From the NCBI GenBank assembly GCA_963969395.1, contig OZ017797.1, positions 26,164,001 through 26,228,000 of the forward strand: a stretch of 64,000 nt of DNA, written 5' to 3'. Source of the DNA: Pseudoscleropodium purum. Its lineage: Eukaryota > Streptophyta > Bryopsida > Hypnales > Brachytheciaceae. Made by a program: the position numbers and the translations under genes. This document shows positions 1 through 64,000 of the stretch, piece after piece. The notes below the pieces were generated by a model. The model saw nothing but the letters and a program-made list of their open reading frames with translations. It had not been told where the DNA came from and did no database searches. How positions within the stretch are numbered: the stretch's first letter is position 1; each line of letters begins with the position of its first letter.

Positions 1-527
1 AAAGCAAAGGTGGACAGGATCAGGCTTTTATGCCTGAAACTAGGATCCAATACAAGTTTGCGTTGCAGGATATTGTACATAATTATCCAACCTCACCATG
101 TACGCAGTATCGTTTAAATAGTAAGAAATATTTGTAAATCACATCATGTTTCTGCTATACTAATAGTACAACCTAAGCGCAACTTGACTAATCCAGTGTA
201 GAAATTGGAAACCTGAGAGGATGCTCCACCAACTTGTCCAGAACGGTCTTCAAAAGTGTATAATGCAAACGACTTTCACATTTGCAACAAAAAGAAAGTC
301 GTCGTGTCTCAATTTCATGCAGGAATTTTAGGATTTGCACTCGCATTTGAGGACAAACGAAGGTTACGCAGATCAGATATGTTCTGAATACACCAATTGC
401 GGTTGTCTTTCTTGGATCTTCAAATGGTTCTGGAAGCGGTCTAATTTCTTGCGTAATCTTCTAAATGCGATCAAAGCAGCAATGGCTAGAATCTGGATTG
501 CTAAAGAGTAAGAACAGTCTCTATACA
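1..527. other. No feature recognised
   Basis: No open frame with recognisable protein similarity was seen. The stretch lies downstream of the minus-strand Bet v1-like gene and may hold its 3' flank. Confidence 0.4.
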
Positions 528-752
528 AATGCTCTCAGCATGGTTCTCAACTGGCTTGGTGCTAGCACATGGAATTGCTTCGACACGATTCTGGACTGTT
601 TCGGTACTCGTACTTCAAATTGTTTCGGTGAGGCTCTCGACCAGTTTGACGCTCACAGTTGGAATTGTCTCGGTAAGACACTCGGCCGCTTCGGAGCTCA
701 AACATGAAATTGTTTCAACAAGACACTTCGCTGATTCAGCACTCGCACTTGA
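528..752. repeat. 45-bp minisatellite, five degenerate units
   Basis: Units begin at 528, 573, 618, 663 and 708, exactly 45 bp apart. The last four share a start near aattg(c/t)(t/c)tcg; the first is more diverged. Because 45 is a multiple of three, the units from 618 onward are read in frame as 15-residue repeats at the C-terminus of the minus-strand Bet v1-like gene. The stop codon at 615-617 falls at the boundary with the next unit. Confidence 0.8.
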
Positions 753-1501
753 ACCACTACGGAATTCCTGCAAGTAAGCTGAAAGAGCTACAATTCTGGG
801 ATGCGCAGTGGCAATAATGTCGAGTGGAGGCGGTGCATTGTCCGGTTCGTAGATGAAGCTCCACTGGCTCCGAGTGGTGTGCTCCAGTAGACCAGGAACC
901 AACTGTATATGGAGTTTGAAATAACTGTATCGCGAATCTCCCTCGAGGTGAAGGTCGAAATGGAGGACATGGTTGACTTCATCGAACAGCTCCGTAGTCA
1001 TCCTCAATGACCGGCCTTCTGCAAATTCTACACATTACACGATCACCGCAATCATCATACCATTCAAAATAGAAAACTCCCAAGAAATTGGCATTCTTCC
1101 AAATGCTCGTTTGGAGTCTCGGATCTATGCCAGTCCTGGTTTTTAGAGCTCTGTGAGTTTTGAATGTTTCAATTTTGGCACTTCGACACATGCCATTTTA
1201 ACGAATATATCCATCACAGCGTTTGTCAAATGTTACAAATGCTATATGAATAAGCGAAAATTTCTCATTCTACTTTCTCACCGTCGCAAAAGCTAATTAT
1301 CAAGAATCCTAGCAAATGCTTACCTGGAGCGAAGACGAATTCGACAATTGTCCCCGCTGCACCATCTCCCTGGATTCTGAGCGCTTTCCTAAAGACGTTA
1401 GGAATTAGTTTCGGCAGCAGAGTCTCGAGTCGCTTAAACGTCTCAAGAAGCTTATCAGGACTGGCAGCTAATATTGATGACTGTTCAGGAAAGATCAGCA
1501 T
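615..1501 (-). CDS. Bet v1-like (PR-10/MLP type) protein with repetitive C-terminal tail
   Basis: Two exons on the minus strand: 1501-1324 and 1018-615, joined in phase 1 by a GT-AG intron (gtaagc donor, ttgcag acceptor), giving about 193 residues. The first exon holds a typical Bet v1 N-terminus: an ASPDKL segment, LLPKLIPNVF, the glycine loop GDGAAGTI, then FAPG at the splice. The second exon continues with LHLEGDSRY, QLVPG and WSFIYEP. Members of this fold bind hydrophobic ligands in a cavity; no ligand can be named. Exon 1 is exactly as long (178 nt) as exon 1 of the two-domain Bet v1 gene at 17-18 kb and uses the same intron site. I chose ATG at 1501; the frame stays open further upstream but only to a TTG. 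The tail after SAYLQEF is unlike the family and derives from the 45-bp minisatellite. Recognition is good; expression and exact 3' end are uncertain. Confidence 0.65.
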
Positions 1502-1538
1502 GGCGAAGTCTCGATTTTGACTCCTAAGCAGATTCAAA

Positions 1539-4430
1539 CACTAAAATCCAAAATCGAGCAAATAGTAGTCGCTACTGTGAATTCACGGTGAGGAACCTTG
1601 AATTCCACGGATGCCATGAAAGCTTCAGAAGGTACGAGAACGTTCTTGCTTTCTTTCTCAGCGTCAAGTGAACCTCAATTTCCAACGACATTCAATTATA
1701 TCCAAGTCAGAGGTTACAGCTCTAAGAACACAGGATGTTGAAAGAACAAAAAATTTAACAGAAAACTAGAATGCATAAGCGCTGTCCAGAAATCTCGATC
1801 GTGGATTACTCGACCGCTCCTCTTAGCAAGACACGAAGCCACAAGAAACGAGTGCAGTGATTCGCACTCCCATGGAAACTCTCTAACCGAAAGACCGCTT
1901 AATTCACGCCGCGATGGAGTTCTTCTTCGTGTTCCAAATTATAACCAAACGAGGGACATGCGAGTATGCGACCATCTGCAGCTCTAGTTTGGTACCCTAG
2001 GCACCACTTTATGCCGTTTGAATCTCCCCGAACGAATCTCCGCAACCAATCCCCGTTGCGTTTCCCCCGCGTGGCCGGGTCGCATGACTTGAACGAATTC
2101 GAGAAAGTAAATGAGGGACGCGATGTTCCTTCCATATTTGGATTTTCGGCTTCCATGCAAACTTCTTGTGTCATGTGGGATGGGCTGCGCCACTACAGCC
2201 TTTGCAGGATAGCCGTACAATATTCGTGGTACGCATGCAAATAATGGCGTCTCGCTTTCTCAAAGTTGCAGGCTCCATTTCGACGACCTTCTCTTAATAA
2301 TGATGCCGCAGGCATGCTTGGACCGGTGCACCTAAACCTCGTTAATCCTTTAGCCCACGCGGAGTCGGCGCTTCTACAGCCCGTGACATTATGTAACAAA
2401 ACTAGTGATGCTCCCGAATGTGCTGAAAGAACGGAGCTAAGAACGGAGCAATGGTCCCTAAACCTTAAAATCGCTTTTGAATGCGCAATAATTTCATGAA
2501 GTCCTTGTGGGACTTGTAGCCAGAGAAGAATCTAGACATAAGATCTTCATTTTTGCAAGTTTTCTTTTTCTAGTCATCCCTACCTGAGTTGATAAAGAAC
2601 CTTGCTCAAATTTCATGAAGAGATGTATGACCAAGCTAGTTGCATTGCTAAAGAATAGACTGAAATCGTTTTTCAACATCTTTGAATGTACGTAATTTGT
2701 TTATTTGTAGCTCTTGTAGAATTATTAATATACGATTTTAGTAACATTGATTTTATGAGTGGCACCTAATTTTGCAACTCACTAATAGGATAAATCAACA
2801 ATTTTGATACTTGTATTTTACAAAAATAGAATTAAGCATCACTACAAGAGAAAGGAATGTTTTGAATGAGTTTCTAAGTATAGTCCTAGACATGAGATTA
2901 TAAGTAATGATCTTTGAGGAGATTTTCAAGAAAAATTTACTAGAAATATAATTTTGTTCACAATAGGTTTACTCCCATTTGGTATGGAATGGGGTAGTTT
3001 ACCTTATATAATGATGCTATGCAAGTTCTAGCTCTTCCATCGGAAGGGGAGAAATCCAAAATGTCCATCTATGGAATTTTCAAAGAACTCTGGAGACAAT
3101 CCATGTTTAGTGATGATAGAATGGGATGGAATTTGCAATGGATACAAAAAGGACATTTATTCAACATGAAATAACATTTTTAGTTAAAAAAAAATCCTTC
3201 AAAAAGAATTGGAATAATATATATAATGAAAATCTTCTAAAATCACCATGACAAGAATCTAATATTATAAACTTAAAGAAAAAATATCTTGTGAAAATCA
3301 CAAAAATTCAATCTACACTTGATTTTGGAAGGGATTTTAATTTTTAAATTTAAATTTTATTGAAAAATATTGGTTTGTAATCTTATATTCCAATTGATTT
3401 CATTTTATAGATATGATCTATGGATCATATTTCACAACTATTGCTTAAGAATCATCATTCAATTATTATTCTTAGTTTCATTTTATCTACTTCTTCACAA
3501 CTTGGAATTTTCAACTACTTTGTGGTCCCTGTCTCTTGGAGGGGTTAAAAGATGAAAATATAAATGACATGCAATCAATCTTGTGAAATTTAGATTTAAA
3601 TATATGGAGCTTCCAATTGCATCATCTCATTAAATTTTTGGATAATTTTAGAGATTTAGAATGAAAGAGAAACAATATTTGTTAGGTATTTGTTTCTTGG
3701 TTTAAATCAAACACCTATAAAAGGATGTAGTCTAATATATTTCTCAATTCAATTTGCCCTTCTAAACCACATTTCATTTTCAGTTTTAGAGCCTTTGCAA
3801 GAAACACTTGTCCATTTTTTGTCCCTTAGTGCCTTGGAATAGGTGGTCTTTTGCTTATAACTTTTTTGTCATATGTCCGTTTTCTATGAAATTTGAAATA
3901 AATATGCATGTGGTTTAAAAAACAAAAAAGTTTCAAAAAATTACCATGTCAAGAGAACCTCATTTCAAATCCATTCCAACCAATCTTATTAAAATATATA
4001 TATATTTTGCTTAAAATTGAATTTACAAGGAATTTTGAAATTTTCTTTTGAAATTTTCTAAAAAAATATTGGTGATAGCATTGGTTAATCTAACCAAATG
4101 GATGGCCAGAATCTAAAACTCAAAATTTACAAATTTTATTTGTATATCAATTCCAAAATGTTCTTCCAAATATTTCTTTATGATGATTCTTCCTAAATCA
4201 CCAATTCTAGAAAAGGACCTCAACATTTAGGGGTTAAGGTATAGAAATTAAGTATAGTGTTCTTGTAAAATTAAACCAATTAAATTAAGGTTACCTTTTA
4301 AGGGCTAATACATGTATAGGGAATCAAGCCAATGATACAAAATTATATCATAATTAGAAGTGTGGTTTTTTAGTCAACATGAAGCATACTTTGCATTGAA
4401 ATAAATCTTCTTTTTCATATTCTAGGTAGA
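1539..4430. other. Intergenic, AT-rich beyond 2.7 kb
   Basis: The part to about 2.5 kb is of mixed composition and may be the upstream region of the Bet v1-like gene. Open frames there on both strands match nothing I recognise. Beyond that the sequence is strongly AT-rich. A segment near 3150-3450 resembles tracts at 20.5-20.75, 22.55-22.8 and (inverted) 36.6-36.85 kb, so it is probably a decayed dispersed repeat. Confidence 0.5.
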
Positions 4431-4435
4431 ACTTT

Positions 4436-4655
4436 CATACAACTTTGAATTTTTTTTTACTTTAATTTTTTTTTAACTTTGAATTTCTTATACTTGTGTT
4501 TGTAATTTTAAATTTCTTTTACTTTCATTTATAACTTTGAATTTCTTTTACTTTTGCTTGTATTTTAAATTTCTTTTACTTTCATTTGTTTGAATTCCTT
4601 TTACTTTTATTTGTTTATTTTTTTGAAATTTCTTTTACTTTTGCTTGTTACTTGG
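4436..4655. repeat. Degenerate short tandem repeat, about 28-30 bp period
   Basis: Repeated variants of a unit like tttgaatttcttttactt followed by ttcatttgt or ttgcttgt occur about seven times. It lies just upstream of the small gene at 4957 and is extremely T-rich on the plus strand. Confidence 0.6.
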
Positions 4656-4956
4656 AATGGGTCTTTTACTTTAGTTGAGGTTTTCAATAAATATCAACCC
4701 CCCTCCAACTGAAGGTGCCATTCAGTTCATTCTTGACTGCAGTCACAGGCAGGACTCAGCAGGAGTTGTACGTCAGGACTTGTATGTGTACACCGAATCA
4801 AATCACTTGCATCATCAGTAACTGCAATCATTTACTGCAGACTATTCTAGCTTCAGAGCCATTGCCACTGTCCGTCAAACGGGTTGCAATCTCTCGCGCT
4901 TTCAAACAGTGTCAATAGCCATTGATAGTTTCCGTTCACCTTTAGCATAAACTTTT

Positions 4957-5424
4957 ATGGCGACCTCGGTCTTCCAAAGATTGGGTCCGAATTGTAGTGT
5001 TCAACGTCGCCGTGATTTCCGCCAAGCCAACAATTCAATGTGTGGAACAGTCAGGACCTCAGTCTTCCAAAGATTGGGTCCCAATGCCAACAATTCAACG
5101 TATCAAGCGGCTACTCCCAATGTTGCTCCAAAACCACGCAATGGTGGTCGATCGTGGAGACGTGCCTCCGTGCAAGACCAACAACAACAACTCGATCTGC
5201 ATCCGGTCCGCACTCTAGTTGCGGTTGAGAAGAAACCTGCACTGCTTCCCGGATTAGGCGGTCAATGTTTAGCAAACCATCCACAAGAGGAAGAGTCAAT
5301 GACTATGGAGGAGGCTCTTGCGAGCCTTGATCAGTTTAGTGCTCCCCTGGATCTACAATACGAAGATGAATGGGAGGCAATGAATGAAGCTACTCCGATG
5401 GAAATAGACTCATTCGGCATGTAA
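4957..5424 (+). CDS. Small protein with duplicated SVFQRLGPN motif, function unknown
   Basis: A 155-residue frame starts at an ATG and ends with TAA; a possible polyadenylation signal (aataaa) follows at about 5441. The motif TSVFQRLGPN occurs at residues 3-12 and again at 34-43, the result of an in-frame 93-bp duplication. The middle is basic and glutamine-rich (run of QQQQ). The C-terminal third is acidic, containing TMEEALASLDQF and ending PMEIDSFGM. A basic front with an acidic tail would suit a nuclear nucleic-acid-associated protein, but that is inference; I do not recognise the family. The GC content is well above the surrounding DNA, which supports a real coding exon. It could instead be the last exon of a longer gene. 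Confidence 0.5.
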   Translation: MATSVFQRLGPNCSVQRRRDFRQANNSMCGTVRTSVFQRLGPNANNSTYQAATPNVAPKPRNGGRSWRRASVQDQQQQLDLHPVRTLVAVEKKPALLPGLGGQCLANHPQEEESMTMEEALASLDQFSAPLDLQYEDEWEAMNEATPMEIDSFGM

Positions 5425-5464
5425 TTCTCAGTAGTACTCGTAAATAAATTCCATAGTTAGTCCG

Positions 5465-5465
<1 letters not shown>

Positions 5466-5552
<87 letters not shown>
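5466..5552. repeat. (AT)n microsatellite followed by (ATGT)n
   Basis: An almost uninterrupted AT dinucleotide run of about 75 bp ends in a few ATGT units. It lies about 40 bp past the stop codon of the preceding gene. Confidence 0.95.
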
Positions 5553-7062
5553 GAATAGAATCGCTCGGACTCTAGCTAGTTTGAAATTGGGTTAGCAATA
5601 ATAGTGGTTCATTCATTGATGCAAAGAAGCATTTGAATGTGTGATTAATTGAAAAATCTAAACAATTCAGTTACCGTAATTTTTTCTCTCTTTGTGTCCA
5701 TGTACTACTGTCAAGATCTTGTTGAAATTGTATGAATTATTTTGTGGTATGAATGTGTAAGTCGTATGAACATGCACTTGCTGTGAAATGAATTGCTCAC
5801 ATGCCTCTGTCTTGCAAGTCCGTCCTCCACCAGTGTCCAGTGATGATCGAATAGGATACACCACGATACACCAAGAATGGGATTTGGACAAAAAAAACAA
5901 AAAACAGACATTGTTTCCAATTTTCCAATTTTGGATTTCTCCCAAGTGCAAGTACTGTCAATATGAATTCGATCTGAAGAGATCTATTTGTTTTCTGCTT
6001 CGCTTCATGCCTTTGGATGCTCAAGAGCTTCACTTTGTGTAACTAGGTTAGGCAGTCACTTTAATTGCAATGCCCAAATTGATGGCTCCAATACTAGCTT
6101 AGCTCCTTTTTCGAATGTGCACTAAGAAGAAGTGAGCATTTAATTTTACAACATGTACAGTCTATTGACGCAGTGACATCACACATGAGAAGAATTTTAA
6201 GTACAAACTGCTCATGAGAAAAATTATTAAGCAGAAGGTATGTGATAGAGGAAAAAAAAAAATCATTAATAACTCTAAGGTGGAATGAAAGCACACCATT
6301 TCCATTGGTGAGATTGTTTTAACAATCAATATGAACTAGACAGAACTTTGTGTTTTGAAAAAATGTGAAAATCCATCTCTTTCATCAATCAATCTTATAT
6401 CAATGTTATTCTTTCAAAAAAGTGCTTTGATTGTCTCCAAAACAAGATTCTCCGTAACTTTTACATCATAAATCCAAATAGAATGAATCAAAGCTTTCTA
6501 TGTATGACAAAAATTATACAATCTATGAAAAAAAAATATTATTTTATTTTTTTCATGTCTAGATTTTTGTGGATTTATTTTTTACCTATTGAGTTTAGTT
6601 TTGAGCTTCTTGTGGTATAATTTTGCTCTCAGGCACCAACTGAAATTTTAAAAAATATTTATAATCCTTGAAAGCTAATGAATTTTTTATGGGACCTCTA
6701 GAAGAGGCTTACGTCCCAATGCAAGGAACATCGACGTTTTCCCGAAGGTTGTAGGGGGAACGTGAGGGGAACATGTCTATATTGATGTGGAACTAGTTGC
6801 TTGCTTGGCTCTTGATTCTATCAAAGTGACCATGGTTTTTCCTGATCCACATTTCAGTAAGTTTGTTTTAATCTACTCCACTATCCTTTGATAGCCTTAA
6901 AATTCCATTGTGGCATACATTCGTATTGCTTTATTGGATTCTACTTTGGGCAATTTTTGAATTTTATTTGTAATATTACAGAATACTCTCCCATGGAGTA
7001 ATAGTTGTATATATTTACTTGTGCTTGGCTTGCAGTGTCCCATTTGTTTACTCTTGAGAAAA
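5553..7062. other. Intergenic, no supported gene
   Basis: Short open frames around 5.7-6.0 kb lie on both strands and overlap each other, with no recognisable similarity. The rest is AT-rich. Confidence 0.5.
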
Positions 7063-7437
7063 GGTAGAAGTACCTATTTCACATAACTTAAGCATTTTAG
7101 ACTGGATGATGTAGGAAAGTCATGGGGAACTGAATTTAGAATGTGCAAAAAATAAGGTTGTAGAAGAATGCCAAAGAAACAAGATTTTTTCTCCAAAAAT
7201 GAATATTTTATTGAATATAGAAGTAGATTTTGCACACAAGCTCGTTTTAGTTTTGTAGAATTACCTATTGTGGTTAGCTTTGGCACTTCTCCCTAGGTCA
7301 AGAGGAAAGAGAGATGAGTGGATGAGAACGTACAAACCAAAAACCTTTTTCAATGACCATTGCATCCAATTATTGTCTACAATAAATTAGCCTACGAAAC
7401 AATTACATGGGGCTTGTCTGAAATAGGTACTTCTACC
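7063..7437. mobile_element. MITE-like element with 19-bp perfect terminal inverted repeats
   Basis: The ends ggtagaagtacctatttca (7063-7081) and its exact reverse complement (7419-7437) bracket 375 bp of AT-rich sequence without a plausible protein. No target-site duplication was clear by eye, so the superfamily cannot be assigned. Confidence 0.6.
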
Positions 7438-9380
7438 ATAACTTCATTCTACAAAAAGTACTATGGGGGCAAAGGCGTCAATATTATTTAAGGGAACATC
7501 CATTATTGCTTTTGAGAAAGATGACTAGGGCAACCTTAACTTTCCACTTGTTCTACACCTTTGGGAGTTGTTAGAGTTTACAATTTCAGCCACCTACTTC
7601 TGCTATTTATTTCCAAGTCCAATATCATGCAATGTTGAGCCCTATAATTGTGTCTCACAATACCAGCATCCTTGTTGAGATTTCAAGTTGCGTTGCCCAA
7701 ATTACTACCATTTTTGGAGTGAACATTTTGGATTCTGAAACCTGCTAATATTTACTACCTCTCTTCATGCTAGCAACAAGTGTCACAAAAATCAGCAACT
7801 TCAACTCTTCTTACAAGCCTCATAGACAAGCCTCAACACCTCAACCCTTGCTTAAATCTGTAATTACTAAAGAAAAAGAAACCTACTGTGCAAGTGTTTC
7901 CCTAATTTTTTTTATCTATATTATAGATTTTGAGCATGCAATATACAATTTTGTAGGTAATTCCCTAAGGCCCACACTCCTTGTTATTTATTAAATTCTT
8001 TTACCCTAAGGTAATGTCCCCCTTATCTTTTTAATTTGTTAATTTAAACTATTAATCTATTTATTTTTAATATCAAATCATAAATGTCTTCTAATGTTCT
8101 ATAACATCTAAATTAAAATGTTTTAAAAATAAATTTTTAACTACATAAACATTTCTAAGTCATTTGAAAATCTTCAAAATTTTTTGACTAGGTTGTAAGT
8201 AGATGCTGGTACTTCCCGGACATTAGCAGCCACCCCTTTAAGCGCAAGCATGTCCTACTCTTGTTTTGTCTCAATAGTTGTGGAGACTTGAACGCGTCAA
8301 TGGCTGCGCTATTGCAATTTCAATGGAAGATTTTTTTTTCTCACACTCATTGTATCAATGAATCTGAATTCATAGGAATTGAATTGAAAAGAAATTTAGA
8401 GCCCACCATATTTGAAGGATGTGGTCACTTACAAGAGCCCGAAGGTTGTTCAAAGATTAATCATATCCTAGGTACACAACTCTTGTATTATGCACAAGGG
8501 TCATCAACATTAAAAAAGCTTAGAGGATGGCATTGGTAAAAATATATCAAATTTAGGTGAACCCTATAAATTGAATGTAAAAAATGTTGGGTTCCATACA
8601 TATTAGAAAAAAAACTTACAACATATATAAAGAATTGAAACACCTATGCATAGTTTAAAAAAATTTATACAAAAACTTCTCTTCAATTAAAATTAAAATT
8701 TTAAATTAGAAAGCCTTGAAAGTTGAGTAGCTCAACTTATGATACATGTATTAAAAAAACTCATGTAATTATTTTTTTAATGCTATTATTGTCCTCAAAA
8801 ATACTCATCTCATATATATAATTACAGTTTTGAACTCCTTGTTGAAAGGGCTATAAGGATTTTCTACATTAAAACAAATTATATCCCTTGAGATTGGACT
8901 AAAATGCATTATAAGTCATTTTCACTAGGGCCATATATATAATATGGGAATTGCATCCTTAGGAGCAAATCTTGCAAAAAGCACAAATTAAAGAAATCCT
9001 AGAATTTCACATGGAAGTGTGCAATAGTCACAAGAATAGAATCAAAATTGTTGGCCGGCAAAATTTTTAGAAGAGCCTCATGAAAAGGGGGGAGGGAGAT
9101 TGAGAAGCTTCCAACTTCCAGAAACCTATTTTTAACATTGGACTTGAACTTGTTGGTTGCTTTCAGTTTGACAACAAGGCAAAGCTACTCCTCAATTGTA
9201 GTTCCTCCTTCCTCACATCCAAGTGAAGGCATTGTGAAAAGCAGAAGTCACTCCCCAATTCCTACCCTCAAAAACAACATGAAAATCTATTTTCAATTTC
9301 AACACAACAATGGAATTTCACTCTTATTCGATGTGCACAAACAATCTTCCCACTAATAGAAACAAGGGCCGTGTAGACTT
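7438..9380. other. Intergenic, AT-rich
   Basis: Nothing recognisable was found. Small open frames near 7.8, 8.3 and 9.1 kb lack similarity and typical coding composition. Confidence 0.5.
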
Positions 9381-9638
9381 AAGGAAAATGACGCATGAGG
9401 GAAGACCCACATGACGAATCTTCTCGGAGTCATTTCCCTTGTTTCCACTTTCCACTTGTGTTCCTCATGGATTTCCATGGTTCACGACTTCGCGGCCAGC
9501 CTTTGCGGAAACAGAGGACAGTACATGTACTGCAAGTAAGGTATGGCATGGGACGGAGAGGACATGGTGTAGTAAGATGAGCAAGTACTGTTCTGTGTTT
9601 GAAAATTGCATTGAAGAAGTCGCAGAAGAAATCTATAG

Positions 9639-9660
9639 TCTCTCTCTCTCTCTCTCTCTG
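9639..9660. repeat. (TC)n microsatellite in the region upstream of the TIR-NBS-LRR gene
   Basis: An uninterrupted run of TC dinucleotides. Plant promoters and 5' untranslated regions often carry CT tracts, and this one is about 0.9 kb upstream of the first ATG of the receptor gene. Confidence 0.85.
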
Positions 9661-10027
9661 CTTTCATTTGAATGCTTAGCGAGTCTGTTCCAAGTTTGGC
9701 TGTGGACGGAGGGGAACCTTGGTCGCGTCCTGAGTTCTTGCTAGTGGTTTCAATTTTTACCAGATCGTGGCGCAGTAATTAACAATTGTAGGTTGTGATT
9801 GTGCAAGACGACGGCAATGTCTGTGTCTCGAGCATTCCGAAGCCGGAGCCGTACTTTAGCGGGTTCCTGAACTATGTAGCAACCAATGAGCTCACGAGCC
9901 TGTGCGTGTTTTGGGAGTCTTCGATTTCGTTTGTGCGTGTATGGGAGTTTCCGAGTGCAACTTGTAGGTTTCAGAGAATTTCAAGGGTTGTGATGTTGTT
10001 CTTGTTCTTGTGTACGTTGGCATTGAT

Positions 10028-10560
10028 TGGATGATTTTCACTAACGTTGTTCCGAGCGTGTGATTGAGGTTGACCTGATCTTTCTTGGCAAGCATTTCTC
10101 TTGAGTGAGTTTGTGCTAGTGAAATTAGTGCACATAGAAGTGAGGAACACAGCTCTGACCTCGTTGGAGACGTATTGAGAACATAGAAAGGTAAACATGG
10201 AGTCAAGTTGTGAGTGCTTTTCACTAATCTTGTTTGCCCGATTTTCTCTTTCCTGGCAACTTTTTCTCTAGAGCAAATTTGACTCTAGTGGAATTGTAAC
10301 AAGGAACATTGCCCGTAAGAGAGTTTGAAAATGTAGACGGGCAAACATGGAATGCTGTAGGTGAATTTCTCTTAACTTGTTTAGAATCATTTATTGAGGT
10401 CAGTGGCTCTTGTCCTTCATGGCAAGTTCTTCCCCAGTAAGAGCAAATTTGCCACTACGCTGAGTAGTGAAAATTTGTGCAATATATGCACATCTAGAAT
10501 TCAGGAGTATTTCTCTGACAGAACACAGGATGGCAAACATGGAGTCTTGTGAGTGTTTTT
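10028..10560. repeat. Three degenerate tandem units of about 145-190 bp upstream of and into the receptor gene
   Basis: Recurrent landmarks are a ttttcactaa-like start (10032, 10217, 10361), then a c(t/a)tggcaa segment, an agcaaattt(g)-like segment, gaacacag or gaacattg, and finally acatgga. The third unit runs into the first candidate start codon, where the phrase gcaaacatggagtc resembles gtaaacatggagtc of the first unit. Identity is moderate, so the units are old. Confidence 0.55.
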
Positions 10561-13500
10561 CGTTCCTCTTAACAATCTGTAGGGGGTTTCCTATATTTCC
10601 ACAGCCGAAGAGAGAAGTGGTCCTATATATTCGAGAGAATGAGAGTGAGAAGTCACAGTGCAAAGGCAGAGTACCCTACGATGGAGTTGATCATTTGAGA
10701 GGCTTTCGAGGGTTCCTTGAGGGCTGTAAAGAAAAGTCAATTATTCCGTGGCCTTTCGATTTTTGGGATTCTCAGCTGAGTTCGAGAATTGTTACTGAGT
10801 TGGAGCATATAAATAGCTTGGAAATGCATGACCATGTGGTGACTATTATAAAATCAGATGGTAGGGAGTCCAGGCCCGTCACAGAGTCGACCACTACAGG
10901 GGAATCATCTGCTGTACGTTGTTCGAACGATCAAAATGTGAGTAGTCCTTACGGTGACTTGGTATGTTTTTTCTATTAAATGGATGCTAAATTTAGCTTC
11001 TAAGATGTTGCAGTTTTGCCTTTTGTATCTACTTGGATTATTGTTTTCTTGCAATAGCCTCAGATAATCGGCATCAACTCTACTCTCCGTGTTTCTTGTA
11101 TTTTCTGTACTTTCTTGGTGACATTTCTTCTCGAGATGCTTTTATCATTTATTCTACTTTGTTATTTGATTTAGGGTTCTTCTGTGTGAAAGAGCTTCTT
11201 CTTCTACTTTGCTTGATTGACAATAGAGAATTGAATTGTTGAGTTGCGAACAGGAAGCATGGCCGCATGCTACATCCTTGTGCACTAAGACAGATGTTAC
11301 TTGTGCTCCAATTTCATCTGCTCATGATCAAGAGACCAGGTTTGACATGTCACAATATTTAGATGGAAATATTTGCCACCTGCAATGTCATATCACTACC
11401 TGAAATATATCTTAGTTTTACTTCTTGATTTGAAGGAGGATATTATTGTTAATATGAACTGGTCATGGAATGTTATAGATCTATATTTCGTCGTTGTGGT
11501 AACAAATTGAATTTACCCACTTCTATTGTGATTATTGCAGTTTCCTGAAGCTAGAACCGAAGCACAAGATATTTTTAAGCCACAGTGGAGCTCAAAAACC
11601 TTTTGTTGCACAGCTCTGTAAAGACTTGGAAGATCATAACCACTTCCCTTTCTTTGATCAGCGTCCTAGTTCCTTACCTACAGGAGAGGAGTATAAAGCT
11701 CGAATCATTAATGCTGCCAAAAATTGTCAAGTAGCTGTGGTGGTTTTGTCGAGAGAGTACCTCAGCTCCAAATGGCCAATGCTGGAACTAGTTGAATTTG
11801 TGCGAGCAAGGAGGTCTGAAAACAAGAGCTTGAAGTTATTTCCTATTTTCTACAAGGCATCTGTTGATGATCTCAGGGGAAAAGCAATCCGAGAGGACTG
11901 GAGGCCTAGTTGGGAGAAGTTCGCTGGTGGTGACATGCATGTGGATCTTGATGAGTGGGCTGCAGCAGTTCGAGAACTTCGAAGTGTAAATGGACTCAAT
12001 TTTGAAATGTTCGGGAGCTTGGAGGTGCCCTATAGAGACAAAATTGTGGATGACATTTGCAAGCTTGTACTTCCAGATTTGCTCTTCGACACATCTAAAA
12101 TATGTGGTCGTGATCGAATTTGTGAGGTGAGTTAAAGCAAGTGCTTATACCGTACAACTATTCCATTGTTTGCATTGTGTTGAAACGATTCAACAATCTA
12201 TAGAACGATTTCGAAATCATGAAACAGTATCATGGTTGTTGTTGATGAAAGCTGAAGATAAGAAGCTCGCGACCACTAAACTTAGAAGGAACTTGGCATC
12301 ACTTAATTGTCAAAGATGCTGCCTTAATTTTGTCAATGATATTTATATTAGAGGATTTACCTAGATTGAAATATGAAACTTTGGTTGGTGTCAGTAGCTA
12401 GTAGTAGCTATGGGATGGGAAAAAATTAATTTTGAAAATTGTATGTGACTGTGTTTGTGTGTTTGCAATGTTTCTTCTTTCATTAGCATTGGTGGATTTT
12501 TTTTAAAAGATGAATTATAAATTAAAATTGATATCTCTTACTTGCAATACAATCATTGACGGTTGTATGAAGCAACTTGAAATCCTAGTAACTATTGATT
12601 CAAATACAAATGTCAATTTGACAATAAGAAATGAAAGTACTTCAATTATGTTGAAAAGTCAAGAGGAGTAGAACATTTGGTGTCTTTGAATACTAAATAT
12701 TGTTTGATTAGAACCAAGAGTAGCTTGTGCACATTAATTATATAGACCTAATTCAAAATAGTCAAATTAACCTTACCTCTTTTTATTGAAGTTTGATATG
12801 GCAATGCAAATTTATCCCTTCAATGCCTAAATCTTCTTTTGAACTTCTAGAGAATGTTAATTATATCTTTGAAAGAAAACTACTTACCTCAATGTCATGA
12901 AATTTATCATGAAGAGAAATTGTCATTTAGAGATTCAAACATTACTTTACATGAACTTGAAGAAAAAGGGATGAAACATTTACGTGAAGCATTTTGTTCA
13001 TCATCTAGATGAGAAGTTAATAGATGGACGTCAAAAGACTTAGAGGTTAATGTTTATCCATTAATGAATTGACCATGTTCAACATATCTAGAAATATGTA
13101 TTGACATGTTCTCAATTGCATTTCATGTTTTTAAATTTTTCTTACTTTTCAAAAGTTGACATTTTTTATTATCCTTGAGTGGTCATTCATAGGTGTTGGT
13201 AAGCAAGTTTCTTTTCCATGAAAAAACATCAGCACAAGTGTTGGGCTTATTTGGAATGGGAGGCTTAGGCAAAACGACAATGGCCATGGCTTTATGCAAT
13301 CATTTTGTCCAACAATTCTCAGGAAGGGTGTGCTATATAGAAATCAATGAAGGGGTGAATGTTTGTTACCGGCAACAGGTAGTGATGAGAAAGTTGCTAA
13401 GACCTCGAAATTTGCTATTACAACGTTTGAACAATGTTTTTGAGGTAATAAATAGATTCCATCATCCAAATCCAATTGATAGGCTTGTAGGTGTTCCAAT

Positions 13501-15996
13501 CGAAGATATGTGGTCTAATTTTGTTGTATTATGTTCTTTGATTGACTTGGAGATTTTGAACAACTTTGTTGTCAATTGGAATTGTAGTCATAACTATGTT
13601 TTTCTATCATCTAATTCCATTATGCATTCTTAATGAAGTTAGACCATATTCTATTAAGTATTCATTATAGTCATAATCTTTTCATCAATGTTGGTTGTCT
13701 TTCAAAAATTCAAAAGTTTAGTTTCTTTTGTCATAATAGATGGCAATTTTTAAAATTTTGTCAAATGCATTAATTTTTTTGCTAAGTCAAAATTATGATT
13801 TGCAATGAATGTTATGAATCATTGGCAGGGATGGAAGTTATTGCAAAGTGGAATGAAAGAGTATCCAATATTCTTGGTCATCGACAATGTCCAATCTCAT
13901 GGAGAGTCAAACAAAGAAGCACAAAAGTATTTAAATATGGAGTACAACTCAGGTAGCAAAATCATGGTTATCTCAAGGAGTCTAGTTGTTGTCAAAGACC
14001 TCTTTGGAGATCTAAGTTATTGCTTTGAAATGCCATGCCTAACAAAGAAAGAAGCGACTATGATTTTCTTGCAACAAGGAGCCCCAGAGATGGATTATTT
14101 TTCTCTTACCAAGGATGAAAAATGGGTTATTGAAAATTGCCTAAAAAAAGCTTGGTTTCCCTATCAAGGTGGACATTATCATCCTTTGGCTCTTGAAGCT
14201 GTGGCATCTTTTCTCCGTGATAGAAGTGAGACTTCCAATGTGATGTTGTGGAATCACTACCTACTAGAATATGAAAATGTCAAGGACATGACTCATGCTA
14301 TTGAACACATGTTCAGAATTCTTGGCTTGCAATTCTATAGCTTGGATAAAAAGACTCAACTCATGTTTGTAGATATTTGTCTATATGCACCCAAAGCACT
14401 TGAGTGTCCTATGCTCTCCAATTCACCTCTTGAAGACTTAATATCTTGGTTGGCTGGTGTTCATCAAATACCAAAAGAGGTGGTTAGATTCAAGGTTAGT
14501 TTTGCCAACTTTCTTCCTTCATTTCTTTCATTTACTTCTCATTTGATTGATCCTTTGAGTCTAAATTAAATGAAAGAATGTATTGAAAGATTTTGACAAT
14601 GTCTAATATCAAATGTGTGTAGGTTTTGGACTTCAAACGATTTGCCATGATCAATATTGTGGATACAGTATGTAAGATTTCAAAAGTGCAAGAAGTCATC
14701 GTTCATGATCTCTACAAAGAGTTCGCAATTTGGTTCTTGGGACAAGTTGATCGTGAAGAAGAAGTCCGAGGTATTTGGTGTATTGGCCAAGACAAAGGTT
14801 TCGAAAGTTCTTTACCTCCCACATTGCAATGCACTCCTCGAATTTGTTGGCCTGAGTTGAAAAGGATTCGGCTGGAGAACATCCGGTGCGATGGATTTGC
14901 AATGAGAAAATTGCAGGAATGGTGTAACGTTGTTGTTTTACAAATTGCGGGCTGCGAGAATTTGACCGCAATCAATTTGCAAGGACTGACTTGTCTCCGC
15001 CATTTGGAACTCAAGTCTCTTCGCAGTCTCAAGACCCTTACCTTCGTAGAAGATGGGAGTACTCAATCTACCAACAACAACAAGATGCACTCAACGCTGA
15101 AGCAGTTTTCACATCCGTCATTGCAGTACGTGATTATTGACAGACTCTCTTCTCTAGAGCTTCTTCCTTCTTTCAGCCCACTTATAAATTTAGTTTATCT
15201 CAAGGTAGTGGATTGTAGAGGCTTGACACAACCTCCAAGCATTCAACATTGCTCAAGTATAAAACGAATGTTGTTATCATGGGACCGAAATCAGAAGACC
15301 CTATCCAACTTGGAGGGACTCACTTCCTTACAAGATCTGACCATTAGATCCTTTGACATGACTTACACTGGTCGTGCATTGAAGCTTGAAGGTCTTAGTT
15401 GTTTGATCTCACTGGGAGCTTTGGATTTGTTCCAAGTACCAGTGGGAGACTTGTCAGGCCTGGAGAATCTTACTCGTGTTGAGTATGTTTCCTTAGTTAG
15501 TATGTCTCACTTGACGAGTTTAGTACCCTTGCACAATCTCGTGAAATCGTCACTGCATATGCTCGAAGTGAGGGACTCCGGGGAAGATAGATTGAAGTTG
15601 TACGATGAGCTGAGAGCGTTGCGATTTATGATTAGGACTCGCCAGCTGAAGGAAGGTTTTATAACCCACACCCCTTCCAAGATCAATATCTCGAGGGTAA
15701 GTCCTATTGACCTATGTTGCGTGAATCTATTGAAGATTTGAAATTTTGGGCATTATATTATATTTACCAGATGGGTAGCTTTACTGCGACTTTTGCATTT
15801 GTAAAGATCATTGAATATCGATGCTTAGATTGATTGTACAGTTTTGAGTGTCTTTATTTGATCGCACCTTAATCCTTTCAAACCATGGCTCTGATAGGCA
15901 GATCAATGGAGGAGATTGTCATCTGTCTATCGATTGAAGGTCGACGTGCGAACAATTTCTCGTAAAAGAGATAAGAGACGTGTATGGAGTATATGA
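10530..15996 (+). CDS. TIR-NBS-LRR (TNL) immune receptor, seven exons
   Basis: Exons 10530-10961, 11254-11339, 11541-12126, 13193-13444, 13829-14494, 14623-15696 and 15898-15996 all have GT-AG borders and compatible phases, giving about 1064 residues. Residues 1-172 are an unrecognised N-terminal region. The TIR domain (about 180-330) begins KIFLSHSGAQKPF and keeps SSKWPMLELVEF, with a glutamate at the place of the TIR NADase residue. The nucleotide-binding domain shows a P-loop GMGGLGKTT (about 389), kinase-2 IFLVIDNV (about 465), RNBS-B GSKIMVISRS, a GLPL-like HPLAL, and an MHD variant VHD (about 701). Leucine-rich repeats fill about 755-1030. In the family, effector sensing drives ATP binding and oligomerisation, and the TIR domain makes nucleotide signals. 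All exons are open, so this copy may be functional. Start and last exon are the least certain parts. Confidence 0.85.
12127..13192 (+). other. Long intron between the TIR and nucleotide-binding exons
   Basis: AT-rich sequence of 1066 bp begins gtgagt and ends ttcatag. No gene or element was recognised inside. Placement of this intron between the TIR and P-loop exons is normal for TNL genes. Confidence 0.75.
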
Positions 15997-17209
15997 TATC
16001 TGCGCAGATATGGTGGCCAGTAAGGTGGTGACGGGACCTCAAGGTGTGAACGAGCACGAGTTGTTGAGAGAAGGCCAAGAGGATTCGCAGAAAAGCCCAG
16101 GTTTGTAGAATTGGTTAAGCGTCTAAGGAAATTAACATGCGGTATTGATGCTAAAACGGTGAGAGACGAATTCCTGGTTTTTAGGACTTCTTGAGTTAGA
16201 GAATGTATGTCATTTATTAATGACTGATATGCATCATCGTGCTTTCCAGTTTTGACAATTCATAAGATATTCTGCAAATATCTCAAAATTGTGTTCTTTT
16301 CTGTCTCCTAGCATTTAGTTCAATGAATTCGGTATAAAGTGGTTGTCTTCGCTTGATCAACAGTTGCTTTGAACATTAAATGAGAATTCACATGATATGG
16401 AAACGAATTGAGGGAGTGACATGATAAGGGGAAGTTATTATTTAACCTGAACGGTCGTAAATCTCTCATAATATGCTTGCCCAAGTCATTAATTTTAGTG
16501 TAGCCATGCATGTTTTAACACGATGGTGAATAAATTATAAGTTGGTCCACGGCAATTTGAAAAGATATTGCGGAGATCCTTACAATTCCTGAGGAGAATG
16601 ATACCAGCGGTGAATTCACAGTCAAAATTGTGTTTTGGGATTTCGTTGAAATAATTCACCGGGTTTAAGTTCCCGCTGCCAACTTGAATCCTCTACAGAA
16701 TGGTAGTGCGCTCGCAGAATTCATTTAGCTGTGCTTCAATTGTGAGGGACCGACTCAAGATTTGCTCGGCGCTACTTGTAGGTTTGGTAGTTTTTCGACG
16801 ACAGTTTCCATGCTCTCACCTCCACGACCAAGCTATGTAGAAGAATCAAGCATATGTAACTCTAGTATCACTCCATCTCTGCGAACAGGAGTGTACTCAA
16901 TTCAATCCTCAAAATCTACTCACTCAAAGACAAGAAGTTCCAAAAATTTGCTGTCAATAAGAATAGAGCAGAATCAATTAACTATACATGTATGTACCAA
17001 TGCCATCAAAAGGAAGAGCATCCTCTCACTGGCTACACCGCTGCACGACAACAGCTATCCCTATCAATATGAGATCCATTGTAATCCTCTACGAAGCAGG
17101 CACTCGCTCCAACCCTAAGGTTATTCGATAATACTGGCAGTGCAAAATGCCTGACATTAATCCTTACCGGTAGCTATGGAAGTTTCTGGTCACCATAATC
17201 GAGTTGGAT
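15997..17209. other. Intergenic between convergent genes
   Basis: This holds the 3' flanks of the receptor gene (plus) and the two-domain Bet v1 gene (minus). An open frame at 16762-17118 has no similarity and sits where the 3' untranslated region of the minus-strand gene is expected. Confidence 0.5.
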
Positions 17210-18419
17210 TCAAGCCTTGGCAGCAGATTCGAAGGCCTTCCACACAGCCACCACGAACTTGTTCTCCAAAGTGCTATTCTCTTCGACGGGCACGTAGGTG
17301 GCAGTCCACGTAGCGGTGGTGGTGCCCTCGGTCGGACCAGGAGCGAATTGCATCACGGCGGAGACGTGCTTGAAGCGGGGATCGCCTTTCAGCACCGTGT
17401 AGCCCACTTTCTTCGTGGCCGAGTCGAGCACGTCCAGTCGCTCCAACACTTCTCCGCCGTTCGGAATTGCTGCACACATTCAACGTTCGATGTAAGCACT
17501 GATTTCACAGTAATGTCAATACCCTCTGTTTTCGCCATGGCAGACGAGGGCAAATTCAACTGTGTAGCAACTCTACTGGTGTGAAAGACGATGTGAAACA
17601 GGAAGAGAGAAAGATGGATTGATTCTCTTAGCAAATGTGCGTACCAGGACCCATCTTGCACGCGCGGACGCTGCCAGGCTCGCCGCTTCCCTGGACGAAC
17701 GAGATGGATTCGAAGATCTGGGGCAGGGCCTTCGGAAGGACGGCGTTCTCGTCCTTCACCACCTTCCAGATGGCGTCAGGCGATGCGTCCAGCACCTCCG
17801 TGTGCGTCGCGGTTTTCTTCGCCAGGATGGCTTTCTCGAACGTCTTGAACATGAGGATGCTGATGTTCTTGATGTGTTCCGGAGGGCCGGCTTCGCCCAC
17901 GGGGTCGTACTTGGCCGTCCAGGTGGCCGCCGTCTGCTTCTCGCCCGTGGCTTCGAAGTGCACGTCGGCGGTGAAATTGGTGTACCTCGGATCGCCCTCC
18001 ACGACGGTGTAGCTCAACGTCCTCGTGGCATCGTCCACCTTGTCCAGACGCTCCTTTGCAGCTCCAGCTTGGGGAATGGCTGCACACAAGGACGTTTAAG
18101 CAGTTAGCTAACAGGAGAGTAGCTGCTAAAAATTAATTCCTCGCAATGTCACTGATGAGCTTACAGATTAAAATGAATCACGCAGCAACGATCAAATTGA
18201 TTCCTTCCAGAATGCCAAGGAAAGGACGAATCCCCACATACCAGGTCCGAAGTGCAAGACTCGGACGGTGCCAGGGCCGCCATTGCCTTCCAGAATCTCC
18301 GCACTGGAGAAGTACTCGGGGAGAAGGTCGGGCAACACCTTGTCGGAGTGCTTGCAGCATTCCCAAGCGTCCTGAGCTCCGCAGTTGAGAACCTCAGTGT
18401 GTGAGAGAGTTTGCGCCAT
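17210..18419 (-). CDS. Protein with two fused Bet v1-like domains
   Basis: Three minus-strand exons (18419-18242, 18079-17645, 17469-17210) join in phase 1 through GT-AG introns and give 290 residues. Domain 1 spans about 1-147 and domain 2 about 149-290. Each begins with the same plan: HTEVL, a glycine loop (EGNGGPGT in domain 1, GSGEPGS in domain 2), a GP at the splice site, AIP after it, then KERLDKVDDAT or LERLDVLDSAT, EGDPR or KGDPR, and TWTAKY or TWTATY. Both introns sit at the same point of the respective domain and in the same phase. Usual Bet v1 / PR-10 / MLP proteins have one domain of about 155 residues, so this is a tandem fusion. The fold binds hydrophobic small molecules; no signal peptide is visible, so a cytosolic place is likely. 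The DNA is notably GC-rich, unlike its surroundings. Two separate transcripts cannot be excluded, but domain 2 lacks its own start in a spliced model. Confidence 0.85.
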
Positions 18420-18529
18420 CTTCTCTAAAGTCTAGAATCTCACTCACTGATGCAAAGAGCAATTCAAGTTGAGAGGAAAGTGACGATCTTGAGCACTGAT
18501 GGTTGATGATGGGAGACTGAGCTTGTGCG

Positions 18530-18542
18530 GGGGTATATGTAT
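18530..18542 (-). promoter_or_regulatory. Possible TATA box of the two-domain Bet v1 gene
   Basis: On the minus strand the sequence reads tacatatacccc about 115 bp before the ATG at 18419, a reasonable TATA distance plus a short 5' untranslated region. It is a single-motif guess. Confidence 0.3.
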
Positions 18543-18569
18543 TGCACCTGATCGGAAAGCGTCCCGGAA

Positions 18570-19720
18570 GTGTCACCATAAGTCAATTGCACGATGACCA
18601 TTTGCGAATTCCGATGCAATCTTGTAACGCTTTTCAACAGGGCGTGATTATTCAAGAGTATTGACACAGGACATGGCGGACCTGTTCCTTCCTGGATTAG
18701 AACCCAATTCTGATAACAGTCGGATGTCTGCCTGTCACTGTTTGCTTGCAGAATCATGTTTTTACATCTAGACGATGAGATTTGCTTCAATTCCGCAATT
18801 CTCTCTTTTACGAAACCATTCACGGAGTTCAGTAATTAACAATCTGCAACTGGGTAGCTGAAAATTAACAATTTGCGTGACAAATATCGCCCAGGAATGC
18901 AGATTTTGGGTTGAAATCGGTGCCACCGTGAACTGAATTTCCGAGGAGATCTTGCATGTGGACAAAATTCTAATCTTTCTGCACTTCGGAAGACGGTTTC
19001 GAGAAGAGAGAACCTTCCAACAGCAGCAGCAGAGTCAACCGAAGTCTGCGTGTTTTAGTCAAAACGCAACATTGGAAGAACTCGACATTTCTCATGCTGA
19101 TGCAGAAAGATGGACAAGGAAGTCAATGAGCTTTTGTTGAAACCTTCGGAGTTGGGTTGACACGACGCGAATGGGATGGATGAAATTTTCGAGAGCCGAC
19201 GGACGGAATGTGGAAGGGCTGGATGAAAATGGAGGTGGTGGTCAAACATCCATTGATCCATTAAATTATGCTTACTTTTTTTTATTATGTTGTGGCAACT
19301 GCATAGGGCATACTAGTAAACTTGAAAGCAAGGAAAATCTAATTTTGGGTACGATATCTTTGGCATTGCTTAATGGAATAGGAATTTTGGAAAAAGAAAA
19401 AGAGATGATAAAGAGGGTAGGGCTTGACAAAGAAGTCGTGGTGATTTTTGCAATGTTTTGGATGAGATACAACAAATGTTGCATAATATAAACCATTTTA
19501 GGGTAATGTGGAAATAAATGAATGATTGGTAGATCATTCATCAATAAAGACGAGAAATATATAATCATTGATTACCCGGGTTTGCCTCAATTTTGTCGAA
19601 TAATGAAAAATCAACTATAGTGATAATGAAAAGCACATTTTTTTGGCAATGGGATTTGTATATTACATAGGTATTTCTTCATAGACATGCTAGACAAAGT
19701 CACTATAAAAAATACATATG
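18570..19720. other. Intergenic, no supported gene
   Basis: Upstream flank of the Bet v1 gene. An open frame at 19171-19491 runs into AT-rich sequence and looks accidental. Confidence 0.45.
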
Positions 19721-20930
19721 GATTTTGTACCAAATTAAGGTACACAACACTCTTAGAACTACAAGTTTTAGAACCCAAATTTTTTTATATAATTCATGGA
19801 TCGTTTAATAAATTTGAATAAGGCCATAAACTATGACAAAAGATCATGTTCATAACATAAAAGTTGAAGCTTTCAATATTCTCAAACATTGACTTTTGTT
19901 TCAAAGTTCAAAAATTCTTGAACAAGTTAAGATTTAGTTCCCAAAAGGCAACCTAATTAAATAATTACATATTTAAATTTTATGTACTTGTCATATGTTT
20001 GCATTCTTGCATTATTTAAAATATGAAAGGTCCCTCGTGGGCCACAATTGCGTACTATAAAGTGAGGAGTTTAAGAATGTTGGTAAGGAATTAAATTTGT
20101 ACTTGTGTTAGATTTCAATCAAGTCAAGGGGCTCAATTCTTGGTATTTAGTTGAAAGGAGCAACTAGTGGTAATAATCCACTTGAATGTCAACTCCAAAA
20201 TTCTAACATAAATTTATCACTTCAAAGTTACATTTGTGTACATTAATTTTTTTTCTGAAATAATGATTGGGCCCTTTCAAGTGGACTAAAATATTTTCAA
20301 TTGCTTTGCACATTATTTTCAAAGCTAAAATGTCAAGATTTCCTAATTTTGAATGTGATATATTGATGGAAATCAATTTGTAGATTTTTGTGTTAGTTTT
20401 CTTACATTTGTAAGATTGAAATTCTTACAACTTCTTTCAATAAATTTTCTATAGATTGAGGAATATAAATGTAAGAAATCAACTTTTTTAATTTGAAAAA
20501 TTATCCTTTATAAGAAAATTGAAAAAACTATTAAAATAAAAATCTTTAGAGGTCACCATAATTAAAAATAAAAACTTTGAATTCAATAGAAAAAAAAATC
20601 CTTTTGAAAATTACACATATTCAATCTATAATTGATTTTAGAAGAAACTTACAATTTCAAATTTTATTAAAAAAATATTAGTAAACTTGGTAATTGATCT
20701 ATTAATATGAATCTAATAATATATAGATCATATTTTACAACTTTTGTTTGAAAGATTAAAGTGAATCACATCATAACAACATCAATTTCATTACATTGTC
20801 AAAACTTTTGTACTCTTCAAGGTACATGCCTTGAAACATACACCTATTTATATCCAAATTCTTAGAGCTTTGTGCACATGAATGTCTTAATTCTAGTCTC
20901 AATTTTACAAAATTAAAGATTAGTATTGGT
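19721..20930. repeat. Dispersed AT-rich repeat, first copy (order A-B-C)
   Basis: Segment A (about 19721-19982) begins gattttgtaccaaattaagg. B (about 19985-20372) and C (about 20380-20930) follow directly. All three recur between 21501 and 23000, with B inverted. No protein is encoded that I can see. C-like sequence also occurs near 3.15-3.45 kb and, reversed, near 36.6-36.85 kb, so this belongs to a dispersed family. Confidence 0.75.
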
Positions 20931-20998
20931 TGTCATCTCAAACTCTCCATATCAACCACCAATTGAATTAGTATTGAGCCAAACTATGAATGGTCTCA

Positions 20999-21283
20999 TT
21001 AGAAGATTTTGGGGGCCTATGGATGCCTACGAGTTATCACAGCCTGCGAATGCAGGAAACAAGTTCGACGCAACGGTCTAACGTGGCCAAAACTCTACCA
21101 CATCATTGACCAAAAAAAAAAAAAAAAAGATTAATTCTTTTTGCATTTGGAGACAAAAAAAATTATTAGAAAAAAAAAATTCTGACAGTGGGCTGTTCCC
21201 CTTGTTGTGGGGAATAGCTACAAGGAATAGCTGCGGCGGAATAGGCCTAAAATAGGCTTCTGGACCCCCAAAAACTCTTCTAA
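20999..21283. mobile_element. MITE-like element, TTAGAAGA family, 285 bp
   Basis: Ends are ttagaagattttggggg and, reversed, ttagaagagtttttggggg. The outermost bases allow a TA target duplication (Tc1/mariner style), but this is not proven. The interior is GC-richer than the flanks and shares phrases such as ggatgcct and aggcttctgga with the copy at 58402-58528. It lies in the spacer between the two copies of the A-B-C repeat. Confidence 0.65.
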
Positions 21284-21500
21284 TGTAAAAATTCTATTTG
21301 GTCAACATAAGATGACATAATACTTTCCTAATTCACAATATCTCAATACAATTTCAATCAATTTCCTAACAATATTATTTCAATCATTATTGATAATGCA
21401 CTAAATTAGCACCTGTGATTTGAGGGAATTAAAAAATGTACTTGCTAGTATTAATTCAATCACATTGAATTTGTAATATCAAAATAAACAAATAACTATA

Positions 21501-23000
21501 GATTTTGTACCAAATTAAGGTATACAACACTCTTAGAACTATAAACTTTGGAACCTGAATTTTTTTTATATGATTCATGGATCTTTTAATAAATTTGTAT
21601 AAGGCCATAAACTATGACAAAATGTCATGTTCAAAGTTAGAGCTTTCAATATTCTCAAACATTGGCTTTTGTTTCACAGTTCAAAAATTCTTAAACAAGC
21701 TAAGATTTAGTTCCCAAAAGGCAATCTAAATAATTACATATTCCATCAATACATCACATTCAAAATTAGGAAATCTCAACATTTTAGTTTTGAAAAGAAT
21801 GTGCAAAGCAATTGAAAATACTTTAGTCCACTTGAATGGGCCCAATCATTATTTCATATGAAAGAAAATTAATGCACATAAATGTAACTTTGAAGTGATA
21901 AATTTAAGTTAGAATTTTGGAGTTGACATTCAAGTGGATTATTACCACTAGTTGCTATTTTTGACTAAATACCAAGAATTGAGCCCCTTGACTTGATTGA
22001 AATTAACACAAGTACAAATTTAATTCGATACCAACATTCTTAAACTCCTCAATTGTGGGCAATTGTGGCAATTGTGGCCTATGAAGGACCTTACATTCAA
22101 ATTTTAAATACTACAAGAATGCAAACATATGTCAAATACACAAACTTTTGTAGATCATTAGGAAAAATCTGAGCTGTAGGAGGGCCATTGAAGTTTGGAT
22201 TTTTGGCATGCCACAATGCAAGTACAAAAAAATAAAAAATGATTTTTTTCAAAATTAAAAATATAAAAAATATGAAAATATTATAAAATATTAAAGTATT
22301 AGAAAATTATTAAAATCTGATGTGGTGTTGATGTCGCACAAGTAGGGTCACATTAGCTGCTTTCGTTAAAAAATTTAAAAAATTTAAAAAGAGTTTGAAT
22401 TCTTCTCTAATTGCACTCGGGGGGGTTCAAAACTCACAAACCTCCCAAAGGATGAGATTTTTTCTAAAGTTTTGTGTTAGTTTTCTTACATTTATACAAT
22501 ACATTCTTACAACTTCTTTCATTAAATTTTAATTTGAAAAATTATCCTTCATAATAAAATTGAAAAAATTATCAAAATGAAAATCTTTAGAAGTCATCAT
22601 AATTAAAAATAGAAATTTTGAATTCAATAGAAAAAAAATCCTTGTAAAAATTACACATATTCAATCTATAGTTGAAATTTGAAGAAATATACAATTTCAA
22701 AATTTATTGAAAAATATTAGTAAATTTGGTAATTGATCTATTAATATGAATGTAATAATATATAGATTATATTTTACAACTTTTGTTTGAAAGTCATTGT
22801 TAAATTATTATTGTCTGAAGTGAGTCACATCATAACAACATTAATTTCATTACAGTGTTAGAAATTCACAACTTTTGCACTCTTCAAGGTACATTCCTTG
22901 AAACATAAACCTACTCATGTCCAAATTCTTAGAGCACATGAATATCTTAATCCTAGTGTCAATTTTACAAAATTGAAGATGAGTATAGATTGTAATGTCA
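21501..23000. repeat. Dispersed AT-rich repeat, second copy with inverted middle segment
   Basis: A' (21501-21741) matches A in direct order. B' (21742-22140) matches B only as its reverse complement: ccatcaatacatcacattc corresponds to the end of B. C' (about 22468-23000) again matches C in direct order. A 310-bp element separates B' from C'. Confidence 0.75.
22158..22467. mobile_element. MITE-like element inserted in the second repeat copy, 310 bp
   Basis: Imperfect terminal inverted repeats: ttaggaaaaatctgagc at the left, ttagaaaaaatctcatcc when the right end is reversed. The undisrupted first repeat copy reads gtagatttttgtgttag at the matching place (about 20380), giving an empty-site comparison for the insertion. 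Confidence 0.6.
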
Positions 23001-24758
23001 CATCCCAAGATTGATACTGATTGTGATGTAAACCAACATCCTATTTTCATTCAAAGGCTCAATTTTGATGAACAATCATGAGTTTGCCTTGCATAAGGTA
23101 GCAACACCTAATTGCAACACTTCTATTTTCCAACACCTAAAAAACTGCTTTGAATGGACACTTTCATGACTCAAAACCACAACTTTTCAAAAGCAACCAA
23201 TAAAAGGTTAGGAGTTTTGTAAAGCAACCAATGAAAATTGAGACATTTTTTGCTTTTAGGGTGTTCATTTCAGGTGTCAAAAGTTTAGTGATAAATGTAG
23301 ACTATCCTATGTTCTCAACTTGAAAAATTACAAAACCACTTGGAGATGGGTTTCCCTTGAGTTCCTTGATAACCTCATCAATTTTATTGATCATTTGACT
23401 AGTGATCACTTTTAGGGGCTGCCACCTTAGTAAGAGTTATGACAAAGATCAAGTCCAAAATAAGTCAAAGTGGTCAGTAATGGAGTTAAAATATGGACGT
23501 AAGAGGAAAGGCTAAGCGCTTGAAATTTGCTTACTTAATGACAATTTCAAGAGGATTCAAAGGAGCAAAGGGCATTTTGCCTCAACTTTTGACCATCCGC
23601 TGAACTGCAACGCATTCACCAAGAGAGGTCAGAATAGATTTGCAATACCAGGAGCCTCGACCCTTCTTAAACAGGTTTTCATAACAAAGTGCCTCATTGC
23701 ACGTCTGAGACTACCAGATCCTTCTCAAATAGGTTTTCATAACAAAGTGCTTCAATGCACGTCTGAGAATACCAGAAGCAGCTGTAATAGGATCCTCTCC
23801 TAGGACTACCGACAACGCAAACTCGTTCAACAACGGCAAACAAGTTGTTCCTCTGGAGAGATACTAGCTTAACCTGTCCCGAGAACCCGTTAGAAGTCTC
23901 AGGACACAGAAGATGCGAGGGTGATTTTAAAAGTAGTAGAACCGAAGGAAATATAAGGAGGCTCTACGTGTATATAAATGACAGCCTATTAAGGTTCACA
24001 CGAACGGTGAAAACACCATGAACCCTGCACACACCAAGGAAGCACCAGGGTAGGTTCCACAATCATCTGGAGCAATTGAGGTAAGAAGCTCTGCATTTGC
24101 CTGCAATCAGGTAAGAGCCAACATGACAATAACAAATAGCAGAAGACTAATCAACGTGATATCGTTATTAGAACCCAACAGAGGGAAAAAGCCCGCTCGC
24201 TGTAGTATACCGCATTTGAATTCTATAAGGACCCAGGTTATGGCAACAGCAAGGTGTATGAAGGGCTTTAAGCACCAAGTGTCCAAATGGCGAAAGCTTG
24301 ACACTTTCGTCTCTTTAGGACGAAAAATGAATCCAACAGGAAGTTGCAAGAAACGTAGCAAATATATCAACAGAAAGAAGAAATCATGTAACTACATTTT
24401 GGAATGGACAAAACAAGTTATGAAAATTACTGAAATCGACTATGAACTACCAAATCGAACGCTACGAGAACAATACTCGTTTGCCACAAATCCACGACAA
24501 ATAACTTCAGAATTGAGCATTGATACAACACAGCTTGACTTGAAATTAAGCTGTTGGCATTTATTGATATGAACAACACGGACATGCATGTATGTCAAAG
24601 CTGGCTGTACATGCATGGTTTCAAGCCAATGAACAGACAGAGGCATCGACCAGAGGTAAATTCCTTATCTGTATCCTGATATCTTACTGAAGGTGGACAC
24701 AATAACACACCATTCAATTGGCCTTTGAATGTATAACAAGTACAATGACTGAAATAGG
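23001..24758. other. Intergenic apart from the 58-bp duplication
   Basis: An open plus-strand frame at 24123-24572 has no similarity I recognise and lies downstream of the minus-strand gene that follows. No other feature was seen. Confidence 0.45.
23662..23777. repeat. 58-bp direct tandem duplication
   Basis: ccttct(t/c)aaa(c/t)agg starts at 23662 and again at 23720. Both units contain ggttttcataacaaagtgc and gcacgtctgaga, with a few substitutions. No coding role is apparent. Confidence 0.75.
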
Positions 24759-25957
24759 TCATCGAAAATTCTTCCCGAGATTGGAAAATTGCTTGGGAGT
24801 TGCAATACTGGAACACTTGGGCTGAGTGATGGTTGAGTCTTTCCTCCTTGTTTGAGTCTCAGCAAGCGTTGGGAATGATGGAGACACACCAGAACCCACC
24901 TTCTTCTTGAGTTTCTTCTTTGGTTGCGGTTGTTGTTCGTCGCCCTAAACAAGGAGCAACACATAAAGCTTTGTCATCAAATATAAATTAAAGGACTTAA
25001 CATTCTGGAAACCAGGTTTGCACTTTCAGATCAAGTTACAATAAACTCACAAAACTGTGACACTTCGAGCCCTAAGCATGTTGGTGTTACTAGTCTGATG
25101 AGGTTTAAAACATCCCTGTTCGCCATTCAAAGAAGATGCCAACGTACCTCAGAGTACATTATTTGGATATCAGATGCAAAATTTGTTAAAGGTAATCTAT
25201 GGGCATCTGAACCAATCCAAAACGTTCGAACACATTACTAGAGCTAAAATTGAACAATACAAAAGCAATGGATAATTCAAATTTTGGGTACACAAGGAGG
25301 GTATCTTACCAATCCTAAGGCGAGCGCATTTGTGATGTCTTGGAGAGGCTTTCTCGTATACCACTCAGGCAGAGGACTCCGCCGGGAAGTACAATCCACT
25401 TCACCACAAGGGTCCCGATTCTCCTTGCCACGGTCATCTTTGCCAAGCCCCAGATGTGAACCTTTCGATCGAGTGGATTTTCTCAACACAGGGGATGAAA
25501 AATCTTGGACAGTCTCATCCACCAAGCTAGGGACGCTCGCCACATTGCCAGGACTGCGATCTCTGTAAATCTTTAACTTCGGGTCCTCCAAGGAAACCCT
25601 AGCCTGCGAGCTCCTTAGGACACGATCGCTGGCACCAACAACACTTCTAACACTCTGATATACGCCCTGCGAGTTCTCGAGCATTCCAAAATCTTTCAAG
25701 GGTGACCTTCGGTTGGACTGTCGGTCGAGTGCGAGCTCCACCGACTGTGCTCTTCGCAAAGTGCTGTAAGATTCGTGTACTGGACTGGTTCTGCCTTCCA
25801 GGTCTGAGTTGTCCCGGCTAGATGTTCTGGTAAACCTCAGCTTGCGAGTGATCAGGCCAGAACTACTTGGCATTGGAATGTGGTCTGATTCAAGAGCCGC
25901 GGTAGGTTGCTGCGGCTCATTTTCTCGGCTCGGCTCTGCAACTTGACTCCTCTTCAT
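24759..25957 (-). CDS. Putative cell-cycle protein with KEN box and D-box (sororin- or POLYCHOME-like)
   Basis: Two minus-strand exons, 25957-25310 and 24944-24759, join in phase 0 (gtaaga donor, gtttag acceptor) and give about 277 residues. The protein is mostly disordered in character, rich in serine and arginine. It carries a KEN box at 178-180 and RKPLQDITN at 202-210, an exact RxxLxxxxN destruction box, inside the phrase SPLPEWYTRKPLQDITN. Several SP sites (for example near residues 58, 85, 135, 155 and 194) could be CDK targets. The second exon is lysine-rich (PKKKLKKK). A tryptophan-tyrosine followed by (R/K)xPLxDIT is, from memory, typical of plant sororin-like and POLYCHOME/OSD1-like proteins, which act with cohesin or the anaphase-promoting complex. 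I cannot decide between these. KEN and D-boxes together suggest cell-cycle-timed degradation. The gene model is well supported by frame and splice signals; the function is inferred. Confidence 0.6.
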
Positions 25958-28900
25958 CTCTTTACTCTTGTCCTGTACAACTATCTAACAAGAGTCCTAT
26001 CTACACCTGGGAATACCTCTCCTACGAATCCTCAGGACGGGCTGCCAAAAAAGAGCCGATGCTCGTGCCTATGTTAAATCACTACTCGTTTTTCCTGAAC
26101 ACGAAAAATTAAATTCTATCACTGAAAGCTGAAAGAATCAAGCTCGCCATTTCATTAGCGGAATCACACCTCAGCCCAAAGATTCCTGCCCGTGGTACCC
26201 ACACAAATATGTACAAATGAGTAAAGCACAAAGAGTGAAAAAGCATTCAAAATTCACCAAAACACAAAAAAACATAAGTACACGCCACTATCCACACAAG
26301 ACCAGCAGAGCCTCTTTCAGAGTTTATCATAATAAACCCACTTTGTACAAATGATGTCAAAATCAAACCACACCTTAAAAAAAACTCCTCCTTCAGAATG
26401 CAACATCAATGTAGGCAGATTCGGACACAATGCGCTTGAACAATCACTACCCAGAGTAACCCTAAACTAGAACTAGCTATGGCGTCCTCACCGAGGTCCG
26501 CACTCCCACTACAGAGCACCGTATACCTTGAGATTTGGCTCGGAATACGCCTCTCAGCGCCGACTCCAGGTCGAAAAAATCCTGCAACGGGAAACCCCTG
26601 CAAATGAACGGGCAAAACCACAGACTGCGTGAGAGGAGGAGAGTGTCCGCCAGAGACCCATCGCCTCTTGACATTCGGAGCCAGAAACGGGAAGAGACGG
26701 AGCCAGAAAGGGTGGCCCGGCGAAACCACGGGAACGTGTGAGGTAGTCACCCTTCGTTTCATCGGGCCACGTCGAGAGGACTCTGTTCCGCGCTCATTTT
26801 CAAATTTTTAACGTCTATCTCCGCTGAAGTGGCGGCAGCCTGTCGGTTTTCTCAGGCAGTGCCAGGTCACCAAGATCCTCTCTGGAGATTCCTTTGGTCC
26901 CTGAAATGCTACTCCCGGATCTCCACGTCATCATTGAACCTTATTAGGTACACAAAATAGTGAAGTTAGAGTGCATTAATAATTAGGTGTCTTCCACAAA
27001 GAAAGTGACCCTACAATATATCAAAAGCAACAGATATTCTAAAGATACTTCCATTTGGACACATCGAGGTTCATATATCTCAATTACAAGAATAATTTAT
27101 TCAAAGGAATAATTTATTCAAAAGTAGTGCATTCTTGTACAATAACATGTCAATATAGTGTCAGTTGTTGAAAAATTAGTGAGGGACAACCTAATTTTAC
27201 TTTTTTTTGGAGGTAATTAAGGGAAAAGCACCTTAAACTTATTATGTACCCAATCGTGACAATTTCTAAACGCAATACTCATTCCAGAACATAAATCTAA
27301 GTAGACTGTAGATTACTTATCATTTTTGTCAACAAACAATAAAACTATTTATGGTGTATTTAGATTTAAAATTTAAAGGATTGATGTACATTTTGGGTGC
27401 AAATTGTGAAAGATTGACACTTTTTAGGACAATGAGAAAAGAAGAAGGGGTTCAAAATTCTTTACAAATTTATGCTACACTACTATGGGAATGTATGGAA
27501 AAAAATTTAGAAACTTTGACCACATGGATTCAAAGATTATAACATTTGAAGTTAGAAGAAACAATTTTTTTTCCAACCTTATTTGATAAGGTCAACAAAC
27601 TTTAATTCCTCTTAGAGTCAAATTTTTATACTACACATGGTTGTTGTTTTTGAACACACACATCTTGTATCATATAAAATTACATACCTACCAAATTTCA
27701 AAATTACAGGAATTTTGCACATGTTATCTAAAGTTGCTTGGGATATCCAAAAAGTTCAAAGAATATAATTTTTTATCCAAGCACCTAATTGGAAAAAAAA
27801 ATTATATGTCCACTTAGGGAGTACATATTCACACCTTGTATCAAAATTTGAAGAATAACCATTAAAAAATAACTTCATACACACCTATTCCAAATCACAT
27901 GTGTGCATTCAATAAACAATTGGTCCTTTAGGGGTTAAGTTCCAAAATGACTACTATATCTAAAAATTCTCACAATTGGGTATGATGTTGGTTAGAAGGC
28001 TTTTCCTTTACATCCAATTGTGTCCATTTGGTTCTCTTCATAAGCATTTTTGAAACATTGAGTAAATAAACTAAAAATTATTTCAAGTGTTAAAAATAGT
28101 TGTACTTGAAAGCAATCCCAAATTCTCATGAATAAATTGTAACTACATTGTAAGCAAAAATCTATTAGAATTGGTTTTAAAAAACAGTCACAATTAGGTA
28201 TAAATACCTTAGTAATGTATGAAATTGATGACTATACTTATAAACATCCAAAGGCGCCTGAGGCATTTTGTAAGAAAGTCTATCCTTCCCAATAAATTGA
28301 TCAATTCAAATGATTTTTGTTTTTGTTTTTTGAAGATTCAAATTGTTGATTTTGAAGAACCCACTTCTTTATAAATCCATAAGAATGAAGATTGAAGGGT
28401 AAGTTCTCTTCCTTTTTGGTCTTCTACAAACTTATAGGTAGTACCTTCCATTAAGCTATTGATCTTAAAAATACCAAACTATACTTTAATTTTATATACA
28501 CTAAGTGGTGTCCAGTTACTAGACCACCTTTGGTAGACTCACCTTCTACACTTATTGCATACTAGTTAGTCATTGGAGAAAAAAATTCATCTATGTGTAA
28601 GGCCATAAAAAATCTATTAATTTAGACTCAATCACATGGAAAATGTGAGATCTTCATGAATGCCATTGTAATCTACATGAATTTTGTGAACTTTAACAAT
28701 GGAAAATTTCACACGTTTTTTTTAATTAAAACTTGGTTACATCATTCATCTCACAAATTTTGTTAAAATCATCACATCTAAAGCCAAATTTATTCATTAG
28801 TTTGCCTCGAGCATCAAGTTGGAACCAATATAAATGAACTCTGGTATTTACTTGAGAAGAAGAATTAACATTATTGATTACACCTCCACATGTGAATATA

Positions 28901-28988
28901 AAAACAACAAATTATCATGTTCATTTACAAATTTCATCACAACTTTAAAAAAAAAACTTAACCTATGCAACCCAACAATAAACATATA
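25958..28988. other. Upstream flank of the cell-cycle gene, then AT-rich intergenic DNA
   Basis: The first kilobase is GC-richer (notably 26.4-26.95 kb) and contains overlapping open frames without similarity, probably promoter or untranslated sequence. From 26.95 kb on it is AT-rich with nothing recognised. Confidence 0.45.
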
Positions 28989-29315
28989 AGGGCCACTTCA
29001 CACTATGACCATCCAAGTTAAGAGGCCATGGAATTGAGTGCACAAACTTTGTTGAGAGCTTAAAGAAACGAGCAATAAATATGCAAATTTGATAGCCTCT
29101 TGACCAAAGTTTGGGTCTCCAAGTTTGGCTAATCGAAACTTCCTTTCACATCATCCCATCGCTTTATGGGCACTATTCTCGCCATGTAGACAATTAAGAA
29201 GGTGATAGCTTTTGAGTTGTGCATTATAGTATGAAGGGTCGGGATGCTGAACTTTGCAATGTGATTGGTGGAAACCCACAACCTCTTGACCTTCAACCAT
29301 AGTGTGAAGTGTCCC
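28989..29315. mobile_element. MITE-like element, CTTCACAC family, copy 1
   Basis: Left end agggccacttcacactat and right end (reversed) agggacacttcacactat are imperfect inverted repeats that continue inward for about 40 bp (aagagg(c/t) phrases). The element is related to that at 43751-44095. There is no coding capacity. Confidence 0.65.
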
Positions 29316-32300
29316 TAAGTATAAGCAACAATGTCAAAAGATTCCTCAACTACGGTTCTCCAAATTTCAAAGACATCGAGACTATCATATCGTAAGAGTT
29401 AGCATATGTTAAGTACAATTACAATCTTGCTTCTCACTCCTTAATTAAAAAAGAAGCTGACTCAAGTTTTCTTTGCAATTATATCTCAAAATTACAAACT
29501 GAAGCCGCTATTAAGTCGACTCCAAATGTAATCAAATTGCAGTCTATCATCTCTCATTCAAGTCTCCAATTTGATTAATGCATTTGACAGTCCATTCAAT
29601 GTAACTTATTAGGCACATGTTCACCCCCCATTCTCGTGATATAGACTCTTCTTTTTCTGATCAGCAGGAGATTTACAGTGATTAATTATGGTACAGTTTC
29701 CAACGCAGTTGTGGCGCATTGCTACTGGTTATAAGACTCACAGTATTGCAACCAGCCCATGGTTGATTTTGCAATCAGCCTACGGTCAGAAATAGAAGGG
29801 TCTATATCACCATTAGAGGTCAAAGAGAATCTGCCACTAAAAAGTTCGTAGTAATTACGTTTTGTGTAATAAAATTCTGGAAAAATAGAAAATGCTTCCA
29901 AACCCTATTTCTGTACATGGGAGAAATTACGAATTCAAAAAACTTGCACTCCAAATATGCGTAATTGCTTAAGTGGTTGGAAATGGGTTGGCTACTCTAC
30001 AATTCATAATTGCAAAGAAATTTCAAAGTACTAAGTTCTCTGACTCTTGAAATGTTAATTGTTATCCACAATTTTCTTTCTTTGGTCATCTATCAAGTAA
30101 AGAAAAAAGGTTAAAAACGGAAACAAGTCAATTTTATTTGGCATCTTGAAAAGTAATGTCTAGCAAGTATTTTGAAATGAAATGCAAAGAAGATGCCCTC
30201 ACTCCGCAACAATAGCTCAAAGTATCAAGCAACTAGCTGCATGAAGCAAGAGAACTTCTCGTTTGCACCACCAAATAGAAGACCCAACTGTGCTTCAAGT
30301 GGTTTACATGTTCAGATTTGTTCACTGGTGATTAGAAGGTTTAAATAAAATTTTCATTGTACTAAATTAGTTGGACATGATCAATTTTTAGATTTTAAAT
30401 AGATTTTCTATATTACTTTTTATAAATGAAATCCTCTACAAAGTCAAATTTATTTAGGAGAAAGTTCACTTTTACAATCAATCATTGGCATGGTCAATAT
30501 ATGCGGTAACAAAACAAAAGAATTGTACTTTCTTCATTTTATTTAGTGTGGTCCGCACTAAACATATTCCATTACAGTATTTGAGATAATTTTTTTTAGT
30601 GCTTCTCCCGTGATTCAAAGAGTCCACACTATTTAGTGATCAAGTTGTTGTTTTTTGCTTTGAATAGAGTTACAATTACTTGAATATATAGTGTGGTCAT
30701 TGTCATTTATGGTATTTGCAAAGTAGAACACCATTTACCACCCCAAAGCTAGGATGAAGTACAATGTACAGAAATTAATGATAAAAGCTCTATGTAGTGT
30801 CAATGACTCCATATTTGTAGGAGTAATAGTATTTGAGAAGCAATGCTAAATAAAATGAAGAATGCAATTTGTAATTTAAGAAAGCACATTTCAATACATT
30901 GCTAGTACTTCAATGTATTCATAATCCTTCTTACATGATGTTTGAAACTAAAAACTTGGTCTCTACGGAGCAAATTATTGACCCAAACTAAGTTAACTTG
31001 TGTTTGGTCTCAAGACCTCTCTTTCTCTCTCACACTCAATGAAAGCGGTGGCACTTGCACCCATTTGTAAACAATAACATAGGATAAAGACGATTGGTGG
31101 CAATTTCACACCAGAGTAATGAAGATATAAAGGATTGAAAGTAGGATGCAACACACACTTTGCAAATCCAAGTATCCAACCAATAGGGACACGAGCACTT
31201 ATAATCCCATAATTAGTTTAATATAGAATTTAGTACAATATGCTATTATCAAGACAAATAGGCATCAACTTTGGCTACCTTAAGAAAGAGTGGCATCAAA
31301 AAAATAGAAAAGAAAGGATTTTGCAAGTTGTAAAGGATGATTGGGAGTACTACAACCCAAAATTCACTAAATGGTTGCTAATTCCAATGTCCAAGAAGTG
31401 ACAAAGTGTCTATCAAATTCTATTGGTTCTTGCCGTCTTGGCTAAAATCTAAGTTTTTCAACGGTTATTTCCCTATTCACATTTAGCTACTGAAAATTTT
31501 CAGTAGCACTGGAGCCAATTTTAGCCAGTTCTGTGAACGCTGATGAGCACCCACCCAAACTTTTCGTTAGAATTCAGTGTTTTTTCTACTCTCGATGTTT
31601 CGCTAGATCTGCCAGATCGGGACAAAGTGAACTCGTTCCATGCATGCCTCCAAATATTCTTCAACGCAGGGAGGACAGTGAAAGGATTTGAGAACAGTAG
31701 AAAAATAACGGATATAACCGTTGATCGATCCATGCAACCGTTGGGTGCATGTCAGACCGACACCCGAGGCATAGTAATTAAGAGGCGAGCAAGCAGTAAA
31801 TCTTCGATCTATAACATGTACCACAAGTTCCAAATCTGTAACAACAGTTTTCAATGCAAACTCATGGTTCGATCGCAACAACTTCGATCCCAATTATAGA
31901 CTCTTGTCCTCTGGATCGATGCTACAGTTCTAAAATTCCACTACTAATTAACAATGCGTGCTGAAACCCGCAAGATCGATCGTGTACAAACTTTGCAAAC
32001 ATCGATCATATACGAATTATCCCGGCCCGGCGCGGCAACATTCACGTTGAGTTTACCTCGCGCATCAGAAGCTTGAACTTCGGAGGCAACTGGAAAAAAG
32101 TCACGGAGGACATCGATCCTGGAGGAAAATGCGACCGATGTTGTGACCAAGAGGAGTGACAATGTTCACATATATCCTGTAGATGATGATTGGGCGTCTT
32201 TGCTAGACGGACCGAGCATAACTTAATTGTGAATTGTATGGCAACTTCAAACTTCAAAATTTCTTGGAGTGAGGGATTCGGCATTCCAACAATAGCCTCA

Positions 32301-35300
32301 AATTCCAGTAAGTCCGTGAAATGAAGTTTTATCTTTTGTTTTGCCAAACCTGGTGGTAGACCCAACATTCCGGGTGAAGTTTGAGTTCAATCTTGGAATG
32401 CCAGAATTCTACAAACAAGGTGGTGTGCTCTTAAAGGTAGTGTACTCTTAGAGTGACCCTTTTAAGAGCTGATTGTATTTTGGAGGAAGCTAAACTCCTT
32501 GAAACAATTTTCAGTAAATTTTCTTAGGAAGAAAACTGGAATTAGCATGTAATCCAAGTCGTTTCATAGTTTTTGGACTTTCCTGGAATTAGTTACAAAT
32601 TTTTGAAGTTGAAATGCAGTGGTCTCTAGAAGTGATCCCTTTCTGAAATGTATACCTGTGGTACATTGAAGAAAGAAAAATGTACCTCTTTGTCAGAGGT
32701 TGCTTTTAGAGCACCCTACCTTGTAGGATATCCCAGATCAATCTAAATTCGAATTCTAGGACCTCTAGCATATGTGTAGATACTTGTTTCAAAATTTCAG
32801 AGAGTAAATGTACAATTATTAGGGAATGTTCACGAAGTCCTCATTGAAATTAGGGTTTGGATCTTAGAGCATCTACTGATTGATTTTGATTGCTTATATT
32901 GTAACTCATAATTATGATATTCAAATGATATTTTTGGATTTCACACAAATTTATAACAAAATTTATTTTTGTGTCTAAACCATTATAATTGCACTTTGAC
33001 AAAGAATGGAGTTCATTTGAGAAATTAATTCACTAAATTATAGATCAATAAAACATAGAATTTTTGTGTGTAAGTGTTTATCTAACAAACTTCAGTTGTT
33101 TGTAAAGTGGACATGCAATTTGGTCCTTTCTGGGTTACTTGGAAAGCGGAATATGATCAATTGATAAATTTTAAGGTGTGGTTTTCATTAGTGAACTTCC
33201 ATATTGTGTCAAAATTGAAATGAATTTCCAAGTTTACCAAAGTCAAGAACTTCCTTCATCGAGTGTGATGATGTTTTCACTTCAATCTATGGCAACAAGG
33301 AACAATTTTATTATAAGAATAGCTTAGTCTTGTCGTCATACTAGAAGTAATCTACAAATTGTAATTGAATGAAGTTCAATGTTCAAAGTAGTTTTTTTGT
33401 ACATAAAAGAACTTGTTTCCCCTACTTTTCATGACCTTTAGAAAAAATTTCAACCAACAATCTCAACTTTCCTCTTACAATTCTTGTAAACTTCTATGTA
33501 GAGTTTTGAAATTTCTTTGTTTTTTACTTCAAGATTTTTCTAATTCTATATGCATGGAAGTGTGCCTTTAGAAGCTTTCATAAATCAAGAATCACCTCAA
33601 AAACTTGCAAAGTTTGTTTCTGAAATTAGGAGACTCTCAAATTATTGTTAGTCTAAATTTAAACCCTAAAGGACCAAAGAGTCCACTTTAAGCATTTTGA
33701 AAACTTGGACATCCTTTCTTGGCTTCATAATATGGAATTTTTGCATGAAATATTTCAAATGGATGCTATGTATGACAATCTATGTGTGAAACTTTCTTTC
33801 ACTTCATCCTAATAAATATTGTAGAAGTTAAAAGTTTTTTTTTTTCAATTTCAATGTCAAATTGAGGAACAAAAAATATATTCTAAACTTTTTTCTTTAA
33901 ATATACATATTAATACATATACAAAAACTTTTAAACCATTCAATTATGAATAATGAAGTAAAGGTTATGACGAGTTTTATTTTGCAGACAACGAGTATAG
34001 AAAAAACATATAAAATTTTCTTTTGCTATCAATTTGAAAATTTTCAAATAAAAGTTCAAGTATAAAAGATATTATTTGTTTATTTGAACATTTTCATTGC
34101 TTAGATTAACGATTTTCAATTCCTTAAATAAATTATCAATAGATTACCAATATTTTTTTTCTTTCCTTCAATACCACCTTTTACTTTACAAGTTCTTTTT
34201 AAAGATGAATATGAAAAAAAAAATTGGTTAAATTTTTTTTCATATATTTTCGACCCATTTTCCAAGATATTGGCAAAATGCACAAGTTATATTATGAGGG
34301 TTTTTTCAACAAAACTTCCCTTTTTGGAAGGGCTAGAAAAATCTACATTTTGAAGTTTAGGCACATTGAGCTTACAAGTAGTGGAGATATTCATTCTAAA
34401 ATTATGGTATAATTTACTTGAATAAATTGAATAAAAGATCCCATGGTTGGATTTGTTTAAAAATCAATATTGATGAAGATTTTAACCTTGCTTCAAAGAC
34501 AAGTATTTTGAAGCAATTTTGGGCCTCTAAACATGTTGGTCCTTTAGAAGTTAAAGTGAGATCACTAAAATCATCTAAATAAGGAATTCAAAATAGTTAC
34601 AAGTTGGTTTTAGTGGAGGGGAATATTTTTCTCCTATTGACAAATGGAAAAAAAAAAATTCCCCCCCTTCCAAAAAATAAAATTTCTTTAGACCACTTAT
34701 GTGAGCTCTACAATTTTCAAAGTGAAAAAAATATATGGACTACATCTAAAATCCACCCTAGATTTGCCTATTGTTGACTTCATTCAATCCCACTCATTAC
34801 TTGTCAAAAGTAAAAAAAGTGTACATTAGGGCCTATAAACCATATGAAAAAATATAGCAATTTGTCCCCAAGGAACTGAAGGCACGGTGCTTTTGCAATC
34901 CAATGTGACTTAGTTACCTTAATGACATGGTATCCCTAATACCGCCTTAATCATCATCAAATTAATTAAATAATTACTTTGACATATTCCTATTGTACAC
35001 CATGCATGGCCTCAAACACCCGCTCATTATACTCCAAACATCAAATGATGGTTTTAGTGACCGTCTAGTGTTAAATAAAGCAAGTGTCAAGTTATGAGAC
35101 ACAAGTGTCTCTTTTGAGCTCACTGTGACAAACTGTCACAATGAGCTAAAATGTTGTTTAATTAATTTCGTTTTATTTACTTCCTTTTAATACCACCCCC
35201 ACCAATCAGTTGTGAAACAATTTAAATTAAAAACAATTCAAGATCCCCTCCCCCTAGTTTAAAAATAAATAAATTTAATTTCTTGTTGATACCCACTCCT

Positions 35301-35580
35301 TCCCCTCCCCCTCTTTATAAATATGAACTTCAGATTTCCCAGCAATGAATATGGGATATATGTTTCATGAGTATGTATCTAAGATTCTAAGTACGTACTC
35401 TAGTATGTATCTGAGTACATATTCCTGTATGTATCCATATTTTTATATCTATGTCACTGTACAATATCTGAATTTTTTGGAGATCAATGGTTGGAGGGGG
35501 GATCGTAATTTTTTTAAGAAAAAAAGTAAGAGTTTCAAGGATTAACTCATGGCTTGAAATCAATGGTCATAGGTATGTCC
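29316..35580. other. AT-rich intergenic DNA without a supported gene
   Basis: A GC-richer island at about 31.5-32.4 kb contains open frames on both strands, but none shows a recognisable domain. The rest is low-complexity AT-rich sequence. Confidence 0.45.
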
Positions 35581-35588
35581 TTCCATGG

Positions 35589-35681
35589 TCAATTCATACC
35601 AAGGTTAACTCATACCAAATTTAACTCATACCAAAGTTAACTTAACTCAAACCAGGGTAAACTTAACTCATACCAGAGTTC
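35589..35681. repeat. Short tandem repeat, about 16-21 bp units
   Basis: Five or so variants of ttaactcataccaaag follow one another. The unit grows to about 21 bp in the last two copies. Confidence 0.75.
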
Positions 35682-35689
35682 TAGTTCCT

Positions 35690-38600
35690 TCCTTCTGCAT
35701 GCCGACTCTGTCAACCCTCGATGCTTGACCTGCCCACGTCCAGCGATAAGCACGATGCATGCAAGCCATGACGTTCTGATTGACAGATGGCAGCACGAGC
35801 AGTCCCCATGCATTTGAATGACGAGAGCACGGTCGGTAGCTGTTGGGGCAGATTTGGTGGAAAATCATTTTAAAAATAGACAAAACAATAATTATTGTAT
35901 ATAATGGTCTTTCTTTATGATGTTGGAGGTATATTATGCTTTGCTAGATAATTTCAAGGATTGAAGTGGGTTGAGGAGCCATCAATAAGACACTTTAATT
36001 TATTCATTGTAGGAGTTTCCTTTTCAAGCATGTAAAATGGACCATACCTATGATGTTTTATTGGAAAAAAATTTGTTATGAAATTTTTAAGGGATTTGTT
36101 CCATTGAAATGTTTTTTCTATAGAGAAAGATGAACCATGTGAAACATCTTTGTATTATTTAGAGATTATTATTGGAAAGAAATGGATTTTGGGCATAGAT
36201 GTATTGTACAAACCTTGAGTGACGAAATGCCCTATGTCTTAGAGTGTGTAATTGTAATTGATGTTGGACTTCAAATGCATGCTAGATGATTTATTATATG
36301 TAACCAAATAAATATGATTGTGAATATGTTCACTATTGTTTGCGGTTTTGGAGGTTTTGTTGAGAATTATTTGGAAGAAGATTTTAAATTCACTTCATTT
36401 AAGTTTCATTAGTACTATATGAATAAACTATGAACTTTCAAATTTAACACTAGTAAAAGTTTACAACATCAAATTTGTTTCTTACCTCCCTAATTTGGTT
36501 GTTGTTGTCTCTGGTTTCTAAACTTTGTAATGAACATGGAGTAGTCCAAATTTCTATTATTGTGAGATGTAGTATAAAAATGCAATTTAGAACAATAATT
36601 TAATGATGACTTTAAACAATGGGACTTAGTTTGTAAAATATGATCTATAGATTACATCTAAGTCGTTAGATCAATTATTACACTAACAATATTTTCAATC
36701 AAATTTCAAACCAAAAATTTAGAATTCATCCTAAAATTAATTGTAGATTGAATATTAGTGATTCCTATAGAATTTTTTTTAGCTATGAATTATGGTGATT
36801 TTTAAAGATTTTATCTTACTTATTATTTATCAAAGTCATTTTTGAATGGTCATTTTTTGAACTAGGAAAATTAGCACTTGACATATTATTTATTCTTTTT
36901 GTATTGTAGAAGATTTGTAATAGAAAGTTGTGAAATTTTATATTATATAAATTCAAAAGAACTATTGCAAGAATCTACAACTATTCAAGTGGATGAAAAA
37001 ACAAAGGTTTTGCATACTTGAGAGATGTTCGTGTTCTTCTATTGTTTGAAATTTAAACATTTGGTCTTTTAAGGGCTAATCCTTGGCAAAAAAAAAAAAG
37101 AGAATGTAGATCTAGAGTGTTTTAGGCAAAGTAAACCAATTATAGGACCATAAATATCATCTATACAAGTTTTTCTTATCTTTTCATCGGTACTTCAACT
37201 AATTCAGAACCATGAACAAAAATCAATAAGCAAAGAATAATCATACTAGTAACATTGCTAAAAAGGATGCAAAATTTTCTTTTCCAACATAACTTTAACG
37301 AATTTCATCTATCATTTGTATAACTCCTATAGTAAGCTTTTGAAAATAGCTAGGTTCAAAAGTATAATTCTTGAAAAGGCATAATCAATCCAACAAAAAG
37401 ATTCTTACTTAGGAAATTAGTTTTTTTTTGTATCAAACACCATTTAGTAGGATAAGCACAACTTGAATATGTATTCAACTAAATACTACTTTATTGCTAT
37501 TCGAAGGATGCATTTTGGAAACTCTAGCAAGATCTTTCAATTTGAAACAAAATGTAAAATTTATTTGTTAAAATTTTACATGTCTATTTCCACTTACTAT
37601 TTTACACCCTCTTACTGTTCTAGAATGTTGTTTATGACCCAACATTATAAAGTGTTATATGATAAGTTTGGAAGAATAAGAGCATTACTACTAGGCCTTG
37701 CCAATGGTACTTTATGCTTGATGATGTTGTTTAGTGCCAAATGGTTCCACATTAGGACCCCATTCTAATACAAGTTTTGTCATTCCTCCTATTACTCCCA
37801 CATTTGCTTGACGATAGAGGGCCTTTGTAGAAGGTAGTTTTACAATCGAGCTAACTTGGTTAACTTTGACTATAGCCTTAGTGGATGCTAACGTGGATGT
37901 GATGGAGGTTAGTGAGAGGCACGTGTACAAAGAGGACGAAGGACTTTTGTGAGGCTAAAGTGAAGCAGTTGTGCCAATTGTTCTTTTTGCACAATTTCTA
38001 CTAGATCTAAAGGCAAGGAACCAAACAAAAGAGTGAGAATTTTTAGAGACACATTATAGAGCTTTCCTAGGACATAACTATACAAGAAGTGTTGAGAGTG
38101 CCATAGGAAATATCATTTGCCTTCACTACCTTGAATTGCTTACAATTACTTGTTTTATAGTAAATTTTAATTTCATTCATTCATTTTATAAAACTATAGG
38201 AAATCTATAAAGATGAATGAGAGAAATAAAGGTATGAATGTGAGTATAAAGGGCAAAGCTCATGCAGAAATAAAGTATGAGAAAAATTTGAAGGAAACGA
38301 AAAAAACTTGTATGATGATGGGGTGTTGGTATGCAATTGTTTGGTGCTAGACAAGCCTAGCAAGCATAGAGTGTCATTGCCAAGGCTGTTGGCAAGGTCC
38401 AGTGGTGATGTTATGAAGACTTTGGTCTCTTCTACCTCATCTAAAGATAATTATGATTTTAGTAGGCTCCCCAACTAATTTTTTCTTTCCCTAACCTTTT
38501 AATATACATTGTCATTTTTAATTTTTAACCCTCAAATGATTGGTTGGGTACCTTAGAAATAACTTTTTTGGTTGTGTAAATCATAATTTATTTAAAAGAA

Positions 38601-40606
38601 TTCCAAAAGAACTCATGGAATGTCTAACTATTGTGCAAGATCTCCCTTTTTCACTCAAAATTCCAAAGATGAATATTGGTAATTATGTCCTACATAAATG
38701 GATTGTTTACCATCAAACATGTAATAAACATCAGCAGCATTGTTCAAGGGTATTAAGTTTCACTTTTTGAGAAAAAAAAAAGAATGAATGGTTGCATGAA
38801 GTTTATGCCAAGTACCCTAGAGTATAATTTAGAAATTTAGTAATTAATGAGTAATAAAACAAAGACTGGTTGTATGCATTCAAGGAGTTGAGTTGAAATC
38901 TCTCATCCAAAAGGATTTTTAAAACCTACTTTGAGCATTTGTATTGCATTTGCACATAATGTAAATTCATGTAAGAGAAGGTATGAAAATATTTTTGATT
39001 TAGCCTTCCAAAGTACAGTTATAGTACAATCATGGGATGATAGTTGGTTCAAAGCAAATATAAGGGAGATGCACCTATTCCCACTCGGTACCCAATTCCA
39101 TCTCCCATGTATCAATGGAGTACATTCTAGAAAGAAAATGTGTACCATTGGTACATGAGGCACAAATTCTTAAAGGGATGAATATGGGTTTGTCTATCTT
39201 AGAAGTAAAATCAATAGATTTGTAAGGTGGGAGACAAAGAATTATATGGTTTTCAACTAAATACTAAGTTATCTTGTTGCCATTCAAGAGATGCATTTTG
39301 GAAACTTTATTAAGATATTTCAATTTGAAAAAGAATGTAAAACTTCACAATTAAAATTCAACACAATAATTTCTAGTTACTATTTATAAGCTCCATCTTG
39401 TGTTCTACACAATTGCCGTTTATAACGTAGCGTTAACTTATTCGGTGTTATGTGATAGTTTGGAAGTGTAAAGACAAGCTTTGGTCTCTTCTACCTTAAT
39501 TAAAGAAAATCACAATTTAGTAGGACTCCAATACTTTTTTTTTCTCTTTCTTTCTCCTTTTTAATATTCACTGTGACATTCAATTTTTAAGTTTTATTTT
39601 CCTAAAAGAAAAGGAATGTCTTGATTAAATCATTGCCAAGTACTTTGGAATACAAGGTGCGCACTCCAAATGTGCCGCTAACTCTAAATCACCATCATTA
39701 CTTTGTATGCATCTCCCAAATCAATTATGTACCTATGTGGAAGAAAGGATTTTAGAACCAAACTTTGTTTGTTCATAATTTGGACACACTATATTCAAAT
39801 GTTGCATTCTTTAGTGCATTGGAACGTCCTTTCCTTTGGCAACAAGGAAATTTGACCAATCTAATAGTAGTGACTAGGCCCAGTTTAAAAAAGTGACGGT
39901 TTTCAGATACCCACCTTAATTCAGAAATCTAATTTAATGAATAATAAAACAAAGGTGAGCCTTGTTGTATACATTCAAGGAATTGAGTTGAATCTTCTCC
40001 CCCCAAATGGTAAAAAAAACCCGAGCGTTGAATACTAATGCTGCTTGCACATCCTCCTATTAAATTAGGCTATTTGTTTTGTTACGTCAAGATCTCCCAG
40101 ACCGTGTGTCTTCCGTTTGCATGTTTGGTATTGTCAGAAAGCCCTCAGTTAGGAGGGGTGCATAGGCTTGGTTTCATGGCGTTCCATAGTAGCCTTTCAA
40201 AGTAGTAGAAAAACCCACCCTCAGAGGCAGACAAGTGGATGCTGCTCATTTGCCGCCGCACTGCGAGACTCCCATGTCCCTCCATGCCTGGAGCCTCTGC
40301 AGCCGAGCACATGGCCAAGTGACAAGTGGTGTGGACTTCATTCCCATTCATTCATTCATTATTGATTGCGGAAGGTGCAAGCACAGGGAACTCGCCTCGG
40401 GTGGCAAATACAGGAAATGGTCCATGTGTTTTTAATTTTTAATTTTTTAAACAATAAAATCTCGGGACTCAAGGCTTTTTTCTGAATGCATCAATCTACA
40501 GTGAGTGAATCATGTAAAGAATCATGATTCAGGACCACATAAGATAAGATAATGGGCCCAATTTTTTACTCATAGGAGGTGCATCTACAAAACCCATCCG
40601 CGCCAC
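35690..40606. other. AT-rich intergenic DNA
   Basis: Contains an inverted relative of repeat segment C (about 36.6-36.85 kb). Open frames near 37.5, 38.5, 38.9 and 40.2 kb have no similarity and opposing frames of equal length, so I do not call genes. Confidence 0.45.
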
Positions 40607-40845
40607 GGCCAGGGAGGATTGACCCCTCTATTGCCCCCGTGTTTTTTACCCTTCTAGAAAACCCTGAAATTTTTATTTGCCACATGTAATAAAATTTGCA
40701 AATTCTGAAATCATATTTGCAGTCAGAGACCCCAGGTTTGCTGTGGGACGTAAAAAGAAATACAAAATTTATGCGGCACAAATTAGGGGGCAATTTTTGA
40801 CATTTACTTTCTGCTGGGGCAATAGAGGGGTTGATCTTCCCTGAC
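40607..40845. mobile_element. MITE-like element, GGCCAGGGAGG family, copy 1 (239 bp)
   Basis: Terminal inverted repeats of about 31 bp: ggccagggaggattgacccc at the left and, reversed, ggtcagggaagatcaacccc at the right, both followed by tctattgccc. The interior shares tttgccacat and aaatttgcaaattctga with the copy at 56901-57124. Confidence 0.75.
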
Positions 40846-41319
40846 CTTCAAGCCACATGGGACAGGAAGGAAGAATAAAATTCCGAATGTAACTTGAGGT
40901 AGAAACACCCCAAACTGCACATGTCCCTATTCTTTGTCCATAGAGTGCCATTAAAGCGTCCTTAGAGTTACATGAATGTGTCCTCTAAATGTTTGATTCT
41001 GATTGGCTGACGCATGTGAAAGACGCACTATGAATTCTGATTTGTTAAGAGCTGATTTTTGCAAGGTTCAGATTGGGGTGCACCTATGGGACAGACCCAC
41101 TACTTTAGAGACCCACAACTTTGAAAAATCATAAGAGTTACATACCACATCCAAAAAATTTAATTTTTTTTTGGAATATTCATAATTTTCACTTCCTAAC
41201 ACTTCAAAATATCACTTTAAAGAAAAAATGCCTCCAAATATGCTGAATTCCCTAAAGGGCCGGTTTTGGGTGTTTCTATGTTAGACGAGGGAAAAGAAAT
41301 TGAAACCAATCTAACTTAG

Positions 41320-42276
41320 CTAGCGTCTAGATTTTAACCCCTGAATTTCCATTGTATCCTTTGGGGACAAATCAGATTTCAGGTAGGTTCCTGTGATCTC
41401 AATTTTTGGTGAATTGTTTTGAAACTTTCCTGTAAGATAGAAAAATTGATTATCTACACAGAAATATAATTTTTATTTCAATTGGTGCTCGGGAGCAAAA
41501 GTTATACCACAAAAAGCTTGAAATTGAACTTAGTAGGCAGTACAAAAAAAATTAAAATTTTTATTTTTTTAAATTAAAATTTTTTTTTCCTAAATTTTTT
41601 ATTTTTGTCTACATGTGAAGCTTTGATTCGTTCTATTTGGACTAGTAATGAGAAAGTTAAAGATAATTTTGTTTTTCGGGCAATTTCAGCATCTTCTTGA
41701 AAAAATAACTTATAGGGTTCATTTCTGAATGCAATTTTCACAATTTTTCACAAATTTTTTTTGGAAAATGTTGTGTTTTCTTGCTAAAACAATCTCACCA
41801 TTGGGATTATTGTCTTTCAATCCCATCTTGGAGTTATTAATGATTTAGTTTTTTTCCAATCTTGGACCTACTTCTACTTAGCATTTCTTTAAAGAATGAA
41901 AATCAAGTGTTTTTTTGTCTAAATTTTTTTCCTAGACTTTCAGCTCAATTCTTCAACATAAAATTTTTAATTCAAAATTTGTAGTGCAAAAAAATTTCAC
42001 AATTGGAAGTCAAAGTCATCTGAAATTGTAAGCCAATGTTCAAAAAAACTTCCTTTTTCAACTTTGAATCCTAATATCTTCTAATCTACACAGTCAAACT
42101 TCATGAAATTTTTACCATGTGAGCTAAGACAAGTAAAGTACAAGATCCTACGGTTAAATTCTAAGAAAATGATTTTTTTTTGTATTCTTGGATGAACACA
42201 GCAAAAGTGGCAGTTTTGAGTGGTTTTTGACAGAAAAATGGCCTTTGGAATTTAGGGGTTAACTTAACTAGCTTCT
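41320..42276. mobile_element. Possible non-autonomous Mutator-like element, about 0.94 kb
   Basis: Inverted ends around tttaacccctgaattt (left) and gttaacccctaaattc (right, reversed) are flanked by the 9-mers ctagcgtct (41320-41328) and ctagcttct (42268-42276), which differ at one base. A 9-bp target duplication is the hallmark of Mutator-like elements. The inside is AT-rich and non-coding. Evidence is suggestive only, because the inverted ends are short and imperfect. Confidence 0.4.
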
Positions 42277-42998
42277 ATTCCAACCAATCTAAACTTAGAA
42301 ATTGAAACCAATCTAACTTCTATTTTAACTTAACTTAGTAGAAAGGAATGATATCAATCCAACCACTAAGAATGTAGTAGGAAGGCCAGGAACTTATCTT
42401 ATATAAATAATGATTTTTTTCACTCACAAGAAAAATGCACAACTGAACTTTAAAAAAGTCCGTGTTGGAGTGATCCATCAGGTAACTTAACTTATATTTG
42501 CTCAAGTCCCATTTTTTTTTGAAAGAACTGAAAGAAAAGTGAGGCTAAAGACAATGGAGGACTGGATCATGGGGGAAGACGGACTGTAAGGTAGAACTAC
42601 CCATTACCGTACATATTTGCAATCTAGATACTTTGGAGAAGCTATTTATGAGCTCTTGTATTTTTTAGAGGTTGAATTGTTTGAGAGAAGTCAATTGCAA
42701 AAAGAATGAAGACATTCTGATAAGAATTGAATTTCTTGTGATTTTTCAAAGATGAAATGTGAAATTGTGAATAGCCCCTTATCAAAGCATGATTAGACCA
42801 TTGTTGAAGCATGGGCTGATGTGTTTGCTCTCCAGTGCATTGCCATCATGATAATGGATTAGTAAGATTGTGGTAATAGATGGGCTAGTGATGGAAATGA
42901 GAAGAATTTGTAGGTGGTAGAATTGGATAAATGGTAGTATTGGGGAGTTCCACCTTAGTTGTGGTGGTTGGTTTTGCATCATATGGTGGAGAAAACTA

Positions 42999-43231
42999 TT
43001 AGAGGATTTTGGGGGTGTGGAAAGGACCATTCCAAGCTAGTACATTGCGAACTCCCCCTCTCCAATTTTTTGGGGAACAATTGTTCTTGAAAAAAAATTC
43101 AAAAAAATAATAATTTTTTTCGGACGTGGCAGTTGTTGTGCCACATCAATGAGCTACCACGGCCCTCTGCATGGTTGTTCCTGCAGGTTGGAAACTTGTA
43201 GCCCCCCCTGAGGGAAAAAAAACTCCTCTAA
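42999..43231. mobile_element. MITE-like element, TTAGAAGA family variant, 233 bp
   Basis: Left end ttagaggattttggggg; right end reversed ttagaggagttttttt. The interior contains a short self-complementary part (gacgtggcag ... tgccacatc). Related by its ends to the copies at 20999-21283 and 58402-58528. Confidence 0.55.
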
Positions 43232-43750
43232 TGAATCGAAGGGCCGGCAAGTAAGGAAGTTGACCCATTTCTGACCACTTAAGCAATTACGGGGTATGTG
43301 GAGTGCGGATTTCCTGAGTATAGAAATTTTTCCTTGATGTAGAAATAGAGTTTGGAAAGAAAATATAATTTTCTAGAATTCTTTAAGTCAAAATATAATT
43401 ATCATAAATGTTTTAGTTGAACTATACAACCTATACTAGTCATATATAGATTTTTTATGTTTCCAACCATGGATTGGTTGCAATATTGAGAGTCTAACAA
43501 CCAATGATAGTACATGACAACTATTTTGGAACTGCATCACAATTTCATAGAAAAGAGATCAATCTATAGGTTGAAAATGGGATGTTTGTGTGATAAAAAA
43601 TGGGTTGTTTCTTATACCCTCCAAACTCCCACCTTTTTTTTTGCTACTGTGATTAGTTGGTTATTATTATTAGACTCATCAAATTTTCATATTTTTTCTG
43701 GTTAACAAGGGAAAGGAAATTCCAATGCCTCCCAAAATGCAACAGATTTA

Positions 43751-44095
43751 GGGATGCTTCACACATGGGCCGACCAAGTCGAGAGGCCGTGAGAGTTCAT
43801 GGCCAAACTTTGGGCGAGAGTTCAAAGAAATGGGCAATAAATGGACAATTTGACGGACTCTCGACCAAAGTTGGAGTTGCCACAAAGTGGTGACCCCAAC
43901 TTTGGTCGAGAGTCCGTCATGAGGCAATTGCCACATAGGAGCTTGAGCTTTCATGTAGGCACTTTGGAGGGCAACAGACTTTGGATTGTGCCACCTTGTG
44001 TAAAAGGTCGAAAGGCCAAAGTCAAAGTTTTCTTAAATTTGATTGGTGGAGGCCGACGGACTCTCAACCTTGGACCCATGTGTGAAGCGGCCCTT
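43751..44095. mobile_element. MITE-like element, CTTCACAC family, copy 2, with internal perfect hairpin
   Basis: Left end gggatgcttcacacatggg and right end reversed taagggccgcttcacacatggg are inverted repeats, continuing inward with gagaggcc and gagagtcc phrases. Inside lies a perfect 23-bp inverted repeat (43852-43874 and 43896-43918) with a 21-nt loop. There is no protein-coding content. Confidence 0.7.
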
Positions 44096-44341
44096 AAACA
44101 CTGTATGCCAAAGTTACAAAGAGTCAAAGTTTTTTTTTTCTGGTCGATGTTCTGAATTCATTTCTTCCACAAATGTACAATCATATTGATCTTGGAGATG
44201 TACACGGTGTATTCACAATGGCCCCTTACAACAACAGATGCACTTGGGCATCCATCATGACTCTCCTGACAACAAAATTCATTTGAGTGCAGTACATTAA
44301 CTTAGGGCAAAATTGCTTTCTTGTATCATTTGAAGATTTTT

Positions 44342-44419
44342 TTTTTTTTAAACAACTGGACAATTTCCATTGATTGGGGAAACAGTACATTGAACCTAAG
44401 GACAAAGTACCTGGCAAAA
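44342..44419 (-). mobile_element. 5'-truncated LINE tail, about 80 bp, with target duplication
   Basis: Read on the minus strand, the insert ends with caatggaaattgtccagttg followed by a poly(A) run. It is flanked by catttgaagattttt (44327-44341) and catttgaagactttt (44420-44434), a near-perfect 15-bp duplication. The inner phrase matches the tail of the larger LINE fragment next to it. Confidence 0.6.
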
Positions 44420-44704
44420 CATTTGAAGACTTTTGATAAACTTAGTCCATGAGAAATTCACCAAATTATCATCCATCAACTGAACCGACTGAATTTTTCC
44501 TTTTGACTTCATTGTGACGTTATTTATGACTGTATGAAACTTTGCCATGAATCGGTCAACAAACTAAAAGTTTGCCAGACTATGATAACTTTAGTTTAAT
44601 TTACAAACTGGGTGTTATTTTCAGAAAGAATGAATGCAGCATCTAACTTAACTTATGACGTGGGCTATACGATAACATATGATAACTTCAAACTTTGAAA
44701 GGAA

Positions 44705-45260
44705 TTTTTTTTTCCTTCTTGAATCACATGGACAAATTCCATTGATAAGGAAAATGTACACAGAACCAGAGGAACAAGCCTCAGTGCAAATATTGTCATT
44801 TTCAACAGCTTTTCTGAATTTTTTTAAAGCAACCTAAATGACAAGAGAAGGAGGCAAAACCAATCAAAATAGCAGTCGAGAAGCCTGCTAGCAAACAACA
44901 ATAAACACAGAAGTGCCCCCGAATGGTTGCCCAGAAGTTGAAACAACTTCAAGCAAACACACCCATCTTAGGTTGAGCCAACTTCCAACTCATCTTAAGA
45001 TGAACCCTCTTGCCAAAGAAATCATTTTGAAACCATATATTGTTGAACCGCTTAAGGAAGTTGTCGGCTTTGTCTAAGTGTAGAGCACAGATTTTGGTAG
45101 TCTTGAATCAAGCAACATGCCTATGGTCATAAAAGTTTCCCATAAAATTTGCTCCAGTTTTAGGGGTGGCCAAGGGTTATTGCTGAAGCAGATAGCGTTT
45201 CTATCTAGCCAGACAATCTAAATAATAGAGCCTCAAAAAAAGGACCACAAGGTGGTATGT
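44705..45260 (-). mobile_element. LINE non-LTR retrotransposon, 3' fragment
   Basis: On the minus strand a broken frame at about 45217-45076 reads VWLDRNAICFSNNPWPPLKL, then LEQILWETF, typical of the region after the reverse transcriptase in plant LINEs (the zf-RVT / RNase H-like part). The 3' end at 44705 carries a poly(A) run and the phrase ttatcaatggaatttgtcca, shared with the small tail at 44.3 kb. Stops interrupt the frame, so the copy is dead. The 5' limit is approximate. Confidence 0.55.
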
Positions 45261-45395
45261 TTTTTTTAACTGGTGCAGCAATTTGGACCCAAGAATGTAT
45301 TGTTGCCAAGTAAAAGAAGGCTAGATTCCTAGAATTTTTCTATTTTATTCTTTTAAAACAATTAAAACAAAATTTCATTGCAAATCTTTGAAGCA

Positions 45396-45660
45396 GGACG
45401 TTAAATAATAATGCCCAGAAAATGGGCCCAATAGGGTAATTGGGGGGTTTACTGGGGGTAAAAGTTTTTAAAAGCCCACTATTTTGAGCTGTCTCTAGGT
45501 TATGTTCTAAACATCTCCTAACTAATTTGGGGTCCCTGATTGGAAATATGAATTCAGAATTTGCAAAAAAAAATTTGTGTGAAAAAAAAAAAATTCCTGA
45601 GTTTTCCCCTGAGGTAAATTCAGCCTCCTGGGCCCATTTCCTGGGCATGATTTAACGTCT
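45396..45660. mobile_element. MITE-like element with ends GACGTTAAAT, 265 bp
   Basis: The left end runs gacgttaaataataatgcccagaaaatgggccca in imperfect inverted symmetry to the right end, which reversed reads gacgttaaatcatgcccagg. About 30 bp are paired. No protein is encoded. Confidence 0.65.
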
Positions 45661-46929
45661 GTATCTTTGAATAGAATTTTGATTTCTGTTCAAAACCAGC
45701 CCACTGATGATACTCCAGTTTGTTGCTCTAGGCCGTTGAGCCACTATCTCATTGGCTACACTTTTAATTCTGCACAGTGTGGGTTATCAAATACTGTGAC
45801 GGATGCTTAACACAAGTTACTAATTCTTTAGATCCCAAACAGTTTTTATTTTTTATTTTTTATTTTTAAGAAAGGTGGTTTGCAGAATCTATTTATAAAG
45901 TTTTATGCATTGTTCTGTTTGCAAATTTAGAACACTGTATGTAGATTCCAACAGTAGGTGGAAGTGGAATTATTGGTGTCATAGAATCGTAAATTTGGTG
46001 CACGTCCAATGGTGCACTTGGCAATAAAGTTTTGTAAGCCATACAATTGGAGTATTTGTGTAATACTTTGTGACCTCTTCATGTTTATAGTTGTTCAAAA
46101 GATCAAAGCCTTTATCTTCATGTAGTTAAATTTGATGTAATATTGGATATTCTAACCTTTCCATCCATTCATTGCAAGCATATATCCAATTTTTTCTTGA
46201 ATTTCAAAGGTAAGAAAACACAATCTATATATAGGTTGGAATGTACTATGTTTATACATTCCTTGAGGCATGGGGTTGGATTGGGATCTCACATTCAAAT
46301 ATTGGAAATCTTTAGGGGGAGGAATGAGAGGTGCTTGCTTTTCCTCGAAAAATTAGTAGGTAAAATTGGATTTTCACCTTCCCCTTGTCTTTGCGTAGTT
46401 TTGATACCCTTTATTCAATTGTAATTCCCAATTTTTCCATTATAAGAGATCACCCTTGATGATCATTCTTTGAAGTATTTGAGTTTGAAAATCATTCCTA
46501 AAGAATAGTTTTTGTGCACATCAAAAGGTTTTTATAGCTAAAAAAAAAGAGATTGGCAATTGGTAATGTGCATCATGTATTCAATGTGGTTGTACATTGT
46601 GGAGACACATTTGCCATCAAACTTTTAGAAAAATCAATCAACTAAGGTGTATTTTAAAACAAGCTTATTTTTTCAGTTTGGACAACAACTTGAAAAGTAT
46701 GATTGTTTCAATTTTATGAATTTCATTTCATATTTTGCAACCTCCCTAACTAATATAGGGTCTTTGATTCCAAATATGAATTTGAATTCTCAAATTTGAT
46801 CATTGATGATGAATAATAAATTCTTGCATTTTGCTAAAGATATAAAAGTCTATAATAGGCAAGCTCCCAATTTTTCCTAATCCAACAAACAACTACAAAT
46901 GATGCTTAGTGGGTAGAAGGACCTAAAAC
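45661..46929. other. AT-rich intergenic DNA left of the LTR retrotransposon
   Basis: Nothing recognised. An open frame at 46143-46424 shows no similarity. Confidence 0.45.
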
Positions 46930-46933
46930 TAAC

Positions 46934-47294
46934 TGTCACGGGAGGTGGTGTCGGGGGCCTCTCCACATCGTAGTGTTTTAGCGTAGGTTAGTTGTTGCTA
47001 ATCTACGTGTGTGTGACGTGCGACCGGCACACCTCATTCATCCTACGGATGAGTTTAATCCGTTAGGTTTTTTTTGTGTGTGTGTGTGTATAGTGGCGCA
47101 CACGTGCTTGACTTGACGTCTTTGTGAAGTCAAGCTTTGTGAATGAGTTAAAGAGTGTTAGTGATTACCGTTGCTTGTAAGTGATTGTTTGTCATTAGTG
47201 AAGGCTCCGCATTCTCTCATACTTCTTACACTCGTTGATTCTCCCTTTGTGGAGTGTGTGCCGCTTGACTACTCTTGTGATTTGCAACATACTC
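46934..47294 (+). repeat. Left LTR (lacks the last ~105 bp seen in the right LTR)
   Basis: Starts TGTCACGGGAGG and matches 55993-56352 throughout. Similarity stops after caacatactc. The right LTR continues for a further ~106 bp to GACA, so the end of this LTR, perhaps with the primer-binding site, seems deleted. It contains a near-perfect stem (cgtaggttag / ctaatctacg) and a possible TATA (gtgtatagtgg). Confidence 0.85.
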
Positions 47295-48447
47295 ACTTGA
47301 CAAAGACCCTCCTACGTTTCTTGCAATAGTTCTCAAATTTGATATTGAGTGATTCAAAAAAAAAATTGTGGGTAGTTTAGATTTTGTTATAGAGCGCGCG
47401 GAGACGGAGCCAATGCCACCAACGGCGCTCAAATCGGACGATTTTTGGAGAAGTTCTGAAGATTCGAAGTTGTGGAGCAAGAAGTTCTGGAGTTGCTGGA
47501 GTTCCTGGAGTTCCCGCAGTCTCATCCGCGGCGATTTTTCATCCGTGTTCGATTTTCCATCCATCCGATAGCGCGTTCACACTGTAAGTGGTTCGAGTTA
47601 TTTTCTGAACCGGTTTCATTCTATCCGTGTTCACACTGTAAGTGGTTCGAGTTATTTACTGAACCGGTTTCATTTTATCCGTGTTCACACTGTAAGTGGT
47701 TCGAGTAAATTTCTGAACCGGTTTCATTTTAACCGTGTTCACACTGTAAGTGGTTCGAGTTATTTTCTGAACCGGTTTCATTTTAGCCGTGTTCACACTG
47801 TAAGTGGTAAAAAAAAAAAAAAAGAAGTTTAGTGTGAGGGCAATTTTACTCGCTTGTAAGTGAAATTTGTGCTCATAGTTTGAGTATCTCGTCATTTATC
47901 CAATTCTAGTGTTGGATTGACATTTTATCGCGTTATCACCCATTGTTTTGCTAAGTAATGGGGGATTAGTATTTGTGAACACCGCGACTGTAGGATTCCA
48001 GCTCCTCCTTAGTTTTAGACATTTGGGGAACATCTTTGGTGTTTCTCTTGCTTTGCAGATATTGCAACTTGGGATTATCCACTGCAGGCACGTGCTAGTG
48101 GCTCTAATTCTTTTGTCAATTCTGCTTTTATGTTGTTGGGGGAGAGGATCCGGTTTTGATTTCTGGATTCTTGTGCGGTACCTCCCCCATGTTGCGGGCT
48201 TGTTGCCGGTGTTTTCCGGTGGCCCCATTTCTTGTTGTCTCAGATTGTGATAGGGTACTGTAGGGGTGAAGTCGGGTTAATGGTCGGCAAGACCTTTTTA
48301 TGTGGGGGGTTGTGGTTGGACCTGTGGTAGCCGAAGGTGATGACCGGTGATCCACATAGCTTGGTGATTTTGCAGGTGCAGGTTGCCCGTCCGTACCCTT
48401 ACCTTTTAGATAGTACCCGTAGATAGTTTCCTTGGTGGTTGTTCTTT
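47295..48447 (+). other. Retrotransposon untranslated leader
   Basis: Lies between the left LTR and the first gag ATG. It holds the 54-bp tandem array and several spurious short frames. No tRNA-complementary primer site was recognised at its start. Confidence 0.6.
47575..47809. repeat. 54-bp tandem repeat in the retrotransposon leader, 4.4 units
   Basis: Units beginning gttcacactgtaagtggttc start at 47575, 47629, 47683, 47737 and 47791, exactly 54 bp apart, with one to three substitutions between units. The array ends in a run of about 15 A. Since 54 is divisible by three, one frame on each strand is open with an 18-residue periodicity, but there is no sign that it is translated. Confidence 0.95.
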
Positions 48448-50664
48448 ATGGTGAGTACCAAGAGTCGGTATTACTGCTCCCCCTCACCAGACCACCCGGA
48501 AAGTGTTTCCACCGCTGACTTTGGGCCAGGGTCGGATACCGACGAGGCTTTTGAGCCTATTTTGGCGTTGGATACCGATCGTAGGCTTCGAGTTTGGAAT
48601 GTGGGCACGTTTGGCGACATGGAGGATGATTTTCGTCATGTTGTGCGAGATAGGTTCTCGGGACGGGCTGGGGGTATCTCCTTGCCCGATTGGCAACTCC
48701 GATTCCAGACATGGATGAAGGAGAAGCGCCAGCGGACACCGTCGTTCAACGACTGGTACGCGTTTGAGTTGTTGCCACAACATTTGGAGCTAGAGGCGCT
48801 TCAGACATACGGGAGGTGGATTGCATTGCACGCAGAGGAATTGCGCCCAGTTGAGGACTATTGGCGCGATCGTGTGGAGTTGGTGACTGCACTCAAGGAG
48901 GCTGCGGTTGCCCGAGTTCCTTCTTTTGGCGATCTGCCTAAGGATGAGGAGGGTTCCGGCTTGGGGGCCATGTCACGTTTGGCTCAAACTACATGGACGG
49001 CATTGGAGGCAGTCGGTCCTCCGCCTCGCTTCAATCCTCTGGCGCAATTTATGGCGCATTTGGAGATGGAGTATGGGGTTTTTTGGCGTGATCAGATGTG
49101 TCGCATCTAGGATTTCCGCCGTGAAAAGGAAGATACCCCACGCACTATGTATACTCGATTATCACGGTTGGCAACGGAGGCTGGTGATGTGTTCACGGAA
49201 CGTCAGCTTGTGAAGATTTTTATCTCCAAGCTAGACAAGCGGATGGTTGAGTTGATCAGCCCACACCTCCTCTTCCAATACGGCGGCAACGCGACCTTGG
49301 CTCAGGCATTTGCCGAGGTGGAAGCGCTTGACCGGGCATTAGGCGTGAGCGAGGCTACAGACTTGGTCACGTCGCTTTTAGAGGCTCCCAAGCCCAAGAA
49401 GCTTGCTACAGCTACAGGTAGTTTGGCGGAGGCACAACCTGAAAAGGTTGTGTATTGCTCGGCTTGTGGAGAGGCCGGTCACACCAAAGGGGACCCCAAT
49501 TGTCCTAAAAAGAAGGGGGCAGGGGCGGGGAAGACTAAGCCCAAGTCCGAGGCGGCCAAACCTGCGGAGAAGACTGGGGGCAAGGGGAAGAAGCTTGTGA
49601 CATGCTTTCATTGTGGCAAGCTCGGCCACAATGATGAGAATTGCTTCATTCTTCATCTTGAGAAGCGCCCGACATCTTCAGGTGGCGGATCAGAGGCTGT
49701 GAAATCACTTCAAGCCGAATTGGCGGAGCTAAAGAAGCAGATGAGCGCGATGGCTTTTTTGGGGCAAGTGGCAGACACACGGCCTGCGGTGAGGGGTCAG
49801 GGCTCATCTTTAGCCCTAGATTGCTACTTGTATGGTGCTTCAGGGGAGGTGGTGGCAGCGGTTGCCACTCGTGCTCAGACCATTGCACAGGCGGTGGCAC
49901 CCTCTTCCATTGTGCCGGGTAGTAGTAATTGTTCACGCCATGTGGTTTTGCTGGACCACATTGGTCAGGCCCGGCTACCTCTTTCGTTCAGCATCGTGAA
50001 TGCGGCTTCTTCTACTACCGCTCCCACATCGAATCCGGTCCCACCGGTTTCTTCTAGTCGTGGAGATGCTGCACACACCTTGGCGTATAAGGTGTTGCAG
50101 TTATCGGTGTTTGTTGGCGTGGACTTTCTCACACCGGATTTTCAACCATCTGGTGTATTCCACTTGGCGGGTAGTATGTTGGAAGGCAAGGTGCCCATTC
50201 CGTCGTTGGAGGTGTCACAGGCAATGACGGCTCCATCCACTAAGGAAGATTTGGTGGCAATGCAGGCCAAGTTGGCGGCGGAGGCTATTTCTGCGTTTGA
50301 GGCCAATGCCACTTCCATACCTATGGAGCAGTCATCCAAGGATCAGTCCTTGGTCTCTGGAGTGGCTTATTTGTCTGATGTTGCAGCCCGGTCGGCACGG
50401 GAGCGACGTAGTGTATGTCCAGGGGTGATACGTTTGGTGAATGACGACGGAGTCATGGTGGTTGGCCGTACGGATGGCAACCCCACTCGAGCTACCCCCC
50501 TACGTGTTATGTTGGATTCCGGGGCTCAGCCAGTGATGATTGGCAAACAGCTAGCCCAAGATTTGGGTCTAGGTGCTTTAGACCTCAAGCCTTGCCCATT
50601 CACCATTGTCACGTCGGTTGGGGGAACGGAGAAGGCCACGGGGTACACCCGACATCCATTATAG
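48448..50664 (+). pseudogene. gag: gag and start of protease (interrupted)
   Basis: The frame starts at ATG 48448 and is broken by TAG at 49108-49110, then stays open to TAG at 50662. The gag part has no strong sequence landmarks up to two zinc knuckles: CSACGEAGHTKGDPNC (variant CX2CX4HX5C, from about 49456) and CFHCGKLGHNDENC (classic CX2CX4HX4C, from about 49602), which would bind element RNA. A retroviral-type aspartic protease follows, with the catalytic triplet in VMLDSGAQPVMIG (Asp codon at 50514). The protease is cut by the second TAG, and its C-terminal part (DILVGQQALYPLG) continues in the next segment in the same frame. Both stops could derive from CAG codons by a single transition. 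Confidence 0.85.
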
Positions 50665-52290
50665 TTGATGTTTGGCGTGGGATCTGGTCCATTGTTTTCA
50701 CATGTCTCTCTTCAGTGCGTTGTGATTGGTGCCACCAACTACGACATTTTGGTAGGTCAGCAGGCACTTTATCCACTCGGCTTTGGGATGGATAACTGGA
50801 CAGAGGAGGCTTGGATTAGGCCTGGGTGGTCTGCTGGTGATGGCAGCAAGGAGCTCATCCCCGTTGTCTTCGCATCTAGCACAGTGACTCCTACGGCGAA
50901 TGCTATGTTTGGGTGCAGTGCTTTGGCATCCGATTTGCCATGTGGTTCTACGCTTCTAGAGGAGACATATGCTTTTATGTCAGGGGTAGTTGAATCACGG
51001 GAACACGTACCACCACAGATCCCTCCACGTCATTGCAAGGATCCGGTTCCACCTTGGGGGATTCAATTGGAGCTCACTCACCGCAGTCGGGAGATTGTGG
51101 ATGCTTTGGATGTTTTGCATTACTTAGAGTATTCTTCTACCCCGTTGTTGGCTCGCACTATTCAGTGGCGTCCACCAGATGAGGGTATTACCCTCGTGGA
51201 GCTCTTTGCCGACATTGGTACAGGGCTAGCGGCGGTGTTAGAAGCTGGGCTCAGAGTACGACGGTACATTCATATGGATAGTGGCTTTGCGGCCAACTGT
51301 GCCGCTCACCATCACATCCAACGTCTTTTGGCGTTGTATCTAGAGCAGTTACCACCTTCTGAGATTCGAGGGTGTTTTGGTAAATTGCCACGTAATGTGA
51401 CCTTGATTAGTGAAGATGATCTTCGCCGATTGGGTCACGTGGACTTGGTGATTGCCGGATGGCCTTGCCAAGGCCATTTACGGGCAGGCAATGGACGTGG
51501 CTTGGATGATCCACGGTCGGGGCTCTTTGCGGATTTGCTTAGGCTCATCCAGTGGTGGATTACCCACCAATCGATGCCACCGGGGTACATTTTTGAGAAT
51601 GTACCTCCACTGGGGGATACACGGACGAAGGTGCGTGAGGATGGGGCATACATCCATCACCTTTTTGGTCCCCCCATGTATGTTGATGCCGTGGCGTTGG
51701 GCTCTTACGCCCATCGGCCACGTTGGATTTGGACCAACTTGGCATCATCGGCAACGCTCACATCTGCACTTGCACAAGTGCAACGACCCGTGCAGCGTGA
51801 GGTGGATGACATCTTGGACGACCATCGTATTTCCATAGAGGTTACCAAGGATGATGAGCCACCTTTGGCTGTGGTAAACCGCGTTGGTTTCACACGGGGG
51901 GCATTTCCCACATTGATGTGCTACCCTGGGTCTTTTGCCTTTAGGACACGCGGTCTGGGTATGGTTTGGGACTCTACTTTCCAAACTTACGAGGAGCCTT
52001 CAGCCAATGAGAGGGAGCGAGCCATGGGCTTTTTGACAGGCACCACTACGGCACCGGATCTCTCTGAGGGCCAACGTCGTTATTTGTTGGGTCAAGCTAT
52101 TGACCTTAACACTCTTGTTTGGGTTTGTGGCCTCTGTTTCGCCTTTCAGCACCGTTCACATGACCAGCCACACGTGCTGGGGGCAGACTTTGATGGTCAG
52201 GGGGCAGCGGTGCCACATCTCACAAAGAGCAAGGAAGCGGAGTTGCTTTTTCGTTTGGAGAGGCACGTAGATGAGGAGCTTCGTGCTTAG
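50665..52290 (+). pseudogene. Protease end plus DNMT3-like cytosine-5 DNA methyltransferase domain
   Basis: Open for 541 codons in the gag-pol frame. Residues 1-45 are the end of the protease. From about residue 175 a cytosine-5 methyltransferase domain runs to about 490: motif I VELFADIGTG (178-187), motif IV GWPCQGHLRAG with the catalytic cysteine at 268 (codon 51466-51468), motif VI FENVPPLGD (Glu 311), motif VIII SYAHRPRWIWTNL, motif IX around ERERAMGFL, and motif X LLGQAIDLNTLVWV. Motif order is I to X, not rearranged as in plant DRM enzymes. The AHRxRxxWxNL phrase at motif VIII resembles DNMT3-type de novo enzymes. All key residues visible here are intact. The segment between VIII and IX would be target recognition. 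The enzyme would methylate cytosines in DNA, possibly element cDNA or integration sites; that role is inference. A TAG ends the segment. Confidence 0.9.
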
Positions 52291-52881
52291 TGTGTCTTTG
52301 TAGCCTTGGCCGAGGACTTTGGTAGAGAGGATGCTGGGGATATCTTTTCCCGGTTTTATCATCACAATATGGGATTTTATGTGGATCCCGTGAGTGAGAA
52401 GGTTGGGGGCATGAATGCCCTCTTTGCTACTAAGTAGCAATCATCGGTCGTGCTGGTACGCAGTGAGTCTTCTACGGTGGAGAAGGAGACCACGGAGTTT
52501 GATGATTGGCCTTTGGAGTTAGGGCCACATCTTACCAGTGCCGAGATATGAAGGGTGCGAGCGTTCATACGTTCGTATCGTAGCTGTTTTGCCTTTAGTC
52601 TCCATGATTTGGAGGGCTATAAAGGCAAACCCATTCACATTGAGTTGGAGGACGACCACCCGATCTTCCGACGCTCGTACAAGCTCAATATTTCAGAGAA
52701 AGTTGGCGTGCAGACTCGTTGTCAGGAGTTGTTGGCCGCCAGCTTGATTGAGCTCTCTAACAGTGAATATGCTTGTGCCACAGTTATGCCATCGAAGAAG
52801 GATATCTTTGGCAACTGGACGGAGAAACGGATGTGTGGCGATTATAGACCGGTCAACCGCAAGACCAAGTCAGACCAGTAA
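52291..52881 (+). pseudogene. pol: Linker and N-terminal part of reverse transcriptase (broken)
   Basis: Continues the same frame after the TAG at 52288, with further stops at 52435 (TAG), 52549 (TGA) and 52879 (TAA). The first ~100 codons are an unrecognised linker. The N-terminal reverse-transcriptase part then shows HIELEDDHPIFRRSYKLN, a segment ELLAASLIELSNSEYACATV, and MCGDYRPVN. After TKSDQ a small deletion shifts the frame, so the rest of the domain is read one frame over. Confidence 0.85.
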
Positions 52882-52884
52882 CCG

Positions 52885-54379
52885 GTAGGAGTTATTTGAT
52901 GCGGTGGGCCACGCTAGAGTATTTAGTACTCTAGATTTGCGGTCTGGTTATCATCAGTTACCATTGATGGTGGATGACCGAGTGAAGACTGCATTCTGGG
53001 GAGTTGATCTGGATGGGAGAGATCAACTCTACCATTGGAAGTTTCTCCCATTTGGCCTCAAGAACGCACCCGCTGAGTTTCAGAGGGTGATGGACCGGGT
53101 GTTGACCGGTTTACCGTTTGCTCAATGCTACATCGATGATGTTATCATTTTTAGTAGCAACCCACAAGAGCATGTGAGGCATCTTCAGGAGGTATTTGAG
53201 AGATTACGGCAGTGGGGATTGCGTTTGCACCATGGCAAGTGCAAGTTCTTCCACGACCGGTTGCCATATTTGGGACACATGATTGTTCCAGGGGGTCTTG
53301 GCGTACAGCAGGCCAAGGTGGATGCATTGCAAAAGATTCCTGCCCCAACCGACGTGTCACGGCTTCGAGCTTTTCTTGGCTTGGCGAATTACTATCGCCG
53401 ATTTGTCAAGAACTTTAGCTTGATTGCTAAACCGTTGACTATTCTCACAAGAAAGGATCAACCATGGACTTGGGGGTGCGAGCAGGAGCATGCATTTGCT
53501 ACCTTGAAGCTGAAGCTCGGTTCAGCTCCTGTATTGCGGCGTCCGGATGCAACATGGCCCTTTCAATTGCACACAGACTGGAGTGCGGTGGGATTGGGTG
53601 CAGTATTGACTCAGAAGGATGAGGAAGGACGGGAGTATGTTGTTGCTTTTGCTTCTAGGAGCAACAACAATGCGGAGTCCAACTATTCATCCTATGAGGG
53701 GGAAGCTTTGGCAGCGGTTTGGGCCATAGCTCATTTTAGGCCTTATTTGTATGGGCAACGTTTTACGTTGGTGACCGACCACCAGCCTTTGAAGTGGCTC
53801 ATGGAGTCTGACAAGCTCACTGGCAAGCTTTCCAGGTGGGCTTTATTGCTTCAAGAGTATGATTTTGAGGTTGTACATCGGGCCGACATCACCAACTTGG
53901 ATGCAGATGGTCTTTCTCGCAATCCAAGTCCTTTGGAAGAGGATGTGACTGGTGCTAGGTGGCATGGGAATTGTGATAGGGAGTCGGTTCCGGGGTGGCA
54001 TGCAGCGGCTTATCTCACCTTGATGTCTGGCTCCGCATCGACGTTGGTTGACTTGACAACGGATGAGGAACCAGACAAGGCCCAAGTTGTTAGCGATGTG
54101 TGGGAAGACATTCCAGTCTTGCACAAGCTACAACATGGGATGCTTCCACCCGCACTTTCGGCTATGAAGCGCGATCGAGTTGAACACCGGATAACAAGGT
54201 TTCGTTGGGAGAACGGCCTTCTATTTCGGGTGTGGCCAAATGGGACTAGGCGCATAGTTCCCAGGCCAGATCAGAGGGCTTCATTGGTACGGCAAGTACA
54301 CGAAGACCTTGGTCATTTTGGTGTGCGACGGACTCATTCGATGTTGCGCAGCCAGTATTGGTGGACCGGCATGTATTAG
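52885..54379 (+). pseudogene. pol: Reverse transcriptase, RNase H and integrase zinc finger
   Basis: Continues the polymerase in a frame shifted relative to the segment before it. Reverse-transcriptase landmarks: STLDLRSGYHQ, FLPFGLKNAPAEFQRVM, and the catalytic YIDD at 53129-53140. RNase H landmarks: LHTDWSAVGLGAVL, SSYEGEALA and VTDHQPLKWL, with acidic residues in place. The integrase begins with an HHCC zinc finger (HEDLGHFGVRRTH ...), interrupted by TAG at 54377 between its histidines and cysteines. The family would copy element RNA into DNA in virus-like particles. Confidence 0.93.
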
Positions 54380-55570
54380 CAGGTCGCCACTTATGTTTCA
54401 CGGTGTGAGGTGTGTGATCAGGTATGATCCAGCTTCAACACTTTATCACCGCAGTTGCAACCTTTGCCCATTATGGGATTGGGCTATCGTTGGTCCTTGG
54501 ACTTTACTGGTCCACTTGTTGTGACTCCACGTGGAGCCAAGTATGTCTTGGTGATGGTGGAGCATTTCAGCAAGTGGATTGAGCTTGTGGCTCTTCCATA
54601 GAACTCTTCAGAGTTGGCGGCCATGGCATTCCTCGATCGAGTGTTGGCTCGTTTTGGAGCCCCAGCTGAGGTTTTGACTGATCAGGGGCGAGAGTTCCTT
54701 GGGGCTTTTGAAGCTTTGTGTACCAAGGCTTTGATTGACCATCGTACCACTTCTCGGGATCATCCGGAAGCAGACAGTTTGGCGGAGCGTGTGCTTCAGA
54801 CCGTGAAACGAGGCCTACGGAAGTATGGATTACTCCAAGGTGGCCACCGTGATTGGGATCTGATGATACCATGGATCACCATGGGGTATCGGTTTAGTCG
54901 ACAGGCTTCACTAGTTGCTGTCAGTCCGTATCAGTTGTTATACGGACGGGAGCCCATTCTACCCTGTTCTGTACGGGAGAAGTTGGCTCCTGTTGTGGAT
55001 TTGGATGATCCAGAGGTGTGGATCCAGTGTTTGCATGACCGAGCGGAGTTCTTCAAGCGGGCCATGCCGATGGCCATGGAGAATTTATCCATTGCTCAGC
55101 ATCGCGACAAGCTACGGTACGCTCGCATTCGTAGCGGCGCCTACCGACCTCAGTTGCGACGTTTTTCCACGGGGGATTACGTTTATTTGCAGCGTAAGGC
55201 GCCCACGACGTTGGACGTCAAGGCTGGACGGACCATTCTTCGCGTGAAGAATGTGTTGCCCAGTGGTATTTTATTGTTGGAAGGCATGGATGGCCGAGAG
55301 TGTCAGGAGCACTCTAAAAATTGTACTCCTTGCCATTTACCCATTGATGGCTCCGTTCATCCTGAGTTGGCCGTTGTGCCAGAGGGCCTTCCATGTTTTG
55401 TGTGTGGTGAGAAGAAGGGCGCTGCTACCATGTTATTGTGCGATCATTGCCAGCGTGGATGGCATATGGCTTGCTTGACGCCGCCTCTTTCTACTCTACT
55501 GTTCGGGGATTGGACTTGTCCTCGTTGTAGGGGGTCTTCTAACCATGTTTCACGTAGTGAACTGGCTTGA
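54380..55570 (+). pseudogene. pol: Integrase catalytic core with C-terminal PHD finger
   Basis: Same frame as the preceding segment. After the cysteines of the zinc finger (CEVCDQ) come a TGA at 54425 and a TAG at 54599. The DDE core is present: SLDFTGP, VLTDQGREF and LAERVLQ. A GDYVYLQRKAP segment follows, as in the usual GPY/F region. The last ~60 residues form a PHD finger: CFVC, MLLCDHCQRGWHMACLTPPL, WTCPRC, a full C4HC3 zinc pattern (55394 to about 55528). In chromoviruses this position holds a chromodomain. PHD fingers typically read histone H3 tails, so this one could steer integration to particular chromatin; that is inference. The frame ends at TGA 55568-55570. Confidence 0.92.
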
Positions 55571-55885
55571 CTTCCTCGTGGACTTTCACTAGTGTGGTGT
55601 GTTGCCATCTAGTTAGAGTTCTTGGTTTTGTTTCAGACATAGGCAACGTGAAGATTGACCAAGGGATTGACAACAAAGTTGCCTAAGGCGATTAAAGATG
55701 GGGCTCACATTGCACCCGGCCTACCCTCTCTTTGTTACTTCTCCATATGCTTATTGATTCGGCGATGGATTACCTTTTGACTAGATGCGTATAGTTGTTG
55801 CAGCGACATCACCGTGGCGATAGTCTATGTTGTGTTGTTTGGTCCTAGCGAATTTGAGGGGCTCTTTATCCACTAGGGGGGGCAC
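55571..55885 (+). other. Retrotransposon 3' untranslated region with polypurine tract
   Basis: Non-coding stretch ending in aggggggg at 55875-55882, a candidate polypurine tract for plus-strand priming. Normally the LTR begins right after it, but here ~110 bp intervene. Confidence 0.6.
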
Positions 55886-55990
55886 TCAAGGGTATACTTA
55901 GCATAGATGTGTTTGACTATGCTTTTTGTTTGTTTGATGTTGGTTGAGACTCTCGATCTATTGTGGTTATCGATCTTTCTTTACACGACA
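55886..55990. repeat. 105-bp segment, extra copy of the right LTR end
   Basis: tcaagggtatacttagcata ... tttacacgaca here is nearly identical to 56354-56458, with three or four substitutions. It sits between the polypurine tract and the start of the right LTR. Confidence 0.9.
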
Positions 55991-55992
55991 GC

Positions 55993-56458
55993 TGTCACAA
56001 GAGGTGGCGTCGGGGGCCTCTCCACATCGTAGTGTTTTAGCGTAGGTTAGTTGTTGCTAATCTACGTGTGTGTGTAACGTGCGACCGGCACACCTCATTC
56101 ATCCTACGGATGAGTTTAATCCATTAGGATTTTGTGTGTGTGTGTGTATAGTGGCGCACACGTGCTTGGCTTGACGTCTTTGTCAAGTCAAGCTTTGTGA
56201 GTGAGTTAGAGAGTGTTAGTGATTACCATTGCTTGTAAGTGATTGTTTGTCATTAGTGAAGGCTCCGCATTCTCTCATACTTCTTACACTCGTTGATTCT
56301 CTCTTTGTGGAGTGTGTGTCGCTTGACTACTCTTATGATTTGCAACATACTCTTCAAGGGTATACTTAGCATAGTTGTATTTGACTATGCTTTTCGTTTG
56401 TTTGATGTTGGTTGAGACTCTCGATCTATTGTGGTTATCGATCTTTCTTTACACGACA
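55993..56458 (+). repeat. Right LTR
   Basis: Begins TGTCACAAGAGG and ends ACACGACA, giving inverted TGTC/GACA ends. The first 360 bp match the left LTR; the last ~106 bp do not occur there. TAAC follows directly, matching the four bases before the left LTR. Confidence 0.85.
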
Positions 56459-56900
56459 TAACTTACAAGCTTTAAAAAGCACCCTCTAACATATAGGTAC
56501 ATTTTTCTTTCTTCATTGCACTGTCAAAAGTAATATACATTTCAAGAGGTGGGCAATAGTTTTCATATCCACAACATTTATACTTTAAAAATTCACAACT
56601 AATTTAAAAGAAGTCCCCAAAATATGAAATGACTTGGGTTAAATGCCAATCCCATTTTTTCCTTTTCTATCATACAATTAATCTCAAAGTGAACTCTAGT
56701 TTGTAGAAGGGGCATTAAAGGAAGATTTAATTAAGAATAATAAAAAAGAAGCACAACACCAAATTCCAACAAACTAAGTTTGGGTGTTTATAAGGGCTTC
56801 ATCTTGTGCTTTCTTAAACTCCAGCTCCTAATCCCTCAGTCAATGCACTTTATGATTAACTTTGATATTTTACTGAAAAATATTTCAAGGACTAAGTTTT

Positions 56901-57124
56901 GGCCAAAGAGGATTGATCCCTCTATTGCCCTATGTTTTACCCTTGTAGAAAACCCTAAAGTTTTTTTATTTGCCACATATGATAAAATTTGCAAATTCTG
57001 AACTCATATTTGCAACCACAAACTTCAATTATGTGAGGAGACAAAATTTAAGTGGCACAAAATAGGGGATAATTTTGACATTTACCCTCTGGTGAGGCAA
57101 TAGAGGGGTCAATCCTCCCTGGCC
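56901..57124. mobile_element. MITE-like element, GGCCAGGGAGG family, copy 2 (224 bp)
   Basis: Left end ggccaaagaggattgatccc and right end reversed ggccagggaggattgacccc, both followed by tctattgcc. The interior is similar to 40607-40845 in the same orientation. Confidence 0.75.
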
Positions 57125-58401
57125 GAGTTGGAGTTCCTCCCGCATGCGATCCGATCTCAAAGGCACGCCAGCTACGTCACTCTTCGCAAAAGCCTCCTCC
57201 CCGTCGGTGCAGAGTCCGTAACACCCACCCCAGGAACTTATCCTCTGTTTGAGGACCGACAGGGTGAAAACGCAACCCCACCCTGTCTGTGCTGAGTGGC
57301 AGTGAGTCACCCCAGCCACCAGAAATCAGCACAGCTTTTGATGCTGATCTCAACGTTCGGCAGTTGCAAGATCAAATACCTTTGTTACAGGCTTTGGTTT
57401 GCAAACAAGCTGCACAGGCTAGGGGCCACACTGACTGCCAGCTTGCTAGCTAGCTAATAACCGACGCTACCACTTTCCAAATCTTCGGGACACGGTCAGA
57501 CAACCGAAGGCGCTAACAATCTTAGCTAGCTGCCAGAACTCAAACCCCCATCACGTACAGCTTCTAATTTCCTGTTTCGGCTTGTCGATCTGCCTGCTGA
57601 AAAAAACGCTGATCGAAATGAACGAGCACTCCTCCGGGCATTTCTACTGTAGCTTTTTCCCCAAAGAATGGTGTGAAGAGTAAAAGCTAGGCTGGCAAAC
57701 CTATTACGAAACGATCGACGGTTCCACCTGGTGTCAGAAATGCCCGGAGGAGCTCACGCCGACGGTTCAGCCTGGGCCGAGGCAGGCTAATAAAGAGATA
57801 GATGCCAAACAGGCCTGTGAATTGAAAACTACCCGAGCGAAAAACATCGTTCTTGCACCCAGTGTCTCGAAAATCTTGACAATCAATCCTCTGGCGGTCC
57901 TCGCTTCAATTCATCGCTGAAATGGGAGAAACGGCGTGATTCCTTTGAGCCATCGAATCTCTGCCTTCCGGGCGTTGTTGGGACTGGGTAATTCAGTTAA
58001 CAGTTACGTAAACAATCGGTGCCCGGGTTCCATCGGATGTGCTTAGTATATATGATCTCCTACACGTCTAGATAACTGACGTCCCCATCAGCTTCGAATC
58101 TGTTCCACGAAGTCTGGTCTGGTAGGCGATGCAGTGGGCCATCAAAGAGAGAGTCCTGCTTGCAACAAACACCTAAACTTATCAAACAGGGAGCGCAAAT
58201 TTCAGTGCAGACGTGGAGGGAGGGAGGGAGTGGGAGAAGGAATATAATTCCGGGCACTATGATAGGTGCGTGCGTGACTGTCATCTTCGGAATCTACTAG
58301 CTAGGGTTCCACCTGCCTGCAACGTTTTGTTTTGGCAGGTCTGCACAACGTAGAATTTCTCATTTAGGTCAAATTCGTGAGTGAAAAAGTCTGGAGGTCG
58401 A
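57125..58401. other. GC-richer intergenic stretch, no gene recognised
   Basis: Composition rises here, but no long frame or recognisable RNA gene was seen. It contains a perfect 17-bp inverted repeat (57629-57645 and 57736-57752, ctcctccgggcatttct and its complement) with about 90 nt between the arms. Confidence 0.4.
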
Positions 58402-58528
58402 TTAGAAGATTTTGGGGGCCTTTGGATGCCTGCGAGTTTTTAGGATGCCTGCGGGGAACAGGTTTAGGGGAACAGCTGCAGGGGAACAGGCCCGAAACAG
58501 GCTTCTGGACCCCCCAAAACTCTTCTAA
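58402..58528. mobile_element. MITE-like element, TTAGAAGA family, short copy (127 bp)
   Basis: Ends ttagaagattttgggggcc and, reversed, ttagaagagttttggggggtcc. The GC-rich interior repeats ggatgcctgcg and ggggaacag phrases. Closest to the copy at 20999-21283. Confidence 0.75.
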
Positions 58529-61500
58529 GGCATGGTGAAATTGATTGCAGTGGCTGCTATAAATTAGCCCTTAAACGTTGAAGGGGTGACCCTCGAAATC
58601 ATCCTTTTCTAATATCGTGTGAATCAGTAGCCTTCAAATTGTAGAAATAGTCATTGCAAGTCAAACTACTATAGAAGATCTCCCCTTTCTAAAACAAATT
58701 TTGAGGATGAATAGTTGCACTTTTGTCCTATACAATTTGATTCCCTATCATCTATTGGATACACACCATCCGTCTTGGTGTTCAAGGATTAATAAGTAGT
58801 ATCATATAATATAACTTATTTATAGGAGAGATATTATCATATTTGAGGGTTTTCTTAGAGGAGTTTTCATAGTTTGTCTAATTGAAAGATTGATAAGGTG
58901 GGCAATCCCCCAAACACTACTTTTAGCTATTATGCCTATCTATAATGATTAAATTTTCACATTATCTTATTGGCAAATGGAAGGAAGTTCCAACACACCA
59001 AAGAACATGGCATTTGGATATTGTATGTAAAAGTTACAAAGGATCAAAGTTTTTTTAGATAGAAGATCTAAAAAATCGTTTCTTCTACATAGATACATAT
59101 TGATTTGGAGATGTACCTAGAGTGATGATGGAGGTTTTGGGTCAATGGCACATTTGGGAGGAGGGGCATCTTATAATCCATTGGCTTGATTGATATTATA
59201 TTAACCCCTCCCCACCCACCCACTAGCACAATAAACATTTTGGAAATCACTCCAACTATTTTGGAGATTTTGTAGTTTTTCCTTAATATTAGTTTCTAGC
59301 AATTTCTATGTTTCCTAGTGTTTTAATGTCATGTGGAGGGGATCTTCAAAGAATTCCTACACAAAAGAAAATTGTCAATTTTCTTTGTAGGGATTTTTGT
59401 AAATTCTCTCTAAATACAATTGTCCCATATTGATTGTAAAGGGTACTGTGAAGTTGAACACATAAGACTTGTGAATTGTCAATTATTAAGATGATGAATT
59501 TTATTCACAAAAATTTAACATTTGTAGAATTTGTAGAATTTAGAAACCTACAAAAAAATTTAATATATGAAATTGAAAATGGTTTAAACAAATGAAATCT
59601 ACATAGTACTAATATTTTGAAATCTATAAAAGGATCTAGGTAAAAAAAATTCTAAAATGTACGAGTCAATAAGATTGAAATTCAAAATCTACATATGAAT
59701 TAGATTTGAACCTTGAAAATCTATAAACTATATTGAATATTTGTATTAAAATCTACATTGAAGTTAGACTTTAGAGCCATAAATCTACATTCAAGAATAT
59801 TGAATTTTATAAATTAAGTTGATTCGGAGGTGGGGATACTTTCAAATAAAATTTTAAAATGCACAAATTTTCCTAATAAAATTTCATATCTCACCTTTTC
59901 TTGTGATGGCCACATTTTGTGTAAACATCAATTTGTAGCAATCTTTATATTTCTTTGGAGAAAATCTTCAATATAATACTAGCAATGGATTCAAAAAAAG
60001 TTCTTTGTGTAGTTTTATATAACATTATATTGATAGTAAAAAGGAGGTCTTGGGGCAATAAGTAGTTATAGTAGTGAAGTTTGGTACCAAAGATTCATAT
60101 GGGCACCCAACCTTCCCTAGTGCCTAAATATGTCTTCAACAGTAAAGTTTTGTACAATTCAATTTGGTGGCTTAAAGCATCTTTAGATCTATTAGAATTA
60201 GTTCAACTAGTTTTGCTATATAATTTACAAATATACACAAATTATAATTGGTAAATTAGTTTACGTAGGCTATACTTTTCTAACATTTCTTTTTTTGTCC
60301 TCTCCACAAATAGAAAAAAACCTACAGGTTTAAACTTCAAAATATACCATATTTTTACTTTTATGTTGTATTTCATCTCAAGAAATTGCATACAAGATCT
60401 AATAACAATGACTTCAATAAGTGTAAAGAGTTTAGGCCTTAGTTAGGATAAGCAACTATTTTGAGTGACTTTAACATATTAGTAGCCCTTAGGAAACTAG
60501 TATTGATTAGTTGAAACAATTATGAAGATATAAATGGGAAGAAGGATAATGGGTTTTATAAATAGTTAGTGGGCCATGCAATCACCAAAATCTTAAAATT
60601 GAACCTAATTATAGGCCATTAAAATCAATTAATTATATTTCATTACAAGAACTCAAATGCCATCTAAGTTTGTATTTTGAACAATCTTATGTTGGTTGCA
60701 AAGTAGACCACATATAGTAAATTTTAGAGTTCTTTAAGAATTCTAGCCCATTTCTTTGACTTCAAATATTTTACTAATGTCTATTTTGCATGCAACATTA
60801 TATCACAAGTGATTCCTACAAAGTTACAATTACTATTAAAGAAGAGGTCTTTAAAGACCAAGCTATAGTGCAAGTGCATGCTTATAAACCCATAGACTTT
60901 GGAGTTAGAACCCCACCTTTGTATTGGCTAACTTTGTATTCTGTGACCTCTTTATAGATAAAAACTCTATATTATCACATAGTCACACATTAGGAAACTA
61001 TATAACATTCTTAACTACTTGTGAGGGGTCCCTTTGCCTTCCTCACAAGCAATTGACAACCTAAGTATCTTGTATATTATTTTGGATGAGTTTATAATTT
61101 TATACGTGAATATCAAAGCTTTCAATAGACGTGGAGTCTTAACCTCAATTCTTGACTAAGACTCCAACTAGGGATCTAGGTGTTCTTTGTTCATGGAAGA
61201 ATTGAAAAAACTAAGTTAATCCTCGAAGGACACCCTGGACCAAGGTAGTTACCAAAATGCTCCAATAATTGAATCAGTAGGTGCATTCTTTCTTTCTTGT
61301 ATAGTGAACAATCAAGTCGTCCACTAACCACTTTTCAGCCTCAACGTCCTTTAGAGTTAGTAAGAATGTTACATAGTAGGATTTAAAAAATAATAATACC
61401 CCTGCCCCCTTTTGACATCTACTTTTAGAAACATTTTTTTTTTTGGGTCCAAAAGCTCCTGCCCGACCAATATAATGATACGGAAGTTGGTTGCATCAGA

Positions 61501-62330
61501 GACGACGACACAGACGGTGCCAGCACACCAAGTCTCAAGATAAAACCAAGCTGCATGCAAAGACCGGGCGGGTGTCGAAAAGGAACCACGCGGGAGCCGA
61601 AAATAATAAAAGCAAAAGCAAAAGCAATATCAAAAGTCTTTCCGTACCTTTTCTTCACGACTTTTTTTCAGATTGCGTGCGCGTGACCGTGCGCGAAACG
61701 GCGGTCTGCACATGCAGACCTCGCCATGCCATATCCACGTCGAAGGCTCCATTGGCCCGTGCGCCTCGCAACGACACCTGCCACTTCACGGCGCGCGGGA
61801 CCCAGGGACCAAAGCACCAGGGTCCAAGGACCAAGCTTCGGAGGGCCCTCGAAACCTCACTCCGGGGGAAGGGGGGGACCAATACAGGAAGCTTTTTTCT
61901 TCCAGCCTGCGAGGTAGATTCACGAGTCGCAAATATCCCGACGAGATTGATTTGTTTTCTTGTCTCCGACAGCTTGATTTCTCTTCCAATCGAGCCCTTG
62001 TCTTAGTTTGTTTTTCCTGTTGTGGGGTTTTGATTTTTGTAACGGATTGGCATGCAAATGAGGGTGTGTTGATACAGTAGAATCGAGGTAGAATCCGTAG
62101 AGTGTTGCGTCTTTGGTTTGGTGGGTTTGTGTGTGCGCGGGGCGTTACTTGTTTTGTGTATGTGATATCTTTTGTTACGGGTTGTCGTCCGAGGTTGAGA
62201 AAAGAATGGTGTATTGACACTCTGTGTTGAAGGTAACCATTTATTTTCGAAAACGGTGGTGAGATCATTTGTTTTGGTTTTTTGTCTGTGCAGGAGTGGG
62301 CTATCAATGTTGTTCTGCAAGGTTTCTTTG
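58529..62330. other. AT-rich intergenic DNA, then GC-rich promoter-like region
   Basis: From 58.5 to 61.4 kb nothing is recognised. From about 61.45 kb GC content rises sharply and overlapping frames appear on both strands without similarity, consistent with the upstream region of the gene that follows. Confidence 0.45.
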
Positions 62331-62337
62331 TATATAG
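62331..62337 (+). promoter_or_regulatory. Possible TATA box of the terminal gene
   Basis: tatatag lies about 190 bp before the first in-frame ATG at 62521. It is the only such motif in this GC-rich stretch. Confidence 0.35.
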
Positions 62338-62520
62338 TTTCTCAATTTTGATCGTTCGGTGATCGGGACAATTTGACGATGGGGAAACAGGGTACCGAAG
62401 AGGATTTCGAGTGATGACAGTGTCGAGGTTTTGGTTGACTGGATTTGGACACGCAGTCGGAGGGTGACGAGCACCACTCGCGGCGCTATATCGCGTCGGA
62501 ATTTGAGACCGATTGGGAAA

Positions 62521-64000
62521 ATGGGCGTGGAAGTCGCGTTCTGGAACTCCACCTGCTTCGCACCGTATGCTGGTAGTGGTGCTTCCCAGCACGCCCTTCC
62601 CTTTCCTGTTCTCATTGATCTCGTTTTCAGCGACATCAGACGACCTTCGCGTCGGGTGGCAGCATCTTCGCGAAGAAGAACAAGGGCGCATCGTACCCGT
62701 AGAGTCATCTCCTCGAGCTCGGAGTCATCCGCCCCTCGCCAGTCGTCCCCCTTTGGTGTGGAGCAATTAAGCAACCGCGGCCTGGATCGTTCGTGCATTT
62801 GCAGAGCGAATTCGTTCGACGGCTTGCCGGAGCACGAGAGCGACGAGGATCGTCGCGGCGAGGAGAGCCTCGATCACGCACCACGAGGCTTCAAGAAGCA
62901 GAGGAATGGACAGGGGGAAGAAGACATGGACTCGAAGCGAACCTCCATGGTCAGCCTCAAGTTCGGCTCCGCACGTCTCGACGAATTTCGAAGATCGTCG
63001 TCACTCGATTTCGAGGACGAGTTTTTCACGAGGATGATGGCGCTGGAAGCTTCCCACCATGCCAGGGGCGAACTTCGTGCATCTCCAACTTTTCTCGACC
63101 CAGTGGCAAATGGCGCAGCTCTCAACAGCGCGTCTGCTTCTCCGCAGCAAATCCCCGGCCAAACCGTGGATCCCGAGCCGCTGTGCGCTTTGGGCTTGGG
63201 AGGCGTGCAGCTCCCGTCGTCCATAAAAAAGCTGCGACGACGAATTGTTGAGCCAAAAACACCATCGAAGCCAGAGCATCCCCAAGGCTGCGCCATCCGA
63301 AACGCCTTCTCCTCCGTGGTGTACATGATCAAAGCCGTGCAGAGCCACGCGCTTCAGATTCGCCAGGCCTTGTTCTCCGAGTGGGACGTGCAGGAGGTTC
63401 TTCTTCTCGTGCACCGGGAAATGCACTGTTCCTTCGTGTGGCTCTTCCAACAAGTGTTCGCGTGCACGCCCAAGCTCATGGTGTCCGTCATGCTCCTCCT
63501 GGCGAATTTCACCGTCTTCTCCATGGGGGAGAATGTCGCTCTCGCCAGCGTCAGCGTCAGCGAAACCCCAGCCCCCATCGCTTTCTTCCTTTCCACGTAC
63601 GGAAACCCAAACCCACAAGCCGCGCTCGACCCTCACTTCCTCTTGAATCCCCAAAACCCGCAGTCGCGTTCCTTTTTAGGTCCTTCCAGCGCTGGCTCCG
63701 GAGGGAACAACACGAACTCCCCAACGATTGCTGATAACTTCGACGGAGACGCATGGCTGCACGGGGGCTCTGGAAACCCAAACTACGTGGTGTCGCAGAG
63801 AGAGTCTGTGCGTGATGCTTCGGTTCGTTTGGATGGGAATGCGAAGAAGAAGGAAGTGGAGAAGCGGCATGAGCTTATGAAGGCGTGGGTGGAAAGCTCC
63901 ATGAAGGAGATGAAGAGTAAGAAGGGGGAGAGCAGTGAGCAGCAAGCGGTGCTGGAGCAAGAGACCATTCGAAGATTAGTAGCCCCCGTTGTGGCTCATC
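62521..64000 (+). CDS. Plant TPR-like protein, N-terminal part (runs off the window)
   Basis: The frame is open from about 62377 to the last base. The first in-frame ATG is 62521; a second candidate is 62926 (MDSKRTSMVSLKFGS), so the start is uncertain, and an acceptor-like ttttcag near 62627 means an upstream intron is possible. The front is rich in serine and arginine. A conserved block follows: LGLGGVQLPSSIKKL, then AFSSVVYMIKAVQSHALQIR, MHCSFVWLFQQVF and a hydrophobic stretch LMVSVMLLLANFTVFSMG that could be a membrane segment. I associate this block with a plant family annotated as TPR-like superfamily proteins, in which tetratricopeptide repeats come later; those repeats would lie beyond the window. 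The last visible part is charged and helical (KKKEVEKRHELMKAW ...). Function and location are not established by the sequence. Confidence 0.65.
   Translation, partial: MGVEVAFWNSTCFAPYAGSGASQHALPFPVLIDLVFSDIRRPSRRVAASSRRRTRAHRTRRVISSSSESSAPRQSSPFGVEQLSNRGLDRSCICRANSFDGLPEHESDEDRRGEESLDHAPRGFKKQRNGQGEEDMDSKRTSMVSLKFGSARLDEFRRSSSLDFEDEFFTRMMALEASHHARGELRASPTFLDPVANGAALNSASASPQQIPGQTVDPEPLCALGLGGVQLPSSIKKLRRRIVEPKTPSKPEHPQGCAIRNAFSSVVYMIKAVQSHALQIRQALFSEWDVQEVLLLVHREMHCSFVWLFQQVFACTPKLMVSVMLLLANFTVFSMGENVALASVSVSETPAPIAFFLSTYGNPNPQAALDPHFLLNPQNPQSRSFLGPSSAGSGGNNTNSPTIADNFDGDAWLHGGSGNPNYVVSQRESVRDASVRLDGNAKKKEVEKRHELMKAWVESSMKEMKSKKGESSEQQAVLEQETIRRLVAPVVAH

What the first reader, a model, noticed from the sequence alone, without database searches (positions are those of the whole stretch)
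51180..52140. A DNMT3-like DNA methyltransferase embedded in a Ty3/Gypsy polyprotein
Seen: a cytosine-5 methyltransferase domain with motifs I, IV (Pro-Cys-Gln), VI (Glu-Asn-Val), VIII, IX and X in normal order, in the same frame as gag-protease and between protease and reverse transcriptase. Known: retrotransposons that captured cytosine-5 methyltransferases have been reported in charophyte algae and dinoflagellates (de Mendoza and colleagues, 2018). Inference: if the host is a land plant, this extends the phenomenon. The retained catalytic residues suggest selection before the copy died. The element might methylate its own cDNA or its target, hiding or regulating itself.
Basis: partly seen in the sequence, partly recalled or inferred. 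Interest (0 to 1): 0.95.

Follow-up and report, generated by a model that had tools for sequence, protein, structure and literature searches.

The report
DNA methylase riding a moss retrotransposon
A family of jumping genes in a probable moss and in liverworts carries its own copy of the kind of enzyme that cells use to mark and silence DNA, something reported before in algae but said to be absent from land plants, and its repeats suggest an unusual, circle-based way of inserting itself.

Summary
Confirmed and extended. Window 51175-52152 encodes an unrearranged DNMT3-type cytosine-5 methyltransferase between protease and reverse transcriptase of a Ty3/Gypsy element (46934-56458; target duplication TAAC). 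It is family-wide: 104 DNMT places listed in the 313-Mb genome; 78 of 88 listed RT places have one upstream. The host is a land plant, probably a moss; relatives occur in the liverworts Calypogeia and Marchantia, in Closterium and in unnamed sources. A 2019 paper says land plants lack transposon-encoded DNA methylases. This copy is dead; its motif I glycine is Asp.

New features: (1) the DNMT lies upstream of a UAG-CARYYA readthrough context in 24 of 24 copies read, so it is probably made with Gag-protease; (2) a PHD finger ends the integrase; (3) self-priming, with compensatory change between two families; (4) three permuted repeat layouts, with perfect 4-bp duplications in 14 of 15 testable copies, as if a circle were opened at an internal integrase site. 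Best inference: packaged DNMT methylates the element's own circular cDNA before PHD-guided integration. Activity and role are untested.

The parts
46934..47294 (+). Repeat A1 (5' terminus of the inserted element; starts TGTCAC, preceded by target duplication TAAC at 46930-46933)
47295..47307 (+). Proposed primer-binding site ACTTGACAAAGAC, directly after A1, complementary to 13 nt inside repeat A2 of this copy (self-priming)
47572..47841 (+). Tandem array of a unit of 54 bp in the 5' leader
48439..50664 (+). gag (weak CCHC-like matches below cut-off) and aspartic protease-like segment (about 50494-50637); frame broken in this copy
51175..52152 (+). DNMT3-type cytosine-5 methyltransferase domain, motifs I-X in order; catalytic Cys codon 51466; motif I Gly is Asp at 51211
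52435..52443 (+). In-frame UAG followed by CAATCA (CARYYA readthrough consensus) between the DNMT and RT frames
   Evidence: consensus from PMC2754532 (passages)
52555..54379 (+). Reverse transcriptase and RNase H (a frame change lies between 52881 and 52904 in this copy)
54104..55345 (+). Integrase (H2C2 zinc-binding match; rve core match weak in this copy)
   Evidence: strong rve match in family B copy L031
55394..55528 (+). PHD finger at the integrase C-terminus
55875..55882 (+). Polypurine tract AGGGGGGG just before B1
55886..55990 (+). Repeat B1
55987..55996 (+). Palindrome GACAGCTGTC at the B1|A2 junction, proposed internal integrase site
55993..56352 (+). Repeat A2
56354..56458 (+). Repeat B2 (3' terminus, ends ACGACA, followed by target duplication TAAC at 56459-56462)

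Best explanation
This is a decayed copy of an abundant, old Ty3/Gypsy family of land plants that carries a DNMT3-type DNA methyltransferase and a PHD finger. Shown by sequence: the DNMT sits between protease and RT, upstream of a CARYYA-type UAG; the integrase ends in a PHD finger; a site after A1 is complementary to repeat A; copies are inserted with 4-bp duplications at TGTC...GACA ends that lie at the B|A boundary, not at the ends that PBS and PPT would give. Inferred: (a) most ribosomes stop at the UAG, so the DNMT is made with Gag-protease and packaged in quantity, while a minority read through to RT-integrase-PHD; (b) the RNA 5' region primes reverse transcription on itself; (c) the resulting B-A-internal-B-A cDNA is circularised and the integrase opens it at GACA-GC-TGTC, giving A-internal-B-A-B, A-B-A-internal-B, or A-internal-B from one-LTR circles; (d) the packaged DNMT methylates this cDNA before or at integration, so it enters the genome already marked like host heterochromatin, and the PHD finger steers the integrase to chromatin with unmodified H3K4.
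For: DNMT3 identity. Family-wide. Deep conservation: catalytic Cys and motif VI Glu and Asn each in 73 of 74 relatives with enough of the domain. Land plants. Readthrough: UAG-CARYYA in 24 of 24 copies of two families, and protein frames from other sources ending at the homologous place (C-termini); Type I contexts gave 32% (TMV) and 11% (BNYVV) readthrough in plants (PMC2754532 passages). Self-priming: usually 12-13 nt (family A) and 19-20 nt (family B) of different sequence at the same place; 22 nt in L023. Circle: three layouts, with perfect 4-bp duplications in 14 of 15 testable copies; the A2|B2 junction carries extra bases in 2 of 11 copies, in L009 matching 7 of 8 bases of its own PBS region, while B1|A2 shows no insertion in 14 copies (7 the exact palindrome, 7 with one or two substitutions). 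PHD closest to PHF12, CHD4, KDM5, PHF21A, ATXR5 and UHRF1.
Against: No activity, expression, packaging or methylation data. A K. nitens element DNMT gave no methylation in yeast, called inconclusive by its authors. Copies decay by C-to-T at CG, CHG and CHH, so the family does not escape host methylation. Selection on the DNMT inside the young family is not significant. Identity of the stop context among family A copies is partly recent common descent. The A-B-A-internal-B layout was seen once. Three of 20 family A copies show no self-complement in the place searched. Seven of 74 relatives have Glu for the motif IV Pro.
Confidence: 0.5

Rival explanations
1. The DNMT acts on host or target DNA: after integration it silences neighbours, competing elements or the element's own older copies, which lowers harm to the host.
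For: A PHD finger closest to several readers of unmodified H3 (reader roles recalled) in the same element; family copies carry heavy CG, CHG and CHH type decay, as if heavily methylated.
Against: The host has its own DRM-like genes (L039, L044) and a MET1-like gene (L045), identified by my reading of motifs, which may suffice to explain the decay. No elements without a DNMT were compared.
Confidence: 0.25
2. The domain no longer methylates DNA: it is kept as a nucleic-acid-binding or structural part of the Gag-protease product, or it acts on RNA.
For: 7 of 74 relatives have Glu in place of the motif IV Pro; three Closterium proteins match the domain with an internal gap, which may also be a fault of gene prediction.
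Against: Catalytic Cys, motif VI Glu-Asn and motif VIII Arg are kept in 71 to 73 of 74; the closest solved families are active DNA enzymes (activity recalled).
Confidence: 0.15
3. The DNMT is a private insertion or assembly chimera in this copy.
For: None found.
Against: 104 DNMT places in the genome; 78 of 88 listed RT places have a DNMT place upstream; 93 related proteins, of which 89 match the DNMT profile.
Confidence: 0.01
4. The split repeats arose after insertion by recombination or as tandem arrays, not from circles; A-internal-B copies lost A2-B2 by recombination between B1 and B2.
For: B1 and B2 are near-identical (mean 0.968 in 11 copies) and could recombine; tandem LTR structures are common in plants (title and passages of PMC11899658).
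Against: Perfect 4-bp duplications flank the permuted ends in 14 of 15 testable copies; PBS and PPT lie where only a B-A repeat order makes sense; extra junction bases occur only at A2|B2. Recombination could still explain the A-internal-B form.
Confidence: 0.25
5. The UAG is an ordinary stop, and RT-integrase is made by re-initiation or from another RNA.
For: No protein data; no Rfam family match was found in the element.
Against: The CARYYA context in both families, which differ only at a Y position (CAATCA, CAACCA); RT follows in the same frame.
Confidence: 0.15

Closest known systems
KnitGypsy-Dnmt3 of Klebsormidium nitens (de Mendoza et al. 2018, PMC5890265; sections 9-11 read, term search of the rest)
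   Same: Gypsy domain set, intronless unrearranged DNMT3-type domain inside the polyprotein, and repeats described there as having the structure of a DIRS element.
   Different: Alga, not land plant. The main text has no hit for PHD; readthrough stop, self-priming and insertion layouts are not mentioned in the sections read. Sequences could not be compared here.
SymbioDIRS-Dnmt3 of Symbiodinium (same paper)
   Same: DNMT3-type domain in a retrotransposon Pol; its DNMTs methylated CG in yeast (section 10).
   Different: DIRS class, in dinoflagellates; ours has a DDE integrase and target duplications.
PAT/DIRS retrotransposons (repeat layout by recall)
   Same: A1-internal-B1-A2-B2 split direct repeats.
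   Different: Those use a tyrosine recombinase without target duplication (recalled); here an rve/H2C2 integrase and 4-bp duplications.
Tcn1 clade / Tf1-Sushi chromoviruses (PMC6317226 passages)
   Same: Predicted self-priming in plant Gypsy elements.
   Different: Chromodomain there; here a PHD finger. The survey's main text has no hit for methyltransferase or PHD.
Host DNMT3 and DRM enzymes
   Same: DNMT3 catalytic fold and motif order.
   Different: GWPCQ in place of GSPCN in motif IV; encoded by an element; the PHD finger is on the integrase, not an ADD domain beside the DNMT.
Tobamovirus UAG-CARYYA readthrough (PMC2754532 passages)
   Same: Same stop and hexanucleotide consensus.
   Different: Here it divides Gag-protease-DNMT from RT-integrase.

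Membership tests
DNMT3-type cytosine-5 methyltransferase | C5-methylase profile match above cut-off | tested here: met
   34.5 bits against cut-off 22
DNMT3-type cytosine-5 methyltransferase | Closer to DNMT3 than to DRM, DNMT2 or bacterial enzymes | tested here: met
   sequence profile and fold ranking; no tree with plant or algal host DNMT3 sequences
DNMT3-type cytosine-5 methyltransferase | Unrearranged motif order I to X (not DRM) | tested here: met
DNMT3-type cytosine-5 methyltransferase | All catalytic motifs intact in the window copy | tested here: not met
   motif I Gly is Asp at 51211; Gly in 61 of 62 relatives
DNMT3-type cytosine-5 methyltransferase | De novo methylation of DNA | not testable with these tools
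   needs an enzyme assay
Ty3/Gypsy LTR retrotransposon | gag-protease-RT-RNase H-integrase order with rve integrase | tested here: met
   protease and rve matches below cut-off in this copy; family B L031, rve E=1e-13
Ty3/Gypsy LTR retrotransposon | Two complete LTRs at the ends | tested here: not met
   split repeats A-internal-B-A-B
DIRS/PAT order | Split direct repeats | tested here: met
DIRS/PAT order | Tyrosine recombinase and no target duplication | tested here: not met
   integrase matches; 4-bp duplications
KnitGypsy-Dnmt3 lineage | DNMT3 domain in a Gypsy polyprotein with DIRS-like repeats | tested here: met
   against the text
KnitGypsy-Dnmt3 lineage | Sequence kinship with the K. 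nitens elements | not tested
   no hit bore the name Klebsormidium; sequences not obtained
Tcn1 / Tf1-Sushi chromoviruses | Self-priming PBS | tested here: met
   complement of 12 nt or more in 15 of 20 family A copies, 19-20 nt in both family B copies tested
Tcn1 / Tf1-Sushi chromoviruses | Chromodomain | tested here: not met
   PHD finger instead; no chromodomain among the Pfam matches of the window's integrase frame

The most novel reading that the evidence does not exclude
Land plants have long hosted an LTR element that builds its own DNMT3 into its particles at Gag level, methylates its circular cDNA, and integrates from the circle by a DDE integrase acting on an inherited internal palindrome: a natural circle-junction integration pathway coupled to self-methylation.
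Probability: 0.3. Interest if true: 0.93.

Novelty: new variant of a known kind. Interest (0 to 1): 0.82.

Why it matters
A published opinion states that transposon-encoded DNA methylases are absent from land plants and explains why (PMC6338049, passages). Element-type DNMTs are present in liverworts, including the model Marchantia, and in this probable moss. Model plants would make it testable why a transposon carries the host's kind of silencing enzyme. The repeat layouts point to integration from circles by a DDE integrase, contrary to the textbook linear route (recalled).

Tried and rejected
Private insertion or chimera: rejected. DRM origin: rejected by motif order and ranking. Ordinary LTR pair: rejected; the repeats are permuted. 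tRNA primer site: none seen by eye at A1's end; a self-complement found instead. Selection test from shared versus private variants in family A: DNMT 33 N and 21 S shared against 121 N and 50 S private, p=0.24; all seven regions together p=0.013; so weak. Origin of the PHD finger from the ADD domain of DNMT3: not supported, the closest solved chains are ordinary PHD fingers. Kinship with K. nitens: not testable. One versus two captures of the DNMT: trees, no host algal DNMT3 sequences as yardstick, so open. Rfam: no match in the element.

Full report
1. What is there. Window 46934-56458 is one inserted element. The ORF at 50665-52290 contains a C5-methylase domain (PF00145, E=2e-8). The window domain alone finds DNMT3C/3A/3B in the PDB (E 2e-6 to 7e-6 in the top rows). 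A profile from 32 rows gives DNMT3A 8e-21, DRM 3e-11 to 3e-8, HaeIII 2e-7, HhaI 2e-6 and DNMT2 4e-4. The AlphaFold2 model (416 residues, 32 rows, mean pLDDT 86.4) has only DNMT3-family entries in the 50 rows listed, of 965 matches. Motifs I, IV, VI, VIII, IX and X follow in unrearranged order (motif names recalled). Upstream are gag, weak CCHC-like matches below cut-off and an aspartic-protease match (E=1.6e-4, just under its cut-off); downstream RT, RNase H, H2C2, a weak rve match and a PHD finger. The copy is dead: stops (e.g. 50662), a frame change between 52881 and 52904, and Asp for the motif I glycine that 61 of 62 relatives keep.

2. Family-wide, not private. In the host genome (313 Mb, 52 contigs) the domain matches 104 places, a lower bound since 100 of 187 candidates were scored; 26 hits cover nearly the whole 416-residue query at 78-100% identity, the window included, and a second family lies near 48%. 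Of 88 RT places listed (87 of 1037 candidates scored), 78 have a DNMT place upstream on the same strand within 10 kb; ten do not. One of the ten (C40:44310432) has a weak PF00145 place 1.8 kb upstream. I fetched 20 copies of family A (L009-L028), three of family B (L029-L031) and one decayed copy (L032).

3. Who else has it. Two protein searches gave 47 and 56 hits, 93 distinct proteins, of which 89 match the DNMT profile (P0032, P0041, P0042 and P0045 do not). For Marchantia only the gag-DNMT frame was seen, not what follows it. A host gene in the window (25280-25957, minus) has 9 hits, the only named one Physcomitrium patens at 46%; with DRM-like (L039, L044) and MET1-like (L045) genes, which I identified by reading their motifs, the host is a land plant and probably a moss. 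Species not determined.

4. Three architectures. (I) gag-protease-DNMT, stop, RT-RNase H-integrase-PHD, seen whole in this host; the liverwort frames and many unnamed ones also end soon after the DNMT. (II) DNMT-RT in one frame (six long unnamed proteins, and Closterium P0043 and P0044). (III) RT-RNase H-DNMT-integrase, the full order seen in P0073, P0086 and P0088; a PHD finger follows the integrase in P0073, P0078, P0090 and P0092. In the RT tree (17 rows, careful; type I only from this host) type III is one side of a branch (99/99), I and II the other. The DNMT tree (80 rows plus DNMT3A, quick) agrees in outline with support 85 and 94, but not cleanly: P0075 (type II) and P0084, P0085, P0091 stand outside both groups, and P0071, whose frame has no RT before the DNMT, and P0087 lie among type III. 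DNMT and RT were thus largely inherited together; one capture followed by relocation, or two captures, cannot be told apart here. Motif IV is GWPCQ in most; 7 of 74 have Glu for Pro.

5. The stop between DNMT and RT. In 21 of 21 family A copies (window included) and 3 of 3 family B copies read, an in-frame UAG is followed by CAATCA or CAACCA, both CARYYA. The agreement among family A copies partly reflects recent descent; the weight lies on two families at about half protein identity, and on protein frames from other sources ending at the homologous place (C-termini, e.g. ...NALSATK). PMC2754532 (passages) gives 32% and 11% readthrough for two viral Type I contexts in plants. The DNMT should therefore be made with Gag-protease, not with RT. 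This is inference.

6. PHD finger. PF00628 E=2e-10; 73-80% identical between families A and B, like RT (76-79%) and unlike gag (27-45%) or the DNMT (51-54%). Closest solved relatives include PHF12, CHD4, KDM5, PHF21A, ATXR5 and UHRF1, several of which read unmodified H3 (recalled). They are ordinary PHD fingers, not the ADD type.

7. Repeats and insertion. The layout is A1 (360 bp) - internal - B1 (105 bp) - A2 - B2. Family B has B1-A2-B2 in L029. Inserted ends are TGTC...GACA. Target duplications of 4 bp: family A, 12 of 13 testable perfect (8 of 9 A-internal-B-A-B, 4 of 4 A-internal-B), 8 of 21 copies untestable; family B, two testable, both perfect by my reading: L030 (AGGG, A-internal-B) and L031 (TTCC, A-B-A-internal-B); L029 untestable. 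The polypurine tract lies before B1 and the proposed PBS after A1, so reverse transcription should yield B-A-internal-B-A. The integrated forms are its circular permutations opened at B|A. B1|A2 reads GACAGCTGTC in 7 of the 14 family A copies that show the junction and has one or two substitutions in the other 7; A2|B2 has extra bases in 2 of 11 copies (L009 8, L023 3), and in L009 7 of the 8 match its own PBS region, as expected of end-joined cDNA. Within-copy identity exceeds between-copy identity for A (0.970 against 0.954) and B (0.968 against 0.951), n=11. The A-B-A-internal-B form rests on one copy, and A-internal-B could also come from B1-B2 recombination.

8. Self-priming. The bases after A1 are complementary to a stretch about 183 bases into A. 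Of 20 family A copies with A1, 15 have a perfect match of 12 nt or more in A1, A2 or both (the window in A2 only; L023 22 nt); L022 and L024 have 10 nt; L009, L014 and L026 have none of 8 nt or more at the offsets searched (L009's sequence there is altered). In family B the sequence differs, but 19 and 20 nt match in L031 and L030. This compensatory change argues for pairing. Plant self-priming is known in Tcn1 and TAR lineages (PMC6317226, passages).

9. Decay. Family A differences from the per-column majority: C-to-T type changes at CG 8.2%, CHG 7.9%, CHH 2.0%, against 0.2% for transitions at A/T. The copies were probably methylated in all plant contexts; whether by host or by themselves is not told, and no control family was measured.

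10. Literature. PMC5890265 (sections 9-11 and a term search) reports KnitGypsy-Dnmt3 with DIRS-like repeats, and yeast activity only for the SymbioDIRS enzymes. PMC6338049 (passages) says such transposons are not present in land plants. PMC12344493 (passages) speaks of streptophytes and dinoflagellates. The passages shown from PMC6453930, PMC9289625, PMC9033089 and PMC6317226 mention none in land plants. The listings of ten full-text searches (at most 25 rows each) show no title or abstract start that reports DNMT-bearing retrotransposons in land plants; rows beyond the listings, subscription papers and supplements were not seen.

11. Verdict. Identity and land-plant presence are firm. Function is inference: methylating own cDNA at Gag-level dosage is my first choice, at even odds overall. 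New variant of a known kind.

Noticed in passing
window 13805-15741 +: Frames resembling a plant NLR-type resistance gene: leucine-rich-repeat matches in the second frame; the NB-ARC reading of the first is by eye only (no Pfam match).
   Followed up: partly
window 25277-25957 -: Host frame whose C-terminus resembles POLYCHOME/GIG1-like cell-cycle regulators (recalled; no Pfam match); best named hit Physcomitrium patens, 46%.
   Followed up: partly
L043 (C47:11452300-11453900): Remnant of a third DNMT-element lineage in the same genome, by eye like P0018, distinct from families A and B.
   Followed up: no
P0073, P0078, P0090, P0092: Gypsy polyproteins of unnamed source with the DNMT before the integrase (after RNase H in P0073) plus a PHD finger: a second position for the same kind of domain.
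   Followed up: partly
P0043, P0044, P0046 (Closterium): Element DNMTs that match the profile with an internal gap; P0043 and P0044 also have Glu for the motif IV Pro (AGWECQ): possibly dead or altered enzymes, or gene-prediction faults.
   Followed up: no
window 45514-45593 and 56962-57041: Inverted repeat of 80 nt, 71% complementary, flanking the element outside its target duplication.
   Followed up: no
L023: PBS region extended to 22 nt complementary to repeat A, as if the self-primer RNA had been copied into the element.
   Followed up: partly
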